NCBI GenBank assembly: GCA_947488625.1
Contig: CANKZR010000005.1
Location: 1 to 64,000 of the forward strand
Reading direction: 5' to 3'
DNA from: an uncultured Sphingomonadaceae bacterium
GTDB lineage: Bacteria; Pseudomonadota; Alphaproteobacteria; Sphingomonadales; Sphingomonadaceae
Length of the DNA stretch: 64,000 nucleotides
Positions 1 through 64,000 of the stretch are shown here, piece after piece (within the stretch, counting starts at the first letter, position 1; the number at the start of each line of letters is the position of its first letter). Both the position numbers and the translations under genes were made by a program. The notes beneath the pieces were generated by a model. The model saw only the letters and a list, made by a program, of their open reading frames with translations, had not been told where the DNA came from and did no database searches.

Positions 1-1844
1 AAATCATGACGAACCGACGCAATCCCGCGCCTCCGGCTGCGACGCTCGACATAAACTGCGACTGCAAAGAATATGTCATCGACTATCTTGCGAAGAGCTT
101 CCCGGTTCGCCTGATGCAGGTCTTCGCCGATGAGGATGGCAATCTTCGCTCCGAGGCGATGAGCGACGAGGAAGGCAATCCCGTATTCTGCCCCCGCGCC
201 ATGGCCGCACGTGACGCGCTGATCGAGCAGCTCTGCGCGCTGCCGCCCATCGCTACCGCGCTCGACGCGATCATCGAGCACTTCGGAACCGAGGCTGTGG
301 CCGAGGTCACGGGTCGCACCCGAAGGCTGGTCATAGGCCGCGATGGTCAGCAGTGCCTCGAACGGCGAAGCCCGAGCGCCAATGTCGCCGAAGCGCAAAG
401 CTTCATGGAAGGAACCAAGCGCATCCTCGTCTTCTCGGATGCGGGTGGCACAGGGCGCTCCTACCATGCCGACCTAGGCTGCCGGAATCGGCAGCGCCGA
501 GTTCATTTCCTGCTCGAGCCGGGCTGGCGCGCCGACAACGCTATCCAAGGTCTTGGTCGTACCAACCGCACCAATCAGGCCTCGGCCCCGCTGTTCCGCC
601 CGGTAACCACCGATGTGAAGGGCGAACGCCGCTTCATCTCGACCATTGCCCGCAGGCTTGACGCATTGGGCGCACTGACGCGCGGCCAGCGTCAGACCGG
701 CGGACAGAACCTGTTCGACCCGGCCGACAATCTAGAAAGCGACTATGCGCGCGACGCGCTCAGCCGCTGGTTCCAGCTGCTCTATGACGGCAAGCTCGAG
801 GCCACGAGCTTCGGCAACTTCGTCGAGCACACCGGCCTCCGGCTCGAAAACCCCGATGGCGGACTGACCGACAATCTCCCCACCATCCAGCGCTGGCTAA
901 ACCGTATCCTCGCGTTGCCGATCGCGCTCCAGAACGCCATATTTGACGAATATCTCGGCCTCGTCGAAGCGCGGATCGAAGCCGCGCGCGAGGCTGGAAC
1001 GCTCGACCAGGGACTGGAGACCGTCAACGTCGATCGCTTCACGGTCCTCGCCGATGAACTCCTGCGCACTGACCCCGTGACCGGTGCCGAAACCCGGCTC
1101 GTCTCGCTAGAAGTGACGAGGCACCTGCGGCCTCTACGTTTGCAGCGCCTGGTGCGGATGCACGAGATCGGCAGCCCGCACGCGGTCCCGATGCGCAATG
1201 CGCGCTCGGGCAAGGTCGCGCTGTTGGTTCCAGCCCGGCGTCTCATCGCTGACGACGGGGCCGTGATCGAACGCCGGCGCCTGCTGCGACCGCTCAAGTC
1301 CGCGAACTGGACGCTTGAGGCACTCGGTGAAAGCCACTGGGAAGAAATTGGCGTCACCGCGTTCGCGAGCGCCTGGCGGGCCGAGGAAGAAGAGGCCGCT
1401 GCTTCACCGGTGACCGAGCGCGTCCATCTCGCCACCGGACTGCTGCTTCCGGTCTGGAAACGCCTGCCCGGCGATCATGTTCGGGTCACCCGGCTCGTTG
1501 CTGAAGATGGCCAGTCGATCATCGGCCGCGAAGTGCTCGATATCGATCTCGCTACGATCGCTGATACCTTTGGCCTTTCCGGGGTTACCGGGCCATCGGC
1601 AGTGCAGGTCGGCGACCTTGTCCTCGCGAGCGGCAAACCGCTGGGCCTTGCAAGCCACGATCCACTCACCGTGATGCGCTCACTGGTCGGCGGCGAACAA
1701 CGCCTTGAACTCACCGGGTTCTCGCCCGACCGGCTCGACTGGTACAAGGGCAAGGGCTGCTTCACCGAGATCATCCGCTATCGCACGCGGCTGTTCGTGC
1801 CAGTCTCCGCAGCCTCGTCGGTCCTCCCCTCGCTTGCTGCCTGA
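1..1844 (+). CDS. Strawberry-notch-type helicase, C-terminal part (5' truncated by window)
   Basis: The frame is open to the left edge, so only the C-terminal ~612 residues are present. Helicase-C-like signatures are visible around residues 135-185: a segment like RILVFSDAGGTGRSYHAD, then GLGRTNRTNQ, which resembles the motif VI arginine patch. These match strawberry-notch helicases, large superfamily 2 proteins common on alphaproteobacterial plasmids and phages, where their DNA role is poorly defined. The missing N-terminal ATPase half would lie left of the window. The Met codon at position 6 falls in mid-protein and is not a credible start. ParB follows about 100 bp downstream on the same strand. 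Confidence 0.85.
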   Translation, partial: IMTNRRNPAPPAATLDINCDCKEYVIDYLAKSFPVRLMQVFADEDGNLRSEAMSDEEGNPVFCPRAMAARDALIEQLCALPPIATALDAIIEHFGTEAVAEVTGRTRRLVIGRDGQQCLERRSPSANVAEAQSFMEGTKRILVFSDAGGTGRSYHADLGCRNRQRRVHFLLEPGWRADNAIQGLGRTNRTNQASAPLFRPVTTDVKGERRFISTIARRLDALGALTRGQRQTGGQNLFDPADNLESDYARDALSRWFQLLYDGKLEATSFGNFVEHTGLRLENPDGGLTDNLPTIQRWLNRILALPIALQNAIFDEYLGLVEARIEAAREAGTLDQGLETVNVDRFTVLADELLRTDPVTGAETRLVSLEVTRHLRPLRLQRLVRMHEIGSPHAVPMRNARSGKVALLVPARRLIADDGAVIERRRLLRPLKSANWTLEALGESHWEEIGVTAFASAWRAEEEEAAASPVTERVHLATGLLLPVWKRLPGDHVRVTRLVAEDGQSIIGREVLDIDLATIADTFGLSGVTGPSAVQVGDLVLASGKPLGLASHDPLTVMRSLVGGEQRLELTGFSPDRLDWYKGKGCFTEIIRYRTRLFVPVSAASSVLPSLAA

Positions 1845-1948
1845 TCCCTCGGGCAGACCCCAATCTCAGAATGAGAGTGGAGGGAGCCCTTTGGGCTTGT
1901 GGGCCTCGTGATCCTCACCTGCGCCTTCATTCCATCAGGAGAACACCC

Positions 1949-3922
1949 ATGATCCAGTCGATTCCCTTGAAGAAGCTCGCCGCGAGCCCGCGCAACGTTC
2001 GCAAGTCGAGCGACGTGCTGGCCGACCTCCAGCTGCGGGCAGACATTGCCGCGCGCGGTCTGCTGCAGAACCTTGTCGTGCGCAAAGGAAAGCGCGGCAA
2101 GTTCGAGGTCGAGGCCGGCGGTCGCCGTCTCGCCGCGCTGCAGGCGCTGGCCGAAGAGGGCACTTTGCCCGAAAGCCACGAGGTCACCTGCCTCATCATC
2201 GAAGGCGAGGAAAGCGAAGTTCGTGAAGCCAGTCTTGCCGAGAATTTCCAGCGTCTGGCGATGAACCCGGCCGACGAGGCGCAGGCCTTCGCTGCCATCA
2301 TCGAGGCGGGGGCAAGCACCGAAGACGTGGCGCGCCGCTTCGGCCTCACCGTCCGTTTCGTCGAAGGGCGCTTGCGTTTGGCAAGCCTCGCACCCTGCGT
2401 TTTCGAAGCACTCGCCGAGGGCACGATCACGCTCGACATGGCCAAGGCCTACGGCGCGATCTCTGACATCGAGCGCCAGGCGCATGTCTATGCCGAGCTG
2501 CAGGACGCCTGGTACCAGATCACGCCCGACACAATCCGCCGCATGGTGCTCGATGCCACGGTGCGCGGTTCCGATCCGCGAGCTGTTCTCGTCGGACGCG
2601 ATGCTTATCTCGCCGCAGGCGGCCGGATCGAGCGAGAACTGTTCGACGATGATGCCAGCGAAAGCTGGATCGATGTCGCGCTGCTCGAGGACCTCGCGCA
2701 CAAGGCCATGGATGAAGCTGCAGAGAAGACTGCGCTCGAATACGGTCTTGCCTGGGTGCGGCCGACGCTTGGCACCTATGTCAGCCATGACCTCGTTGAA
2801 GGTCTCGGCCGTCTGCCTTGCGAGCCTGCTCCGAGGACCGATCAGGAGGTGCAGGAACTCGGCGAACTCGAGGCCGACTACGACCGCTTCGCCGCCGTCC
2901 TCGAAGACGAAGACAGTGATGAGGAAGAGGTCGCCAAGGCCGAACAGGAACTTGTTGTAATTGACCGCGCCATGCGTGCGCTCAATGATCGGCCGCCGGT
3001 ACTCGCCGACGAGCTGAAGTCCGAGGCCGGTGCCTTCCTCGTCCTCTCACGCAATGGCGAGCCGACATTGGTCCCGCAGTTCTATACCGAGACCGAAGTC
3101 ATCGCTAACGAAGGCGTGGTCGAGGCTATTGAGGAAAGCGGAGCGGCGAAGCCCAAAGGGATCTTGCTGTCCCAGCGCCTGCTCGACGAGCTCGCGATGC
3201 AACGCCGCGATATCCTGGCAATCCATCTCGCCAACGATCCGGCACTGGCGCTCGACTTCATGGTCTTCACGCTCGCCGATGCCGATGGGCACGACTGGCG
3301 CGCCAGGAAGGCGTCGACACTGGTGGGTCCGGTGGCATCAGGCCCTGTTACCGGGTTCGAGGCCAAGGACGCACCGGCAAGTGCTGCTTTGGCCGAGTTT
3401 GCCGGATCGCTCGATGAAAGCTGGCGAGCTGGCGAAAGCGATGTCGAACGGTTTGCTCGGTTCCGGGCACTGTCCGACGAGGCGCGATCGGCCTGGCTTG
3501 GTCATGTCGTCTCGCGCACACTCGTTGCCAGTCTTGCCTGCGAAGGCGAGCGCTCGGTGCCTATGCACGAGGCGCTCGGCTCGCTCCTCGAAATCGAGAC
3601 CGCACATTGGTGGCGTCCCACCGCGGCCAACTACTTCGACCGGGTGGCCAAGGCTCGTACCCTCGAAGCGCTCGATGCCGTCGGCGGTCCCGAACTGGTC
3701 AGTCGCTATGCCGCCTCCAAGAAGGCTGAACTGGCGAGCGCTGCCGAGCGCATCTTCTCAGGCAACTTCATTGGCGAGCCCGAGGTTAAGGAACGGGCGC
3801 AGGCCTGGGTGCCTTCGATCATGCGTTTTGTTGGTGCCGAAGGAATCGACCCGGTTGACGCCGAAGTCGATGAACTTGCCACCGACGATACGACCGACGA
3901 GATCGCCGAGCAGGCTGCCTGA
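1949..3922 (+). CDS. ParB-like DNA-binding protein, long form (657 aa)
   Basis: The N-terminal ~120 residues form a ParB/Srx-type nuclease-like domain, including the motif EAGGRRLAAL (about residues 52-61) and ASLAENFQRLAMNPADEAQAF (about 90-110). A KorB/ParB helix-turn-helix region follows. The remaining ~450 residues are acidic and of unknown function. Family length is usually about 300, so this is the long form seen on large alphaproteobacterial plasmids. I chose the ATG at 1949 because it follows a strong TCAGGAGA site; an open extension to 1871 lacks one. No ParA neighbour is visible, so a role in partition is uncertain; gene regulation or DNA processing is possible. A strong terminator follows. 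Confidence 0.85.
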   Translation: MIQSIPLKKLAASPRNVRKSSDVLADLQLRADIAARGLLQNLVVRKGKRGKFEVEAGGRRLAALQALAEEGTLPESHEVTCLIIEGEESEVREASLAENFQRLAMNPADEAQAFAAIIEAGASTEDVARRFGLTVRFVEGRLRLASLAPCVFEALAEGTITLDMAKAYGAISDIERQAHVYAELQDAWYQITPDTIRRMVLDATVRGSDPRAVLVGRDAYLAAGGRIERELFDDDASESWIDVALLEDLAHKAMDEAAEKTALEYGLAWVRPTLGTYVSHDLVEGLGRLPCEPAPRTDQEVQELGELEADYDRFAAVLEDEDSDEEEVAKAEQELVVIDRAMRALNDRPPVLADELKSEAGAFLVLSRNGEPTLVPQFYTETEVIANEGVVEAIEESGAAKPKGILLSQRLLDELAMQRRDILAIHLANDPALALDFMVFTLADADGHDWRARKASTLVGPVASGPVTGFEAKDAPASAALAEFAGSLDESWRAGESDVERFARFRALSDEARSAWLGHVVSRTLVASLACEGERSVPMHEALGSLLEIETAHWWRPTAANYFDRVAKARTLEALDAVGGPELVSRYAASKKAELASAAERIFSGNFIGEPEVKERAQAWVPSIMRFVGAEGIDPVDAEVDELATDDTTDEIAEQAA

Positions 3923-3952
3923 CCCCTCCTGACAGGTCCAGGTCGCTCGGTG

Positions 3953-3986
3953 GGCGGTCCGTCCCTCTCGGGACGGGCCGCCTTTT
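3953..3986 (+). terminator. Rho-independent terminator after parB-like gene
   Basis: A 13-bp stem, GGCGGTCCGTCCC pairing with GGGACGGGCCGCC with one G-U pair, closes a TCTC loop and is followed by TTTT. It lies 30 bp after the ParB stop codon and should end the helicase-ParB transcript. Confidence 0.85.
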
Positions 3987-4134
3987 CCATATCAAGTTCT
4001 GGGTCGACATTGGAAAGTCCGGGATTGTGGCCGCAGGCATACCAAACAGACAATGAAATTGCCCCGATCGATCCGCGAAAACTCTCAAGAATTTGCAGGT
4101 AACCGATCTTCAAGCCAAGATTGCAGATTCATGG

Positions 4135-5058
4135 TCAGGGGTGTGGTTTGCACGCCATAGCCTCGTCGTGGTCAATTGCAGTTGCGGGGCCCTTGCGCTC
4201 TGAACTCAGTCCAGCTCCCGCCGAAGCCACCACGATGAGGCTGATCGCCAGCCACTGCGATAGCCCAAGAACTTCTCCGAGCACGGCCATTCCGATCAGG
4301 GCGCCGATCGCGGGTTCAGCGCTCATCATGGTGCCGAACGTGTTCGAAGGCAGCTTGCGTAGGGCAATCATTTCCAGGCTGTATGGAATGGCACTGGAAA
4401 CCACTGCCACGATCAGGCCGAGTAGGATCACACCTGGCAGGAGTAGATTTTCACCGGCCTGGACGATGCCGATAGGCGCTGCGATGATGGCGGCTACGAT
4501 CATCCCTGCCGCACTTGCGGCGGGTCCATGCTGTTCCCCCGCTCGCTTGCCGAGGATGATATAGAAAGCCCAGAACATGCCGGCCAGCGCCGCCAGCAAC
4601 AGGCCGCGATAGTCCAGCGCAGAAGCTGCGGAATGCACCGGCAGCAACATCGCTAGACCCGTCGCGGCCAGTCCGATCCACACAAAATCCGATTTCTTTC
4701 GGGAGGTTGCCATGGCCACGGCCAGCGGGCCGGCAAATTCGATCGCGATCGCAATTCCCAAAGGGATGAACTGCAACGCCGCATAGATGGCAAGATTCAT
4801 CCCCGCGAGACACAGTCCGTAGAGCAACAGTGTTCGCCAATTGCCTCTCAGCGAAAGTCGCCAGGGGCGAAATACCAATGCCATGGCCGCTGCCGCGAAG
4901 CCCAGTCGCAGCGCTGATGCCCCAAACGGCCCGACAAGAGGGAACAGCTGCTTTGCGATAGTTGCGCCGCCGCTGATGCATATCATTGCGACCAGCACCG
5001 CGCCGATTGCGACGAGATTTTGCGTGGCTTTGGTGGGCTGTGATCTGACGTTTTCCAT
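4135..5058 (-). CDS. DMT-superfamily exporter, EamA/RhtA type
   Basis: The 307-residue protein has about ten hydrophobic segments arranged as two EamA repeats, the length and layout of the drug/metabolite transporter family. It resembles RhtA-type threonine/homoserine exporters, for example in PIYALQFIPLGIAIAIEF-like and SAEPAIGALIGMAVLGE segments (residues about 95-112 and 245-262). It is an inner-membrane exporter; the substrate cannot be read from sequence. It is divergent from an Lrp/AsnC regulator, a frequent pairing for amino-acid exporters. The pair interrupts the backbone between ParB and ArdC and looks like passenger cargo. Confidence 0.85.
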   Translation of the reverse strand: MENVRSQPTKATQNLVAIGAVLVAMICISGGATIAKQLFPLVGPFGASALRLGFAAAAMALVFRPWRLSLRGNWRTLLLYGLCLAGMNLAIYAALQFIPLGIAIAIEFAGPLAVAMATSRKKSDFVWIGLAATGLAMLLPVHSAASALDYRGLLLAALAGMFWAFYIILGKRAGEQHGPAASAAGMIVAAIIAAPIGIVQAGENLLLPGVILLGLIVAVVSSAIPYSLEMIALRKLPSNTFGTMMSAEPAIGALIGMAVLGEVLGLSQWLAISLIVVASAGAGLSSERKGPATAIDHDEAMACKPHP

Positions 5059-5084
5059 GGGCAGAGCTTAGCGGACGCCGAAAT

Positions 5085-5115
5085 CAATCGTGATCGAAGT
5101 TGAACCAATCGCGAT
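5085..5115. promoter_or_regulatory. Paired direct repeat, candidate Lrp/AsnC operator
   Basis: CAATCGTGAT (5085-5094) and CAATCGCGAT (5106-5115) lie 21 bp apart, two helical turns, between the divergent exporter and Lrp-type genes. ATCGCGAT is itself palindromic. This arrangement fits cooperative binding by an Lrp-family octamer; the assignment is inference. Confidence 0.45.
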
Positions 5116-5134
5116 AAAGTTTATCGGTAGGTGT

Positions 5135-5608
5135 ATGCCGTCTGCAAAATCCGATCTCGACCGCTTCGACCTGCATTTGCTCGAACTCCTCCTGCGCGAT
5201 TCGCGCCAGCCAGTGGCGGCGCTCGCCGAGACGGTCGGCTTGTCTCCTCCGGCTTGTTACCGGCGGATCAGGCGTTTGCGGGAAACGGGCGCGATTGAAG
5301 GTGAGGTCGCAATAGTGAGGCCCAGGACACTGGGCTGGAACCTGTCGGTCATTGTCACAGTCACGCTCGACCGCGAGGACGGCCTGACGATCCGGGATTT
5401 GATGGCAAAGATTGTGGACCACCCGCAGGTGGTCGATTGCGCCAATGTAACGGGAGAGATCGACTTGATCGTCCGCATGGTGGCACGCGACATGGAGCAT
5501 TACGACGATGCCGCCGTAGAGTTGTTCGCCAATGACGAGCGCGTTCGCAGTTTCAAGACATTCGTCGTCATTCGCGAAGCGCGTTCTGCCGCGAATTCCC
5601 TGAAGTGA
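5135..5608 (+). CDS. Lrp/AsnC-family transcriptional regulator
   Basis: The protein opens with LDRFDLHLLELLLRDSRQPVAALAETVGL and a winged helix-turn-helix (PPACYRRIRRLRETGAIEG). A RAM/AsnC effector-binding domain follows, including VVDCANVTGEIDLIVRMVARDM. At 157 residues from the ATG at 5135 it has typical family length; a GTG at 5090 would add 15 residues that do not look like the family. The divergent RhtA-like exporter is the likely target, through the CAATCGYGAT pair just upstream. The effector is probably an amino acid. Confidence 0.9.
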   Translation: MPSAKSDLDRFDLHLLELLLRDSRQPVAALAETVGLSPPACYRRIRRLRETGAIEGEVAIVRPRTLGWNLSVIVTVTLDREDGLTIRDLMAKIVDHPQVVDCANVTGEIDLIVRMVARDMEHYDDAAVELFANDERVRSFKTFVVIREARSAANSLK

Positions 5609-5812
5609 ACTGAAGAGGCCCCCCTTTATTCCTTGTCAGCCCGCCACCGGCAATCCGTGAACGTTGCGAGCAGACGAAAGCTTTCGGATTGCGCAATCGA
5701 ATGTACCAACAGCCGAAGTGACGGCGCAATTACTCCATCACTAACTAGAGAGGAGGGAGCTTTTCACTTCCTGAACCGGGGCATTTCCGTCCCGTCGATC
5801 AGGAGAATTCCC

Positions 5813-6742
5813 ATGACCAAATCCAGCCGCACTGCTCCAGCTTCGCCAGCCCAGCGCATCACTGCCGCCATCATCGAAAAGCTCGAACACGGCACAAAGC
5901 CCTGGGTCAAGCCGTGGCGCGGGGTGCCGGTTTCGCGGCCCTTGCGTTCCTGCGGGACGCCTTATCGCGGCATGAACACTTTCTGGTTGTGGATGGTGGC
6001 CGATGGCTGCGGCTACGCTTCGCCCTACTGGATGACCTATCGCCAGTGTCAGGCGCTCGGCGGACAGGTCCGCAAGGGCGAGAAATCGACCATAGCGATC
6101 CTCTACAAGAGCTACACCAAGGAGGTCGAAAACGCCGAAGGCGAAGCCGACACCGAGAACCGGCGCGTGCTCAAGGCCTATGCCGTGTTCAACGCGGATC
6201 AGTGCGACGGCCTCCCCGAGTTCTATCATCCCAAGCCGCTGGTTGCCGCACTTGAACCTGAGGGACGCGAAGACCGCCTTGATGCATTCTTTGCCCATAT
6301 CGGTGCAGACCTGCGCCACCATGGCGCGCAGGCCTACTACGAGCCGCTGCTCGACCGCGTCACAATGCCGCCAGCCGAACTCTTCGAAGCCTACGATCAC
6401 TACTATGCGACACTCGCGCACGAACTGTCGCACTGGACGGGACATTCCTCGCGGCTCGACCGCGATCTCAAGAACCGTTTCGGCAGCGAGGCCTATGCCG
6501 CCGAGGAACTGATCGCCGAACTGTCCTCGGCCATTCTCGGGGCAGAACTAGGCCTTCCAGTCACCCACCTCGACCATCACGCCAGCTACATCGCTTCCTG
6601 GCTCAAGATCCTCAAATCGGACGAGCGTGCGATCCTGACCGCTGCGGCCAAAGCCGAGGAAGCGGCCAGCCTGTTGCTCGAACTTGGGGGTCATCACTCC
6701 CGTGAAAGCGAGGCCGACATCGATCTCGCTGATGCAGCCTGA
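5813..6742 (+). CDS. ardC: ArdC-type antirestriction protein (ssDNA-binding domain plus zincin)
   Basis: The N-terminal ~130 residues form an ArdC-like ssDNA-binding domain (IIEKLEHGTKPWVKPW near residue 20). The C-terminal half is a zincin-like metallopeptidase with HELSHWTGH (about residue 204) and a downstream glutamate-rich helix EELIAELSSA. At 309 residues it is of normal length. ArdC proteins on plasmids bind incoming single-stranded DNA and blunt host restriction during conjugation. The ATG at 5813 follows ATCAGGAGAATTCCC, the same type of ribosome site used by several neighbours. An upstream in-frame extension to 5633 is not supported. Confidence 0.9.
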   Translation: MTKSSRTAPASPAQRITAAIIEKLEHGTKPWVKPWRGVPVSRPLRSCGTPYRGMNTFWLWMVADGCGYASPYWMTYRQCQALGGQVRKGEKSTIAILYKSYTKEVENAEGEADTENRRVLKAYAVFNADQCDGLPEFYHPKPLVAALEPEGREDRLDAFFAHIGADLRHHGAQAYYEPLLDRVTMPPAELFEAYDHYYATLAHELSHWTGHSSRLDRDLKNRFGSEAYAAEELIAELSSAILGAELGLPVTHLDHHASYIASWLKILKSDERAILTAAAKAEEAASLLLELGGHHSRESEADIDLADAA

Positions 6743-6753
6743 GGAGCAGTGAG

Positions 6754-7194
6754 ATGGGACGTTCCGTCAGCTATCCGACCGGCTCCGTGGTGGCCTTTCG
6801 CCTGCTCGATGACGGCGAAGAGAACGACACCGACTGGGTTTATGAGTGCCTCGTCGACGAAGTCATCGATACTGCGAAGGCGGCCTTTCCTTCCTTCGAG
6901 CGCTTCGATGGATGGCGTGGCCGCGAGGATCGTATCCTCCTTCGCAATGCCTTCGCCGATTGCGGCATATCGACCTATTGCGGGCTCGCCGCGATCTGGC
7001 TCGCCGAACGCGACGATGCCCGGTATTGGGAGGCCGACTTCTACACACCGCGAACAGCACGGGCACGGCACTGGCTTGGCCAGGTCTCGGGACGGTTTAT
7101 CGAATTGTTCGGTGAGCTGCACCTGGTCGGGCGGTTCTCGAATGGCGAAGCGATCTTCGAGCGCTCCCGATCCACCTGCGACACCGGGTCCTGA
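6754..7194 (+). CDS. Conserved hypothetical protein (146 aa)
   Basis: I do not recognise a family with a known function. The protein is soluble, acidic and rich in aromatic residues (YWEADFYTPRTARARHWLG near residue 90). It starts 11 bp after the ardC stop and is probably co-transcribed with it. Codon use matches the backbone, so it is likely a conserved part of the element and not cargo. Confidence 0.75.
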   Translation: MGRSVSYPTGSVVAFRLLDDGEENDTDWVYECLVDEVIDTAKAAFPSFERFDGWRGREDRILLRNAFADCGISTYCGLAAIWLAERDDARYWEADFYTPRTARARHWLGQVSGRFIELFGELHLVGRFSNGEAIFERSRSTCDTGS

Positions 7195-7222
7195 TCCTGC
7201 CTCATCCCTGTCCGCCGGGAGA

Positions 7223-7302
7223 GGCCCTTGGGCCGGTCGGGGCGCGTCGCAACCTGCGGCCCGTCGGCCCGTGTTGCCCGCGCCAGCCTAGGGCCGCAGG
7301 TT
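7223..7302 (+). promoter_or_regulatory. Structured leader upstream of DUF2493 gene
   Basis: Two inverted repeats lie in the 219-bp gap before the DUF2493 gene: GGCCC-TT-GGGCC (7223-7234) and a perfect 12-bp pair, AACCTGCGGCCC (7251-7262) with GGGCCGCAGGTT (7291-7302), enclosing 28 bases. No T-run follows, so a simple terminator is unlikely. A folded leader or a protein site are both possible. Confidence 0.45.
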
Positions 7303-7413
7303 TCCCGCTGCGCGGTGCGTCTCGCCCCTTTTACCGGCCCTGATCGGGCTCCGGCGGACAGGGCCGAGGCAATGGTGCCTCCTCTCCTTGTCCCCGCGAT
7401 CAGGAGACACCCC

Positions 7414-8367
7414 ATGTACGACAGCTTCATCGACCAGTTGAGCGGCCTTGACCTTTCAGGCCTCAGCATCAGGCCGGCCCCCTTCAACGCAACCGACTTT
7501 CCCTGCGAGGACGCGATCGAGCAGACGCTTGGCGCCGTATGGTCCGACCTTTTCGCGATGTTTTCCGACACGGCCCTGGAGGCCGATGCCGAGGACATTG
7601 CCTGGGGCTTGGTCAACCTCTTCCACCGCGCCGCCAGCCGTAAGTCGGCTCAACTTGACCGGGCCAGCGACGAGATCCGGGTCCTCCTCGCATCCGCCGA
7701 TGGCTCCGAAGTGCATTCGAGCAATCTCGAAGAGCAGGTCGAGCGCGCGCAGGCTGCCGAAGCCGGCATGCTGGCGTTCGAGCAGATGCGCGAGGCTGCC
7801 GCAGCACTGTACCGCGACGAGACCGGCTCCTCGTGGAAGCCTGGTTCCGGCTCGCGCATGAGCCATTCGCGCCACCTTACTTCGGCTGTGATCGATGCCC
7901 GAGATTTCCTCCGCGCACGCGCCGAAAATCGTCGACATGCCCTGATCCCGGAAGGAACTCCGGTGGTTTTCGCCGGTGGCCGCCAGTGCTTCGAGAGCAC
8001 GGAAGACGCGCGTGCTTATGCCGACAATATCTGGGCGACGCTGGACAAGGTTCGCGATGTGGTTCCCGATCTCTTCCTGGTTCACGGCGGCGACGGCAAG
8101 GGTGCCGATCGCCTCGCCGCGAGTTGGGCTGAACGCAGCGAAGTCCAGCAACTAACTTACTCGCTCGATCGTCGGCTTGGTGCCCGCGCCGGGTTCAAGC
8201 GCAATGAGCAGATGCTCTCTCTCAATCCGCGTTACGTCGTCGCCTTTCCAGGCAATGGCGTGACCGAACGGCTTGTCATCGATGCCAAGGCACGACGGAT
8301 CACCGTGGTTGATCGTCGCGGGTCGCTCGGAACATCACCCAGCGCATCGCATGATGAACAATCGTAA
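7414..8367 (+). CDS. DUF2493 (SLOG-like) domain protein
   Basis: The C-terminal third (about residues 185-300) carries the DUF2493 pattern: VVFAGGRQCFES near the start, LFLVHGGDGKGADRLAASWAE in the middle, and RNEQML ... YVVAFPGNG. This Rossmann-like fold belongs to the SLOG nucleotide-binding superfamily. The N-terminal ~180 residues are helical and unique to this type, which is frequent on alphaproteobacterial conjugative elements. The ATG at 7414 follows GATCAGGAGACACCCC. No enzymatic role is established; binding of a nucleotide ligand is an inference from the superfamily. Confidence 0.8.
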   Translation: MYDSFIDQLSGLDLSGLSIRPAPFNATDFPCEDAIEQTLGAVWSDLFAMFSDTALEADAEDIAWGLVNLFHRAASRKSAQLDRASDEIRVLLASADGSEVHSSNLEEQVERAQAAEAGMLAFEQMREAAAALYRDETGSSWKPGSGSRMSHSRHLTSAVIDARDFLRARAENRRHALIPEGTPVVFAGGRQCFESTEDARAYADNIWATLDKVRDVVPDLFLVHGGDGKGADRLAASWAERSEVQQLTYSLDRRLGARAGFKRNEQMLSLNPRYVVAFPGNGVTERLVIDAKARRITVVDRRGSLGTSPSASHDEQS

Positions 8368-8491
8368 ATGCGATTGTCCTTCGCGCCAGCGCCGCATGCG
8401 GCGCTGGCGATACCGTAAGAGAGCAGAGGCAGCCTCCTGAAAGTGCATTGCCGCGGAATGGTCCCGGCAGTCGCTCAATCAGGAGGAAACC

Positions 8492-8953
8492 ATGGAACAG
8501 CTCGCAAATCCCGTCGCCGACTTCGCCAATCAGCTGCGTGATCGTCGCACCATTGTGCAAGCGAAACTCGAGACGCTGAAGGCGGCAGTTATCACCCCCT
8601 TGAAGGAGGCCGGGATTGCCAGTGTGACGATCACGTTCGACGGCTATGGCGACAGCGGCGCGATCGAGGAAATCGACTACACAAACATCGCTGGTGAGGT
8701 CTGCGATTGCCCGGAAGTCCAACTGGAGATTGCCCCGGATCAAGACCATTTGCCTTGCCTGGACCGGTCATCAGTTGCGCTTTCACAGGCCCTCGAGGAT
8801 CTCGCCTATCTCGCCCTCGAACAACATCACCCCGGATGGGAAGTCAACGAGGGCAGCATCGGTACGCTGACCATCAATGTTGGGGAGGCGAGCTTCACCC
8901 TCGAATGCGAGGTCCGCTTCATCGACTACGAAGCACATTCCACTGAGCTGTAA
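8492..8953 (+). CDS. Conserved hypothetical protein (153 aa, possibly DUF6878)
   Basis: This is a small acidic soluble protein starting with MEQLANPVADFANQL after a clear AATCAGGAGG ribosome site. It has no recognisable catalytic motif. It contains a conserved-looking GYGDSGAIEEIDY segment near residue 50. From memory and unverified, it resembles the family named DUF6878, found on sphingomonad elements. It lies 11 bp upstream of the next gene, in an apparent operon of small backbone proteins. Confidence 0.7.
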   Translation: MEQLANPVADFANQLRDRRTIVQAKLETLKAAVITPLKEAGIASVTITFDGYGDSGAIEEIDYTNIAGEVCDCPEVQLEIAPDQDHLPCLDRSSVALSQALEDLAYLALEQHHPGWEVNEGSIGTLTINVGEASFTLECEVRFIDYEAHSTEL

Positions 8954-8964
8954 GGAGAAGGGCG

Positions 8965-9393
8965 ATGTCTCATTGCTATTATCACGCCCTCTCATCGGTC
9001 CGGAAATGGGGCGGCGTGGTCGATGATTATCTTCCGCTGCATCAATGGTTCGACCAGTCCAAGGGCATTATCGCCGACCCGCGTCATCGCGCATTGCGTC
9101 ACCATGCCGAGGGGATCTTCATGCTCGAAGCCCTGTTTGGCGCTACGCTTGTCAATGCCGATGGCAAGACCGTACCGGTGCGCATTGTTGGTGAGCAACA
9201 TGTGCTTGAAGACCTGGGCTTCATTCCCTCGTTTGCCGACTGGGCGCGCCTGGTCCAGCCGCGCCCCTGGATGCTCAAGGGACAGCCATTGCACGAACCG
9301 CAGCTTGACCCGGTCGAACTGTCTGGCGCTACCAACGCGTACCAGGAAACCGGAATCGTACCGGCGCGGCGAAAGGTCCGGATACCTGTCTAA
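8965..9393 (+). CDS. Conserved hypothetical protein (142 aa, possibly DUF6915)
   Basis: The protein begins MSHCYYHALSSVRKWGG and is rich in His and Trp, with an RHRALRHHAEGIFMLEALFG helix near residue 35. This histidine-rich N-terminal half could bind metal, but that is inference. From memory and unverified, it corresponds to the family named DUF6915. It is preceded by AAGGAGAAGGGCG and follows the upstream gene closely, so the two are likely co-expressed. Confidence 0.7.
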   Translation: MSHCYYHALSSVRKWGGVVDDYLPLHQWFDQSKGIIADPRHRALRHHAEGIFMLEALFGATLVNADGKTVPVRIVGEQHVLEDLGFIPSFADWARLVQPRPWMLKGQPLHEPQLDPVELSGATNAYQETGIVPARRKVRIPV

Positions 9394-9483
9394 GCACCTC
9401 TCCCGGGTCCTGAGGGGCGTTTCATCATCTTCATCTGAAATGCCTGCATGTGCATTCGGCGCAGACCCGACTATGGACCGGTC

Positions 9484-9753
9484 ATGCAACTTGACGATCT
9501 GCTACAGCGCTACTTTGCCACCACCGACCTCTCCGGGGTTACTCCCGACACCTTTGCAGCCGGTATCGAGCACTGCCGGGTCGATCTCGGCCTGGAGGAG
9601 GACCGGGGCAAGCGCTTTGCACTGTGGTCGTTCCTGCACATGTTCGGGTCCGCTCCCGATCTCGATGTGGCGTTCGAGAACGAGGAAGACCGGGAAGCCG
9701 CTCGCAACTTCATGGATCTCCTGGCGGCATCGGAGGGCGATGGGGCAGGCTGA
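9484..9753 (+). CDS. Small conserved acidic protein (89 aa)
   Basis: This is an unrecognised acidic protein (MQLDDLLQRYFATTDLSG...). The ATG at 9484 fits better than an extension to 9448, which would add a cysteine-rich tail unlike its relatives. Its C-terminal half recurs at 31890-32031 as a decayed copy, so this is the intact member of a duplicated block. It lies upstream of ssb, separated by a conserved leader of about 280 bp. Confidence 0.65.
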   Translation: MQLDDLLQRYFATTDLSGVTPDTFAAGIEHCRVDLGLEEDRGKRFALWSFLHMFGSAPDLDVAFENEEDREAARNFMDLLAASEGDGAG

Positions 9754-9993
9754 TTGCGGCACAAGATCTCGGCACCTTCAGACCCGCACCCGATACCCAT
9801 CCGGCTTTTTTCGCGAACAGTCCTGAACCAGGTCAGCTGAGGACGGCAACCCGTTCCTTTCCGGCCGTGTTGTCGCGCTTCGCGCGCCTGCCCGCACCAC
9901 CCGTCATGAACAGGTTTCCCTTCGGCCCCAGACGATGTCTGTTGGCCTGCGGTGCAGTCCTCCCATGCCCTGCTTCTTTGGCAAGTTCGCAAG

Positions 9994-10010
9994 CCGGAGA
10001 TGGTCTCCGG
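9994..10010 (+). promoter_or_regulatory. 17-bp palindrome in ssb leader (copy 1)
   Basis: CCGGAGA-TGG-TCTCCGG forms a perfect 7-bp dyad ending 25 bp before the ssb start codon. It is identical in the second ssb leader at 32258-32274, although flanking bases differ. It may be an operator or a hairpin near the ribosome site. Confidence 0.55.
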
Positions 10011-10035
10011 TTTGAGGAAATGAAGGACTTACACC

Positions 10036-10434
10036 ATGACCAATATCGCAATCCTCACCGGTCGCATCGCCCGCGATCCCGACACCCGCGAGACCAAGGG
10101 CGGCACCAATGTCACCGGGATTACCGTCGTCACTGATCGCCCCGCGCGCGACAAGGACGGCAAGACCTATAAGGACGAGAACGGCTTCACCGCCAAGGAA
10201 AGCGAGTTCCACCGGGTGACCTGCTTCAACGGCCTTGCCAAGACCGTCGGCCAGTACTGCTCCAAGGGCCAGCTGGTCTCGGTCCAGGGCCGCATCCACT
10301 ACACCCAGTGGGAAGACAAGGACGGGGTCACCCGCTACGGCACCGAGATCCTCGCCGACAAGGTCGATTTCCTCTCCCGCGGCAACGGCTCGGGTGACGA
10401 TAACGACAACCAGGATGCTCCAGAGATCGACTGA
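10036..10434 (+). CDS. ssb: Single-stranded DNA-binding protein, short plasmid type (132 aa)
   Basis: A single OB-fold domain (MTNIAILTGRIARDPDTRET ... EFHRVTCFNGLAKTVGQYCSKGQLVSVQGRIHY) is followed by a short acidic tail, GDDNDNQDAPEID. It lacks the usual C-terminal DDDIPF-type tip that recruits host repair proteins. It would coat transferred single strands after entry. It differs from the second copy at four residues (L7I, F51Y, V98G, N123H). A long conserved leader precedes it and a hairpin terminator follows. Confidence 0.93.
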   Translation: MTNIAILTGRIARDPDTRETKGGTNVTGITVVTDRPARDKDGKTYKDENGFTAKESEFHRVTCFNGLAKTVGQYCSKGQLVSVQGRIHYTQWEDKDGVTRYGTEILADKVDFLSRGNGSGDDNDNQDAPEID

Positions 10435-10458
10435 TTTCCATCATCATCGATCCCCATC

Positions 10459-10493
10459 AGAGGGGCGCTGCCCAGACCGGACAGCGCCCCTCT
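10459..10493 (+). terminator. Terminator after ssb copy 1
   Basis: A 12-bp perfect stem, AGAGGGGCGCTG with CAGCGCCCCTCT, closes an 11-base loop. The following T-run is weak (TTCC). It also separates ssb from the convergent gene at 10501. Confidence 0.65.
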
Positions 10494-10500
10494 TCCAGTT

Positions 10501-10767
10501 CTAACCGGACGATGCCTGGGGCTCGCGAGTGGCGGCAGGGCGGGCTCCTTCCAGCCGCCGCAGGCCCTCTTCTTCGCCCAGCTTGCCGAGCAGTTCGCCG
10601 ACCTTCCTGATGCCCTTCTTCGAGAAGGTCTCGATACCGGTGCCAAGCAGCATCTGGCCCAGTTCAATGGCAGCCTTCTCTTCCAGTTCGCGCTGGCGCT
10701 GGTCGAGCGCTTCCCGGTCGGCTTCAAGCTTCTTCAATGCGGCAATCGCGCTTCGCTGCGATGGCAT
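10501..10767 (-). CDS. Small coiled-coil hypothetical protein (88 aa)
   Basis: The protein begins MPSQRSAIAALKKLEADREALDQRQRELEEKAAIELG, a strongly charged helix likely to form a coiled coil. A segment follows with EKVS-like lysine-rich character (SKKGIRKVGELLGKLGEEEGLRRLEG). The function is unknown. It is convergent with ssb. At the equivalent place in the second block lies an unrelated plus-strand gene (32823-33260), so this slot between blocks A and B is variable. Confidence 0.65.
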   Translation of the reverse strand: MPSQRSAIAALKKLEADREALDQRQRELEEKAAIELGQMLLGTGIETFSKKGIRKVGELLGKLGEEEGLRRLEGARPAATREPQASSG

Positions 10768-11102
10768 ATGGGGGTCCTTTCAATAATCCCCTTGTGGTGG
10801 CAGCCCGCACGCATCCTGCTCCGGATCCACGCATGTAGGAAAATGAATTCTGACCTCGCGCCAGGAGGAAAGGTGAGAGGGTCCTGGCTCACGGAACTCC
10901 CATGCTGACGGGAATGCAACCACCGCGTCAAGGACGGCGGGGCCCCACGATTTTGCCTCCCCTTCGCTTGCGCTACGGTCCGACAAAACCGTTGCCCCCA
11001 CCGCCGCTTCGCGGTCGCCCATGCGGGCGATCCTGTGACCCGGCGGCCGCATCCCCGTCCGCCATCCTCCTGTCGGCTTCCCGACAAAATCAGGAGGATA
11101 TC

Positions 11103-11324
11103 ATGGCTACACTTGCAACGGTTCAGACCAATTCGAACAGCTACTTCGAGGCACTCGCCACCGCCGAACGGCGGGCATTGCACAGCTTCTTCGACCAGCA
11201 CATCATAGAGGACGATGATCTCGGTTACTTCGCACTCGACGAGGGCGACTACAACGCGCTTCCGGCACACCTGGCACACCGCGTGGTACACACGGTCCAC
11301 GGAGGGCTACTCGACGAATATTGA
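11103..11324 (+). CDS. Small conserved protein (73 aa), copy 1
   Basis: The ATG at 11103 follows AATCAGGAGGATATC. The protein carries RRALHSFFDQHI and LGYFALDEGDYNALPAHLA and is 56/73 identical to the copy at 33498. The function is unknown. The combination of a tiny gene with a long conserved leader suggests tight regulation. A terminator follows within 10 bp. Confidence 0.75.
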   Translation: MATLATVQTNSNSYFEALATAERRALHSFFDQHIIEDDDLGYFALDEGDYNALPAHLAHRVVHTVHGGLLDEY

Positions 11325-11333
11325 AGCGCCGAC

Positions 11334-11368
11334 AAGGGCGGGGCCGGTAACGGTTCCCGCCCTTTTTT
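11334..11368 (+). terminator. Terminator after 73-aa gene, copy 1
   Basis: The stem pairs AAGGGCGGG with CCCGCCCTT around a 13-base loop and runs into TTTTTT (11363-11368). Confidence 0.85.
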
Positions 11369-11780
11369 CATGCTCACCTGCGTTGGAAACGGCGCGAGAT
11401 ATTGAGCGGGGCTGTCGACGCGCTCTGTCCCGCGCAGCTGGCGCTGCGCTCCTGAGGGCGCGGCCTGATTTGTTTCTGGGCCCCGCACGCACTTGCGCAC
11501 CGGAACCGGGTCGGACCAGCGCGCGCGGCAGGACCGACTTTGCCCCGTTCCTGCCGCTCCACACGTGGTCCTTGGCCGGTCCCTCTTGCGCAGGTGCGGT
11601 CTCTTGTTTGCAAGGGCGATAGGGCACAGCCGCTCGCTGTCATTGGTCAATGGAGAGGGTTGCTCACGCTCCCCCGGTAAGGGTGGTCAATCACCCTCAA
11701 GACAGAACGGCCAGGATCACTGGTCACCGCCCGCGCAATTGGGGACGAGATGCACACCGGACGCAGCCTAAGCTGCATTT
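11369..11780. other. Gene-free stretch before the integrases
   Basis: I see no credible gene in these 412 bp. The stretch holds two GGTCAAT direct repeats (11645-11651 and 11685-11691) and a hairpin, AGGGTG-GTCAAT-CACCCT (11680-11697). It also holds the 16-mer at 11752-11767 that recurs at 34091. Such a set just upstream of integrase genes is what recombinase arm and core sites would look like, but this is unproven. Confidence 0.4.
11752..11767 (+). repeat. 16-bp repeat, candidate attachment site (left)
   Basis: GCACACCGGACGCAGC lies 13 bp before the first integrase start and recurs exactly at 34091-34106. One such 16-mer pair can occur by chance in 64 kb. The support is its position and the colinear flanking similarity (ATTGG upstream in both). 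Confidence 0.4.
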
Positions 11781-13025
11781 ATGGAGCAAAACCTAGTAAA
11801 AACAGATAGTTCGAAATTTCTAACCCACCGGCAATCTGTGGGTGGGCAAGGCACAGCCGTCACCCACAAACGCCAATCCAATAAGCTGAAACTGACCGGT
11901 CATGTGGCCCGTCGAGCCTCACTTCCGCTCGGGATTACATGGGATAATGAACTGCCTGGCTTCGGACTGCGCAAGCGCAAGTCCGGACACCTTAGCTGGA
12001 TAGTGAAGTACAGGCCCCGAGGCGTGCAGAGGATGGTGACGCTGGGACGCGCGGGAGTGGCGGCAGGTGCGCTGGGCGCTCCCGCCGCGCGCGCTGCCGC
12101 GCGCAGATTGCTCATCAGGGCTACGCTTGCCGACCTGCCGTCTGCGCCCGAGCAGAAAAAGGTCCCGCTCTTTGTCGACTTCGCCGAGGAATTCTGGACC
12201 GACTATTCGCCGCACTGGAAGCCGTCGACCAGGACGAGCTCGCGCTCGCGCATCGATCAGCTGCTCATTCCGCATTTCGGCGAACTTCCGGTCGACATGA
12301 TCGCACGGTCAGACATCAACCGCTGGCGCGACACCATGACAAAGAGGGAAGGGAGCTTCAATCGCACCATCCCGATCATGTCTGTCATGATGCAGTATGC
12401 GGAAAAGCTCGGGTATCGCGCCAAATGCTCCAACCCGTGTCGCGGTGTGTCCCGCTTCAAGCGCGAGCTCCCGGAGCGCTACCTTTCCGCCGACGAATAC
12501 CGCAGGCTCGGGCGCGCGTTGGCCAATCACGAGTTTGCGAACCCGTTCGTGATCCCCGCGCTTCTCTTGCTCGTTTACACGGGTGCACGTGCTTCGGAGA
12601 TTGCGACCTTGCGCTGGCGCTACGTCCAGATTCCTCGACTTGCGCTACCCGACAGCAAGACCGGCCCGAAGACCATTTATCTCAACCCGCAAGCGATCGA
12701 AATTCTGAGTGGCCTCGACCGCCGGGCCGACGACCAGCTTGTCTTTCCGGCGTTGCATCGGGAGGGACCAATCAATCTTGGAGAACACTGGATCAGGATC
12801 AGGCGCAAGGCCGCTCTTCCCGATGTCCGGCTCCACGATCTTCGCCACAGCTTTGCCTCAGCGGCCATTGCCAAGGGCATTCCACTCGCGACCATCGGCA
12901 AGCTGTTGGGGCACGCGCTTCCCGAGACGACCGCGCGCTATGCGCATCTTGCAGACGACATCATCTCGGAGAGCGCCGACCGGATTTGTTCGAGCCTCGC
13001 CGGTGCGCTGGGCATCGCGGCGTGA
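11781..13025 (+). CDS. Tyrosine recombinase/integrase 1
   Basis: The 414-residue protein has a DUF4102-like N-terminal arm region (GITWDNELPGFGLRKRKSGH), a SAM-like core-binding domain and a C-terminal phage-integrase domain. The catalytic residues are visible: Arg in TGARASEI (about residue 272), His-x-x-Arg in HDLRHSFAS (about 352), GHALPETTARYAH with the terminal His and Tyr. It should therefore be active. Its last codons overlap the next integrase by 4 bp (GTGA), so the two are translationally coupled and probably act together. Confidence 0.92.
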   Translation: MEQNLVKTDSSKFLTHRQSVGGQGTAVTHKRQSNKLKLTGHVARRASLPLGITWDNELPGFGLRKRKSGHLSWIVKYRPRGVQRMVTLGRAGVAAGALGAPAARAAARRLLIRATLADLPSAPEQKKVPLFVDFAEEFWTDYSPHWKPSTRTSSRSRIDQLLIPHFGELPVDMIARSDINRWRDTMTKREGSFNRTIPIMSVMMQYAEKLGYRAKCSNPCRGVSRFKRELPERYLSADEYRRLGRALANHEFANPFVIPALLLLVYTGARASEIATLRWRYVQIPRLALPDSKTGPKTIYLNPQAIEILSGLDRRADDQLVFPALHREGPINLGEHWIRIRRKAALPDVRLHDLRHSFASAAIAKGIPLATIGKLLGHALPETTARYAHLADDIISESADRICSSLAGALGIAA

Positions 13026-14203
13026 CCGGATACGATCTGAAGCATATCCTGGCCGAGGAACTCGCGCGCGTTGTTCCGGGAGAGGCTGGGAAGCGCCGGA
13101 CGAGGTTTGACTACGTGCTTCCGGGCTTTGGCGAGCGCATCCACCGCTCAGGACGCAAGAGCTACGTCCTCCAGCGGACCATCGGTGGCAAGCAGCGGTT
13201 GATAACGATCGGCGATGCCGCCATCCTTACCGAGCGCATCGCGAAGGATGTTGCCCGCCGGCTGATCCTCCGGATCGAGCTCGGGCAGAACCCGGCAGAC
13301 AAGAAGAAGCGCGGCACGAAGACGCCGACCTATGCGGCGTTCCTTCAGTCGTATTGGGATGTGGCGGCACCGACCTGGAAGAAGTCCACGCGCGAGATCC
13401 AGGACATCTACCGCCGCACCCATCTCGACCATGCGTTTGCGGGCAAGTTCATCGACGAGATCGATCATGCCGATGCGGTGCGCTGGCACGCGGAGGTAAC
13501 GCGCTCGGCAGGGCCGGGCGCGGCAAACCGCGCCATGGAAATTCTGAAAGCCATGTTCGCCAAGGCCGAGGCCTGGGGCTATATTCCGGAGCATTCAAAC
13601 CCCTTTCGAGGCGTGAAGAAGAACAGGGGGCGCAAGATCGAACGGTTTCTGAGCGACGCCGAGATGGCGCGGCTCGGGAAAGCCCTTGTCGACCGACGCG
13701 CTGACCAGCCCGTCGAGGCGGCGGTAGTCACACTGCTCACGTTGACGGGATGCCGACGCGGCGAAATCCTCAACCTCACCTGGGGCGAGGTTCAGGGGCG
13801 GAAGCTCAAACTGACCGATTCCAAGACAGGTCCGCGCATCGTCTGGCTTGGCCAGGAGGCGAGGGCGGTGCTCGATGGATTGCCGCGTGGGAAGAAGGAT
13901 GAGCTAGTGTTTCCGTTCAAGGGGCAGTCGGTTTCAGCGATCGACTGGTTCTGGCGCAAGCTTCGGCGTGATGCCGGTCTGGATGACGTCAGGCTCCACG
14001 ATCTGAGGCACAACTATGCCAGCCTGGCAGCGCGATCATCCGAGACTTTGCCGATGATTGGAAGCCTCCTTGGCCACAGGCAGGTTTCGACAACAGCTCG
14101 GTATGCACACTTGGATGATACCTCCCTCCTTGAGGCTGCGACCGAAATTGGTGATGAAATCGCGTGCAGACTGGCGCTATCCGAAGCCCCCTGGCGTCAG
14201 TGA
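13022..14203 (+). CDS. Tyrosine recombinase/integrase 2
   Basis: This 393-residue protein starts at the GTG at 13022, overlapping the first integrase stop. An open extension to 12425 is only a shadow of that gene. The integrase layout is the same: LPGFGERIHRSGRKSYVLQ near the N-terminus, Arg in TGCRRGEI (about residue 243), HDLRHNYAS (about 322), and GHRQVSTTARYAHLDD. All catalytic residues are present. It is clearly homologous to the upstream enzyme but diverged, so this is an old duplication kept as a pair. A 273-bp AT-rich gap with no gene follows. Confidence 0.92.
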   Translation: MTGYDLKHILAEELARVVPGEAGKRRTRFDYVLPGFGERIHRSGRKSYVLQRTIGGKQRLITIGDAAILTERIAKDVARRLILRIELGQNPADKKKRGTKTPTYAAFLQSYWDVAAPTWKKSTREIQDIYRRTHLDHAFAGKFIDEIDHADAVRWHAEVTRSAGPGAANRAMEILKAMFAKAEAWGYIPEHSNPFRGVKKNRGRKIERFLSDAEMARLGKALVDRRADQPVEAAVVTLLTLTGCRRGEILNLTWGEVQGRKLKLTDSKTGPRIVWLGQEARAVLDGLPRGKKDELVFPFKGQSVSAIDWFWRKLRRDAGLDDVRLHDLRHNYASLAARSSETLPMIGSLLGHRQVSTTARYAHLDDTSLLEAATEIGDEIACRLALSEAPWRQ

Positions 14204-14476
14204 GATTTCGCGCTCCAGAGATTCGAATTCAATGTCGTGGGGTCTAATTCGCTTGGCAGCAATGCGCCCTAATAGCGGCCATAAAGTCAGGCGAGGACAA
14301 GCCTGAAAGCTGCCGTTCCATAGTTTCGTCTGATTGAGGAAAATAAGCCTTCAATCGCAATAGGTCGAAAAATTTTTTTCGCGATGCGTCTTGGTCGCTG
14401 AAGTGCGGCGTATGAAATCCTCATTAAGTTCGGCTTTGCCGTAACGTGACCGTGCACGAATTAAGTTGCTCCTTCA

Positions 14477-16063
14477 TTATGATTTTCGGATGAGCACCAC
14501 CCCAGCAATCACAAGCGCGCCGCCAGCCAGAAGCCAGGATTGATCGACAAGCAATGCGCTAGCCACGATCAATGCGGCAGCTAGAGGGCCTTTCAAGGAC
14601 TGACGCTCATTGCGAAGTCCTGCGAGTTGCTCGATACTGAGCGGATCGAGCTGAACCGGCACATATCCTGACTTTGCGATCGAGTTCGCAGTGGCAAGTA
14701 TGTCGGGCAAGGACGCCGACAACCCCAGCAGCTGACCGCGAAGTTTCTTCAAACCCGACCGAGCGCTAGCGAGCGAGAACCGCTCGGCGAAAAGCTCCGT
14801 CATGATCGGCCGGGTGTCCTCGGCAATGTTATAGTCGGGTGCCAGTGATCGGACGACACCCTCTGCCGTAAGCAAGGTACGCAGAAGAATGGCCAGATCA
14901 GGTGGCAGAACCAGTCGATAATCCCGCAACAGGTCGAAAACGCGGGAAAAAATCTGCGAGAACTCGATGCCAGATAGCACGGTTCCCCTGAACTCTCCGA
15001 TCAACTGATCCAGATCCACCGCGAGCGCATCGCGATCCACCTTCGGCTCCCCCGCCCATGCGAGCAGGACATTCGCGACATCGCTGGTTTTCTCACCAGC
15101 AATCGCAAGCACGAGGCGGACGATCTCGTCGCGCCTGGCCTTGGTGAGCGTCCCGACTGATCCGAAGTCGATGAAGCCGACATCCTGCTCGCCGATCAGG
15201 AAGACGTTACCCGGATGGGGGTCGCCGTGAAATTCGCCGTTCAGGATGATCATCCGCAGGACAGCGTTGGCATAGCTTTTAGCGAAAGCCGCCACCCGCG
15301 GGTCGCCCGATGGGCTGCCCAGCGAAGACGCGGGCCTGCCGTACAGGCGTTCCTGAACGTTCACCCGCAGCCCGGTCAGTTCCCAATGGATGGCCGGGGT
15401 CCTGACGCCGATGGTATCGAGATATGCGCCGATCCGCTCGCAGGCTCGGGATTCCGCAGCGAGGTCCATCTCCCAGGCAAGATTGCGGCCGAAGGTCCGC
15501 AGAAACTCGACTGGCCGGTAACGCGCGATGTCAGGAGAGCGTGCTTCTGCGATCTCGGCAAGACGCACAAGCAGACGCACATCGGCTTCCATCCGCGCGG
15601 CGGTGCCCGGGCGTCGAACCTTCACGATGACCTTGCTACCGTCCCTTAGCTCGGCGGAATAGGTCTGTGCAATCGAGGCGGACGCCAAAGGCTTTTCGTC
15701 GAACTGCGCAAAGTCGTTCCGCCAGTCCTCACCCCAGCTTGAAGCAAGTACGGGCTCGATATCTGCGAAGCGCACTGGCGACACCTGATCGTGCAGGGTT
15801 GAGAATGCCGTGATCCAGTGTTCGGTGAACAGATCGCTTCGGGTGGCGAGGAGCTGCCCCAGTTTTATGCCGACTGGCCCGATGTCACGGAGGAACGCGA
15901 CAACTGCGGCCGGGCGAAATTCGCGAGGGTCGATGACATTGTTCGAAGAGGGAATAAACCCGAGGGCTCCGGCGAGATTCTTCGCTCCGTGCCTCATTAG
16001 GATTCGGCCAATCTCCGCGGCGCGAGCGATGCTGCCGATAGGCTTTTCCGGGGGCGATGCCAT
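14477..16063 (-). CDS. ABC1/AarF (UbiB-type) atypical kinase
   Basis: The 528-residue protein carries ABC1 family marks: KLGQLLATRSD (KxGQ motif, about residue 63), ASIAQTYSAELRDGSKVIVKVRRPG with an alanine-rich nucleotide loop, GEFHGDPHPGNVFLIGE as catalytic loop (about 279) and VGFIDFGSVG as DFG. Two C-terminal hydrophobic segments suggest membrane anchoring. Relatives support ubiquinone synthesis or membrane lipid functions. The start at 16063 lies 4 bp after the marR stop; a longer frame to 16174 overlaps marR. It is unusual next to an efflux cassette and is likely co-regulated with marR. Confidence 0.85.
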   Translation of the reverse strand: MASPPEKPIGSIARAAEIGRILMRHGAKNLAGALGFIPSSNNVIDPREFRPAAVVAFLRDIGPVGIKLGQLLATRSDLFTEHWITAFSTLHDQVSPVRFADIEPVLASSWGEDWRNDFAQFDEKPLASASIAQTYSAELRDGSKVIVKVRRPGTAARMEADVRLLVRLAEIAEARSPDIARYRPVEFLRTFGRNLAWEMDLAAESRACERIGAYLDTIGVRTPAIHWELTGLRVNVQERLYGRPASSLGSPSGDPRVAAFAKSYANAVLRMIILNGEFHGDPHPGNVFLIGEQDVGFIDFGSVGTLTKARRDEIVRLVLAIAGEKTSDVANVLLAWAGEPKVDRDALAVDLDQLIGEFRGTVLSGIEFSQIFSRVFDLLRDYRLVLPPDLAILLRTLLTAEGVVRSLAPDYNIAEDTRPIMTELFAERFSLASARSGLKKLRGQLLGLSASLPDILATANSIAKSGYVPVQLDPLSIEQLAGLRNERQSLKGPLAAALIVASALLVDQSWLLAGGALVIAGVVLIRKS

Positions 16064-16067
16064 GATT

Positions 16068-16559
16068 TTATTCAGCCTCGGCACGGTGTTGGTCCAGATT
16101 TTCCGATACCCTTTCAAGAATCTGCTGCAGCGTTCGCTTCTCGTCGGCGGCAATGTCGCGCCAAAGCAGATCATGAAGCCTATCCGCGGAGCCTCTCAGT
16201 TCGGGCAGCAGATCGTCAAGCTGCTCCGTGAGGATGAGCTGCCACGCTCGCCGATCCGTCTCAGCTCGAAGCCTTTTCATCAGCCCGCGTGCGCAAAGAC
16301 CTGCAACCGCCTGGCCGATGGTCGCCGATTCCAGTTCCAGTTTCTTGGCGATTTCAGCCTGCGTAAGGGCAGGATCGCGAAGAAGTTGTCCGATGATCCT
16401 CCACTGTGTCTGATTGAGACCGATCCTGGCGACCCTCGCATCGTACACTCTGCGCGCGCCGCGACTGATCTCGTCCATAAGATAGAGAATGCGGTCATTA
16501 TCGGTGATGACCTTCTGCCGACGCTGAGACCGTGACATGGTATCTGGTTTTTCATCCAT
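16068..16559 (-). CDS. MarR-family transcriptional regulator
   Basis: The 163-residue protein has a central winged helix (LTQAEIAKKLELESATIGQAVAGLCARGLMKRL, about residues 68-100) flanked by dimerisation helices, as in MarR. It is divergent from emrA across a 142-bp spacer. TTTACTATTT occurs in that spacer and, inverted, before the hydrolase gene at 22197. The regulator therefore probably represses the efflux operon and the hydrolase-thioesterase operon until a small aromatic ligand binds. Confidence 0.9.
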   Translation of the reverse strand: MDEKPDTMSRSQRRQKVITDNDRILYLMDEISRGARRVYDARVARIGLNQTQWRIIGQLLRDPALTQAEIAKKLELESATIGQAVAGLCARGLMKRLRAETDRRAWQLILTEQLDDLLPELRGSADRLHDLLWRDIAADEKRTLQQILERVSENLDQHRAEAE

Positions 16560-16612
16560 AGCGCTGTGTAGTCGGATAGCCTCGGATGCCCAAATGCAAA
16601 CTGCTAAATGCC

Positions 16613-16622
16613 TTTACTATTT
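16613..16622 (+). promoter_or_regulatory. Candidate MarR site before emrA
   Basis: TTTACTATTT lies in the marR-emrA divergent spacer. The reverse complement, AAATAGTAAA, occurs at 22220-22229 before the hydrolase gene. The surrounding bases CAAA...AAATGCCTTTACTATTTG form a rough dyad. Confidence 0.45.
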
Positions 16623-16659
16623 GACTCACGGCTCATAGGGCGCGAGACGCGTTCACCTT

Positions 16660-16693
16660 TTACTGAGGCTGCCGAATTACTGAGGCTGCCGAA
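16660..16693 (+). repeat. Perfect tandem 17-bp repeat before emrA
   Basis: TTACTGAGGCTGCCGAA occurs twice in direct succession and ends 8 bases before the emrA start codon. It would sit within the 5' untranslated region. The number of units could tune translation, or the repeat may be a slippage product. Confidence 0.8.
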
Positions 16694-16701
16694 AGAGTCA
16701 G

Positions 16702-17829
16702 ATGACCGATAACTCCAACCAACCGGAGCAGGAGGGCACAACCCCAACGAAACCGCAATCGCGGCGTGGCTTGCGCATCGTGCTAATCATCGTTGGTCTT
16801 GCCGTCCTGCTTGGCGGGATCTGGTGGTACTACCGGCACGTAACCTACGGACAGTACATGCAGTCGACCGATAACGCCTATGTCGCTGCCGACAGCGTCG
16901 TTATCTCTTCCAAGGTAGCGGGATACGTCGAAGAGGTCTTCGTGGGGGAGAACGAGCAGGTTGCTCGCGGCGGAGCCCTCGTACAACTGGATTTGCGGGA
17001 TTATCAGGCGCAAGCGCAACAGGCGCGCGCGCAGATCGCTGCGACCCTGGCCGGTGCCGACACAATCCGTTCTCAGGTAGCCGAACAGGATGCAGCCATT
17101 CGCCAGGCGCGGGCCCAACTCGCCGCCGCGCGCGCAGCACTGGACCTCGCGAACGACCAGGTGGCGCGATATCGGCCCCTTGCCGCGACAGGAGCCGAAC
17201 CGCGGGAAAAGCTAGACCAGTATGAGGCGCAGGCGCGGCAGGCGCGGGCCGAACTCGCCGCTGCGCAGGCGGCGGTGGCTGCCGCGACCGCTCGCCGGGG
17301 GACCCTGTTCGAGCAGATCAGCCAGACCCAGGCGCAGGCGGACGCTGCCCGCGCTCAGCTGGAAACAGCCGACCTTACGGTTGAATCGACCTTGCTGCGC
17401 GCCAGCAAGGCCGGCCGCGTCGGCGATCTCTCGGTGAGGGTGGGCCAGTTCGTGCAACCGGGTCAACGTTTGATGACGGTGGTTCCGGTGAGCGCGATCT
17501 ACGTGACCGCGAACTTCAAAGAAACGCAGGTCGGCCTCATCCGGGCCGGCCAGAGCGTCAGGCTCGAAGTTGACGCCCTGCCAGGCCTTGAGATCGCGGG
17601 ACGAGTGGTCAGCATATCGCCGGGAACGGGCGCGGAATTTTCCATCCTCCCCCCCGAAAATGCCACCGGCAACTTTACCAAGATCGTTCAACGGATACCC
17701 GTCCGCATCGCTATCGATGCTCCCCCTGAAGTGCGGCGTCTGCTCGTTCCCGGCATGTCGGTAGTGGCTACGGTCGACACCCGGAATGCTGCCGGCGAAT
17801 TGGAAGAGATCTCGAGTCGGACTCAATGA
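16702..17829 (+). CDS. emrA: EmrA/HlyD-type membrane fusion protein
   Basis: The 375-residue protein has a cytoplasmic tail, one membrane anchor (LRIVLIIVGLAVLLGGIWWYY, about residues 24-44), a lipoyl-like half-motif (TDNAYVAADSVVISSKVAGYV), a long alanine/glutamine-rich coiled-coil hairpin (about 90-220), and a beta-barrel region (TANFKETQVGLIRAGQSV). This is the periplasmic adaptor of an EmrAB-TolC tripartite pump. It overlaps emrB by 4 bp (ATGA). A tandem repeat sits right before its start. Confidence 0.92.
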   Translation: MTDNSNQPEQEGTTPTKPQSRRGLRIVLIIVGLAVLLGGIWWYYRHVTYGQYMQSTDNAYVAADSVVISSKVAGYVEEVFVGENEQVARGGALVQLDLRDYQAQAQQARAQIAATLAGADTIRSQVAEQDAAIRQARAQLAAARAALDLANDQVARYRPLAATGAEPREKLDQYEAQARQARAELAAAQAAVAAATARRGTLFEQISQTQAQADAARAQLETADLTVESTLLRASKAGRVGDLSVRVGQFVQPGQRLMTVVPVSAIYVTANFKETQVGLIRAGQSVRLEVDALPGLEIAGRVVSISPGTGAEFSILPPENATGNFTKIVQRIPVRIAIDAPPEVRRLLVPGMSVVATVDTRNAAGELEEISSRTQ

Positions 17830-19397
17830 CCGAGATACTGGCAGCGCAGGACACTTCGATCGGGCCGGCCGGGAGCCGAAAGAACGCAGACGTGACTGCC
17901 TGGGTCGCTGTGGCCGCGGGCGCGCTCGGCGCCATGCTCGCGACGCTGGACATATCAATCGTCAATTCCGCACTCCCCGTCATTCAGGGCGAGATCGGTG
18001 CCACAGGCGCCGAAGGCACCTGGATTGCTACGTCATTTCTCGTTGCTGAAATCGTCGTCATTCCGCTGAGCGCTTGGCTGGAACGGCTGTTCGGTCTGCG
18101 AACCCTCCTCATCATCGCTGTCAGCGCGTTCACCGCATTTTCGGTGCTATGCGGTGTAGCCACCGACCTTACGACCATGATCATCGGCCGAACGGGCCAG
18201 GGCTTCATGGGCGGAGTCCTCATTCCGACCGCAATGACTATTGTGGCTAAACGATTGCCGCCGCACCAACAGCCCATCGGAATGGCCCTGTTCGGCATGA
18301 CTGTGGTTCTTGGCCCCGTGATGGGGCCATTGATCGGCGGCTGGCTGACCGAGAACCTGAGCTGGCACTATGCCTTTTTCGTCAATGTGCCAGTCTGCGC
18401 AATCCTGCTGCTCCTGCTGTTTATCGGGCTGCCTCACGAGAAGCCCAAGTGGGAATATCTCACGGACGCCGATTGGGCTGGCATTCTCGGGCTGATCCTC
18501 GGACTGGGCGGTCTGACTGTTGTACTCGAGGAAGGGCACCGTGAAGAATGGTTCGAGTCCTCACTCATTCGCTGGCTAACGGTGGTGACCATTATCGGCT
18601 TTGCCTGTTTGATTTACGGACAAGTGAAAGCACGCAAGCCGGTCTTGAAGTTGCAGCTCCTGTTCAATCGACAGTTCGCCAGCGTCGCGATCATGGCTCT
18701 CGCCCTGGGCATGGTGATGTATGGTTCAACCTACGTTATCCCCCAGTTCCTCGCGATCATCTCTGACTATAATGCTTTTCAGACGGGACTGGTCATCTTC
18801 TGGATGGGTGTCCCGGCCTTTCTCCTGATGCCGGTTCTGCCCCTGATGATCCGCAAGGTGGACATCCGCATTGCCGTCGGCACCGGAATGCTGCTGATGG
18901 CGATCAGCTGCTTTGTCAGCACGAGTCTGACCGCGGAATCCGGCGGCGCAGTCTTCACTGAAAGTCAGCTTATCCGCGGGGCCGGAACGATACTTGCGAT
19001 GATGTTCCTGAATCAGGCAACGGTTGCGTCGGTGGCCAAGGAAGACGCGGGCGATGCCTCGGGCATTTTCAACGCGGCCCGCAATCTCGGTGGCTCTTTC
19101 GCTCTTTCGGCTCTGGCATCGTTCCAGGACCAGCGGATCTGGCATCATAGCCGGCGGATGGAAGAGACCCTGAATGCGAACAGCGTTTCGCTACAGGCCT
19201 ATCTCGAAGGGCTGGCGCGAAACTTCGGCGGCATGGAGGGGGCGATGGCCGTCCTGAGCCGCACCCTCCAACGCGAGGCGTTCATAATGACCTACAATGA
19301 TGTGTTCCTGGTTATGGGGATTCTGACCCTCGCGACGGTTCCGCTGGTCCTCTTCCTGAGGCCGCTTCCAAAAAATGTCTCCCTTTCGATGCACTGA
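17826..19397 (+). CDS. emrB: EmrB-type MFS drug exporter (DHA2, 14 TM)
   Basis: The 523-residue protein has about 14 membrane segments. Near residue 40 it shows the DHA2 signature LDISIVNSALPVIQGEIG, and later GRTGQGFMGGVLIPTAMTIV and VLGPVMGPLIGGWL (motif C). It would drive proton-coupled export of amphipathic or aromatic drugs through the EmrA adaptor. Coupled overlap with emrA and close spacing to the channel gene indicate one operon. Confidence 0.93.
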   Translation: MTEILAAQDTSIGPAGSRKNADVTAWVAVAAGALGAMLATLDISIVNSALPVIQGEIGATGAEGTWIATSFLVAEIVVIPLSAWLERLFGLRTLLIIAVSAFTAFSVLCGVATDLTTMIIGRTGQGFMGGVLIPTAMTIVAKRLPPHQQPIGMALFGMTVVLGPVMGPLIGGWLTENLSWHYAFFVNVPVCAILLLLLFIGLPHEKPKWEYLTDADWAGILGLILGLGGLTVVLEEGHREEWFESSLIRWLTVVTIIGFACLIYGQVKARKPVLKLQLLFNRQFASVAIMALALGMVMYGSTYVIPQFLAIISDYNAFQTGLVIFWMGVPAFLLMPVLPLMIRKVDIRIAVGTGMLLMAISCFVSTSLTAESGGAVFTESQLIRGAGTILAMMFLNQATVASVAKEDAGDASGIFNAARNLGGSFALSALASFQDQRIWHHSRRMEETLNANSVSLQAYLEGLARNFGGMEGAMAVLSRTLQREAFIMTYNDVFLVMGILTLATVPLVLFLRPLPKNVSLSMH

Positions 19398-19407
19398 GCC
19401 CTACACG

Positions 19408-20868
19408 ATGCGCCACTTGCTACCTCCGCTTGTCACTATCGCCTTGCTAGCTGGATGCACGGCAGGGCCCGATTATGCAGGCCCCCCGGAAGTTATGTCA
19501 GCAGACACGGGCACTCGCTTTGTGCGCGCTGGCAGTGATGTGAGCGCATCTGATCCGGTTGTCGCTCGATGGTGGCTGCTGCTCGGCGATCCCGAGTTGA
19601 CGCGGCTGGTGGAGGCTGCGCTGTCCGGCAATCCCTCGCTCGCCGCAGCGCAGGCGCGCATTGCTCAGGCACGGGCATCCATCAGGCAAGACCGTGCGGG
19701 TCGAATGCCATCGCTTGGGGCACAGGCCACCACCGTGCAGGGCCGGCTTCCTGGTCTCGACCTTCAAGGCGGGGCGCCCCCCCCGTCAGAGCAAACCAAT
19801 TCCGACGCAGAAACCGATGACTCGCTCAGCTTTTACAATGTGGGCCTTAACGCCAACTGGGAGCTGGAGTTTGCCGGTGGCTCGCGCAGGCGCATTGAGG
19901 CCAGCAATGCCCAAGCTGCTGCAACGGTGGCCAATGCAGAGGACGCTAAGGTCCAGTTGACTGCCCAAGTGGCCAGCACCTACGTCAATTTGCGGGAGGC
20001 CCAATTCCGCGCAGAGCAATTTGAGGCGCAGATTTCGTTGCAGGAAGAGATCCTGGCGCTGACATACCAACGCTATCAGCGCGGTGCATTGCCGCTTTTC
20101 CCGGTAGGCACCGCGAATGCCGAACTGGAGGTGCTCAAGTCACAACTTGCCGAAGCTGAAGCGGATATCGCAGTCCTGTCTGATGCGCTCGCTATACTGA
20201 CCGGACAGGTGCCGGGATCAGCTGATGCAGCGCTCACGACTGTGCGCTCCATTCCCATGCCGCCAGAGCAGGTCGCGATTGGCGATCCGGCAAGCCTGGT
20301 GGCGCGTCGGCCTGACATAAGGGCGGCCGAACGGTCTCTTGCCGCGTCGACGGCGCGGATCGGGGTGGCCGAGGCGGCGCGGTTCCCGAAATTGTCCTTC
20401 ACAGGGATCCTGGGCCTCGGCGGATCCTCGTTGGACGACGTTGTCGATGTCGGCGAATTCTCCGCACTCGCGATCCCGCGCCTCCAGTGGAATTTTCTGG
20501 ATTTCGGCAGGGTAGACGCTGCGATCGACCAAACCGGGGCGGCGCGCAACGAAGCAGTCGCCAATTACCAGCAGACGGTGCTTCTGGCACTGCAAGACGC
20601 CGAACGTGCCTTGGCTCGCTTCGGCCAGCAGCGTGTTGCGCTCGCTGCCAGTATGCAAATCAAGAAGCAGGCTGACGTCGCGGCGGACCTGAACCGCCAA
20701 CGTTTTGCTGCAGGAGCGATCTCGAAGGCTGACCTCAACCGGGCCCTGCGAGAACAGCAGCAGGCCTCAGCAGACCTCGTCCGGGCAAAAGGCGCCCTTA
20801 CGCTGGCGTGGATTGCGCTGCAGAAGTCGCTGGGCCTTGGGTGGCAAGAGCCTGTTCGAGATCAATAG
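19408..20868 (+). CDS. Outer-membrane efflux channel lipoprotein (NodT/OprM family)
   Basis: From the ATG at 19408 the protein opens with a lipoprotein signal ending LLAGC (about residue 15). Two outer-membrane efflux protein repeats follow with typical RPDIRAAERSLAASTARIGVAEAARFPKLSFTG. At 486 residues it matches the family. It completes the tripartite EmrAB pump. Its last 71 bp overlap the convergent thioesterase gene, which is unusual and may link the two transcripts through antisense effects. Confidence 0.92.
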   Translation: MRHLLPPLVTIALLAGCTAGPDYAGPPEVMSADTGTRFVRAGSDVSASDPVVARWWLLLGDPELTRLVEAALSGNPSLAAAQARIAQARASIRQDRAGRMPSLGAQATTVQGRLPGLDLQGGAPPPSEQTNSDAETDDSLSFYNVGLNANWELEFAGGSRRRIEASNAQAAATVANAEDAKVQLTAQVASTYVNLREAQFRAEQFEAQISLQEEILALTYQRYQRGALPLFPVGTANAELEVLKSQLAEAEADIAVLSDALAILTGQVPGSADAALTTVRSIPMPPEQVAIGDPASLVARRPDIRAAERSLAASTARIGVAEAARFPKLSFTGILGLGGSSLDDVVDVGEFSALAIPRLQWNFLDFGRVDAAIDQTGAARNEAVANYQQTVLLALQDAERALARFGQQRVALAASMQIKKQADVAADLNRQRFAAGAISKADLNRALREQQQASADLVRAKGALTLAWIALQKSLGLGWQEPVRDQ

Positions 20869-21292
20869 TCCCGCCGCGCTGATCAATTGATCCGGTTGAC
20901 GAGAAGTAGGCGCCCCTGCCGCTGGCGACCAACTTGCCGTCGGGCTCGAGAACCCGGGTTTCCGCCACCGAAATCTGTCGCCCGAGCTTCACGATCTGTC
21001 CGTGAGCAGTGAGAGGTCCTGAGGTTGCAGAACGGTGGTAATTGACATGCAGATCGGCCGTCGCTCTCGCCGCGACGCCCGCCGCAAGCAGAGTATAAAG
21101 CCCGGTGAGGTCGACCAGTGAAGCCAGGATCCCTCCATGCGCCGACCCAATCATAGGGTTCGACACGATCTCTTCGCGCCATGGCATGGTGATCGCGATT
21201 CCCTGGTCGGAGCATGTTGCAATCTCCAGCCCAAGCCATCGGTGAAACGGCGCTATATGCAGCATTTCCTGCAAGCGCTCTCGATCGATCAT
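20798..21292 (-). CDS. PaaI-type hotdog thioesterase
   Basis: The 164-residue protein has the 4HBT pattern HGGILASLVDLTGLYTLLAAG (about residues 52-72) and a following beta strand ATADLHVNYHRSA. Relatives hydrolyse aryl- or acyl-CoA thioesters. It is coupled by a 4-bp overlap to the upstream alpha/beta hydrolase, and its 3' end runs 71 bp into the channel gene on the other strand. With the MarR regulator this suggests handling of an aromatic or acyl compound that the pump also expels. Confidence 0.85.
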   Translation of the reverse strand: MIDRERLQEMLHIAPFHRWLGLEIATCSDQGIAITMPWREEIVSNPMIGSAHGGILASLVDLTGLYTLLAAGVAARATADLHVNYHRSATSGPLTAHGQIVKLGRQISVAETRVLEPDGKLVASGRGAYFSSTGSIDQRGGTIDLEQALATQGPATSAAQSTPA

Positions 21293-22197
21293 AGCTCCCT
21301 CGTCCCCTGTGGCTGAGCCGTATCGCGAGAGTGATGGCGCCCTAGGAAATCGACGATAGCGGCGGAAAAGGCATCGTTCGCATCGCCCACGACCATGTGC
21401 GTGGCATCGGCAATATCGGTGTATTCTGCATGGGGGACGAGTTGTCGCAGATGCAAAACGGCCTCTTCGGAAACAAGATCGCTAGAGCCGCCTCGGATGA
21501 GGTGAAGCGGAAGCGTGAGATTCGCCGCAGCTTGGCTCAGCATTGCCGATTGACGTTCTTGGCTGTCTGGGTCGCCTTGTCTGGCTGACATTATATTACG
21601 GATAAACACAGGGTCCCAGTGCCAATAGAAGCGCCCATCCGGCTTCTGCCTCAGATAGTTTTTCAGACCATCGCTCGCGCCCCGCCTGGGACGATGCGGC
21701 ATGTAGCGAGCGATCACGTCGGCCGCCTCCTCTGGTGAGGCGAAGCCGCTATCGACATGCTCTTCCATGAAACCAACCACGCGCATCACACCGCTAGGCT
21801 CCATGCGCGGGGCAATGTCGACCAATGTGAGTGAAGCAAAGCTACCTGGAGCAAGCTCCCCTGCGGCAATCAGTCCGGCGAGCCCGCCCAGTGAAGCGCC
21901 GACCAGCGCTGGCTTCTGGTCCAGGCGCGACGCTGCAGCGACCAGATCCGCCGCGAAGTCGCGCATTTCATAAGCTCCGCATGGCGACCAATCGCTGTCT
22001 CCGTGACCGCGCATGTCGAAGGCGATTGCGCGAAAGCCGGCTTGAGCCAGCTCGCTGACCACCCTTCTCCACGCGCGCCGTGTCTGCCCGCCGCCGTGCG
22101 CAAGAAGGACGGGTATGGCGTAGGCATCCCCCTCAGCCTCGGCTGTAAGAGAAATTGCGCCTGCGCCCTCAATCGTAAAGGTTTCTCTCGCCATCAC
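21289..22197 (-). CDS. Alpha/beta hydrolase
   Basis: The 302-residue protein has the fold's signatures: LLAHGGGQTRRAWRRVV (oxyanion loop), FDMRGHGDSDW, the nucleophile elbow LVGASLGGLAGL with Ser near residue 101, and a late DATHMVVGDANDAF giving the catalytic His. The substrate is unknown. It may start at 22197 or at the next codon, also Met. It is the first gene of a two-gene operon with the thioesterase, downstream of a dyad that shares a motif with the marR-emrA spacer. Confidence 0.88.
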   Translation of the reverse strand: MMARETFTIEGAGAISLTAEAEGDAYAIPVLLAHGGGQTRRAWRRVVSELAQAGFRAIAFDMRGHGDSDWSPCGAYEMRDFAADLVAAASRLDQKPALVGASLGGLAGLIAAGELAPGSFASLTLVDIAPRMEPSGVMRVVGFMEEHVDSGFASPEEAADVIARYMPHRPRRGASDGLKNYLRQKPDGRFYWHWDPVFIRNIMSARQGDPDSQERQSAMLSQAAANLTLPLHLIRGGSSDLVSEEAVLHLRQLVPHAEYTDIADATHMVVGDANDAFSAAIVDFLGRHHSRDTAQPQGTREL

Positions 22198-22219
22198 TGG
22201 ATGGTAGGAAAGGCGCGCT

Positions 22220-22238
22220 AAATAGTAAACCGATTTAC
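22220..22238 (-). promoter_or_regulatory. Candidate MarR operator before hydrolase operon
   Basis: AGTAAA-CCGA-TTTACT is a perfect 6-bp dyad (22224-22239 by eye), overlapping AAATAGTAAA, the reverse complement of the motif in the marR-emrA spacer. It lies 23 bp upstream of the hydrolase start. Confidence 0.5.
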
Positions 22239-22426
22239 TTTGTGGCTCTCGGCTCCGTGTTGGCTGTCCTGCAAGTGCGTTTTAACGACGGCAAAAGTCT
22301 ATTCCAAGAGGGGTTTCTCCAGACCATTCTCTAATGCACCGGCTTGCGATTCGGTCAGCAGTCGCTGTCCGCTTAATCCGCTCAAAGATATAAAAGCTGC
22401 CTTTCCGCTTCCGGCCCCAATTGTGG

Positions 22427-23170
22427 TCAGGGAGTAGTCTTCTTCCCAACGGCGAGCAGCCGCTCGGGTTTTGCGGGAATACTTTTCTTGATGCCTAATG
22501 CCTTCTGGCCGACGATAAAAGCGCGATGGAGGAACACCTCTAGCGATGAGAGCAGTTCGGAAACCTCCTGACTGTCGGGCTCCCAGCCGCGATGCGCAGC
22601 CGCATTACCCGCATCCGTAACAACGCCGAGGATGTCCCGCTCAGTTTGCCCGATCCACCCTCCGTTGCGCAGCTCGTTCAGTTTCTCATCAAATGTCTTG
22701 GCCGGGTCGATGCCGATGACTTCGGTTGCACGGTCCAGTGCCGTTCTGAGTCCTATCGCCGTGAGGATGTGTGCCTGGTTGTCGTGCGCTACGTACATCT
22801 GGCTCAGGATATTGCGCAGCTGGGGGTCAGCCTTTTGCATGGCGTCGAACCATACCGGCTTCGTCTTGGCCTCTGGCTTCGGATAAGTTTGTATCTCCCT
22901 CGGATGCTCATACTGCTCCTGCCCCGCCGCATCGTAGTAGTGATCGGTGTCTTCGCTGTTCCAGCTGGAAGTTTCGTAGAAGACCGTCTCGCACCCTTGA
23001 TATTCGAGCAGAGAGTGGTCGACACCGCCGTTGACCGAATGGCCATATTGCTTGTCCTCCCAGTCCCAAGCCTTGTAGATCGAGCCGTGGATTTCGCAGG
23101 TGCGCTCGCCATCGCAGGTGGGACAGTGCCCCTTCTTCGTTGCGTTTGTTGCTGTTGGTGTCGTGGCCAT
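22427..23170 (-). CDS. DUF4145 domain protein
   Basis: The 247-residue protein starts with a likely zinc knuckle (CPTCDGERTCEIHG, residues 16-29). It ends with a DUF4145-like helical domain (AIGLRTALDRATEVIGI ... LNELRNGGWIGQTERDIL, about 140-185). Members commonly sit beside restriction or other defence genes and may be partners or sensors, but no activity is established. It lies 203 bp downstream of the type IIG enzyme on the same strand and is probably part of that locus. Confidence 0.75.
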   Translation of the reverse strand: MATTPTATNATKKGHCPTCDGERTCEIHGSIYKAWDWEDKQYGHSVNGGVDHSLLEYQGCETVFYETSSWNSEDTDHYYDAAGQEQYEHPREIQTYPKPEAKTKPVWFDAMQKADPQLRNILSQMYVAHDNQAHILTAIGLRTALDRATEVIGIDPAKTFDEKLNELRNGGWIGQTERDILGVVTDAGNAAAHRGWEPDSQEVSELLSSLEVFLHRAFIVGQKALGIKKSIPAKPERLLAVGKKTTP

Positions 23171-23373
23171 AGAGCCCGATAGCGAGCACTGACGAACTTT
23201 TCCAACAGTGTGCGTGTAAGTCGGCGCATCCTAAGTCCGCTTTTTGGGTTTGGCCGCTCTAGAGCCGCCATTCTGCTTCCGGCCCACAGTCAGCCAATGG
23301 AGTTCGGTTGCGGAAAGGTCAGGAAGTGCGCCGGTTGCGGACTTTAGCAGTGACAGCAAAAACCTAGAGTAGT

Positions 23374-26300
23374 TCAGTCACCAGTGTCATCGCTTAGATC
23401 TAACCCGGGTGGAGGGGCCAGCGGCATGCGGGGCGGGGCCGTGCGCCACATGAGAGCAACTTCCTCGTCGGTCAGGCCATAGGCGCGCTCGACCATGGCA
23501 GCGAGGCTGCGCTCATGGGCCAGCAATTCGATCCGTGCCTGCCGAGCGGGCTCGGCGGTTTCGGCAAACGCTTCGCGCAGCTGACGGAGTTGGGTCGGGG
23601 TCAAGCCTTCACGTTTAGGCAGGGCGGCGCGGACCGCTGAGACAAAGCCGTCGCTGTCGAGCTTGCTTGCCTCTCTGAGTAACATTGGAATTGAGCGAAC
23701 ACCCGTCTCTGTGCTCAGCCAGTCACAAATAGCCTCATCCGCCTCGCGAATGTGGGCGGTCAAATCGATACAACCATTGGTGGCGTCTACAAATGCCAAT
23801 CGGTCTTCTTCCAACGGTTCGCAAATCGGGACCCTCTCCATTCGGTAGGCCATTGGGGAGAGGGCCTCATCCTTCATGTGAGGCAGATGACGCCAGTTGA
23901 ACCACCACAGAAGCGGCGAGTTGAGCGTCCCGATCGTGACTGGACTTTCCAAGGAAAAGAAGAACGTCTTATCATTGCTGAGGGCACCTGATCGGTCGAC
24001 CGCATACTGCGGGTAATACTGGATTACCTGATAAATGATCTTGGGCTTCTCGAATGCATCATAGTAGGCGCAAGGGCGCAGTTCCCACCAAAAGCGTCCT
24101 TGATCTTCACGGTGCCGGAGGCCTTTCAGCTTTCCATCTCTCCTGAAGCTCTCAAGACCTTTGAACCGCCGGTGGATCGACGGGTAGGACTCCGCGAAGA
24201 TCGCTTCAGCTTCGGCCTCGGTCGCTGCACCTGCCCAGGGCCAAGCATGATCGCTGCTGGACTTCATGACGATCATCCAAAGCCCTGCCCATTCAGGCAG
24301 CCAGCGGCCGATGTCCTGACCTCGCAGGTAGGGCTTGATGATATCGGCAGCATTGGGGTCGTCGCTGACAAGCTGATCGCGAGTAGCGGTGTCGATCAGA
24401 AACGCCTCGTTGAAACCCGTCTTGATCCCATACAACGGGCTAGCCCCGGCATATTCCTCAAGCGGTACGCCACGCGCACGGATCTTCTTAAGCAGTGCGG
24501 CGACGTCTGGCGGCTCCAGCACCCATGCCTCTTCGGTCAGGTCGGCGCGCTCGGCGCGATAGGTAGCAGCCTGAACTGCTGCCGCCAGACCCTCACGCGG
24601 AACATCGTCGCGCGGTATAACGGCAAGATCGTATTGCTCGGGCACAGCGTCTGCATCGGGCTTCTGCACTGCAATGACGCATGGAAAGACGTCGGCGTCC
24701 GGGAACAAATGGCGCGCGTGGCCGAAATCGGCCAGAAATTCGACCCACATATCCTCGGCGAACATCCGCCGAAGCTTCTGCGCATAGCCAGCCTTCAACC
24801 ACTTGTTGGTAACAACATAACCCATTCGCCCGCCGGGCCTGAGCAGCTTGATCCCCTGTTCGTAGAAATAGACGTAGAGATCGGCAGTGCCGGTGTAGGT
24901 GTCGAATGCTTTGGACAGAGCCGGCTTGATCGGGGCGATTTCTTCCTGCCGGACGTAAGGCGGATTGCCGATGACCGCGTCGAAGCCGCCTGAACGCCCG
25001 GACGAAGACAAGTCGCGCCATACGCCGGGGAAGGCCACTTCCCAGTGGAAGAACCGCTGTTCGGCCGCGATTGCGCGCGCCTCGCGAACAAGGCTGTCTG
25101 CCAGCGCGCGGCGGCGATCATCGGGCCTATGGCTCGGCATCAGACTGCCTTGGACCGGCTCTGGTGCATCCAAGCTTAGCTCGGTTCGCGCGTCGGCTGC
25201 GAGCACTTCGATTTCACCGCTTGCGATCCGGCTGGGATCGCCGAAGGTTCCTTCGTGGACCAGCTTCATCGCTTCAGCCCGGTCGAACTTGCGTTCGGCT
25301 TCGCGCGCCTTGGCGACCGCGCGGTCAATCTTCGCAGATTCCTTTTCGAGCGCGACCCGCGCCTTTTCCGCCTTTGCTTCGTCGGTGCTGTCGGCCAGCG
25401 CCTTGCGCATGTCGGCGAGGCGTTTGTCACCATCCTTGCGAATGGCATCAGCCGGTTCGCGGGGTCGGCGGACATTCGTTTCCAGAACGCCCATCAGATC
25501 ATCCGCCTTTGCCAGATCGAGGATCGCTTCGAGCGGAGCGCTGGCTTCGGAGACGGTGGTGAAGAGGCTTTTCGACTGGTCAACCTGAGCAATGTCGGTG
25601 TCGGTCAGCCCTTCGATCTTTTCCATCTCGCGCACGATGTTGGCGAGCGGGGCGAGGTGGCGGTTGGAAATAAGGGCACCGCGTTCTTGCATCCAGTCCA
25701 TCGTCGGGCGCACCCACGCGCCAAGCACGCTGTTACCGCACCGCAAATGATGGTCGAGGAACGACAACGGCGCACCTACGGTGAAGCTGTGCAACCAGAG
25801 CGCGACCTTGGCGAGCTCCACGGCCATCGGGTTGAGATCGACCCCGTGGACGCAGCGCTTGAGTACCATGCGGCGCACGATATGGCGGTCATCCAGCTGG
25901 TCTTCGACGATCGGCCAGTTATGCTCCCGCGCGTTGGCGACGATCCCCTCTCGCAACTCGGCAATGAGCTTCACGAGAGGAGAAGTATAATCGCCCTCGG
26001 CCATGCTTTCGGCATCGCCGACTGCGGTCAAGACCTTGTCCGAAAGCCAATCGACCAAGCTGACGAGGAAATGCCCGCTTCCCATTGCGGGGTCGACGAT
26101 GCGGAGCGAAAGCAGTGCCATGGCCGGATCGTGTGCGCGAAGGTCATCACCCTTTGCGCCGCTTGCTAGAGCGGCTTCGAATGCCTCGCGCTTCTCTTCG
26201 ACGACCGGGCCGACCGTTTTTTCGATGATCAGCGATACGAGCGGTTCTGGTGTGTAATACGAACCCGAGCGGTGCCGTGCCTCGTTGTCCGAGCGCGGTC

Positions 26301-27618
26301 GGTCGGTCCCGGTTTCCTCGATCTCGACACCGTATTCGAGGATCGATTCATAGATCGAGCCGAGCTGCTGAACCGAAAGGTCGCGGTAGTTGATGTAGCG
26401 AAGCCGCCCTTCTTCCTCGCGGTGTGAGAGCGGTAATATAGCCTTGGCTAGCGTCTCGTCCGACAGCTTGATGCGACTGAGTAGCGAATTGCCTTCCGCT
26501 GCGAACAGGCCGCCGTTGTAGGGCGGAATGCCAAGATCATCGTCGCCTTCGGAAATTGCGCCGAAAATTGTCTCGAGGCGCGACCAGTAGGCAGTGCTGC
26601 GGGCGAGCTGTGCTTGCCTTTGCACATGCCGTTCCTTGATCTCCTCTCGAAGACGGGTCAGGCAATAGTCCGCGTAGGGACCGCGCTCGTCGGGGAGCAG
26701 ATTCCGATCTTCGGCATAAAGCACAAACAATAGACGATAGAGAAGGAACATGGCCGCTTGGCGAACCTGCTCGGCGTAGCCATCATCGAGCGTCTCGGGG
26801 CGATCCGGGTCTGCCAACGAGATGGCAGTAATCAGTTCGGGAAAGACGGTTTCGAACACCGTATCTGCCAGATCCTTGCGGACCCTTTCCTCCCACCGGC
26901 GCGCATCCTCGATCGCGATCAGGTGAAAGCTGCGGCCCTGCTCGCTCGGACGAAACGCTTCGCGACCAAAAATCAGCACGAACAATCGGAATGCGTAATC
27001 TGGATCGATCGGTTCGTCGAGTAGATCCGGTTCGCATCCGGGCAGACCAAAGACCTTGCCCAGGTCAATTTCGAAGAAGTCCTCAGCGACAGAAAGAGCG
27101 TTTTGGTAGTAGAGCCGCCAGTGCCGTCCGTTAGTCAGAATGCCCCACGGCATCTTTCCATCTGCCACGACGGCAGCGCGGCGCAGATAATGCATGATTT
27201 GGGTCGACGGAACACCCTGGTCGCCTTGCCCTTCGCGATCGAGCGGGCGGTTCCAGCGCTTCGCTTCGACAAGAGCAGCGCCATGACGGAAGCGTTGCCA
27301 TGGCTCGAGTGTCTTCGCCTTTTCTGCGGCGTCGCCATCGGCGAAAAGCAAGGCATCGGGAACGTCCTTGCGTCCCTTTGTCGTCATGTTCTGTTGAACG
27401 GATTTGTGTTGCCAGCCCAGCAATTCGAGCAGCGGATAAATAAGTTGGTCTTCGGTTTCTGCTTCGGTTGGCTTCTTGTGGCCTGAATGTTCATGCAGCA
27501 AATGCTGGGCGCTTTCGTAGAGCTGCTCAACTTCACTAATTTCGAGATTCTGCCACTCAGGGGATTCGGTGACCCCTTGCTTCAGCCAATCACGAGTGAA
27601 CAATGCGCCTTGGAACAC
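23374..27618 (-). CDS. Type IIG-like restriction-modification enzyme (Eco57I family, 1414 aa)
   Basis: This is a single-chain enzyme. The N-terminal nuclease region shows PD at residues 87-88 and VEAKRW near 117-122, a PD-(D/E)xK pattern. The adenine-specific methyltransferase has motif I DPAMGSGHF near residue 508 and NPPY near 884, with a long charged insertion between them. The C-terminal ~400 residues should recognise the target. It would both methylate and cut, so no separate methylase is needed. No BREX partners (PglZ, BrxC) are nearby. It forms a defence pair with the Gabija genes, which are divergent from it across 355 bp. Confidence 0.88.
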   Translation of the reverse strand: MFQGALFTRDWLKQGVTESPEWQNLEISEVEQLYESAQHLLHEHSGHKKPTEAETEDQLIYPLLELLGWQHKSVQQNMTTKGRKDVPDALLFADGDAAEKAKTLEPWQRFRHGAALVEAKRWNRPLDREGQGDQGVPSTQIMHYLRRAAVVADGKMPWGILTNGRHWRLYYQNALSVAEDFFEIDLGKVFGLPGCEPDLLDEPIDPDYAFRLFVLIFGREAFRPSEQGRSFHLIAIEDARRWEERVRKDLADTVFETVFPELITAISLADPDRPETLDDGYAEQVRQAAMFLLYRLLFVLYAEDRNLLPDERGPYADYCLTRLREEIKERHVQRQAQLARSTAYWSRLETIFGAISEGDDDLGIPPYNGGLFAAEGNSLLSRIKLSDETLAKAILPLSHREEEGRLRYINYRDLSVQQLGSIYESILEYGVEIEETGTDRPRSDNEARHRSGSYYTPEPLVSLIIEKTVGPVVEEKREAFEAALASGAKGDDLRAHDPAMALLSLRIVDPAMGSGHFLVSLVDWLSDKVLTAVGDAESMAEGDYTSPLVKLIAELREGIVANAREHNWPIVEDQLDDRHIVRRMVLKRCVHGVDLNPMAVELAKVALWLHSFTVGAPLSFLDHHLRCGNSVLGAWVRPTMDWMQERGALISNRHLAPLANIVREMEKIEGLTDTDIAQVDQSKSLFTTVSEASAPLEAILDLAKADDLMGVLETNVRRPREPADAIRKDGDKRLADMRKALADSTDEAKAEKARVALEKESAKIDRAVAKAREAERKFDRAEAMKLVHEGTFGDPSRIASGEIEVLAADARTELSLDAPEPVQGSLMPSHRPDDRRRALADSLVREARAIAAEQRFFHWEVAFPGVWRDLSSSGRSGGFDAVIGNPPYVRQEEIAPIKPALSKAFDTYTGTADLYVYFYEQGIKLLRPGGRMGYVVTNKWLKAGYAQKLRRMFAEDMWVEFLADFGHARHLFPDADVFPCVIAVQKPDADAVPEQYDLAVIPRDDVPREGLAAAVQAATYRAERADLTEEAWVLEPPDVAALLKKIRARGVPLEEYAGASPLYGIKTGFNEAFLIDTATRDQLVSDDPNAADIIKPYLRGQDIGRWLPEWAGLWMIVMKSSSDHAWPWAGAATEAEAEAIFAESYPSIHRRFKGLESFRRDGKLKGLRHREDQGRFWWELRPCAYYDAFEKPKIIYQVIQYYPQYAVDRSGALSNDKTFFFSLESPVTIGTLNSPLLWWFNWRHLPHMKDEALSPMAYRMERVPICEPLEEDRLAFVDATNGCIDLTAHIREADEAICDWLSTETGVRSIPMLLREASKLDSDGFVSAVRAALPKREGLTPTQLRQLREAFAETAEPARQARIELLAHERSLAAMVERAYGLTDEEVALMWRTAPPRMPLAPPPGLDLSDDTGD

Positions 27619-27973
27619 TAAGACCCTCCATACCTTGAGTGGAGTAGCCGAACTTACATCGACTTACACCCAAACTGTGATTGTCATGCACAATGAACGA
27701 CCGCGTCCCACGCCCAAGGTCTGCCTCGAAGCCCAGAGGAAAGGAGCCCGAGCGGGATATGCCACGCCTTGGACCGAAAGCGGACCGTAGCCAGGTGACC
27801 CGTTTAGCGATCAGTGCACCGCGCTCGCCGGCTGATCACGGAATTCATCAAGCCACCCGGGATCGAGTGACAGGCGATTCCGGTTCAATTCGATAGCAAA
27901 CTACTTCCCCCTTGTGTCAGGATGGCCCTACAGTCACCTTCGAGATCTTCGAGCCATTTGAGATAATGACCGC
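27619..27973. other. Spacer between restriction enzyme and Gabija genes
   Basis: These 355 bp separate two divergent defence loci and must hold both promoters. I see no credible gene; an ORF at 27912-28097 is out of frame with the nuclease gene it overlaps. No strong inverted repeat stands out. Confidence 0.5.
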
Positions 27974-29971
27974 ATGCGCCTTGAGAACATTAAGATCCGA
28001 AACTTCAGGTTGCTGCGCCGACTCTCAATCGATCTCGCCCAGGACAAAACGACGACCATTTTGGTGGGGCCGAACAATAGCGGGAAAACCTCAGTAATGG
28101 AGGCTCTCCGGCTGTTTATCGGGCAAGGAGCCGAGGCTCCTAAAATCTCCTTCCACGACCTCTCTCAGCTTCGCCACCGGGACCTGAAGCGGATCGAGCG
28201 AAAGGTTGCGGCTGAAGCTGATCCAGAAAAGAAGATTGAGCTGCTTAGGCGGCTTACACCGCGTATGCGGCTCGATCTGACCTTTTCCTATGGCTAAGAT
28301 CCCGCCGACCTCGTTGCAGCCACCAAGCTTTTGATGGACCTTACGCCTGGCACAAGCAGAGTGCGCATGCGGATCGACTATCGACTGGAGAACGCGAAAA
28401 AGCTTCTCGACGAGTTTGGGGCCAGGCCTCGCAAAGACGTCTCGCTGTGCGACTATCTGAAAGAGACGTTCAGAGATCATTTCAAACGCGTTTTCTTCAA
28501 AGTGTCCCCTGACGGCAAAGAAGTGGAACAACTCGAAGACGGCAATTTGCTGAAATCCCTACTGCGCATCGACATCGTGCCCGCTCAGCGGCACGTCGAT
28601 GACGATGAGGGAAGCCGGTCCGCGAAGCTCTCAAAACTTCTCCACGATCATTACGAACGCTTCTATCGGGTCGATGACGCTGCCGGTTATCAAGCGATCG
28701 AAGATGCACTCACGGCGAGCGCAGGCGACCTTACGGGGATGTACGGCAAAGCCTTTGGCCGTTTGACGAAGCGCCTTCAGAGTTTTGGCTATCCGCCAGG
28801 CCAAAAAGCGCCGGACCTGAGGGTACGTGCTGAACTGAGCGCAGAAACAATTTACCGTGACAATGCGCGAATATATTATGCCAGCGAACACGCCGAAAAA
28901 GAAGGAGTAATGGAGGAGTTCGAGCTGCCCGAAAAATATAACGGGCTCGGCTACAAAAACCTGATTTACATTGTCCTGCAGCTGGAGTCCTTCCGCGCTG
29001 CGATCGACGCGACGATGGGCGACAAGCCGCGCGTTCATATAATCGCGATTGAAGAACCCGAGGCGCACCTGCACCCGCAGATGCAGACGGTTTTCATCAG
29101 CGAGATTTCGAAGGTTTTGGAAACGGACGGAGGGACGACAGCACAAGTTCTGCTCTCCACACACTCGTCCCACATGATCGCTCATTCTGAGTTCGAGCCC
29201 GTGCGCTATTTCCGCAGGGTTGGCCGTCAGGTCGTCATGCAGGACCTTTCGCAGCTACCGCTGCCACCACACAACCCCGACCTTCTCGACTTCCTGCGCC
29301 GCTATGTTCGACTGACTCATTGCGATCTGTTTTTCGCGGACAAGGCCATCTTCGTGGAAGGCCAGGTCGAGCGGCTGCTGCTCCCAATGATGATTGAGGA
29401 GCAAGCCAAGGTGGCTGGCTGCGAGACGCTCGGAAGTCAGTATGTCAGCATTTCTGAGGTGGGCGGGGGGCACGCCCATAAGTTTAAGCCGATCATCGAC
29501 TTTCTTGGCATTCCGAGCCTGATCATTACCGACCTGGACTCGGTCGATGACGGAGGAAAAAAATGCCCGGTCGCGACGGGGAAAAGCACTAGCAACGCCT
29601 GTCTCCGCAAATGGATTCCCGAGAAGGAAACCGTCGAAGAATTGCAAGCCTGCGATAATGCGGCCAAGACGCAAGGCTGCATTCGGGTTGCCTATCAGGT
29701 CACCCAGGACGGGCATTGTGGTCGTTCATTCGAGGAAGCATTCATCTACGCCAACATCACTTGGCTGACTGACAATCATGCCAAGCTCAGCACGACTAAG
29801 GCTGCCGTCAAGAAAGCGATAGACGCAGGCCTGACAGCACAAGCGTGGGAGTTGAGCGGCAAGCTCGGGAAGGTCGATTTCGCCCTCGATCTGATGGGCG
29901 CACCAGGCTGGGAGATTCCCCTCTATATTCAACAAGGCCTCCAATGGCTGGCCGAGCATCCCGCAAAATGA
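27974..29971 (+). pseudogene. gajA: Gabija GajA-like OLD-family nuclease, interrupted by in-frame TAA
   Basis: Read through, this frame encodes an AAA ATPase/TOPRIM protein of 664 residues. The N-terminal part has Walker A GPNNSGKTS (about residue 36). The later part has ABC-type EEPEAHLHPQ and THSSHM, then a TOPRIM domain (FVEGQVERLLLP, SEVGGG, IITDLDS). Codon 108 (28295-28297) is TAA, and the same frame stays open before and after it, so a point nonsense change is the simplest reading. The downstream part could restart at ATG 28334 but lacks an obvious ribosome site and the Walker A motif. It overlaps gajB by 4 bp. GajA normally nicks DNA when nucleotides fall during phage replication. Confidence 0.8.
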
Positions 29972-31644
29972 TGACGGAAGCGGACGAAAAAATCCTGGAT
30001 TGTCTGCACACGCGACAGAGCTTCCTGATCGACGCCGGGGCGGGCTCGGGCAAAACATCGTCCCTCATTCGCGCTCTTGATTTCATTCGAGGACCGGACC
30101 GTTCGAGCGTTATCGGGGAAGGCCAGCGTGTGGCCTGCATTACTTTCACGAATGTAGCAAAGAATGAGATCATCGAGCGTACAGAGCACGACCCCTTGTT
30201 TGTGGTCTCAACGATCCACGACTTCTTATGGGCCTCGATCAAAAACTTTCAGAAAGAGCTGAGGCCCGCCCTTCTTGCGTTCAATGACCGGTTGCCTGCA
30301 AGCAGCCGCAGAAAGCAAGATCAGGAGGAATTGGCAGAAGCTTTAAAGACGGTACCGACGATCGCCTACTCCGATCGCGGCGCAAACTTCTTGGAAGGCC
30401 GAATTTTTCACGACGACCTTTTGGGCGTGGCTCACATTATGTTCCACGACCATCCGCTTTTATCGAAAGTGGTCGCCGCTCGATTCCCGTTCATATTTGT
30501 AGACGAATACCAGGACACTGATCCGCTGGTTGTCTCCGCCCTGTTGGATCATCTTCTTAAGACAGAGCATCCCCCGCTGATCGGTTTCTTTGGCGACAAG
30601 ATGCAGAACATCTATTCGGGAGGGGTCGGCGAATTGTCGGCCGATCAGCAGGCACAGCTGGTTCAAATCAAGAAGGAGGAGAACTATCGGTGCTCCAAGG
30701 CGGTGATCGACGTTCTCAACAAGGTCCGAACTGACATTCAGCAGGAGCCAGCGGGTGCCAATTTACCGGGGGGCGCGGTGTATGTCAGTCTCACCGGCAC
30801 GGCTCCGGACGCGGACATTGCCGAACTCGCCGTCCAGAAAGCGCAGGATGTCTTCGGCTGGAGTGTACAGGGCGAGTTGAAGGTTCTATTCCTCACTCAC
30901 CGCCTTATCGCCCGCAAGGCCGGATATGCCGATCTATTGGCAGCCTTCGCCAGTCGGGGAAGCTTTACGCAAGATAAGTTTCAGAGCGGCGAAGACCCGA
31001 TTGCAGCCTTCTTCCTTAAAAAAGTCGAGCCATTTATTACTGCTTGGCGTGAAGGGCGGGTGGGGCGCGCTATCAGTTCATTGAAGGAACGCCCGATCCC
31101 GATCGCGGGGGCAGCCGAGAAGGCGCGAGTGAAGGCGGCCCTAGATGACCTCATCAAACTAATTGATGCCGGAGGAACGATTGAAGCAATCTTAATGCAT
31201 CTGCGGGCAGCGCAATTGGTCACACTCCTTGATGACTTGGAAGCGGCCGTGGCAGGCCCTGTGGTGGCTGCCGAGGCAGGATCGCCCGAGGCAGCGCATC
31301 AGGCCTTTCTGGATCTTCTTCTGGCGGTGCCCTATCTGGAAGTCAGTCGTTACCGCGCCGTGCTGGAAAACAGCATGCCGTTCTCAACCAAACACGGCGT
31401 GAAAGGCGATGAATTTCAGAACGTGATCGTGGTTTTGGATGACGCTGGCGCGAACTGGAACCAATACTCGTTTGGCAAGCTGCTGGCAGGAACCGACACC
31501 AGCGAAAGCCGGGAGCGGAGAACCCGCCACCTCTTCTATGTTTGTTGCTCGCGCGCCAAAGACAAGCTGATTGTGGCTGACCTCGGGGTTGGGGCCCAGG
31601 CCAAAATCGAGGCGCTTTTCGGGGCCAGCGCGGTAGCCATGTGA
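29968..31644 (+). CDS. gajB: Gabija GajB-like UvrD/Rep-family helicase
   Basis: The 558-residue superfamily 1 helicase shows Walker A GAGSGKTSSL (about residue 23), motif Ia ITFTNVAKNEI, Walker B FIFVDEYQDTDPLV (about 173), GDKMQNIYSG, an arginine motif NYRCSKAVIDVL, and C-terminal KHGVKGDEFQNV and FYVCCSRAKDKL. It is shorter than UvrD and of the type paired with OLD-family nucleases in Gabija. Its start overlaps the nuclease stop (ATGA); Met 29971 is an alternative start. The frame is intact although its partner is broken, so the system may be only recently damaged. Confidence 0.85.
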   Translation: MMTEADEKILDCLHTRQSFLIDAGAGSGKTSSLIRALDFIRGPDRSSVIGEGQRVACITFTNVAKNEIIERTEHDPLFVVSTIHDFLWASIKNFQKELRPALLAFNDRLPASSRRKQDQEELAEALKTVPTIAYSDRGANFLEGRIFHDDLLGVAHIMFHDHPLLSKVVAARFPFIFVDEYQDTDPLVVSALLDHLLKTEHPPLIGFFGDKMQNIYSGGVGELSADQQAQLVQIKKEENYRCSKAVIDVLNKVRTDIQQEPAGANLPGGAVYVSLTGTAPDADIAELAVQKAQDVFGWSVQGELKVLFLTHRLIARKAGYADLLAAFASRGSFTQDKFQSGEDPIAAFFLKKVEPFITAWREGRVGRAISSLKERPIPIAGAAEKARVKAALDDLIKLIDAGGTIEAILMHLRAAQLVTLLDDLEAAVAGPVVAAEAGSPEAAHQAFLDLLLAVPYLEVSRYRAVLENSMPFSTKHGVKGDEFQNVIVVLDDAGANWNQYSFGKLLAGTDTSESRERRTRHLFYVCCSRAKDKLIVADLGVGAQAKIEALFGASAVAM

Positions 31645-31889
31645 TCAAGTGGCAGCGCATGTTGGACAGGCCGCTAGTACGAGCCCCAGGTCATCGTTCA
31701 ACTATGCAGCGATGCGCGTGCCAACCGCGACTTCCGATTCACCAGCAGCGACGGCGTTTTGATCCTGCTCCTGCACTGCGGTCCATCGGCCCGACGGACG
31801 ACCACTTTTAAGGACGATGCGAGCCATGTCGAAAGGCTACCTAGAGGGCGCAGTACGGACTTATCTGCCTCAAATTACGCTGCCGCTGA

Positions 31890-32031
31890 GCACTTTGCCC
31901 TGTGATCGTTCCTGCACATGTTCGGGTCAGCCCCCGATCTCGATGTGGCGTTCGAGAACGAGCAAGACCGAGAAGCAGCCTGCAACTTCATGGATCTCCT
32001 GGAGGCATCGGAGGGCGATGGCGTTAGCTGA
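31890..32031 (+). pseudogene. Truncated, stop-containing copy of the 89-aa gene
   Basis: Reading from 31896 gives FAL-stop-SFLHMFGSAPDLDV... and so on to a stop at 32031, matching the C-terminal half of the gene at 9484-9753. The Trp codon TGG has become TGA at 31905, and the N-terminal half is missing. It is a fossil at the edge of the duplicated block. Confidence 0.85.
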
Positions 32032-32257
32032 TTGCAGGAAAGGTCAAGTGAGCCTGCAGACCCACACCCGATACCCATCCGGCTTTAGTCGCGAACAGTC
32101 CTGAACCAGGTCAGCTGAGGACGGCAACCCGTTCCTTTCCGGCCGTGTTGGCAGCTGCGCTGCCTGCCCGCACCACCCGTCATGAACAGGTTTCCCTTGG
32201 AGCTTTGCCCCTGCGGTGCAGTCCTCCCATGCCCTGCTTCTTCTGGATGTTCGCAAG

Positions 32258-32274
32258 CCGGAGATGGTCTCCGG
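32258..32274 (+). promoter_or_regulatory. 17-bp palindrome in ssb leader (copy 2)
   Basis: CCGGAGA-TGG-TCTCCGG is identical to the dyad in the first ssb leader, again about 25 bp before the start codon. Confidence 0.55.
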
Positions 32275-32299
32275 TTTAAGGAACTGAAGGACTACCATC

Positions 32300-32698
32300 A
32301 TGACCAATATCGCCATCATTACCGGCCGCATCGCCCGCGATCCCGACACCCGCGAGACCAAGGGCGGCACCAATGTCACCGGGATCACTGTCGTCACCGA
32401 TCGCCCTGCGCGGGACAAGGACGGCAAGACCTACAAGGACGAGAACGGCTACACCGCCAAGGAAAGCGAGTTCCACCGGGTTACCTGCTTCAACGGCCTC
32501 GCCAAGACCGTCGGCCAGTACTGTTCCAAGGGCCAGCTGGTCAGTGTTCAGGGCCGCATCCACTACACCCAGTGGGAGGACAAGGACGGGGGCACGCGCT
32601 ACGGCACCGAGATCCTCGCCGACAAGGTCGACTTCCTCTCGCGCGGCAACGGCAGCGGTGACGATCACGACAACCAGGACGCTCCCGAGATCGACTGA
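32300..32698 (+). CDS. ssb: Single-stranded DNA-binding protein, second copy (132 aa)
   Basis: This is an OB-fold SSB identical to the first copy at 128 of 132 positions. Most base changes between the two genes are silent, a sign that both have been under protein-level selection or homogenised. It has the same acidic tail and the same leader dyad. Two active copies may raise SSB dose during transfer. Confidence 0.93.
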   Translation: MTNIAIITGRIARDPDTRETKGGTNVTGITVVTDRPARDKDGKTYKDENGYTAKESEFHRVTCFNGLAKTVGQYCSKGQLVSVQGRIHYTQWEDKDGGTRYGTEILADKVDFLSRGNGSGDDHDNQDAPEID

Positions 32699-32723
32699 AC
32701 TCTCACCTCGATCTCGCCTCCCG

Positions 32724-32756
32724 AAGGGGTCCTGTCCCAGCCGGACAGGGCCCCTT
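32724..32756 (+). terminator. Terminator after ssb copy 2
   Basis: A 14-bp stem, AAGGGGTCCTGTCC with GGACAGGGCCCCTT with one G-U pair, closes a CAGCC loop. The T-run is weak. Confidence 0.65.
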
Positions 32757-32822
32757 CCTCGCGTATGGAACGCCGAAGAACTTTCAGTAATCGTTTGCAA
32801 AAGCGGTGCTACGAAGAGCGCC

Positions 32823-33260
32823 ATGACTGACCAGGCGATCGTTTGCTATCCGGGTGAGGCCGCGACTGCAGCCGAGGTTGTGGCACTTGCAAATGAGTAT
32901 CGGATCGCGGCCCAGCTTCTCGTGCAGAATGGACGGCCCGGAGAACCCAGGTCGCGGGCGCCGTTTCGCATGGTCGCGATTCATGCGGTCGAGCTTTACC
33001 TCAACGCATTCCTTCTCCGATCGGGTCACAGCGCGGGCGAGGTCCGGGGTCTCCAGCACAACCTCGCGGCAAGGGCGGACCTCGCAGTCGAGCTTGGGCT
33101 GGTGCTGCGGAAGCGGACGCGGGAACACCTGCATGCCATGTCGCAGTCGCGCGAATTTCTTGTGACGCGATACGTGCCCAGCGGGACCAGCCTATCGGAG
33201 ATCAACCGCCTGCAGGCGACGCTGACAGAGGTCGCGCAGAAGGTCTCGGGAGCTATCTAG
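32823..33260 (+). CDS. Small HEPN-like helical protein (145 aa)
   Basis: The centre reads FRMVAIHAVELYLNAFLLRSGHSAGEVRGLQHNLAARADLA (quoted in parts: AIHAVELYLNAFLL, then EVRGLQHNL), a two-helix pattern typical of HEPN-type domains. A catalytic Rx4-6H motif is not evident, so it may be a non-nuclease HEPN relative. The start at 32823 is preceded by AAGAGCGCC, a weak ribosome site. It sits in the variable slot between duplicated blocks A and B, where the first copy has an unrelated minus-strand gene. Confidence 0.55.
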   Translation: MTDQAIVCYPGEAATAAEVVALANEYRIAAQLLVQNGRPGEPRSRAPFRMVAIHAVELYLNAFLLRSGHSAGEVRGLQHNLAARADLAVELGLVLRKRTREHLHAMSQSREFLVTRYVPSGTSLSEINRLQATLTEVAQKVSGAI

Positions 33261-33497
33261 CTTGGGACCGGAGGGGAGGGGCCTGGCTCACGTTCTCCCA
33301 TTCTGATGGCCGTGCAACAGGCGCGTCAAGGACGGCAGGGTCCCACCATTTTGACTCCCCTTCGCTACGCTACGGTCCGACAAAATCGTTACCCCTACCG
33401 CCGCTTCGCGGTCGCCCAAGTGGGCGATCCCTGACCCGCCGGCCGCACGCCCATCCGTCCTGCTCCTGCCGTCAACGGCAGACATCAGGAGGATACA

Positions 33498-33719
33498 ATG
33501 GCTTCAATTGCTCGGATCAATTCGAACTCGGAACGCTACTTTGCCGCGCTGGCTGTGGCAGAGCGTCGGGCGTTGCACAGCTTCTTCGATCAGCATATCG
33601 TTGAGGACCGAGAACTCGGATACTTTGCTTTGGATGAGGGTGACTACAACGCGCTTCCTGCGCATCTTGCAGCGCGCGTGGTGCATACGGTTCATGGGGC
33701 AATGCTCGATGAGTTCTGA
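33498..33719 (+). CDS. Small conserved protein (73 aa), copy 2
   Basis: The ATG at 33498 follows ATCAGGAGGATACA. The protein differs from the copy at 11103 at 17 of 73 positions, with no change in length and an identical YFALDEGDYNALPAHLA core. Both copies keep an open frame, so both are probably functional. The role is unknown. Confidence 0.75.
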   Translation: MASIARINSNSERYFAALAVAERRALHSFFDQHIVEDRELGYFALDEGDYNALPAHLAARVVHTVHGAMLDEF

Positions 33720-33729
33720 CCGTAGGATC

Positions 33730-33763
33730 AGGGCGGGGACCGGGAACGGTTCCTGCCTTTTTT
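33730..33763 (+). terminator. Terminator after 73-aa gene, copy 2
   Basis: An imperfect stem (AGGGCGGGGACC with GGTTCCTGCCTT) is followed by TTTTTT. It matches the position of the terminator at 11334-11368. Confidence 0.7.
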
Positions 33764-34344
33764 CTTGTTCGCAGGGTTAGGAGAGATGGGTATTCCCGAT
33801 CGTTCTGCACCTCATCTCCATTCGATCTTGGGACAGTCCGGTGATGGCTATCTGGTCCCTATGATCCTCTCAAACGACCGGGCAATTGGCCCGCCTGGGG
33901 AATGACCCGCCGAGGGGGATTCTCACATAACTAAGGCCAGTTGGTAGCCCACCGGCATTTTCGCCCTGAATCTCGCTTTTCCCTACGAGGACACAATTGC
34001 TCGCGCTCCAAGAATAAGGATTAGAATTCAACCCATTGAACGGAACTCAGGGCCTCCTGAAAAGCCCCGCACACATTGGAACTTGACAGGCACACCGGAC
34101 GCAGCGCTGCCGCCTTTGTTCTTCTAATGTTCTCAAGCGGTTGCAATGCAAATTCGGCATGTGCATCGACAGATTTGACCGCAAATCGCGAATTGGATTC
34201 GCAAATTGGCTGCAATTCACCTTGGCCTAAAGTGCTGGAATAGCTAGGGAACTTTTCGTTTTCCTACATGGCCATTCCTATTTACTGTGATCCTCGCCTT
34301 CCGCAGGTCGAACCAGGCTTCTTGAGAACAAGGAGCTTGGAAAA
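33764..34344. other. Gene-free stretch upstream of relaxosome genes; candidate oriT region
   Basis: No credible gene is visible in 581 bp, and the second half is AT-rich for this element. It holds the second 16-mer (34091-34106) and a perfect dyad, GCGAAT-TGG-ATTCGC (34188-34202). It also holds nearby CGCAAAT repeats (34180 and 34200). The position just upstream of the accessory protein, TraD and relaxase is where an origin of transfer usually lies. I cannot identify a nick site. Confidence 0.4.
34091..34106 (+). repeat. 16-bp repeat, candidate attachment site (right)
   Basis: This is an exact copy of GCACACCGGACGCAGC at 11752-11767. It may be the far end of a site-specifically inserted segment, or simply the continuation of duplicated block B. 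Confidence 0.4.
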
Positions 34345-34674
34345 ATGCAACGTTACAAGGTCCTCCAGACCTACGTCCCGCCGCTGATTGCGGACTGGAT
34401 TCTGGAGCAGTCAAACACGCGCGATACCAGCGTGAGCGTGGTCATTCGCGACCATCTCGTCGCCGCGTGGAACCGCGACAACGATAGCGCCGATCGTCCC
34501 GGCGGGAGCGATCCGGCACGCCAGATGGTGTTCCTCACCACCGCGCTCGACGCGCTGCTGGCAAGCCATCCCGACGACACTCTGCGCAAGCGTACCCATG
34601 CCGCATACCATCGACGCCTGGCCCAGCTCGGCTTCATTCCTGCGCGTGCGAAGGAGGCCGGCGATGAAGAATAG
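34345..34674 (+). CDS. Small relaxosome accessory-like protein (109 aa)
   Basis: The N-terminus (QRYKVLQTYVPPLIADWILEQ, then TSVSVVIRDHLVAAW) has the strand-helix-helix look of ribbon-helix-helix DNA-binding proteins. Such proteins bind oriT and assist the relaxase. It overlaps traD by 11 bp and is the first gene of the transfer-initiation operon, next to a candidate oriT. The function is inferred from context; I see no closer family match. Confidence 0.6.
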   Translation: MQRYKVLQTYVPPLIADWILEQSNTRDTSVSVVIRDHLVAAWNRDNDSADRPGGSDPARQMVFLTTALDALLASHPDDTLRKRTHAAYHRRLAQLGFIPARAKEAGDEE

Positions 34675-37009
34675 TATCGTCAATTTTACCCGCGGCACCC
34701 AGCTCCTCGGGCACTTCGGCTTCATGTTTGCAGCCGGCTTCAAGCTGCCGCTGATCATCACTGCTTTGGTCGTACTGGGTACCTGTTGGTGGCAGGTCAG
34801 CAGCGCACTTGATGACTACCAGGCCTACCTCCTGTGGATGCATCTCTACGCCTCGAGCTACATGTTCATGGAGTTCGATCCGGCCAAGCTCGCGAACCTG
34901 CGCCTGCCCGATGGCGACATGGTGGCCTTCCCCATGGCGGTGGTCAGGGACTTCCCCCCGATGCGCGAAGCATGGGACCTGTTCTTCGCCACAGTAAAAC
35001 AGGCGGTAGTGCTCTCCACGGTTTGCCTTGCTCCGCTCATGGCACTCTTCTGGTGGGTCGCAGAACACTTCGGCGAGAAGTCCAAAGCCAAACGCCATCT
35101 GCGCGGTGCGCGGCTCGTTTCGCTGCCCGAACTCAAGACCGACATCGCCCGTCATAACCGCGGCAAGCGCGCCCTCGAGTATGGCCGCGAGCTGGGCTGG
35201 AAATGGCGGCTCGCGGGTCGCACCGCATTGCAGGAAGCGGGGCTCTATGCGCCCGCGCACCTCGCCGGGGTCAGCTACCCGTGGCGGCAGGAACAGGGCC
35301 ACGCCATGCTCGTCGGCACGACCGGCATGGGCAAGACCGTGGCGCTGTTCGAACTCGTCGACGAGATCAGACAAAGGGGAGAACGCGCGGTCATATTCGA
35401 CCTTACAGGAGCCTTCATCGAGGCCTTCTACGAGCCCGAGCGCGACGTCATCCTCAATCCGCTCGATGCCCGGTGTCCGGCCTGGAGCGTGTTCAACGAC
35501 TGCGCCACCAGTTCGGAGTTTCATGCTGCTGCGGAGTCCCTCGTGCCGCATGACGGCGGCGGGGCCGAGCAGTTCTGGGTGCTCGCAGCGCGTACCCTGT
35601 TTGTCGAAACCTGTCTCAAGCTGGTCGAGAAGGGCAAGGTCACCAACGCGGCGCTCGCAAGCGACCTGATGAACGCCAATCTCTCTGATCTGCACCAGCT
35701 GCTTGAGGACACGATGGCGGGACCGATGACCGATCCGCAGGCGGCCAAGATGGCGGAATCGGTGCGCGCGGTATTCAACGTCAACGCCAAGGCGCTGCAA
35801 TTGCTGCCGACCGAGGGCAAGCCATTCTCGATCCGCGACTGGGTCAAGGGCGGTGGCAAGGAGGGATCGTTCCTGTTCCTCTCGGCACGCTATGCTGACC
35901 TCACGGTCCTCTCGCAGATGCTCACGCTCTGGCTCGACACGGCCATCAACACGCTGATGACCGGGCGGACCTCGTCTGACCTCAGACTGTGGTTCCTGAT
36001 CGACGAGCTGGGCGCGCTGCATCGGCTTCCTTCGCTCGAGAAGGGCTTGCAGACCGCGCGCAATTACGGCGGCGCCATCGTTACCGGCGTGCATGCCTAT
36101 GCCAAGCTCAAGGAGGTCTATGGAGAGAACATGGCGATGACCCTGTCTTCGCTCGCCAAGACCAAGCTCATGCTCGGCACAGCTGACCGCGAGACTGCCA
36201 CCTGGTGTTCCGACACTGTCGGTCACCGCGAGGTGCGCGAGGTCGAAGAGAACCAGAGCTATGGGCACAACAGTGCCCGCGATGCGGTGAGCCTGACAGC
36301 CCGCCGCGAGATTGTACCCCTGCTGCTTCCCGACGAGTTTATGGGATTGAAGAGCCTTGAGGGATACATCAAGTTTCCCGAGGGGCTTCCCACCGCACCG
36401 ATCACGCTTGAGCCGCAGGACTGGCCCCGCGTTGCCGAGGGGTTCATCCCCCGCGACATACCGAAGCTCGCGAAACCTGCTCCCAAGCCCGTCACCGTTG
36501 AACCGGACGATGATGACGATGCCGGGCATCGTGGCGGCGACAGCGATGATTCCGGTGAACGCCGTCGCCGTGACGAGAAGCACCGCAGTAAGCAACTCGA
36601 TAGCGATAAGGAGAGGCGTCCAAATCGGGGGTCACGGCGCAAGCGCGCACGAGACCGGTCGAGTGAGGAAGCGCGCGACAAGCATTTGGCTACCGAGCGT
36701 GGCAGGTCGGGTCGCAGCGAAGACCCCGACAAGCCGCAGCTGCGCACCGAGCAGGGAAGCAATCGGCAAAGCGAACTGCCGCTTGGGACCGAAAAGGATC
36801 GGGCGCGCGACGAGACCACCAAGGGTCGGTCCGCGAAGGACGGTGAGGATCATGATCCGCAACGCGACAAGGCGAGCAGAGAAGGACGCAATCTTGCCGA
36901 CCAGGAGCGCCGACAGCAGCGCCTGTTGGGTGGTGCGGCACACGAAAGGGACCGCGACAAGCCTGATCGGGACGAACCCGACGTGGGCGATATCGAGCCC
37001 GATATCTGA
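34664..37009 (+). CDS. traD: Type IV coupling protein TraD
   Basis: The 781-residue protein has two N-terminal membrane segments (about residues 15-45 and 105-125), then a RecA-like motor with Walker A GTTGMGKTV (about 218), a TraG/TraD-type FDLTGAFIEAFY, and Walker B LWFLIDELGALHRLPSLEKGLQ (about 445). The last ~170 residues are an unusually charged, low-complexity Arg/Asp/Glu/Lys/Ser tail, presumably disordered. It links the relaxase-DNA complex to the secretion channel. The start at 34664 overlaps the accessory gene; a longer frame to 34598 only shadows that gene. Confidence 0.92.
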   Translation: MKNSIVNFTRGTQLLGHFGFMFAAGFKLPLIITALVVLGTCWWQVSSALDDYQAYLLWMHLYASSYMFMEFDPAKLANLRLPDGDMVAFPMAVVRDFPPMREAWDLFFATVKQAVVLSTVCLAPLMALFWWVAEHFGEKSKAKRHLRGARLVSLPELKTDIARHNRGKRALEYGRELGWKWRLAGRTALQEAGLYAPAHLAGVSYPWRQEQGHAMLVGTTGMGKTVALFELVDEIRQRGERAVIFDLTGAFIEAFYEPERDVILNPLDARCPAWSVFNDCATSSEFHAAAESLVPHDGGGAEQFWVLAARTLFVETCLKLVEKGKVTNAALASDLMNANLSDLHQLLEDTMAGPMTDPQAAKMAESVRAVFNVNAKALQLLPTEGKPFSIRDWVKGGGKEGSFLFLSARYADLTVLSQMLTLWLDTAINTLMTGRTSSDLRLWFLIDELGALHRLPSLEKGLQTARNYGGAIVTGVHAYAKLKEVYGENMAMTLSSLAKTKLMLGTADRETATWCSDTVGHREVREVEENQSYGHNSARDAVSLTARREIVPLLLPDEFMGLKSLEGYIKFPEGLPTAPITLEPQDWPRVAEGFIPRDIPKLAKPAPKPVTVEPDDDDDAGHRGGDSDDSGERRRRDEKHRSKQLDSDKERRPNRGSRRKRARDRSSEEARDKHLATERGRSGRSEDPDKPQLRTEQGSNRQSELPLGTEKDRARDETTKGRSAKDGEDHDPQRDKASREGRNLADQERRQQRLLGGAAHERDRDKPDRDEPDVGDIEPDI

Positions 37010-37054
37010 TGCGCAGGCGAGCGGCAGCAGCGGGCATGTTGGAGGATTAGGGCA

Positions 37055-39964
37055 ATGCTCTCTATCGCCAATGTGCGTTCGCCCTCTGCTGCCGCCAGCT
37101 ACTTTGCCGACGACAATTACTATGCCCGGGCCGATGCCGATCGGTCCGGGCAATGGGTCGGCGAAGGCGCGAAATCGCTTGGTCTATCGGGGCGCGTCGA
37201 GACCAGGCAATTCGATGCCTTGTTGCGCGGTGAGCTCCCCGATGGATCGAGCGTCGGCAATCCTGGCCAGGCGCATCGGCCAGGCACAGATCTTACCTTC
37301 TCGCTGCCCAAGAGCTGGTCTCTGCTGGCGCTGGTGGGCAAGGACGAGCGCATCGTCGCCGCCTACCGCGAGGCGGTAACCGAGGCCCTCAAATGGGCCG
37401 AGAAAAATGCTGCAGAAACCCGCCTTGTCGAGCGCGGCAAGGTAAAGACCGTTGCCACCGGCAACCTTGCCATCGGCCTCTTCCAGCATGACACCAACCG
37501 CAACCAGGAGCCCAACCTGCACTTCCACGCGGTCGTTGCCAATGTGACTAAGGGCGCAGACGGCAAGTGGCGCACACTCAAGAACGACCAGCTCTTTGCG
37601 CTCGGCACCCTGCTCAACTCGATGGCTATGGCGCGCTTCCGGATCGCGGTCGAGAAGTTTGGCTACGAGACCGGACCGGTCGGTAAACACGGCAATTTCG
37701 AGGCGCGCGGGATCGCGCGCGAGCAGGTGATGGCTTTCTCCTCGCGACGCAAGGAAGTGCTCGAAGCGCGCCGTGGTTCGGGGCTGGAAGCAGGCAAGAT
37801 CGCGGCGCTCGCGACCCGTTCGCCCAAGCAGCCGATCGAGGATCGCGCGGTGCTGGGTGAGCAATGGCAGGCGGCGGCGCAGGCTATCGGCCTCGACCTC
37901 CCGCGACTGGTCGATACTGCCAAGACACGGGCCAGCGAGCGGGAAGCTGCCAGTGCGAAAGTGCCCAATCTGGTCGAGCGCGGTTTGGCGATGCTCAAGG
38001 ACTTTGCGGCACGCATCAAGGGCAAGGAACGCGATCCGCTCGTTCCCGATCATGTCCTCAAGCGGGGGACTCAGGAGATTGCGGCGGCTCAGGCCGTGGC
38101 CTCAGCAGTGCGTCACCTGTCGCAGCGCGAGGCGGCGTTCGTGCGCGAAGATCTGTACAAAGCAGCACTCGATTTTGGATTGCCGACGACCATCGCGCAT
38201 GTCGAGAAGGCGGTGCGCTCACTGGTGCGTTCGGGGCAGCTGCTGCGGGGCAAAGGCGAGCACAAGGGGTGGCTGGCAAGCCGCGAAGAAGTCGAGCGCG
38301 AGGGGCGCATCCTCGCCTGGGCAAATGAAGGCAAGGGTGCAGTCGAACCCATCTTCACCGAACGGCGGGCCGAGGCCAGCGTCCAGGCATCGGCGCTCGT
38401 CAATCAGGGCTTCAAGCTGAACGAGGGGCAACTTGGCGCTGCGCGGCTTATCCTGACTTCGCGTGATCGGACCGTGGCTGTGCAGGGCGTTGCCGGTGCG
38501 GGCAAGTCGAGTGTCTTGAAACCTGTCGCCGATGTGCTCCGCGAAGAAGGTCGCAAGGTGCTCGGACTCTCCGTGCAAAACACGCTGGTGCAGATGCTTG
38601 AACGCGACACGGGCATTGAGGCGCAGACGCTCGCGAGCTTCCTCAAGCGTTGGGGAGCGATCAGCGAGGGGGAGGGCCGTTCCGGCCTCGAGCGCGAGGC
38701 GAAGAAGGAACTGGGCGGCAGTGTCCTTATCCTCGACGAGGCTTCGATGATCTCCAATGCCGACAAGGAGCAACTCATTCGCATCGCCAATCGCGTTGGT
38801 GCCCATCGGCTTGTTCTCATGGGCGATCGCAAGCAGTTGGGTGCGGTCGATGCCGGCAAGCCGTTCGATCTCCTGCAGCAGGGAGGAATTGCCCAGGCGC
38901 AGATGAACACCAATTTGCGCGGCCGCGATCTGGTCCTGCGCGAGGCACAGGCGGCAGCGCAAGCGGGACTGGTTCGCACGGCGCTCGACCATCTCAAGGA
39001 GAACACGGTCGAAGCCAAGGGCGATGGAGCGATCGTTGCGGCTGAGCGCTGGTTGGCGCTCTCACCGGAAGAGCGGGAGAGGACCGCGATCTATGCTTCG
39101 GGCCGCAAGATCCGCGCCGCCGTCAACGAGGCAGTCCAGACCGGCCTTGCTGCCAATGACGTGATCGGCCCGGAGAAACTTCAGCTCGAAGTTCTGGACC
39201 GCGTCAATCTCACGCGCGAGGAACTGCGCTACCTTGCCGCTTACAAGCCCGGCATGGTTCTCGAGGTCGCAAAACTCGAACGCGCGCTTGGTCTCAAGCG
39301 CGGTGAATATGCGGTTCGCAAGGTCGATGACCGCAAGGACACTGTCGAGCTTGAGGACAGGCAAGGCAGGCTGCACGAGCTCAAGCCGTCAAGGATCGGC
39401 AGAACGGGCAAGGACGACAATCTGTCGTTGTTCGACCGGCGTAAGCTTGAAGTCCACCAGGGTGACCGCATTCGATGGACCAGGAACGATCACCGTCGCG
39501 GGCTGTTCAATGCCGACCAGGCTCGGGTTGTCCATGTCGATGGCGACCGCATCACTGTCGAGACCACCAAGGGTGCCGAGCACAGGCTCGGCAGGAACGA
39601 TCCGATGCTGAAACGCCTCGACCTCGCCTATGCCCTCAACGCCCACATGGCGCAGGGTCTGACTTCGGACCGCGGCATAGCCGTGATGGACAGCCGCGAG
39701 CGCAACCTCGCCAACCAGAAGACTTTCCTCGTGACTATCACGCGGCTGCGCGACCACCTAACACTCGTGGTGGACAGCGCTGCGAGGCTCGGCGCAGCAG
39801 TTTCGAAAAACAAGGGCGAGAAATCATCGGCGCTCGAGGTGACCGAGCGTTTGAAGGCCGCTGCGCAGGTCGGGGCGGGCAAAGATACCACTGAGATGAA
39901 CCCCAAGTCTCCCGAACCGGAACTCGCCAAGGAGCGCAATCGGTCGATGGACTTCGGGATTTGA
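37055..39964 (+). CDS. traI: MobF-family relaxase/helicase (TraI/TrwC type, 969 aa)
   Basis: The N-terminal relaxase domain begins MLSIANVRSPSAAASYFADDNYYA with tandem tyrosines for nicking and has the metal-binding PNLHFHAVV (about residue 154). The C-terminal RecD2-like helicase has Walker A GVAGAGKSS (about 477), Walker B LILDEASMIS (about 560) and GDRKQLGAVDAG. Its length equals TrwC of R388, much shorter than TraI of F. It nicks oriT, stays bound to the 5' end and pilots the strand into the recipient. The ATG at 37055 follows GGAGGATTAGGGCA. Confidence 0.93.
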   Translation: MLSIANVRSPSAAASYFADDNYYARADADRSGQWVGEGAKSLGLSGRVETRQFDALLRGELPDGSSVGNPGQAHRPGTDLTFSLPKSWSLLALVGKDERIVAAYREAVTEALKWAEKNAAETRLVERGKVKTVATGNLAIGLFQHDTNRNQEPNLHFHAVVANVTKGADGKWRTLKNDQLFALGTLLNSMAMARFRIAVEKFGYETGPVGKHGNFEARGIAREQVMAFSSRRKEVLEARRGSGLEAGKIAALATRSPKQPIEDRAVLGEQWQAAAQAIGLDLPRLVDTAKTRASEREAASAKVPNLVERGLAMLKDFAARIKGKERDPLVPDHVLKRGTQEIAAAQAVASAVRHLSQREAAFVREDLYKAALDFGLPTTIAHVEKAVRSLVRSGQLLRGKGEHKGWLASREEVEREGRILAWANEGKGAVEPIFTERRAEASVQASALVNQGFKLNEGQLGAARLILTSRDRTVAVQGVAGAGKSSVLKPVADVLREEGRKVLGLSVQNTLVQMLERDTGIEAQTLASFLKRWGAISEGEGRSGLEREAKKELGGSVLILDEASMISNADKEQLIRIANRVGAHRLVLMGDRKQLGAVDAGKPFDLLQQGGIAQAQMNTNLRGRDLVLREAQAAAQAGLVRTALDHLKENTVEAKGDGAIVAAERWLALSPEERERTAIYASGRKIRAAVNEAVQTGLAANDVIGPEKLQLEVLDRVNLTREELRYLAAYKPGMVLEVAKLERALGLKRGEYAVRKVDDRKDTVELEDRQGRLHELKPSRIGRTGKDDNLSLFDRRKLEVHQGDRIRWTRNDHRRGLFNADQARVVHVDGDRITVETTKGAEHRLGRNDPMLKRLDLAYALNAHMAQGLTSDRGIAVMDSRERNLANQKTFLVTITRLRDHLTLVVDSAARLGAAVSKNKGEKSSALEVTERLKAAAQVGAGKDTTEMNPKSPEPELAKERNRSMDFGI

Positions 39965-40053
39965 CGCGCTACTCGAACTCGAATGAAGGCGTTGTTTCTT
40001 TATGCCTACTGTTCGATCGCTCCCACGCAGTTCGCTAACAGGCAGCAATGTCC

Positions 40054-41268
40054 CTAGTCTGGCTCTTCGCCAGTATCGGCATCGCGCTCGAGGAAAACCA
40101 AGCCGGTGCCTGCTTGTTCCGTCGCCAATTGTGCCTTGTCTACAGTTTCCCACTCTCCTCGGATCCACATCGAATATAACTCGAAGGGGTCGTCCTGCTG
40201 CTGCGCGGGGTCTGCGTAGGTTGCAGTCTCAACATACGGGATGCCAACCTTGAGGCGTCTTCCAGGTATTTGGCCGTATAAATGATCGTAGCAGGCCAAT
40301 AATACTGCGATGGATAATAGTTTGGACGAGAGCGGCGACACGAACGCCTTGCAACCACCGAGCTCGTTCAAGGCACGCCGGTAGCGGTCCATCGCTTCAA
40401 ACACTTGCTTGTAGGCCTCAAACGGGTTGTATTCACAGGCGAGCAGGATGTTGCGCGGCTCAACTTGAAAAGTGTCGAATAATAGATCGCGATGTTCGAA
40501 GATGATCTCATCCCCGCGGCGTGGCGACCGAGTCGGGAAGGGAACAACTGGACATATCTCGTCGGGGGTCAGCTTTTGATAAATCCTATCTAGCCGATCG
40601 CGTTGATTCTCTCCGAGTACTGGGAGCCAGACGTGCGGAAGGTCCTTCGTCGTCAGGGCAGTTAGTTCGCCAGAGAAGCCACGTACGAACGAGACCTGAT
40701 CCCGCAGCGAGCCTCGCCCTGCGGCCAAGTCCGCAGTCACACTTTCAGCCGTAGTAACGTGGAGATTTACGCATTTTCCGCTACCGGGTGGATTGTCGAG
40801 CCAATGCAGCAGAACGGCGACGCTGGTCATGGCGACCATCCGGGGCATTGCGCTGATATCGACAACCACGTCGTCATAAGCCATGGCGTCGCCCGCTGCC
40901 CTAATCTGCTCGTATGTCTTCAGCGAAGCTATCGGGTCTTGGAACGCACCGCCGAGGTCGATTGGGATCTCCTTAATGCGGTCTGCTGGAAACAGTAGGC
41001 TGAGCCCCTGGACGTTGTCGTCCGTTCGTTTGCGACGTTCATCGCTGTCCTCTTGGCCGTTGTGGAAGGCAAGGAGCCATACATCGATGTTTGCGCCAAG
41101 CGCCCGTAGGCGACGCGCGGTCTCCAATGCCCGGACGTCAAACCCCTTACCGACGACCAGCAATAATTGACGCTCCCTCACCGCCAAGTGGCGCTTCCAG
41201 AAGACGTCGAATTCCTCATCATTCGTCAACGAATAAGGATCCCAGCGCATCACTGCCTCGTCAGACAA
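40054..41268 (-). CDS. Unrecognised Rossmann-like protein of the PRTase/ORC operon (404 aa)
   Basis: I do not recognise this family. It shows two possible alpha/beta units. One opens LLLVVGKGFDVRALETARRL (residues 36-55) and continues to VVVDISAMPRMVAMTSVAVLL (about 134-154). The other includes ILLACEYNPFEAYKQV and FVSPLSSKLLSIAVLLACYD. The DISAMPR turn is reminiscent of ligand-sensing loops in CARF-like Rossmann domains, but that is only analogy. The frame begins at a TTG (41268) overlapping the ATPase gene by 8 bp; ATG 41250 with GACGAGG upstream is equally possible. It is the last gene of the operon and may be a sensor or substrate adaptor. Confidence 0.7.
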   Translation of the reverse strand: MSDEAVMRWDPYSLTNDEEFDVFWKRHLAVRERQLLLVVGKGFDVRALETARRLRALGANIDVWLLAFHNGQEDSDERRKRTDDNVQGLSLLFPADRIKEIPIDLGGAFQDPIASLKTYEQIRAAGDAMAYDDVVVDISAMPRMVAMTSVAVLLHWLDNPPGSGKCVNLHVTTAESVTADLAAGRGSLRDQVSFVRGFSGELTALTTKDLPHVWLPVLGENQRDRLDRIYQKLTPDEICPVVPFPTRSPRRGDEIIFEHRDLLFDTFQVEPRNILLACEYNPFEAYKQVFEAMDRYRRALNELGGCKAFVSPLSSKLLSIAVLLACYDHLYGQIPGRRLKVGIPYVETATYADPAQQQDDPFELYSMWIRGEWETVDKAQLATEQAGTGLVFLERDADTGEEPD

Positions 41269-43159
41269 ATGTAGGCTCCTCTTCCTTGCCGCCGAATGTT
41301 TGCCAAGCGATCAGGTCTTTGATCTTCTTCTCACGCCAGCCGCCATATCCGAGCGGCAACCCGAACTGCACACAGAGCAACCGGTTCAAGTAGAACACTA
41401 CGAACTTCTTGTTCTTGTTGCTGTGGTCGAGCCGCGGGACGAGAAGATTGTGGGCGACGAGTGAAGTGAGCACGTCACGCAGCCCGCGAAGGTGCTTGAT
41501 CTGGTCGTCGGGAGCGTCGATCAGTGCCTCGCGGTCCTGCATCGTAATCCCAATCCCAGTAACGCCGGGCATGTACGGCGCCGTCTCTCTGAATGTCTGT
41601 GAATGGCAAAACGTGCCGATGCCTTCGAGGAGTGTCTTTGCGTCTCGCCCAAGCGGAAGTCGGCGGGTGAGGTCGTCCCATCGCGCCTTAGCGACAGCTT
41701 TGATGATGCTGTGTTGACGGTCGGCAGATAGCGGCATCGGGTTGTCCCGCACGAACTGGATCTTGGCCGAAATTTCCTCGAACAACTCGCCAGCGACGGC
41801 GAGGTATTGTTCGATGTTGAATGAAGAGACATCTGCTATCGCGTCGCGGCCGAAGTATATTGGTGCGCCTATCTCTGTCCGTACGAAGTGTTCGGCCGCC
41901 CGTGCGGCACCGCTGCCCCCCCTTTTTTCGAACTCGTCGTTGGAAAGAGCGACAAAATCGAAAGCCTGCTGCTCCTTGCGCATGTCGCGTGCGACCAAGA
42001 TCTCGGCCATCCGCCATTGGACGGCTCTCTCGACTGCGCTGCCCTTCTTTGCGCGCGCCCTATCAAGCCAGATATCGTAGCGCGGCGATGTCCCCTTGGC
42101 GGCAACGATTCTTGCTTCGATATTTGCGCATGCCTCATCGAACCTGGGCGCCCACACTGCCAGGTCATCGCTCTCCGATATGAGCGTAAATAGATCTCGG
42201 TCGCCAAAGTTGTCCGCCTTTGCTGCGCGCAACTGGGCGATGTTTTCAACGAACCGGGCATAGGCCACGCCGCGCTTGTCACTCCACTGCCGCTCGAGCT
42301 GGATTACGCCGTTGTAGTCGCGGTTCTCAAGCGCCCCCTCGGATAGTAGATCCTTGTGCGTGAGGGTTTCGAGGCGTTCAGCAATCCAAACGCCGCATTG
42401 TGGGCGCGCTGATGTCACGAAGTCGAGGAGCGATCGCCGTTGTCCAGCTGACAGTGCCTGTAGCTCGTCGAAGAGTAGGACTCGCCTGACATTCACAATA
42501 CCAAGAGGTTCGATGATGCGGGTGTTGGCGAACCATTTCAGGCCGTCCAACCGGGCATGTCCTCCTTGAACTGGTTTGGGTTCACCGAGCACATCCATCC
42601 GCCCGTAGAAATCGGTTTCGATCTGCGACGCCCAGTCGAACAACTCTTCGCCGGTCGCAGCGGCAGGGATTGTGCTTCCTGACTCGGGTTCCCACTCGAA
42701 GCTGATTTGTCCGAGATCTCGCGGGAATGGCCGACCAAGCCGCTCAAGCACTGCGCGCAATGTCGCGATTACAATCCGCGAGTTGACGAGTTCGCGGAAA
42801 AGCGCGTTTCCGCGGTCGAACGCGGCAAGCTCGCGGAACTCACTGGTGAACTCGACCATAGAGCCCAGAAGTTCGGGCCCGTCAGCGCCGATGGCGCCGA
42901 CGGCGCGCAACGCCTCTTGCGTTGCTTTCACAGCCGAGCTGCCGCTCGCCAACGAATTGGCGAGGCCGAGCGGGCGAGGTGTCATAAGTCGAAGGAAGGT
43001 GGTCTTACCGCCGCCTGGCGCGCTGCGTAGGAAGGAGACGCTTCCCCATGGATCGTCAATGTTGTGGACCAGGTCAATCGCGCCGGCACCAAACAGCCGG
43101 ACGAACTCTTCGTCGGAGGTAGCACGCTGCGACGCACTTATGCGGAATGGATTCCTCAC
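41261..43159 (-). CDS. ORC/CDC6-type AAA+ ATPase (632 aa)
   Basis: The protein starts at GTG 43159, overlapping the upstream stop by 4 bp (GTGA). The longer frame to 43231 would only repeat the neighbour's DNA. Walker A is SAPGGGKTTF (about residues 46-55) and Walker B RVLLFDELQAL (about 222-232). The C-terminal half is helical and ends with a region that could be a winged helix (LTSLVAHNLLVPRL). Such stand-alone ORC-like ATPases occur in predicted bacterial conflict systems with a phosphoribosyltransferase-like partner. It is probably the switch of this operon, gating the partner through nucleotide binding. The role is inferred. Confidence 0.78.
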   Translation of the reverse strand: MRNPFRISASQRATSDEEFVRLFGAGAIDLVHNIDDPWGSVSFLRSAPGGGKTTFLRLMTPRPLGLANSLASGSSAVKATQEALRAVGAIGADGPELLGSMVEFTSEFRELAAFDRGNALFRELVNSRIVIATLRAVLERLGRPFPRDLGQISFEWEPESGSTIPAAATGEELFDWASQIETDFYGRMDVLGEPKPVQGGHARLDGLKWFANTRIIEPLGIVNVRRVLLFDELQALSAGQRRSLLDFVTSARPQCGVWIAERLETLTHKDLLSEGALENRDYNGVIQLERQWSDKRGVAYARFVENIAQLRAAKADNFGDRDLFTLISESDDLAVWAPRFDEACANIEARIVAAKGTSPRYDIWLDRARAKKGSAVERAVQWRMAEILVARDMRKEQQAFDFVALSNDEFEKRGGSGAARAAEHFVRTEIGAPIYFGRDAIADVSSFNIEQYLAVAGELFEEISAKIQFVRDNPMPLSADRQHSIIKAVAKARWDDLTRRLPLGRDAKTLLEGIGTFCHSQTFRETAPYMPGVTGIGITMQDREALIDAPDDQIKHLRGLRDVLTSLVAHNLLVPRLDHSNKNKKFVVFYLNRLLCVQFGLPLGYGGWREKKIKDLIAWQTFGGKEEEPTFV

Positions 43160-44277
43160 GGCTGTTGCAGCTTTCGGTGACGACTGACACGTGGGAACAG
43201 CCCGCGCACAGTTTGTACGTCTTCGGCCCAAAGAATGTAGACTGAGTTGTTCGGCGTATTGTGGTTGAGCACAAGCGGCAGTCGCCCATCAGCGTAGCCA
43301 TACCGCTTCGTGCTGCCACCTACAGCGCCGTGCTCGTCGTCTGCTTCGGCGTCGAAGTAACGGTCATCGGCCATGAGCGTGAAGAACGCGGCATCCCGCG
43401 ACTTATCGAGGGGGACCTCCTGCCCGAGCTTGCAGACAACCTCGAATTCGACGGTGCCTTTGGAGAACGGTAGCTTTGGGAGTAGCTTGCCGATGTGCTC
43501 GATCGCTTGTTCGCTCGCTATGTAAGCGATAATGACCACCTTCACGCCTTGAATCACACTCGCGCCTAAGCGCTCATCCAACTCAAGGTCCTCAATGATC
43601 TTTGGGATCTTGCCTTTCCATTTGTCGGCCTTCTCATCATAGCGTATCGCGCTAGTCCCGCTGGCGGTGAAGTCGTCGAGTAGTACGACGGTTTCGAATA
43701 GTGCCTCGTCCCCAGTAGGCTCGACCCCCGATATCTCGGTCAAATCCTTCTTGAGGTTATTGACCATGTCGGAACTCTTGACCTCTGAAACGTCGTAAGC
43801 GTGGAATACCTGCTCGTTAGAAATTGCAGGGTTGGCGCGTCGAAACCAGTCGGTGCGCGCGCCGTCGCTCATGCCAAGATAAAGCGTTCGTCGATGGAGA
43901 GTGCGGTATTCAACAGTCTCCGTAATCGCCTTGATCCAGTCAAGCGGCAAGCCGCCACGTGCACTCGCGGTTTCTACCAGCCTTGGCCTTACGACTGTGG
44001 GGAAAGTCAGTTCTACCAAATGGTTTATCTCGGCCGCACTAAAGAAGATTAGGCGGTTGCAGACGAAGTCATAGGCGGTTCGGCGCTGGCTTCCGACGTC
44101 AAACTGCGCGAGCCAGAGTGCGAGACTCTCGATGAATCGACGGCCTGGTGAGAACTGTTGATACTCATCGTACTTATAGCTAGCGAACGTCTCCAGTCGC
44201 GCTCGCTCGCGCGCCTTTTCCTGATCAGTCCAGTCCATGATTTTGGCCAAGAGAGCCTCGGCCAACTCTTTCTTCAC
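43156..44277 (-). CDS. Phosphoribosyltransferase-like protein (373 aa)
   Basis: A classic PRPP-binding loop, VVLLDDFTASGTSA (about residues 195-208), is visible, with hydrophobic strand, two acidic residues and glycine/threonine turn as in type I phosphoribosyltransferases. The rest is unlike biosynthetic enzymes: a long helical N-terminal ~150 residues and a C-terminal extension ending with WAEDVQTVRGLFPRVSRH. The start is GTG 44277 after GGGAGCGACTGC. In predicted conflict operons this domain is proposed as effector, consuming PRPP or modifying a nucleotide. It is coupled to the ATPase by GTGA overlap and lies 96 bp after the HTH gene. Confidence 0.8.
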   Translation of the reverse strand: MKKELAEALLAKIMDWTDQEKARERARLETFASYKYDEYQQFSPGRRFIESLALWLAQFDVGSQRRTAYDFVCNRLIFFSAAEINHLVELTFPTVVRPRLVETASARGGLPLDWIKAITETVEYRTLHRRTLYLGMSDGARTDWFRRANPAISNEQVFHAYDVSEVKSSDMVNNLKKDLTEISGVEPTGDEALFETVVLLDDFTASGTSAIRYDEKADKWKGKIPKIIEDLELDERLGASVIQGVKVVIIAYIASEQAIEHIGKLLPKLPFSKGTVEFEVVCKLGQEVPLDKSRDAAFFTLMADDRYFDAEADDEHGAVGGSTKRYGYADGRLPLVLNHNTPNNSVYILWAEDVQTVRGLFPRVSRHRKLQQP

Positions 44278-44373
44278 GCAGTCGCTCCCGGTGTTTGCTT
44301 GCTGCCGTCCAGTGCGACCGGCTCCTTTCGGTCCAGCAATACACGATGACCCTAAAATTGCAGCAGGATTTGC

Positions 44374-44799
44374 TTAAGCGGCGGTCTTTCCCACAGGTGG
44401 TGCATCCGGTTTGTCTCCTTTTGAGCGACGGCTTGACCTTGCCTTGGCGACGGCGTCGATCACCGCAACTAGCAAATCTGCCCCTTGCGGTGTTTGGTCC
44501 CAAGCGCGCCGAACAGATGCCTCGAGTTTAGCCCAAGCGGCACGCTTCTTGATCTGCGTAGGGCTGGGATCCGAGTCATCCGCATTATGCGGATCGACGC
44601 CAAGAACATTGCAGATTCGCAATACGTTTCCGCTGACTGTGCGGAACTTGCCATCGAGAATTCGGGAAGTTTGTCCGGGATCCACCTCCGCAATCGCAGC
44701 GAGTTCGGCGTTTGAGAGAGGAGAATTCGCCCGTCGCTTCCGGATCAGGCCGGCCAACTTTTCCCTTTCCTCCTGATTCGGTTTCATGCATATTAGCAT
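44374..44799 (-). CDS. XRE-like helix-turn-helix regulator (about 137-141 aa)
   Basis: A helix-turn-helix region (LSNAELAAIAEVDPGQTSRILDGKFRTVSGNVLRICNVLGV) is visible at about residues 25-68, quoted here by its parts NAELAAIAEV and QTSRILDGKF. It is followed by a basic, unstructured C-terminus. Starts at 44799 or 44787 are both possible and neither has a clear ribosome site; both lie inside the 35-bp dyad. That position strongly suggests autorepression together with control of the divergent NADAR gene. A longer frame to 45132 is a shadow of NADAR. Confidence 0.75.
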   Translation of the reverse strand: MLICMKPNQEEREKLAGLIRKRRANSPLSNAELAAIAEVDPGQTSRILDGKFRTVSGNVLRICNVLGVDPHNADDSDPSPTQIKKRAAWAKLEASVRRAWDQTPQGADLLVAVIDAVAKARSSRRSKGDKPDAPPVGKTAA

Positions 44800-44821
44800 G
44801 ACATTTTGATGCAAATATGCA
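44787..44821. promoter_or_regulatory. 35-bp near-perfect dyad between HTH and NADAR genes
   Basis: The arms are TGCATATTAGCAT (44787-44799) and ATGCAAATATGCA (44809-44821), which pair with one central mismatch, separated by GACATTTTG. The dyad covers the start of the HTH gene and ends just before the NADAR ribosome site (TAGGAG, 44823). It is a strong candidate operator for both operons. Confidence 0.75.
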
Positions 44822-44835
44822 ATAGGAGTTAGCTG

Positions 44836-45324
44836 ATGGCCGAGGACGAGATCCGATTTTACCGGGCGAACGAGAAGCCCTACGGCGCGTTCAGCAACCT
44901 GTATCGTCGCTCTGTTGATTTTGAGGGTGAGACTTTCCCGACCAGTGAGCACGCCTATCAAGCCGGCAAGGCGAGAAAGAAGGAAGTCCGCAACTGGTTG
45001 CTGTCCGCGCCGTCTCCAGCGCTGGTCGCGATGGCCGCACATGGCCTTTATTACTGGGATATCGCCCCCGGCTGGTCGCGGACAAAATTCGATCGGATGC
45101 GCGGAGTTCTTCGCGCAAAGTTCACCCAGCATGAGGACCTTAAGGATCTTCTCTTGTCGACCGGCGATGCTCGCCTAATTGAAAGCGCCACCGTCGATAA
45201 CGAAGTCAATAGGCTGTGGGGCGAGGTTAACGGCCAGGGACGGAACATGCTTGGGGAGCTCCTGATGGAGCTTCGGGCGAGCTTCCGTGATGAAGTGGAC
45301 GGCCTAACTCGCAAGGTGGCCTGA
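44836..45324 (+). CDS. NADAR (YbiA-like) N-glycosidase domain protein (162 aa)
   Basis: The protein is one NADAR domain: FYRANEKPYGAFSNLY at residues 7-22, FPTSEHAYQAGKA near 38-50, a central YYWDIAPGWSRTKFDRMRGVLRAKF (in parts YWDIAPGW, DRMRGVL) and C-terminal GRNMLGELLMELR. Family members cleave N-glycosidic bonds, including removal of ADP-ribose from guanine or breakdown of damaged riboflavin intermediates. Here it is divergent from a phosphoribosyltransferase/ATPase operon across a shared operator. It could act as antidote or as NAD-related effector; context cannot decide which. Its stop lies 9 bp from the convergent kinase gene. Confidence 0.88.
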   Translation: MAEDEIRFYRANEKPYGAFSNLYRRSVDFEGETFPTSEHAYQAGKARKKEVRNWLLSAPSPALVAMAAHGLYYWDIAPGWSRTKFDRMRGVLRAKFTQHEDLKDLLLSTGDARLIESATVDNEVNRLWGEVNGQGRNMLGELLMELRASFRDEVDGLTRKVA

Positions 45325-45333
45325 CTTTTTTAC

Positions 45334-46272
45334 TCAGAATTCGGCTAGGATTGCTCTGACATATTCTGGACCGCGCTCCCGAAAGAGTCCACGCGCGCCA
45401 ATGTAAGCGCAATTTGCTGCAGCGAGACGCTGACCCGACTTCACGCCCGACAGCACGATTGGAAGCGAAAGCGAGTCGGAAGTACGGACGTCGTTTTGAA
45501 TGATCATGTCGATGAGACCAAGTGTGACCATGTCGCCCGCGCCGCAAGTGTCCTGTACAACGTCGACGTCCATCGCTTCACACCGATATGTCGCACCATC
45601 GTGCCGCACCTCTAAGCCCGATCTTCCAGCGGTAACGATGCTGAATGCCTCGGGCCTTAGCTTCTCGGCCATTTCAGGCTCGAGTCGGTCCACCGAGTAT
45701 TTAAAAATGTGCGCAACCGACATTGCGCGGTTGAAGAGGTCGAGATCCGACACCTCCGAAGGCTCGAAGTGAACGATCGCACCCCCGGCAGCCGCGGCCT
45801 CCATAGCGTCGCAGATCGCATCTGACACCCGATCTGCGTAGAACACAGTGCAAGCAGATACCGCCGGTCGCGCGGGCTCGAGTTCACGCAGTGTGATAGG
45901 CTCGTAACCGCCAAATCTCTCGAACGAGTGGGGGCAGACCAACGAGAAACTGTGATCTTTCGACGCGATATCAAGTAGCTCGACGATCACAGGTGTTCTG
46001 ACTTCATGATCGAGCCAGACGAGCCTCGTGTCGGCTCCGGCAAGACGCAGGTCACGCTCTAGCCGCGCCCCTATGGGGTCGGTCCCAAGGCGGAGCAGAG
46101 GTGTCACTGAGAAGCCAAGCATTGCCAGCGAGATCAGCACGTTCCCGCACGATCCACCCAATTCCTCGAAAAGTGGTGCCCGTTCATCAACATGGATTCG
46201 GTCTAGCGCGACCAGCCCCGTCCCGACCACTTGGCCATAAGGTCCGCATGTTGAATGCTTGTGGAGGCTCAT
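45334..46272 (-). CDS. PfkB-family sugar/nucleoside kinase
   Basis: The 312-residue protein has the ribokinase fold: GTGLVALDRI near the start, GGSCGNVLISLAMLG as substrate-binding region (about residues 40-54), and the C-terminal anion hole and base DTCGAGDMVTLG with Asp near 247. Family members phosphorylate sugars, nucleosides or related small molecules; the substrate is not predictable here. It overlaps the upstream SIS-HAD gene by 4 bp (ATGA) and is surely co-translated with it. It is convergent with NADAR. Confidence 0.88.
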   Translation of the reverse strand: MSLHKHSTCGPYGQVVGTGLVALDRIHVDERAPLFEELGGSCGNVLISLAMLGFSVTPLLRLGTDPIGARLERDLRLAGADTRLVWLDHEVRTPVIVELLDIASKDHSFSLVCPHSFERFGGYEPITLRELEPARPAVSACTVFYADRVSDAICDAMEAAAAGGAIVHFEPSEVSDLDLFNRAMSVAHIFKYSVDRLEPEMAEKLRPEAFSIVTAGRSGLEVRHDGATYRCEAMDVDVVQDTCGAGDMVTLGLIDMIIQNDVRTSDSLSLPIVLSGVKSGQRLAAANCAYIGARGLFRERGPEYVRAILAEF

Positions 46273-48179
46273 GAAAGACTCGTGCCGAGGGAATTGAGAT
46301 CGAACCGAGCATGCCCGTTTTCAGTCCGGAGCGCTCGCAGAATCTGCACTAGCGCGGCGGGGCCCGACGTAACGTTTCCGAATAGCGACCAGCTCCCGCC
46401 GAGGTGACCGCACACACCGTCGACGCTCACGCTTGGCGGTCGACCTAAAAGCTCGTTGTCGTTGCCACCCGGCTCGCCGCTATCGCCAATCGCCAAAACC
46501 TCATGCTCAGCGCCAATTCGACGATGCATTTCATCGGTGACCGTCGTTTTGCTCGACGACGATGGCAGAATGTCGACGCTGTGATGTGAGCTTAGTACTT
46601 TGATTCGACCCTTCGCCACGGCTGGGAATTCTGCCACCAGTGCGGCGAACATCAGTGGGTCGGTCAATTCGCTATGTCGTATCGTTATCTGCACTTCGCC
46701 GCGCTTGAGATGGATGCCTGGGGCGAGCAGTGACTGCCCCTCAATCCAGTCGGCGAATGCCAGCAGTTCGGGATTGATCTCCGGCCGATCGTTTTCGACG
46801 TCCACGTCCAGCATGCGTACGTGGCCACCATTGTAATAGCCTACCGTAACGGCGTGATGCAGCCGCTCGGGCAGCGCCTTTCTCAGCGCGATGCCTGCGG
46901 AATGTCCGCGCCCTGTAGCGAAGCCGATCGCGATCCCAGAATCGGCCAGCCGGATGAGCTCGGAAATGATTTCCCCTGCGGGCGGATCTAGCCGTGACTC
47001 TGTGGTGACGACAGTTCCATCATAGTCGAGAAGGATGCCGCCAATGTGAACGCTCGAAAGGCGTTTCAGCCAATTGTTCCGTGCTTCGGTTGCCATGATT
47101 GATGGGCAAGTCGGATCGTCGTGGTATTGCACTGCTTGCATTTTATGTCGCACTGCAGGGCAGAGTGTGCAGGCCAATTTGGCAAGGCCGGTGTCGTCGT
47201 AGATTGCACCGGCGAAGTTACCATGACCTGGCTTGCCTGGATCGATACCGACGGCGCTGCCAAGGGAACGGACGATTTCGAGGCCATTTGCAATGGAGGT
47301 TGCTGTCCTGAATCGGCCAGCATGTCCGAGGTCGATCTCGACCATGCGGACTGTACTCGGAAAGGCGTCTCGAATGGTTGCCCAAATGTCGCGTGACGTG
47401 GACGCCGTCACAGCGATAACAAGCATATTCTCTGGGTGCCTGGCTGCCCAGACGTGCCGCCCGTGAGCAAAGTTTCGAAAGTCGGTGCACTGCACCGGCG
47501 CGATTGCGGTTTCCCACAACGAGGTCTCGATGAGCGTAGCAATTGTTCGGCACTGCGGGTCGTGCAGGACAACAACAGTGTCGCCTGTACTGATTTCTAT
47601 GGCAATGGGTGCCGCCGCGATGTGCTCGAACTCATCCGCCAAGTCATTTATTGTTTTAGTCGAGCCGGTGCGCGTCGATAACTTGTCCGCAGCGCCGAGC
47701 ATGCAAGTTACCATGGCGACGAGCGAATGCGTAGCAAGAAACCCGTCCTTGCGATCCGCCACTGGTGCGACGATTATCCGGGAGCGACTGTCGCTCGCCG
47801 CAGTAATGGTTGCGGACCCTGTTGCGTTGACAGTGAGCAATTTCACGCCAGTTGCCGCCGATCTGAGTGCAGCTGTCATCGCTGCGATTGCGTCGGGGTT
47901 GTCGGCACCGGCGCTGAAAATCCACACGTCGCTTCCGGATAAGTCTTCTTCCGACACGACGAAATCCATCGGTGTCTGTACTATCGTCTGTCCGTGCCCA
48001 AGCGTTGAGCGGCAACGGGCGAAGAACTCTGCCATGATGGCCGACCCGCCCGAGCCAATACCGACTGCAGGCCTGCCAGCACTCTCTTGCAACGCTTCAG
48101 CGAGTGCATGAAGCGGTCCGCCGTTTCCAAGACGAACGGTATCGACCAGCGTCGATAGTTTTTCGGCAAAGACTGTCAT
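46269..48179 (-). CDS. SIS domain-HAD phosphatase fusion protein (636 aa)
   Basis: Residues about 30-360 resemble a phosphosugar-isomerase-type (SIS) tandem, with GIGSGGSAIMAEFFARC (about 40-56) and TDFRNFAHGRHVWAARHPEN near 235-254. Residues about 378-610 are a HAD hydrolase of Cof/sucrose-phosphatase type: LLDYDGTVVTTES (motif I), FATGRGHSAG (motif II), SSKTTV (motif III lysine) and AIGDSGEPGGND (motif IV). Both halves look intact. The fusion would bind a phosphosugar and dephosphorylate it or a product. It is the first gene of an operon with PfkB, which can phosphorylate a sugar, so together they make or remove a ribose/hexose phosphate. Confidence 0.82.
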   Translation of the reverse strand: MTVFAEKLSTLVDTVRLGNGGPLHALAEALQESAGRPAVGIGSGGSAIMAEFFARCRSTLGHGQTIVQTPMDFVVSEEDLSGSDVWIFSAGADNPDAIAAMTAALRSAATGVKLLTVNATGSATITAASDSRSRIIVAPVADRKDGFLATHSLVAMVTCMLGAADKLSTRTGSTKTINDLADEFEHIAAAPIAIEISTGDTVVVLHDPQCRTIATLIETSLWETAIAPVQCTDFRNFAHGRHVWAARHPENMLVIAVTASTSRDIWATIRDAFPSTVRMVEIDLGHAGRFRTATSIANGLEIVRSLGSAVGIDPGKPGHGNFAGAIYDDTGLAKLACTLCPAVRHKMQAVQYHDDPTCPSIMATEARNNWLKRLSSVHIGGILLDYDGTVVTTESRLDPPAGEIISELIRLADSGIAIGFATGRGHSAGIALRKALPERLHHAVTVGYYNGGHVRMLDVDVENDRPEINPELLAFADWIEGQSLLAPGIHLKRGEVQITIRHSELTDPLMFAALVAEFPAVAKGRIKVLSSHHSVDILPSSSSKTTVTDEMHRRIGAEHEVLAIGDSGEPGGNDNELLGRPPSVSVDGVCGHLGGSWSLFGNVTSGPAALVQILRALRTENGHARFDLNSLGTSLS

Positions 48180-48357
48180 CAGTGCATTCCTAACAGCAAT
48201 TTACGAACTTACGACCAGCTTCGACCTCTTATGACCGATGGGCTTTGCGGTGTAGAACTCGACCTATCCACCATTAAACTCATATAAACACACTCGCTGT
48301 CGATCACTCGGCTCGGCACCGATCTCAGCCTGCTCTTCGCCCGGTCCTTCCGACAAA

Positions 48358-48993
48358 TTAAAGCGCCCGCCCGAACCAGATGACCCGCCCGACCACGTGC
48401 ACTTCGGAGCGGTCCATGTCGTTCCACGTCGGATAGGCAGGATTGTCGCTGGCGACGGTGATCTGCCTCGCTCCTGGCTTAATGGCGATGCGTTTGACAG
48501 CCAGCACATCGTCAGTGCGCAAGACATAGATGCCATCGCGCAAGCGCGAACCATGGTCCGATGCATCAACGAGGACCTCGTCACCGTCGCTCAGAGTAGG
48601 TTCCATTGAATCCCCCAGCACGCGTACAATCGATAGGCTGGCGCTCTTGGCGGGGGTCAGTGCGCGCAGCCAGCGTTCGTCGAAACCGAACCTGGTGTAA
48701 GCGTTTTCGCTTGCCGCAATCGCCCCGAACCCGGCCGAGGCCTGCACATCGAGGATGGGGATTTCGACCATTCCGTCGTTGTCGCTCTTTTCCGGGCCAC
48801 CGAGCACGTGCTCATCGACCCCCAGGAAGGAGGCGAGCATACGGCGATCCTCGGGTTCGAGCGTCTTTGGCGAACCGCGCTTGATGAACTGCTGGATGTA
48901 GCTGGGGTTGCGACCGAGCATCCGCGAGATCGCGGCATAGCCGCTTCCCCGCTCACGCAGGAGCCGGTCGAGCTCTTGTCGGACATGTTCCAT
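48358..48993 (-). CDS. CI/LexA-like repressor with S24 peptidase domain
   Basis: The 211-residue protein has an N-terminal HTH (GYAAISRMLGRNPSYIQQFIKRGSP, about residues 18-42, in parts AISRMLGRN and SYIQQFIKRG). The C-terminal S24 domain carries the serine in RVLGDSMEPTLSDGDEV (about 125) and the lysine in DDVLAVKRIAI (about 163). Such proteins self-cleave when RecA is activated, releasing repression on DNA damage. It is divergent from two small genes, with a double inverted repeat between them. It lies at the border of the accessory island and the transfer operon and may control either. Confidence 0.9.
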   Translation of the reverse strand: MEHVRQELDRLLRERGSGYAAISRMLGRNPSYIQQFIKRGSPKTLEPEDRRMLASFLGVDEHVLGGPEKSDNDGMVEIPILDVQASAGFGAIAASENAYTRFGFDERWLRALTPAKSASLSIVRVLGDSMEPTLSDGDEVLVDASDHGSRLRDGIYVLRTDDVLAVKRIAIKPGARQITVASDNPAYPTWNDMDRSEVHVVGRVIWFGRAL

Positions 48994-49018
48994 CGTCTCG
49001 CGCCTTCGTTCTGGATCG

Positions 49019-49052
49019 TAGGATTCTTCCTAGACCTGAGGATGTCTTCCTA
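49019..49052. promoter_or_regulatory. Two operator-like inverted repeats before the CI-like repressor
   Basis: TAGGA-TTCT-TCCTA (49019-49032) and GAGGA-TGTCT-TCCTA (49038-49052) occur in series between the repressor and the divergent gene at 49104. A further dyad, CAAGAA-N9-TTCTTG, lies at 49065-49085. They are likely binding sites of the S24 repressor. Confidence 0.6.
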
Positions 49053-49103
49053 CTAAGAACATAACAAGAACACAAGTGATTCTTGAACTGATGCGAGTTG
49101 TCA

Positions 49104-49436
49104 ATGACCCTCCTGGAACGGATCGAAAACCATCTGAGAGATAACGACATTTCGGCGACCACCTTCGGAAGGGAGGCAGTCGGCGATCCACGTTTCGTGC
49201 TTGATCTCAGGAATGGCCGCAATCCGCGCCGTAAAACTGTGTTGCGGTTGGAAGCCTACTTTGCGGAGTGTGGCGCCAACGCGCGTGCATGCCAGTGTGG
49301 GAACGACCGCAGCATGGACGGGTGTGCTAGTGAGCAATTCAAATATCGGGCCAATTCGGCTATGGTCGACAGGCTCGAAACTGAAGCACCCCAGAGGGGA
49401 GGTCGCTCCGGATCTGGCGAAGGAGACAATCGATGA
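49104..49436 (+). CDS. Small HTH-like protein (110 aa)
   Basis: The protein opens MTLLERIENHLRDNDISATTFGREAVGDPRFVLDLRNGR (in parts LLERIENHLRDND, TTFGREAVGDPRF), a compact helical region that resembles a small DNA-binding domain seen beside S24 repressors in sphingomonads. The C-terminus is low complexity. It overlaps the next gene by 4 bp and faces the repressor across the operator pair, so it is probably a repressed early gene. The function is unknown. Confidence 0.65.
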   Translation: MTLLERIENHLRDNDISATTFGREAVGDPRFVLDLRNGRNPRRKTVLRLEAYFAECGANARACQCGNDRSMDGCASEQFKYRANSAMVDRLETEAPQRGGRSGSGEGDNR

Positions 49437-49642
49437 CCAATCCTGACAACTCCCCGCCGCCATCCAAGGAAGACTGGCAGGGCTTTCGCGAGTTCGACCG
49501 TGCCATCGCCGAAAACCGGCTGACCGCCTACAGTTGGAAGAAGACCTGGGCCGACCCGTGGGGCAGGGCTGCGACCATTTTGTTTGGGGTGCTTGTGGTT
49601 GCCTTCGCAATCTATGTCGTGATCTACGACGGTCTGCTCTAG
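49433..49642 (+). CDS. Small membrane protein (69 aa)
   Basis: A polar N-terminal half with several tryptophans precedes one membrane segment near the C-terminus (ATILFGVLVVAFAIYVVIYD). It is coupled to the upstream gene by ATGA overlap and ends 1 bp from the convergent traG stop. The function is unknown. Proximity to traG makes a role in entry exclusion conceivable but unsupported. Confidence 0.65.
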   Translation: MTNPDNSPPPSKEDWQGFREFDRAIAENRLTAYSWKKTWADPWGRAATILFGVLVVAFAIYVVIYDGLL

Positions 49643-49643
49643 C

Positions 49644-52349
49644 TCACCATTCCTTGATTTCGTCAGCCGCTTCCTCGGTGGCCCCGCGAGCATTGCGCGT
49701 GCGGCTCTGGAGGTATTCTCCAACGCTATCGACCCGTTCGCCGCCACGGCTTTGCACACGGTCTACAGCGCGGCCGATATCCTCCCGCGCGGATGAGGGG
49801 TCCGACAGTCCTCCCGGCACCGAACTCAGACGGACAGACCCGCGGACGTCACCTCTGCTACCCACACTCGGGCGCGAGATCGGTGCGACTGCAGGCAAGG
49901 CAAGGTCGCCCTCGATATCGTCGTGAATCCGCTCGGCGTAACTTGCGACAAAGCGCGCCTGCAGTTGCTGTCCGGCTGGGCTCATCTGGAACGCGATGTC
50001 GTCGAAGCGCACGGGACCATAATAGTCGCGATTGGCTTCGATCTCCGCCATACCCCATTCGCGATAGGCCTGGCTCAGATTGAGCGTGCCGGCCGCATTG
50101 GCGCTTTCGTACCAACTGGCCTGGTCTTCGAGACGGCTGGCGAGTTCCTCGGCGCGCCGGGCTTCGATCGTATAGCTTTGAGCCTCGGTAAGAGAAGTGT
50201 TGAGACCCGAGGCGGTTGTCGAGACGAGACTTTCGGAACTGGAACTGGTCTCCCGGAGGAAACCCTCGCGCGTGCTCGACCAGTTGTTGCTCTCGGAAAT
50301 CTGGCGCAGCGTCGAGAGCAGCCGTGACCGATCCTCCGAAGCAATGCCGATATCGCTGTCAGTCCAGCTTTGCTGGCGTCCCCCACGCAATCCGGCATCG
50401 CCGCGAATATTGCCTCGATTCCCGCGCGCACCGATTCCGGCCTCACCATTCAGGAACCAGGACACAGTGATGTCGTCCGAGGCCCGCCGCGACAGCCCGA
50501 ACTGCTGCTGCAGTGTGCGCGAAGCATTGTCGATCTCACTGAAGGTTGTGCCGATGCTGTCTCCCGAGGAGGTGCCGCTGACGGTCTCGTTCGACTGGCC
50601 GGTCGAATAGGCATCGCGCAGCTCGAAGAACCGGGTAACCGCCGAGCTCGTCGATTGCTGCGCAAGGTTCGAATAGGTCTCGCTCTGGCTGCGGCTTTGT
50701 CCGGCAATGGTCGAGAGCCTGCTCGAGAAGTCCGATCCCAGTGTCGGTGAGAAGGGATAGCTCGAGGTCGGGACATGGGCGAATTCGGCATCGGGAAAGC
50801 CCGTGGTCTGCGTCCCACTATCGCCGAAACTGCGCGTCTGGCCCGCGCCATAGGCGATGTTGGGCGCCAGATTGCCCTGCGCGAATTGCCGCGAAAAGAC
50901 CGACGAATTCTCAAGGTTGGTGTTGCCGAGCGAGATGTTCCCCGTGCTCGCCTCGCGCGCGGCTTCCTCGGCAGCGCTCTGGCTCGGATTGAGGTAGGAG
51001 GTCGCCTGGCCCGAGATGGCCATGGCGCCGCGCGCCACGCCGCCTGCAAGGAACGGAATTGACGCAACGAGATAGCCGGCGAGCACACCGATATCGGAAT
51101 TTACATCGGACATGCCGGCGAATGTCGCGAGGCTGAGGCCGGTATCGCCGCCGGCAGCTGCGACATCGCTCGCACCCTTGAACATGAGGATCATGTGGAG
51201 GATCACGAAGAGCGGCCCCCAGGCGGCAAGGTAGAAGAAGCCGGTCACATAGCCACGCAGCGCAATCGGCCCGGTCCGTGGCATGAGGAAGAGCGGGAAG
51301 AGCACCGGGAAGAGAGCGTAGAAGACGACCGTCAGCACCACATTGAGGATGGGCACCCATTTCATCGAATTCTGCGCGATCGAAGAATAGGTGCGCTCGG
51401 TCTGGATATCGGCGCGGGTCTGGGCAAAGACATCGATGCTGCCCATGCCGCTTGCTCCGGCAAATCCGTGCATCGCCTGGTTCATGGCGTTGATCGAGAG
51501 CACCTGGCGGAAGATATCGCTGGCATTGCTCGAGACGCCAGAGAGGTAGCTGTAGGCAATCGGCAGGTCGGCAAAGAGCTTGGCGCGCGCCAAGGCCTCG
51601 GTCTGCCGCGGATAGAGCTGGCGCCCGAAGGCCGTCCCCATGTCGTCGATGAGGCTCGCCCACTGGGCGCCAAGTGTGTTGTAGGCTTCGCGGCAGGTGG
51701 TGACGACCGAAGTCACCTCGCCAGTGTTGACATCGCGGATGAGGAAGCGCTGCGCGCGCGCTTCGCTACCCGGGCCGATCGTGGCCCAGATATCGGCGGA
51801 CTGGCTAAGCTCCTGCATCGAATAGCGGCCCAATAGCACGTCGTAGAAGACGCATTGCTTGAAATGCTCGTCGAGATTGGCGGCGAATTCCGGATCGGAA
51901 ATGCGCAGGCCCCTGGTCGCCTCCAGGAGCCGTGTGCCGTAGATCATCCCGTTCTTCGAGTAGTTGAGATCGTCGGGCAGGCCGAAGACCAGTTCGGCCG
52001 AGCGGGTAAGATAGTCGCCCGCCTGGCTGGTGAAACTCGCCATCAGCGCAAGGCCCAGCGGGACATTGGCGACTTCTGCAGGCGCGAGGCTCGGATTGAC
52101 GCGGTCGGTGACATGGACGTCCATGCGCGGCACCATCAGGCACATGTAGATGAGCGTTGCGCCGAGAAACCAGTTTACCCAGGCGCGCCAGTCCTGGTTG
52201 AAGGCGAGCACGATGACGCCAAGCCCCATGCCCATGACCAGCGCAACCTGGATCAGGCTCTTGTAGCCGCCTGCGCCGGTCCAGGCGGCGACCGCGTTGA
52301 AGACGTTGACGAGATATTCGCCGCCGCCAACCGTGTAGACTTCGACCAT
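49644..52349 (-). CDS. traG: TraG-type mating-pair stabilisation protein (901 aa)
   Basis: The N-terminal ~470 residues form the TraG_N membrane domain: segments near 35-60, an LYMCLMVPRM-like stretch near 75, and a cluster at 330-440 with PILNVVLTVVFYALFPVLFPLF. The last ~430 residues are a Ser/Thr/Gln-rich periplasmic or coiled tail. TraG assists pilus assembly and stabilises mating pairs in F-type systems. It is the last gene of the long transfer operon, 10 bp after traH. Confidence 0.9.
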   Translation of the reverse strand: MVEVYTVGGGEYLVNVFNAVAAWTGAGGYKSLIQVALVMGMGLGVIVLAFNQDWRAWVNWFLGATLIYMCLMVPRMDVHVTDRVNPSLAPAEVANVPLGLALMASFTSQAGDYLTRSAELVFGLPDDLNYSKNGMIYGTRLLEATRGLRISDPEFAANLDEHFKQCVFYDVLLGRYSMQELSQSADIWATIGPGSEARAQRFLIRDVNTGEVTSVVTTCREAYNTLGAQWASLIDDMGTAFGRQLYPRQTEALARAKLFADLPIAYSYLSGVSSNASDIFRQVLSINAMNQAMHGFAGASGMGSIDVFAQTRADIQTERTYSSIAQNSMKWVPILNVVLTVVFYALFPVLFPLFLMPRTGPIALRGYVTGFFYLAAWGPLFVILHMILMFKGASDVAAAGGDTGLSLATFAGMSDVNSDIGVLAGYLVASIPFLAGGVARGAMAISGQATSYLNPSQSAAEEAAREASTGNISLGNTNLENSSVFSRQFAQGNLAPNIAYGAGQTRSFGDSGTQTTGFPDAEFAHVPTSSYPFSPTLGSDFSSRLSTIAGQSRSQSETYSNLAQQSTSSAVTRFFELRDAYSTGQSNETVSGTSSGDSIGTTFSEIDNASRTLQQQFGLSRRASDDITVSWFLNGEAGIGARGNRGNIRGDAGLRGGRQQSWTDSDIGIASEDRSRLLSTLRQISESNNWSSTREGFLRETSSSSESLVSTTASGLNTSLTEAQSYTIEARRAEELASRLEDQASWYESANAAGTLNLSQAYREWGMAEIEANRDYYGPVRFDDIAFQMSPAGQQLQARFVASYAERIHDDIEGDLALPAVAPISRPSVGSRGDVRGSVRLSSVPGGLSDPSSAREDIGRAVDRVQSRGGERVDSVGEYLQSRTRNARGATEEAADEIKEW

Positions 52350-52359
52350 GGGACTACCT

Positions 52360-53805
52360 TTAAGGAACGATCGAGCGTGACTGGATGCCGCGCGACCAGT
52401 CGAGTGCGGCAGCCATCGAGGGCGACATCGAAGCAGCGAGCATGTTCTCGATCATCGCGGTCTTCTCGATGATCTGGACGATGGCGGTCACGCGCGCCTG
52501 TCCGGTCGCCTGCCGACTGGCGAGCTGGTTCCTGACCTCGGCAACCTGCGCGCGCCAGAGCGTCAGCTTGGCTTCGTCCGCAGCGATGAAACTCGCCATC
52601 GAGCGGCTCGCTTCGGACGAAATCCGCTCGAGGATCGCATGCAGCAGGTCGATGCTGGTAACCTCGGCGAGCGTCGCACGATCGTCGGTCGCCATGCCGC
52701 GGCCATAGGCGGCCTGGACGGTGAGAATCTTGTACAGGGGGAGCGAGGCAACCTGCAGCAGTTCGATCTCGGCAGCGCCGATGGCAGTGTCCTCGCGAAT
52801 GGCTTCGACCATGTTGCCGATCATGGTCGCGACGCGCGGGCGGATTGCTTTCGCCGATGAAAGGCTCAGCTGCTGGAAGGTGGGGTTGAGGCAAAGATCG
52901 GGCTCGGCGCAGCGGAAGACCTGGACACTCTGACCCTGCGTCCCGTCGAGCAGCGCCGTCACCAGCGTCGAAGAAGCATCACCGGCAAAAGGCACGAAGC
53001 TGCCCGAACCATCGTCGCTCGGCGGAACGTAAATCACCGTGCCAATCAGCGTCATCGCATATTCGGCGAGGTCGCGATCGAAGGTGCCGCCGGGATTGAA
53101 GAAGGCGCTCTCCTTGAGGACATGCCAGGTGTAATTGCGCGGCACGCCGGGATTGACGTCCTCGAAGTCGGTGCCGCCGGCATTGTTGGTGCTTTCACGC
53201 TGGCCGCGCGTGCCGCAGCCATGCTTAGCGGCCGCATAGTCGGTGAAGATGCCGGTCGAATTGCCGATCGCTTCGCAGATCGCCTTGTCGGCAAGGTCGC
53301 CCTGTGGCCAGACGCCGCCGACGAGGCCCTGCGCCATTTCGCAGGAGTTGATCGACAGCTCGTTCATGAGCTGCGCCTTCTGGCTAAACTCCTGCATGAT
53401 CTTGTTGCACTCGGGGCAGATCGTGTCGATCGCGAGGCTGAAGGCAAAGCCCACCGCATTGTTGGCGACGGCTTTGAGGAGCGCGACCATTTCGCTGGCA
53501 TTGATAAAGGAAAAGGAGCCGGCAAAGATATCGATCCCGCCGCAGCCAGCGCGTGCACGTGGCAGCTGGAGATTGGCGATGTTGGTGGTCTTCTGGGGAA
53601 AGCGGGTCCAGACATTGCCCATGGAGTAATAGCCTGCCGACTGGCCTTCGAAGGCAGTCGGGCCAGTGACATTGGCGGCCGCGCCCATGTCATCCATGAA
53701 GCGGTCCATGCTGTTGCCGACATCCTGTGCCGATGCGGCAATCGGTGCCGTGATCATGGCGAGCGCGCCCAGCGTGAGTGCTAGTTGTCCGATCCTAGTA
53801 GTCAT
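52360..53805 (-). CDS. traH: TraH conjugal transfer protein
   Basis: From the ATG at 53805 the protein has a signal peptide (LALTLGALAMITAPIAASAQ). A TraH body follows with SAGYYSMGNVWTRFPQKTTNIANLQLPRARAGCGGIDIFAGSFSFIN (in parts ARAGCGGIDIFAGSFSFIN, about residues 70-88) and CPECNKIMQEFSQKAQLMN. At 481 residues it matches the family. It is a periplasmic/outer-membrane pilus assembly factor. It overlaps traF by 11 bp; a longer frame to 54006 shadows traF. Confidence 0.92.
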   Translation of the reverse strand: MTTRIGQLALTLGALAMITAPIAASAQDVGNSMDRFMDDMGAAANVTGPTAFEGQSAGYYSMGNVWTRFPQKTTNIANLQLPRARAGCGGIDIFAGSFSFINASEMVALLKAVANNAVGFAFSLAIDTICPECNKIMQEFSQKAQLMNELSINSCEMAQGLVGGVWPQGDLADKAICEAIGNSTGIFTDYAAAKHGCGTRGQRESTNNAGGTDFEDVNPGVPRNYTWHVLKESAFFNPGGTFDRDLAEYAMTLIGTVIYVPPSDDGSGSFVPFAGDASSTLVTALLDGTQGQSVQVFRCAEPDLCLNPTFQQLSLSSAKAIRPRVATMIGNMVEAIREDTAIGAAEIELLQVASLPLYKILTVQAAYGRGMATDDRATLAEVTSIDLLHAILERISSEASRSMASFIAADEAKLTLWRAQVAEVRNQLASRQATGQARVTAIVQIIEKTAMIENMLAASMSPSMAAALDWSRGIQSRSIVP

Positions 53806-54613
53806 GGCCGGCTTCCCTGGTGGTGAGGAGGTAGATGCGGTCCTGCAGTTCGTCGGCGGAGAGCACGCCGTAGCCGATCGGGATCGGGCGGCGGGTCTCG
53901 CTGTCCCACAGCACGACCGCAGGGGTGATACCGGGCTCGAGGCCCATGCGCGGACGCTGGCCGTTCTCGACCGTGTAGTTCGGGAAATGCCGCGAGGGTC
54001 CGCCATCGGTCGAGATCGCGCGCACGGTGATGCGCCAGCGCTCGGCGACCGATTTGACGATCGGGCTCATGACCTCGCAGGCGCCGCAGGTCTGAGCGAA
54101 GAAGTAGAATAATCCGTAGCGCTGCGAGAGCCGCGCCATGACAACGTCGCGCTCGGCAGCGCGCGCGTCCTGCCATTGTCTTTTGGCGAGCGCGCCGACT
54201 GGGCGTTCGAGCGTGTAATCGAGTGCGGGATCCTGCCACAGCGCGCGCTGCCAGACATCGGAGAACAGCGAGGCGCGATCGAGTTGCTCGCGCTGGAAAC
54301 GGATATAGGCGGTGACGTTGGCAGGCGTGGGATAGAGGATTGCCTGCGCTTTCAGCTCGCGCAGCTCGCCGGTGATGGCGTCGAGTTCTTCGGCGGCGCT
54401 TGTCGCCGGGATCGAGGTTGCCTCGTCCTCGTGCGGCTCCGGCTCGGGGTCGATGCAGTAGAACCAGTAACCGAGCTGCCGCTCCTCGCAGTAGAGCGTA
54501 TCGGCAGTGTTGGTACTGGCCTGGGCCTCCTGCGCCATGGCAGATTGGCCGACGCCCGGCATGGTCATGGACAGCACCAGCGCGAGGCCGATGAATTGGG
54601 CGGCACGGCGCAT
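53795..54613 (-). CDS. traF: TraF thioredoxin-like pilus assembly protein
   Basis: From ATG 54613 there is a signal peptide, a variable region with YCEERQLGYWFYC, and a C-terminal thioredoxin-like domain with FFAQTCGACEVMSPIV (Cys-Gly-Ala-Cys, about residue 177). F TraF lacks the active CxxC, so this relative may be redox-active. It is 272 residues long. It overlaps traN by one base (TGATG). Confidence 0.9.
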   Translation of the reverse strand: MRRAAQFIGLALVLSMTMPGVGQSAMAQEAQASTNTADTLYCEERQLGYWFYCIDPEPEPHEDEATSIPATSAAEELDAITGELRELKAQAILYPTPANVTAYIRFQREQLDRASLFSDVWQRALWQDPALDYTLERPVGALAKRQWQDARAAERDVVMARLSQRYGLFYFFAQTCGACEVMSPIVKSVAERWRITVRAISTDGGPSRHFPNYTVENGQRPRMGLEPGITPAVVLWDSETRRPIPIGYGVLSADELQDRIYLLTTREAGHDY

Positions 54614-56337
54614 CACGGGTTGCTCCTTGCGTAGTAGTCTTCGATTTTCTGCTGGATGAGCACGCTGGTCTCGAGTTCGTCGGGCAGGCGCGCTGCCTCG
54701 GTGAACTCGGCATAGACTTCGGAAAAATCCATCTGGCTCAAATCGAGTTGCGCGAACTCGTCGAGCGTGAAGCCCTCGCACTGCTCTTCCTTCGGCGCGT
54801 CCCAGGGCTTGGGCAGTTGCGCTCGGCCTTGCTCCTGCAGGATCCGCGAGAGCTTGGACTCAAAGCAGCAATAGGCCTTGCGCTTGGTGAGGCAGACGCC
54901 GAGGAACTTGTCCGAGCAATAGGTCCCGACATAGGCGCACAGGCCCTGCGCATCGCGCTCATGCAGCAGCACTTCCTCGCGGTCGCAGCCCAGTGTCACG
55001 AGCAGGCTGATCCCCGGAATAAGCGGGAAGCCCTTGCCCTTGCAGCAATTGAGAATGCCAAAAACCTTGGACGAGCAGGTATTGCGCGTACCTCTGAAAA
55101 GCGTGAGCGTGTCGGGATCGAACTCGCCGCGCGCCTGGTTCATCGCGTTTAGGGCAACGACTGCATCCTTGAACTCGTCATTGGCGGTGCGCTCGATGGT
55201 CTCGCATGAGCCGTCGATGCAATAGACATCGCCATCGCAGATATATTGCGCAGGCGCCGAGCCATCGGGCGGCAGGGCGCATTCGTAGAGCCGCTCGCTG
55301 GTCTGGCAGGGTGTCTCGTCGGTGAGGCATTCCTCGCGCAGGAAGCGGCATTCGGGATTGGCTTCGATTTCGCCGCAATCATTGCCCGACACCGTGTCGA
55401 GGCACTGGTAGTCGCGCTGCCACTCCCAGCAGTTGCGGGTGATCGAAACACCATCGACCACGCGCGTCTGCGGACTGGCATCGGTGCAGGTCTCGGTCAT
55501 TTGTGAGCAGGTAGAGGCCTGGGCAAGCGGCAGGCACTGGCTGTCATCGAGCCGGACATCGACCGTCCGGGTGGTTGTTACATCGTCGGGCGCGAAGCCA
55601 CCAATTTGTTCGCCACAGCGGAAGCGGTGGACTTCGATCATGTTCTGCCCGCGGCAGGGAATGCTCGAGAATCGCGGCAGCTGGTAACAGGGCACCAAAG
55701 CGGTCTGGTAGAGGTGGCAGCTGCCGCCGGTATAGTTCGTGCACGACCACTTGCCGTTGTCGGGCGCATTGTTGGGCAGGCAGTAATAGTCGTATTCGCT
55801 CGTTGTAGTGACCTCGGGCACGAGGCTCGCCGTGCAACTGGCGTCGACAAGTTCGCCCGAGGTCCCGCTGTTACAGGTGGCGATATAGGTGCCTGCCGAG
55901 GCCGAGCCCGGCGGCAGTTCGACGCACTGCCCCTGGCTGCCGCCGATCGCCATGCCGCTGGTATAGTTGAGCGGCGCATCGCTGATGGCGCCCGCGCGCG
56001 CGATCACCGCCTCGATCTCGGTGGGATCGAATCGCGCGCGGCGCGCGAGGCTCTCTTCCATCGCCCGGTAGCCTTCATGGACCTGTGCTGCGCTTCGTGA
56101 ACTGCTTTCGATCCGGTCGGGATCGTCGGCCAGCGTCTCAAGCCCCTGCACGCCATTTGGATCATAGTTCGGAAGGCGATTGGCATCGACCGGGGCGGAA
56201 GTGCTGCTTCGCGCGGTCTCCAGGAGATCGCGTGCGGTCTCCTTGCCATCGGCGCGCGCGGCATCGGTCGATTGCGACAGGGCGCTTCCCGGCAAGGCGA
56301 GGGCCAGCAGGCAAGCGAATAGAGGTGCCAATTTCAT
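54613..56337 (-). CDS. traN: TraN cysteine-rich outer-membrane adhesin
   Basis: After a signal peptide (LFACLLALALPGSALS) the 574-residue protein is dominated by cysteines, for example CYQLPRFSSIPC, CLTDETPC, CSSKVFGILNCCKGKG and CCFESKLS. This is the TraN pattern of a disulphide-stabilised protein that contacts the recipient surface. The many cysteines explain why DsbC and a CxxC TraF sit in the same operon. It overlaps trbC by 4 bp. Confidence 0.92.
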   Translation of the reverse strand: MKLAPLFACLLALALPGSALSQSTDAARADGKETARDLLETARSSTSAPVDANRLPNYDPNGVQGLETLADDPDRIESSSRSAAQVHEGYRAMEESLARRARFDPTEIEAVIARAGAISDAPLNYTSGMAIGGSQGQCVELPPGSASAGTYIATCNSGTSGELVDASCTASLVPEVTTTSEYDYYCLPNNAPDNGKWSCTNYTGGSCHLYQTALVPCYQLPRFSSIPCRGQNMIEVHRFRCGEQIGGFAPDDVTTTRTVDVRLDDSQCLPLAQASTCSQMTETCTDASPQTRVVDGVSITRNCWEWQRDYQCLDTVSGNDCGEIEANPECRFLREECLTDETPCQTSERLYECALPPDGSAPAQYICDGDVYCIDGSCETIERTANDEFKDAVVALNAMNQARGEFDPDTLTLFRGTRNTCSSKVFGILNCCKGKGFPLIPGISLLVTLGCDREEVLLHERDAQGLCAYVGTYCSDKFLGVCLTKRKAYCCFESKLSRILQEQGRAQLPKPWDAPKEEQCEGFTLDEFAQLDLSQMDFSEVYAEFTEAARLPDELETSVLIQQKIEDYYARSNP

Positions 56338-57089
56338 GGCCGGGCTCCTTCAAGCTGGGTGAGGTGATGGCGGGCAGCAGTGGCCCCCGGACCACCGCCT
56401 CCGGCAAAGGTCTCGAGGACGTAGGCGACGCTGACATTGCCCGCGAGGCGGTCGTGCGGGGGCACCTGGCTGGTGCAATCGAAGCCGTCGCAGGGGCTGA
56501 AATCCCCGCCGAGCATGACGAAACTCGGCGCGGCCTCGATATCGAAGGCACGGAACAGCCGCGGGTCGATCCCGAGCGCGCCGGTATCGCTGCCGTCGCT
56601 CCAGATCGCTGCGAGGCGGCGCTTGAAGAGATCGGCATTGCCCTCGGGAAAGCCGCGCAGCACGGTGACACCGCCCGCGCGCGCCATGTCCTGCACCAGC
56701 GTCTTGAGCGACGCTTCTGGCATGGAGAGCGAGGCAAAGGCGATGAAACGCGGGCTGGTTCCCAATGCGCTTCGCTCGGCGGCAGCCTGGTCGCGCACCA
56801 TGGCATCGAAATCGAGTACCTCGCCCGAGCTTTCTGCTCCGACGCTCGCGACATAGGCTGCGCGATTGCCTTGCGCCTCGCCTTGCGTTGTCCGCGCGTC
56901 CTCGACGAGCGTCTCGGCGCGATTGCGCACACTGGTTGCGAGCGCTTCGGCATCTTCGGTGAACTCGCCCGCACGCGCACGGATGTCTTCGAGATCGAGC
57001 TCCGGGTCGGTATCCTGCGCGGCGACGGCAGCGAAGCCTGCAGCGGTTGCCAGCGCAATGGCGACGAGAAGGGGGAAGGTGTGTTTCAT
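56334..57089 (-). CDS. trbC: TrbC type-F assembly protein
   Basis: From ATG 57089 the 251-residue protein has a signal peptide (LLVAIALATAAGFAAVAA), a coiled region, then the TrbC_Ftype domain: FIAFASLSMPEASLKTLVQDMARAGGVTVLRGF (in parts FASLSMPEASL and GGVTVLRGFPEGN, about 115-150) and AAPSFVML. It is a periplasmic factor for pilus assembly. A much longer frame to 58007 is a shadow of traU. Confidence 0.9.
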   Translation of the reverse strand: MKHTFPLLVAIALATAAGFAAVAAQDTDPELDLEDIRARAGEFTEDAEALATSVRNRAETLVEDARTTQGEAQGNRAAYVASVGAESSGEVLDFDAMVRDQAAAERSALGTSPRFIAFASLSMPEASLKTLVQDMARAGGVTVLRGFPEGNADLFKRRLAAIWSDGSDTGALGIDPRLFRAFDIEAAPSFVMLGGDFSPCDGFDCTSQVPPHDRLAGNVSVAYVLETFAGGGGPGATAARHHLTQLEGARP

Positions 57090-58099
57090 AGCGCGCAGCA
57101 ATTCCTCTTGCGCCAGACGAGGTAGCCCATGTCCTCGCCAATGGCGGGAATGACCTGTCCGGGTTCCTGGAGCGTGGTGGAGGCACCAATCGGCGGGCAG
57201 GCATAACGGCCCGAGGTCGCCGGATTGGGGTTGGTCATCTGGAAGCGGTATTGCTGCTTCCTCATCACCGGCATGAGGTATTTGCCGCACAGGCCCGCGC
57301 TGCCCATTGTCCCCCAGGAGACGAGTTCGCGGTGAAGCTTGTAGGCAAAGCGCGAGAGCACCAGGCGCGAAGCCTGCACGTGTCCGATCGAGGCCGAGAC
57401 ATTGCCGTTCATCGGGTACATCGAGCCCTGGCAGCCAGCGCACCAGAACATCTCGTCGAGCGGCAAATTGGCGGTCGATGCGGCGCAGTCGGCCGCGCAG
57501 GCAGCCAAGGCCAGCGGGTTGGCGAAGAGCACGGCTTCGGGGTTGATGATCGCGGTGAGTTCGGAATCCTGCCACAGCGGATCGATCTCGGAGATGTAGA
57601 GAATGTCGATCGAGCCGGGTTCGAGACAGAGGAAATCGGCGACGATCTCCATCCAGTAGATCAGCGGATAAGCGTACCAGTGGACGTGCCAGCTCGAATA
57701 ATACTGGCTTGCCCCGCCGATGGCCGAAGGACCCGAGATCGAGCGGAAGCCGATATCGAAGCCGGGATCGAGCTTGGTGCCGCCGAGGTTGACGAAGCAC
57801 CAGGGCTTCATGCTGACATCGGCGAGACGCACCGGCTCCCAGAAGCCCATGGCGATGCCGGGGCGGATGCCACACAGGCATAGCGGCAGGTCGGGATTGT
57901 CGGGATCGGGGCGGTTCGAAGGCCAGATATCGAGCGCACCGATCGAGATCGGGAACAGGCACGACCAGCAGATATCGGTGATCGGATTGACGAAGCTGCC
58001 GGTGCATTTGCCCGGCTCGCCGCCTGCAGCGGCAGGTGTGGCGAGGGCTAGCGAGACTATCGCGAGAGCTGCGGCAAGGAGTTTGCGCAAGGTGCTCAT
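57086..58099 (-). CDS. traU: TraU conjugal transfer protein
   Basis: The 337-residue protein has a signal peptide and a cysteine-rich TraU body: FVNPITDICWSCLFPISIG (about 37-55), CLCGIRPGIAMGFWEPVRL, FWCAGCQGSMYPMNG and a final VWRKRNCC. The family is well conserved and is required for DNA transfer more than for pilus growth. It has 4-bp overlaps with both trbC and traW. Confidence 0.93.
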   Translation of the reverse strand: MSTLRKLLAAALAIVSLALATPAAAGGEPGKCTGSFVNPITDICWSCLFPISIGALDIWPSNRPDPDNPDLPLCLCGIRPGIAMGFWEPVRLADVSMKPWCFVNLGGTKLDPGFDIGFRSISGPSAIGGASQYYSSWHVHWYAYPLIYWMEIVADFLCLEPGSIDILYISEIDPLWQDSELTAIINPEAVLFANPLALAACAADCAASTANLPLDEMFWCAGCQGSMYPMNGNVSASIGHVQASRLVLSRFAYKLHRELVSWGTMGSAGLCGKYLMPVMRKQQYRFQMTNPNPATSGRYACPPIGASTTLQEPGQVIPAIGEDMGYLVWRKRNCCAL

Positions 58100-58731
58100 T
58101 GGTCCGCCTCCGCCTTGGCGGGCAGCGCGATTTCGCTGACCTCGAGCTGGCGTCCCTGTTGGCGCACGCGCGCAGGTACGGCGGTAATGCCGAAACGCTT
58201 GGTCAGTATTCCCTGCTGGTCGAAATAGAACCGCCGCTGTCTTGCGCGCATCAGCTGCAGCGGCGCGCCGCTTACGAGGATCAGCTTGGGTTGGCCTTGC
58301 TGGCGCAGCGCCCAGGCGAGCTGCTCGGCATCGTCGCCATCGAGGAACAAGAGATCGGCACGCAAAGAAACGCTGTCGAGCGGATTGACGCGGGTTCCCG
58401 CGGCATGGATGAGCTCACCGCGCGCGCCCCTGATATCCTGCTGCAAGGCAATGGTCGGATCGAAGACCCACGAGCGGCTTTCGCGGGCACGCGCAATCCC
58501 GGCGACGGGCGCGGGGCGTTCGACGCGCGCGAGCGTGCGGCGCTTCAGTTCGTCGTTGAGCCGCGCGGTCTCGCCAGAGGCTTCCATGCTTGTGAGCCGC
58601 GACTCGATCTGTTCGAGGAGGTCGCGTTCCACCACGGGGAAGACGGTGCCGCGCTGACCGTAGTCGCGGGCCTGGGCGGTCGCGGGAAAGAAGGACGCAA
58701 GGGCGAGAATGAGAAGGGCGCGGCGCATCAC
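58096..58731 (-). CDS. traW: TraW conjugal transfer protein
   Basis: The 211-residue protein has a signal peptide (LLILALASFFPATAQA), then DYGQRGTVFPVVERDLLEQIESRL (in parts RGTVFPVVERDLLEQI), typical of TraW. The C-terminal part includes RFYFDQQGILTKRFGITAVPARV (in parts FYFDQQGILTKRFGI). TraW acts in the periplasm with TrbC and TraU. It is coupled by 4-bp overlaps on both sides. Confidence 0.9.
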   Translation of the reverse strand: MMRRALLILALASFFPATAQARDYGQRGTVFPVVERDLLEQIESRLTSMEASGETARLNDELKRRTLARVERPAPVAGIARARESRSWVFDPTIALQQDIRGARGELIHAAGTRVNPLDSVSLRADLLFLDGDDAEQLAWALRQQGQPKLILVSGAPLQLMRARQRRFYFDQQGILTKRFGITAVPARVRQQGRQLEVSEIALPAKAEADQ

Positions 58732-59234
58732 AGGATCGCCTTTCCGCTGCCGAGGATCTGGCCCCGGCAGACAAAGCCGATCTCGCCGTAGCGGCTGTCG
58801 AACCCGCGCGGATGATCGGTCCCGACATAGAAGCAGTTGTCCGGCACTGGTCCTGCGGGGCCGCGCGTCAGCGTGATGCCGAGCCGGGTCCGGGCGAGCC
58901 GCGTCGCCACTTTCTCACCATTCACGAAGACCTCCATGCCATGATGGCTCACCACATCGCCCGGCAGGCCGATCACCTTTTTGCCGAACATTTGCGGGTC
59001 TTCCCCGAAATGCTTCGCAACGAGCACGCTTGCGGGCGGCTTGAAGAAAATGAGGCTGCCGCGCTCGATCGGGGCGGCTTTGTCGAGCCAGAAGGCCCAG
59101 TTGGGTAGGCTCGGACTGGCATTGATGAGGAAGGCATGGCTCTTGCTGAAGGCATCGATTGGCGCCCAGGCGAGCGGCAATGCAACGAGACCGCACAGCA
59201 GGCCGACGCGCTTCCAGTTGAAGAAGTGCCTCAT
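58728..59234 (-). CDS. S26-family signal peptidase of the transfer system
   Basis: The 168-residue protein has one N-terminal membrane segment and S26 motifs: INASPSLPNWAFWL with the nucleophile Ser (about residue 40) and KKVIGLPGDVVSHHG with the general-base Lys (about 86). The gene resembles plasmid TrhF/RP4 TraF-type peptidases that mature pilin or release exported proteins. Its position between trbI and traW replaces no F gene directly, but it is common in this T4SS subtype. Confidence 0.87.
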   Translation of the reverse strand: MRHFFNWKRVGLLCGLVALPLAWAPIDAFSKSHAFLINASPSLPNWAFWLDKAAPIERGSLIFFKPPASVLVAKHFGEDPQMFGKKVIGLPGDVVSHHGMEVFVNGEKVATRLARTRLGITLTRGPAGPVPDNCFYVGTDHPRGFDSRYGEIGFVCRGQILGSGKAIL

Positions 59235-59608
59235 GGCTGCGCCTCTTCATTGAGCTTGCCAGCGATGCGTTCTTCGAGGTCGGGCGTCACGTCATCTTCG
59301 GCACCCGCGAGCACGGCTTCTGCCACCAGGACAACCTTGCCTTCTGCGGCGTATTCGTCGAGCACCGCGGTATAGGCTTCGACGAAAGCGCGGCCGGCCT
59401 CCTCAGTGGTGACCGGGTCGGCCTCCGCGCGTGCTGCGGCATCGACAAATCCCTTGATCGTGTCGGCCAGGCGCACGGTGACGATTTGGGGAGGATTTTC
59501 CTGTGTTACGGTTCGGGTGATCCACCCGGCCCACAACAAGACCCCAACTATCGCCAGCATGCGAACAATGCTTATGGCGAGCGTGGCAAAGCCCGGACGA
59601 TCAGTCAT
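59231..59608 (-). CDS. trbI: TrbI type-F inner-membrane protein
   Basis: From ATG 59608 the 125-residue protein has a short cytoplasmic tail, one membrane segment (LAISIVRMLAIVGVLLWAGW), then VTVRLADTIKGFVDAAAR, typical of F-type TrbI. TrbI affects pilus retraction in F. It overlaps the upstream membrane protein gene by 8 bp. Confidence 0.82.
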   Translation of the reverse strand: MTDRPGFATLAISIVRMLAIVGVLLWAGWITRTVTQENPPQIVTVRLADTIKGFVDAAARAEADPVTTEEAGRAFVEAYTAVLDEYAAEGKVVLVAEAVLAGAEDDVTPDLEERIAGKLNEEAQP

Positions 59609-59990
59609 GCGGCATCTCCTTTTCGAGGCGTGCTGCAAGCCGCCGAAGGAAGGTGGGGAGACGAACCAATGTGAGCCCGCCAACAAGCCCGATGAAGGCG
59701 AGTTGCAGGGCACGGCTAAATGACAACCGGTCCCATGGCGGTGCGCTTGCATAGTGGTCGGCAAGGTTGCCGAGCTGGGCGAACAGCAAGCTCAGGTCCC
59801 ATCCTGCAAGAAGCAGGAATACAAACAGCGGCAGGCCGAGTATTGTAAGCAAAACGCTCGCGGCAAAGATGGACGCCTCGATCAGAACCAGGCAGGAGCC
59901 TTGGACCATTTGTTTGACGGCAACCTTGGGTTTCGGGATCTCGGTGCGCTCGATCCGATCGAGCATGGTTTCGACATCGAAGCACATCAT
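59601..59990 (-). CDS. Hypothetical membrane protein in the transfer operon (129 aa)
   Basis: There are two hydrophobic stretches, one double (VLIEASIFAASVLLTILGLPLFVFLLLAGW, in parts IFAASVLLTILGLPLFVFLL) and one near residue 95-110. I do not recognise a family. It lies between traC and trbI with overlaps on both sides, so it is probably a real transfer component particular to this group of elements. Confidence 0.7.
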   Translation of the reverse strand: MMCFDVETMLDRIERTEIPKPKVAVKQMVQGSCLVLIEASIFAASVLLTILGLPLFVFLLLAGWDLSLLFAQLGNLADHYASAPPWDRLSFSRALQLAFIGLVGGLTLVRLPTFLRRLAARLEKEMPHD

Positions 59991-62536
59991 GCCTCTCCTT
60001 CCACGCCAGCAACGAGCGCGATGGCCTTGTCGAGCGGCATGCCGTCTTCGACATGGGTGTGGATTGCAGCGTAGGTGTCGGGATCGGAGGAGAAGATCGT
60101 TGCCGAGAGCGGGTCGAGCACGAGCCGCCCGACCGCTTCGACCTCGGGGCCCTTGATGTAGAGCTCGCTGTATTCGGACCCCGAGCGCTTCAATGAACGG
60201 ATCAGCGTCTCGGTGCGGTCGTCCATGTCGAGCCGCGCTTCCTTGCGGAAATCGGCGATGGTCTCGGGCTTCTGCTGGAGCACCAGCATCCAGTCGCTGT
60301 TTTCCAGCGCAGCACGCGCGCCGTCGGACTTGTAATAGTCGTTGAGCGACTGGGTGGCAGTGGCGAGCGCGCCGCCATATTTGCGCGCCGTCCTGGCATA
60401 GGTCTCGACGAACTCGCCCATCGAGCCGCCCTTGAGCATGGCCCAGGCCTCGTCGATCAGCAGCAGTTTCCTGGTCGACCGCGATGAGCGCGTCATCGCC
60501 TGGCCGGTCATGAACATGATCGCCGAGAGGACCACGCTCCTCAATTCCTCGCGGCTAGCGAGGTCGCTCATCTCGAAGACGGTGAAATCGTCGTCGAAGG
60601 CAAAACTGGCCTTGCCAGAAAAGAACCCGGCATAGCTGCCGCCGCGGCAGAAGGGCGCGATGGCGAGTGCAAGTTCCTTGCCGGTCTCGTTCTCGCCTTC
60701 GTGCAAGGCATGGGCGACATCGTCGATCGATCCGCCACTGCCGAGGCTCGCCCAGACCTGCGAAATCGCCTTGTCGATAAGGCCGCGTTCGGTGTCCGAA
60801 GGCGCGGTGCTTGGCCGCGCCATCTGCCCGACAATCGCTTTCACCATGGCGAAGCAGTCGAGGCGGTAGTCTTCGTCTCCTTCCGCGCGGGCATCGTCGA
60901 TCAGCGAGAAGGGATTGAGCGAAAACCCCGAGGCGAGCGTGAACTCAACAAAACGCCCGCCCTGGAGCTTCACCGAATGCTCGAAACTGCGCCCGTCATC
61001 GATGACGACGACCTTGGCGCCCGCACCGCGCAGGGCTGCGCAGAGTTCCTGCAGCAGGACCGACTTGCCCGAGCCCGATTTGCCGCAGATGGCAATATTG
61101 TGGTTGCCAGCCCCATTCTCGAACGGCGACCAGAAGAAGGGCTGGCCGCGCCTGCCGACGAGCAGCAGGTGCGGGACGGGGCCGCCCAAGTACTCGCCCT
61201 GCATCGGGGCGATATTGGCGGCCGTGGTCGACAGCATGGTGCGAAGGCGCTTGAGGCGCGTCATATCCGCTGCGAGCCCGTCGGCAAGGCTCAGGGGGAA
61301 AGCGGCTACCAGCCCCTGCAATTGCAGAAAACGTTCGTCGGCCAGATCCCAGCCTGCTGCCTTGTAGATCGCCTTCACCACGCGTTCGTGGGCATCGCCT
61401 TCGCCGAGCGGCGAATAGGTGGTGAGCCCGTAGAAGAGCTTGACCAACTTCTTGCCTTCCTGGAGCTCTGCCTGGACGTGCTTCCATTCAGCCGATTGCT
61501 CGCCAAGGCGTGGCAGGAAGCGCGCGCTCTTGGTATCGGCGAGGCTGGTCGTGCGCATGAACTTGTAGCCTGCACGCGCGGCGGCTGCTTCCTGGTCGGG
61601 ATAGACGAGGCACAGCATGGTCGCTGCAGGGCAGGGGAAGCGCAGCTTGTCGGTGAACATGTCGCCGATCAGCCGCGCGCATTCCCACGGCGCCCAGCGT
61701 TCGGGCGCAGTGCGGAAGGCATAGTTGCGCAGGTCAAAGCGGTCGGGATAGCAAGCGCCGACCTGCGGCACGCCTTGCCGGTCGCGTCCGGTCTCGCGGA
61801 AACGCTCGGTGCGCAAGATCAGCCGGTCGTCCTCGACCTCCAATTCGATGTCGCGGCGGATCGCCTGGACATCCAGGGTCTCGTGGGGGTTCCAGTCGAT
61901 CCGATCAGGCTCGCGCGCTGTGGTAGGCGAGGTCAGCTCGTCGATCAGCGCGAGGAGGCCTGCCGGTTCCAGCGGCGCGGCATGGAGGCCCAGCGAGTGA
62001 AGCATGCCGAGAAGGCCCTCGCGGCATTCGGTGAGTTCAGCATCGGTGATGCTGCCGGGCACCGGCACGCCCAGGGAGACGACCAGACGGCTGCTGCGGG
62101 CATGGAACGGCGCATGCGCGCTCCCCGATTGCCAGACGAGATCGTAGAACCGGCTCGTGCGGGCCCGCGCAATGGCTTCGTAGATCCCGCCCTGCTCGTA
62201 GCGGGGGGCGAACCAGGGTCCGACGACATTGCCGATCCTGGGTGAGGAGAAGTTGAGCACCTGCAGGCAGGCACCGGGCGGCAGGCCTTCGGAGAAGAAC
62301 TGGCCAAGGATCTCGCCGGTACGCTCGTCCGCGCCGACCAGCGGGGTCACTTCGAGCACGAAGCCTTTCGAGGCACGGTTGCGGTAGAGCCCCGCACGTT
62401 CGTCGTAAACGCGGTAGGGCAGCCAGTCCGAGAGCATGTCGAGCGCGAAATGCGCCGCACCTGTCTCGGCACGGTCGGTATCGGCGAACAGGCCTGCCAT
62501 GAGCGCGTCGCGCGCGGCGGCAAAGGAGAGATTCAT
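59987..62536 (-). CDS. traC: TraC (VirB4-family) secretion ATPase
   Basis: The 849-residue protein has an N-terminal TraC_F-type domain and a C-terminal motor with Walker A CGKSGSGKSVLLQEL (about residue 483), Walker B LLLIDEAWAMLKGG (about 685) and a following RKYGGALATATQSLNDY. It powers pilus assembly at the inner membrane. It overlaps both neighbours by 4 bp. A long plus-strand frame across it (60701-62245) is a shadow. Confidence 0.93.
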   Translation of the reverse strand: MNLSFAAARDALMAGLFADTDRAETGAAHFALDMLSDWLPYRVYDERAGLYRNRASKGFVLEVTPLVGADERTGEILGQFFSEGLPPGACLQVLNFSSPRIGNVVGPWFAPRYEQGGIYEAIARARTSRFYDLVWQSGSAHAPFHARSSRLVVSLGVPVPGSITDAELTECREGLLGMLHSLGLHAAPLEPAGLLALIDELTSPTTAREPDRIDWNPHETLDVQAIRRDIELEVEDDRLILRTERFRETGRDRQGVPQVGACYPDRFDLRNYAFRTAPERWAPWECARLIGDMFTDKLRFPCPAATMLCLVYPDQEAAAARAGYKFMRTTSLADTKSARFLPRLGEQSAEWKHVQAELQEGKKLVKLFYGLTTYSPLGEGDAHERVVKAIYKAAGWDLADERFLQLQGLVAAFPLSLADGLAADMTRLKRLRTMLSTTAANIAPMQGEYLGGPVPHLLLVGRRGQPFFWSPFENGAGNHNIAICGKSGSGKSVLLQELCAALRGAGAKVVVIDDGRSFEHSVKLQGGRFVEFTLASGFSLNPFSLIDDARAEGDEDYRLDCFAMVKAIVGQMARPSTAPSDTERGLIDKAISQVWASLGSGGSIDDVAHALHEGENETGKELALAIAPFCRGGSYAGFFSGKASFAFDDDFTVFEMSDLASREELRSVVLSAIMFMTGQAMTRSSRSTRKLLLIDEAWAMLKGGSMGEFVETYARTARKYGGALATATQSLNDYYKSDGARAALENSDWMLVLQQKPETIADFRKEARLDMDDRTETLIRSLKRSGSEYSELYIKGPEVEAVGRLVLDPLSATIFSSDPDTYAAIHTHVEDGMPLDKAIALVAGVEGEA

Positions 62537-63099
62537 TCCTCGGCTCCTTGGGGTTCAGGAGGGTGGGGCACCCGGTCGGTTGTCATGGGACCGACGGGTG
62601 CCCCGGTTTCCGGCGCGACTGCGCCGGGCGAGGCCGGAACGGGCTGCCAAGGGGGGAGTGGCATTTCCGGCGCTTGCTCGGGTGTTTCAGGATGGTTTGC
62701 GGTGGCTGACCTTCCGACATCGGCAATCGAGTTGCCAATCGCACGCAGAACCTCGCCCGTGCGCTGCGGCGCGCGCCAGCTGGCACTTGCCGGTTCGGGC
62801 AGGGTCACATGGACCACGCGCGCTTCGTGCGTCCGGCCTGCTTCGTCGCGCCAGGGGGCGAGCACGATCCGCAGGCTCTGGCCATTCCCGCTGGCGGTCG
62901 ATGCTCCGGCCACCAGCGCGGTGCTCGGCTGCGCATCGATCCCTGTTGCGGCTGCATCGATCAGCGTGGTCGGCGCGCATGACCCTTCGGGCGCGCGGCA
63001 GGCGAAGTCGCCCGACACATTGCCGCCCAGCGTCGAGCAGCCGCCCGTAAGCATCAGAAAGGCCAAGCCCGGTGCGCGCAAGTGCGAGAGCGCGCTCAC
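62533..63099 (-). CDS. traV: TraV outer-membrane lipoprotein
   Basis: The 188-residue protein has a lipoprotein signal ending LTGGCSTLGG (lipid Cys near residue 21), then two further cysteines (FACRAPEGSC), as in TraV. The C-terminal half is proline-rich. It forms the outer-membrane ring with TraK and TraB. It is coupled to traC and dsbC by 4-bp overlaps. Confidence 0.87.
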   Translation of the reverse strand: MSALSHLRAPGLAFLMLTGGCSTLGGNVSGDFACRAPEGSCAPTTLIDAAATGIDAQPSTALVAGASTASGNGQSLRIVLAPWRDEAGRTHEARVVHVTLPEPASASWRAPQRTGEVLRAIGNSIADVGRSATANHPETPEQAPEMPLPPWQPVPASPGAVAPETGAPVGPMTTDRVPHPPEPQGAEE

Positions 63100-63959
63100 T
63101 TGCGTTGCTCCTTCGCAGGGGCCGCAAACTCGCGCAGCGTGGCCGCATCGCGGTAGCCGTGAAGCACTGCGCCATCGCTCGCACGAACGATGACCGGGGT
63201 GCCGCCAAAGCCGTTGGCACGCGCGAAGGCCTCGTTGGCATCGAGCCCACGCGTTTCCGCACAGCTCGCGCCGCTCGGATCGAGTGCTCCCTCATAGGCC
63301 TGGTGAAGCGCGCGTCCCGGATCGCTCGCGCAGATCACGGTCTCGGCAAGGCGGCGGCTTTGAGAGCCGAGGATGGAGATCGGTCGTTCCTCGATCCAAA
63401 CACCCGCCTTGCCGAGTTCATCGACCAGGCGGCGGCAATAGCCGCACTGGAAATCGGAGAAGACGATGAGCTTTGGACCCTTTTTGTTCCCCCAGTGAAT
63501 TGCCCCTTCGGCGGGCAGGGTAGAAAGATCGACTGTGTCGACCGCAGGCGCGCTTGCGGAATTTTCGTTTGCAGACGGCTTGGCGCGGGCTGCACCTGCG
63601 GCGATCAGGTCGGGGTTGAGTTCGAGCAGCCGCGAGGCGGTGACATCGCGCCGCTCTTCCATGTCGTAGAGGCGCCCGACCAGAAGGTAGCGCGCGCTCT
63701 TGTCGATATAGAACAGCGTCTCGCCCGAGACGACTTCGCACCAGGGACCAAACCTGTCGCAGGCGATCTCGTCGATCGGCGTCTTGGGCAAGCGCAGTTG
63801 CAGCGCCTCAGCGACCTCGCTCGCCAGATCCTGCGCGGTTGCCGGCATGGCGGTGACCGCGCTGACGCCTACGGTCAGGACAGCGGCTGCGCTGCTGGCT
63901 GCAATGGCGACATGGGCAAAGCGCGCCTTGAGGCCAGGCTGGTTCTCGGAAAAGTTCAT
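63096..63959 (-). CDS. dsbC: DsbC-family thiol-disulphide isomerase
   Basis: The 287-residue protein has an N-terminal membrane/signal segment (about residues 15-40), a DsbC-like dimerisation region, and a thioredoxin fold with VFSDFQCGYCRRLVDEL (Cys-Gly-Tyr-Cys, about 172) and a cis-proline TPVIV (about 253). It would isomerise disulphides of TraN, TraU and TraH. It overlaps the upstream gene and traV by 4 bp each. Confidence 0.9.
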   Translation of the reverse strand: MNFSENQPGLKARFAHVAIAASSAAAVLTVGVSAVTAMPATAQDLASEVAEALQLRLPKTPIDEIACDRFGPWCEVVSGETLFYIDKSARYLLVGRLYDMEERRDVTASRLLELNPDLIAAGAARAKPSANENSASAPAVDTVDLSTLPAEGAIHWGNKKGPKLIVFSDFQCGYCRRLVDELGKAGVWIEERPISILGSQSRRLAETVICASDPGRALHQAYEGALDPSGASCAETRGLDANEAFARANGFGGTPVIVRASDGAVLHGYRDAATLREFAAPAKEQRK

Positions 63960-64000
63960 TGGGGTGTGCTCCTGACATGGACGCCGTCGAGAAAGACGAT
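63956..64000 (-). CDS. 3' end of an upstream transfer gene (possibly traB)
   Basis: Fourteen codons (IVFLDGVHVRSTPQ) run in from the right edge and stop at 63956-63958, overlapping dsbC by 4 bp. In F-like operons of this layout traB often precedes dsbC/traV, so traB is the best guess. Confidence 0.5.
   Translation of the reverse strand: MVFLDGVHVRSTPQ

Follow-up and report, generated by a model that had tools for sequence, protein, structure and literature searches.

A gene for a helix-turn-helix (HTH) regulator and a gene for a NADAR family protein face away from each other on a contig of an uncultured Sphingomonadaceae bacterium. Their ATG codons have 48 nt between them, and a near-perfect dyad of 35 bp reaches into this gap. 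What does the dyad control? The original prediction was that one regulator could hold both divergent operons silent from here, and that NADAR therefore belongs with the PRTase operon on the other side. We analysed a stretch of 64,000 nucleotides around the dyad (the window, Table 1) together with homologous loci from other genomes, plasmids and viral contigs.

We propose that the dyad is a two-site operator of the HTH protein. The HTH protein would repress its own gene and NADAR as well, and the HTH mRNA would be leaderless or nearly so. We give this reading a probability of about 0.74. Two results pull the odds in opposite directions: the control for the dyad strengthens them and the slight lead of the best promoter register weakens them.

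Table 1. Features of the window around the HTH and NADAR genes.
Feature	Position	Strand	Details
Dyad, inner parts of O1 and O2	44787..44821		35 bp
O1, 14-bp palindrome, putative primary operator	44786..44799		minus strand ATGCTAATATGCAT
O2, second palindrome copy	44809..44822		plus strand ATGCAAATATGCAA
XRE/Cro-C1-type HTH regulator	44374..44787	-	137 aa, without ribosome site
NADAR ribosome site	44824..44828	+	AGGAG, duplex -6.8 kcal/mol
NADAR family protein	44836..45324	+	162 aa, PF08719 E 9.1e-26
PRTase-CE protein	43156..44277	-	373 aa (GTG open frame), PF24390 E 5.3e-20
ORC-CDC6-like ATPase	41261..43231	-	open frame to 43231, PF24389 E 1.4e-18
CARF-family protein	40054..41268	-	404 aa, PDLC01910 (CARF6) E 4.3e-111
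PfkB-family kinase	45334..46272	-	convergent with NADAR, 9 nt between stops
HAD-family phosphatase	46269..48179	-	N-terminal part presumably SIS-like

Two palindromes between the HTH and NADAR genes

The dyad lies exactly where the original prediction placed it. Its arms (44787-44799, TGCATATTAGCAT, and 44809-44821, ATGCAAATATGCA) are 13 nt long, complementary at 12 of 13 positions and separated by a loop of 9 nt. Even with 3 mismatches allowed, the pattern occurs at a single place in the window and at a single place in the 3,212,743-base genome. By itself the dyad is only moderately unusual. We counted dyads with 13-nt arms, at most one mismatch and a loop of 3-20 nt. When the local 100 nt are shuffled by dinucleotides 5000 times, 6 shuffles give such a dyad. 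The whole window contains dyads of this quality at 5 places, compared to a mean of 0.8 and a largest count of 4 in 60 shuffles. The dyad is significant because it is conserved across species.

The dyad is better understood as a 14-bp palindrome, ATGCwAATwwGCAT, that is present twice; we call the copies O1 and O2. Because both copies are palindromes, they look like one long dyad. The end of O1 falls inside the HTH start codon, and O1 also overlaps the putative -10 element of HTH. O2 contains a -35-like TTG of HTH and adjoins the NADAR ribosome site; in the window its centre is 23 bp from the centre of O1. In the own genome, the motif is found at one mismatch or fewer only at O1 and O2. Hence, the regulator should be a local one.

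The two palindromes also modify what had been said about the ends of the dyad. It was thought to cover the HTH start. The dyad includes just the first base of the start codon (44785-44787, minus strand), and it is the underlying O1 that overlaps this codon. The dyad does not touch the NADAR ribosome site, as had been claimed: 2 nt separate AGGAG from the dyad and 1 nt separates it from O2.

Conservation of the putative operator across loci

To follow the operator through homologous loci we use 19 loci with a readable HTH start: the window, L003-L016 and L025-L028. The HTH gene has a match in 4 of 298 genomes of its own family, the own genome included. One scan of genome contigs yields 5 HTH loci. 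Plasmids contribute 5 records with an HTH match (S. meliloti entered through NADAR) and viral contigs 1 partial HTH locus. In profile searches the HTH protein is present in 6 of 396 genomes of the order, 1 of 385 of the class (the own genome only) and 4 of 398 of the phylum, again with the own genome included; these surveys and that of the family partly overlap. The HTH gene is absent from all 12 other genomes of the own genus within the order survey, which suits a mobile unit. The named loci come from Sphingomonadales, Hyphomicrobiales and Rhodospirillales, where the order of some loci from genome contigs is our presumption.

Second copies (L001, L002, L023, L024, L033-L039, L041 and L042) are counted once. 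We left out L029/L040, L030 and L031, which are distant HTH matches with 3 mismatches in the best operator-like match, and the viral contig L032, where the best operator-like match also has 3 mismatches. L017, L018, L021 and L022 contain no HTH match. Since the loci lie on mobile DNA and are partly related, 19 loci are not 19 independent cases.

In a gap-free alignment on the HTH ATG, the O1 14-mer covers positions -12 to +2 and reads ATGCwAATwwGCAT. At this same position, 18 of the 19 loci agree with ATGCAAATTTGCAT in at least 10 of 14 bases. Among 95,000 trials with shuffled intergenic sequences, 0.08% reach this level at a fixed place. The exception is L010, where O1 retains 5 of 14 bases and 2 of 7 pairs, and O2 13 of 14 bases. 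We also compared 12 representatives of HTH clusters at less than 60% identity, whose proteins are 26-55% identical in pairs. Among these, mean 14-mer identity peaks at 0.83 exactly at O1. Elsewhere in the 130 nt it is mostly 0.3-0.55 outside the slope of O1, with a small rise around O2. Symmetry has its maximum at O1 too (on average 5.2 of 7 pairs, and 0.4-3.6 in other registers).

A search for the same dyad between HTH and NADAR homologues, which the original prediction had proposed, thus recovers O1. The two-arm form, with at least 9 of 13 arm pairs, is conserved in 12 of 19 homologous loci; control positions taken from these loci reach this level in 1.8% of cases. The other 7 loci fall below 9 pairs. 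We rejected the 35 bp as a single dyad only. Two sites are preferred because O1 alone is nearly invariant and persists where O2 decays.

O2 is more variable than O1. Both sites match the consensus in at least 9 of 14 bases in 14 of 19 loci (exceptions L010 and L013-L016), and their centres are 22-24 bp apart across loci, about two helical turns. In L013-L016 the O2 palindrome has decayed save for the TTG, which suggests a -35 role apart from the operator role. This TTG is present in all 19 loci, at -34, -35 or -36 from the HTH ATG in 1, 6 and 12 loci, respectively.

Covariation was tried as a proof of symmetry and rejected. Symmetric O1 pairs are hardly more common than column composition predicts, and the symmetry of O1 therefore rests on the consensus, with a single paired change (-9/-2 T-A in L015).

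Where else does the operator occur? L027/L038 keeps the HTH gene and its operator although 17.5 kb of this locus yielded no NADAR or module gene, an indication of autoregulation. A further operator before the PRTase or HAD genes was considered and dropped: in the 19 regions upstream of PRTase (9) or HAD (10) genes we found no operator-like site, and the best match had at least 4 mismatches in every region, like most background segments. General control of PRTase operons by such a site, as implied earlier, is therefore not supported.

Start and putative promoter of the HTH gene

The second HTH codon reads AAA or AAG in 18 of 19 loci and GAA in the remaining one, L005; third positions are variable. 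Hence, coding begins at or before the ATG in Table 1. An upstream in-frame start at 44797-44799 (-12) was rejected: this codon is not ATG in L010, and an in-frame stop follows it in L015 and L016. It is TTG in L006, L007 and L011.

The HTH gene was said to lack a visible ribosome site, and this is the case in all 19 loci, where no duplex with the anti-SD sequence is stronger than -2.2 kcal/mol. For NADAR, the duplex reaches -5.1 kcal/mol or stronger in 15 of 18 loci; among the exceptions, L004 and L006 are scored at an alternative upstream start and L013 is weak.

The putative promoter register of HTH in 12 loci consists of TTG at -36, 17 nt, a weak TATGCA- or CATGCT-like -10 element and 7 nt to the ATG. 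In the window it is TTG at -35, 16 nt and CATGCT. On the HTH strand the highest mean score, 6.3 of 12, belongs to the -36/17-nt register. Its lead is small (6.3 vs 5.8), and L010 scores 1. A strict sigma-70 promoter scan finds no site between HTH and NADAR, which leaves weak promoters or promoters of a different kind. We also tried to place the NADAR promoter and dropped the attempt, as none of the registers stands out.

The absent ribosome site fits a leaderless mRNA. Most likely, the HTH transcript is leaderless or nearly so and starts at or within a few bases of the AUG. We infer this start, because the -10 element is poor, the register lead slight and the strict scan empty. In Methylorubrum 7% of mRNAs are leaderless, according to excerpts of PMC9320726.

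The module around the putative operator

In the window, PRTase-CE is the first structural gene behind HTH. The ORC-CDC6-like gene likely starts at the GTG at 43159, overlapping the PRTase stop, as in the annotation of L011. The CARF-family protein has no Pfam match. The NADAR domain matches with 91.5 bits (curated cut-off 35.1). We take the N-terminal part of the HAD protein to be SIS-like, partly from a weak AgaS match (E 0.014). A gene for a LexA-like S24 peptidase repressor (48358-48993) lies just upstream of the HAD-PfkB operon. None of the eight window genes scanned (NADAR, PRTase-CE, ORC-CDC6-like, CARF, PfkB, HAD, HTH and the S24 repressor) is a restriction endonuclease or methyltransferase.

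Gene order differs between loci. HTH and NADAR point away from each other in all loci but L027 (18 of 19). PRTase and ORC genes, followed by CARF where the contig extends, lie behind HTH in nine loci: the window, L006-L011, L014 and L026, with the L007 module interrupted by a contig end. For another seven (L003, L004, L005, L012, L015, L016 and L028), the PRTase set lies beyond HAD on the PfkB side. The order in L013 is NADAR, HAD, PfkB, then PRTase and ORC. No PRTase gene was found near HTH in the stretches fetched for L025 and L027. In L025 we found only PfkB, NADAR and HTH, beside a frame that we take to be transposase-like. L036 (8277-16328), one of the second copies, is reduced to PfkB-NADAR-HTH with an intact operator; the adjoining frame is presumably transposase-like and one nearby presumably TrwC-like. 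S. meliloti has two PRTase-ORC-CARF sets: on pRRI128_5 (L014, 3352-15529), diverged PRTase-CE/ORC/CARF sets flank one HTH-NADAR-PfkB-HAD unit.

In 17 of 18 loci the 3' ends of NADAR and PfkB meet, with anything from 50 nt of overlap to a gap of 24 nt. Their stops abut or overlap in the window (45316-45340) and also in L006-L012, L014-L016, L033-L037 and L039. Abutting stops leave little room for a terminator, so antisense interference is possible.

Does NADAR belong with the PRTase genes, as the original prediction argued? Among plasmids it does: the eight best NADAR matches of 35 records (69.6-87.5% identity, thus all those of at least 69%) adjoin PRTase-CE genes in a module locus, 8 of 8. 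For the next two matches (48%), no other module gene was found in the 16.5 kb fetched. NADAR belongs with the PRTase-CE/ORC/CARF/PfkB/HAD module. It looks like an accessory of the module, because 10 of 18 plasmids with PRTase-CE are absent among the 30 of 35 NADAR records listed.

According to excerpts of PMC11833690, enzymes of the NADAR family take ADP-ribose off guanosine in RNA and, by works cited there, in DNA, and N-glycosidase activity is also reported for members of the family. In Ter systems, pairs of PRTase and HAD proteins are proposed to make nucleoside-like signals (parts of PMC7824862 and PMC5512222). By analogy, such signalling would be in keeping with a CARF protein in the same module. 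Genes for a TrwC-type relaxase and TraG_N (37055-39964 and 49644-52349) flank the module in the window, making it cargo inside conjugation genes. A related module in Sulfitobacter (L021) lies between relaxase/transfer genes and virB11. On the viral contig L032 (5400-6114) an N-terminal piece of PRTase is in frame with a C-terminal piece of HTH, and by eye the fused pieces adjoin an apparent tRNA 3' end. This is a module remnant at a possible integration site.

The HTH protein and known systems

The HTH domain is of Cro/C1 (XRE) type. In Pfam the protein matches HTH_31 (E 2.2e-5, 25.1 bits) and HTH_26 (E 2.4e-4, 21.7 bits), both slightly below the curated cut-offs of 27 and 22. Its relatives are annotated as helix-turn-helix regulators. 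The predicted model (mean pLDDT 72) has four helices between residues 5 and 62 and two more at the C terminus. A profile search against the PDB gives 7 matches: C.BclI (E 0.002), ClgR (E 0.0027), a prophage protein, C.AhdI (E 0.0063) and three weaker ones. ClgR is thus as near to HTH as the C proteins. The fold search has ClgR at the top, together with SinR, C.BclI, C.AhdI, P22 c2 and 434 Cro (E 0.002-0.04), and no match below E 0.001. The PADLOC Control_protein match is weak as well (E 0.0095). Further weak matches are to couple_hipB and, in the PDB, to HipB and HigA2.

By analogy, the unit may work like a C-protein or phage-repressor switch. C proteins such as C.AhdI, C.BclI, C.Esp1396I and C.Csp231I are also small XRE-type HTH proteins with two palindromic operators before their own gene, and the HTH mRNA may be leaderless like theirs. 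C proteins have two operators before their own gene, with a C.Esp1396I site that also measures 35 bp (PMC4041747), the operators of C.Csp231I have a long spacer (PMC4321490), and C-protein transcripts are commonly leaderless (PMC4824078). However, our motif ATGCwAATwwGCAT is unlike their GACT/AGTC or CTAAG-n5-CTTAG (PMC4824078, in part). The sites here overlap the putative core promoter, and HTH is divergent from NADAR. HTH has 137 aa, with an added C-terminal helical part, compared to chains of 77 in C.BclI and 74 in C.AhdI. In the module we found neither a restriction gene nor one for a methyltransferase. Since the unit contains no restriction gene that we could find, it is not a restriction-modification controller.

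Phage repressors are a second comparison. Lambda cI and P22 c2 are XRE-fold repressors between divergent promoters with tandem operators, and the lambda cI mRNA is leaderless. The predicted HTH repressor has the same arrangement. It differs in having no second repressor, just two sites, and NADAR as the divergent gene. Toxin-antitoxin regulators of the HipB/HigA type autoregulate from palindromes and resemble HTH in fold and in weak profile matches. HTH, however, has no toxin gene in a two-gene operon and is divergent from NADAR. The other module genes match the families of PRTase-CE/ORC-CDC6-like sets with CARF (PF24390, PF24389, PADLOC CARF6). Unlike some of these sets, the module here includes an HTH/NADAR unit with an operator: the PRTase-CE sets L021 and L022 have no HTH or NADAR match, and L017 and L018 have NADAR without an HTH match.

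Discussion

The sequence, its conservation, the gene order and the absent ribosome site are seen directly. From these we infer HTH binding, repression, transcript starts and two dimers. An HTH dimer would bind the 14-bp palindrome O1, and a second dimer would bind O2, whose centre lies 22-24 bp, or about two helical turns, from that of O1. HTH would thereby repress itself, because O1 covers its putative -10 element and start codon, and O2 its -35-like element. NADAR would also be held low, because both sites are upstream of or at the expected NADAR transcription start. The HTH mRNA would start at or near the AUG and be translated without a leader, and NADAR would be translated via its normal ribosome site. 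In the layout of the window, PRTase-CE, ORC-CDC6-like and CARF lie behind HTH and may be limited along with it. Judged by gene order, such control of both operons is not general, with PRTase genes directly behind HTH in only 9 of 19 loci. The comparison of layouts shows HTH and NADAR (18 of 19) as the constant predicted output. Of the idea that one regulator silences both operons, the part concerning HTH and NADAR thus remains likely, and the part concerning PRTase could apply only to those nine loci.

The closest alternative is a full C-protein circuit, in which HTH would first switch its own operon on through one site and then, at high level, repress it, so that the effectors of the module come late in a new host. 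Two spaced palindromes before a regulator gene that looks leaderless, the mobile location, the weak C.BclI and C.AhdI matches and the habits of C genes (commonly leaderless in PMC4824078, with two operators in PMC4041747 and PMC4321490, each seen in excerpt) all agree with it. We nevertheless consider it unlikely: O2 sits on the -35 and O1 on the -10 and start, not upstream of the -35, which suits repression, and O2 is lost in L013-L016. Since the sites overlap the putative core promoter, simple repression is the likelier mode. Could the conserved block instead be an overlapping promoter pair (TTG at -35, -10 in O1), with an incidental palindrome and an HTH protein that acts elsewhere? The TTG persists at -34 to -36 in all 19 loci despite the decay of O2, and the best promoter register coincides with the block. 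Yet conservation spans the whole O1 14-mer and does not stop at the -10 element; the genome has two good copies, two turns apart, and no other at one mismatch or fewer; and L027 retains the block though NADAR is absent. A promoter pair is therefore improbable.

It is even harder to assign the site to a host regulator in place of the HTH protein. At one mismatch or fewer, the host genome has the motif nowhere else, and the motif travels with HTH across several bacterial orders, which makes a host regulator very improbable. A role as RNA (hairpin, attenuator or terminator) has hardly any chance. O1 and its flanks form a terminator-like stem on the plus strand (TCATGC-ATATTA-GCATGA, 6 pairs), but the stretch contains 2 terminator-like sites where shuffles lead us to expect 1.0. 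Moreover, the element lies where both genes should have their promoters and would not be part of a leaderless HTH mRNA, and its sequence is conserved, not pairing alone.

The two-site HTH operator can be extended to a broader, doubtful proposal. HTH, operator and NADAR would be a portable cassette that controls the PRTase-CE/CARF modules carried by plasmids and conjugative elements. It would contain a timer akin to C proteins, self-repressing and leaderless, that resets the whole module. NADAR and PfkB are tail to tail, so derepressed NADAR transcription would run antisense into PfkB-HAD. If this proposal is true, the timer sets NADAR, as a protective or resetting enzyme, against the other module genes, and one small protein resets the entire module after transfer or attack.

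Excerpts of PMC12839542, PMC9503650, PMC13092281, PMC11833690, PMC5512222, PMC7824862 and PMC9122126 do not describe a module with NADAR and HTH. Its absence from print is weakly supported, with supplements and most subscription journals outside our search. The PRTase-CE/ORC-CDC6-like/CARF module with PfkB, HAD and NADAR is a defence-like cargo of mobile DNA that has been little described. With an operator of its own it would have a testable regulatory handle, with NADAR nearly always wired to the regulator. The operator fixes the start codon of HTH and leads us to expect a leaderless mRNA, and its motif can serve to search other Alphaproteobacteria for the unit. Should the operator be confirmed, the logic of restriction-modification controllers would extend to a non-restriction module.
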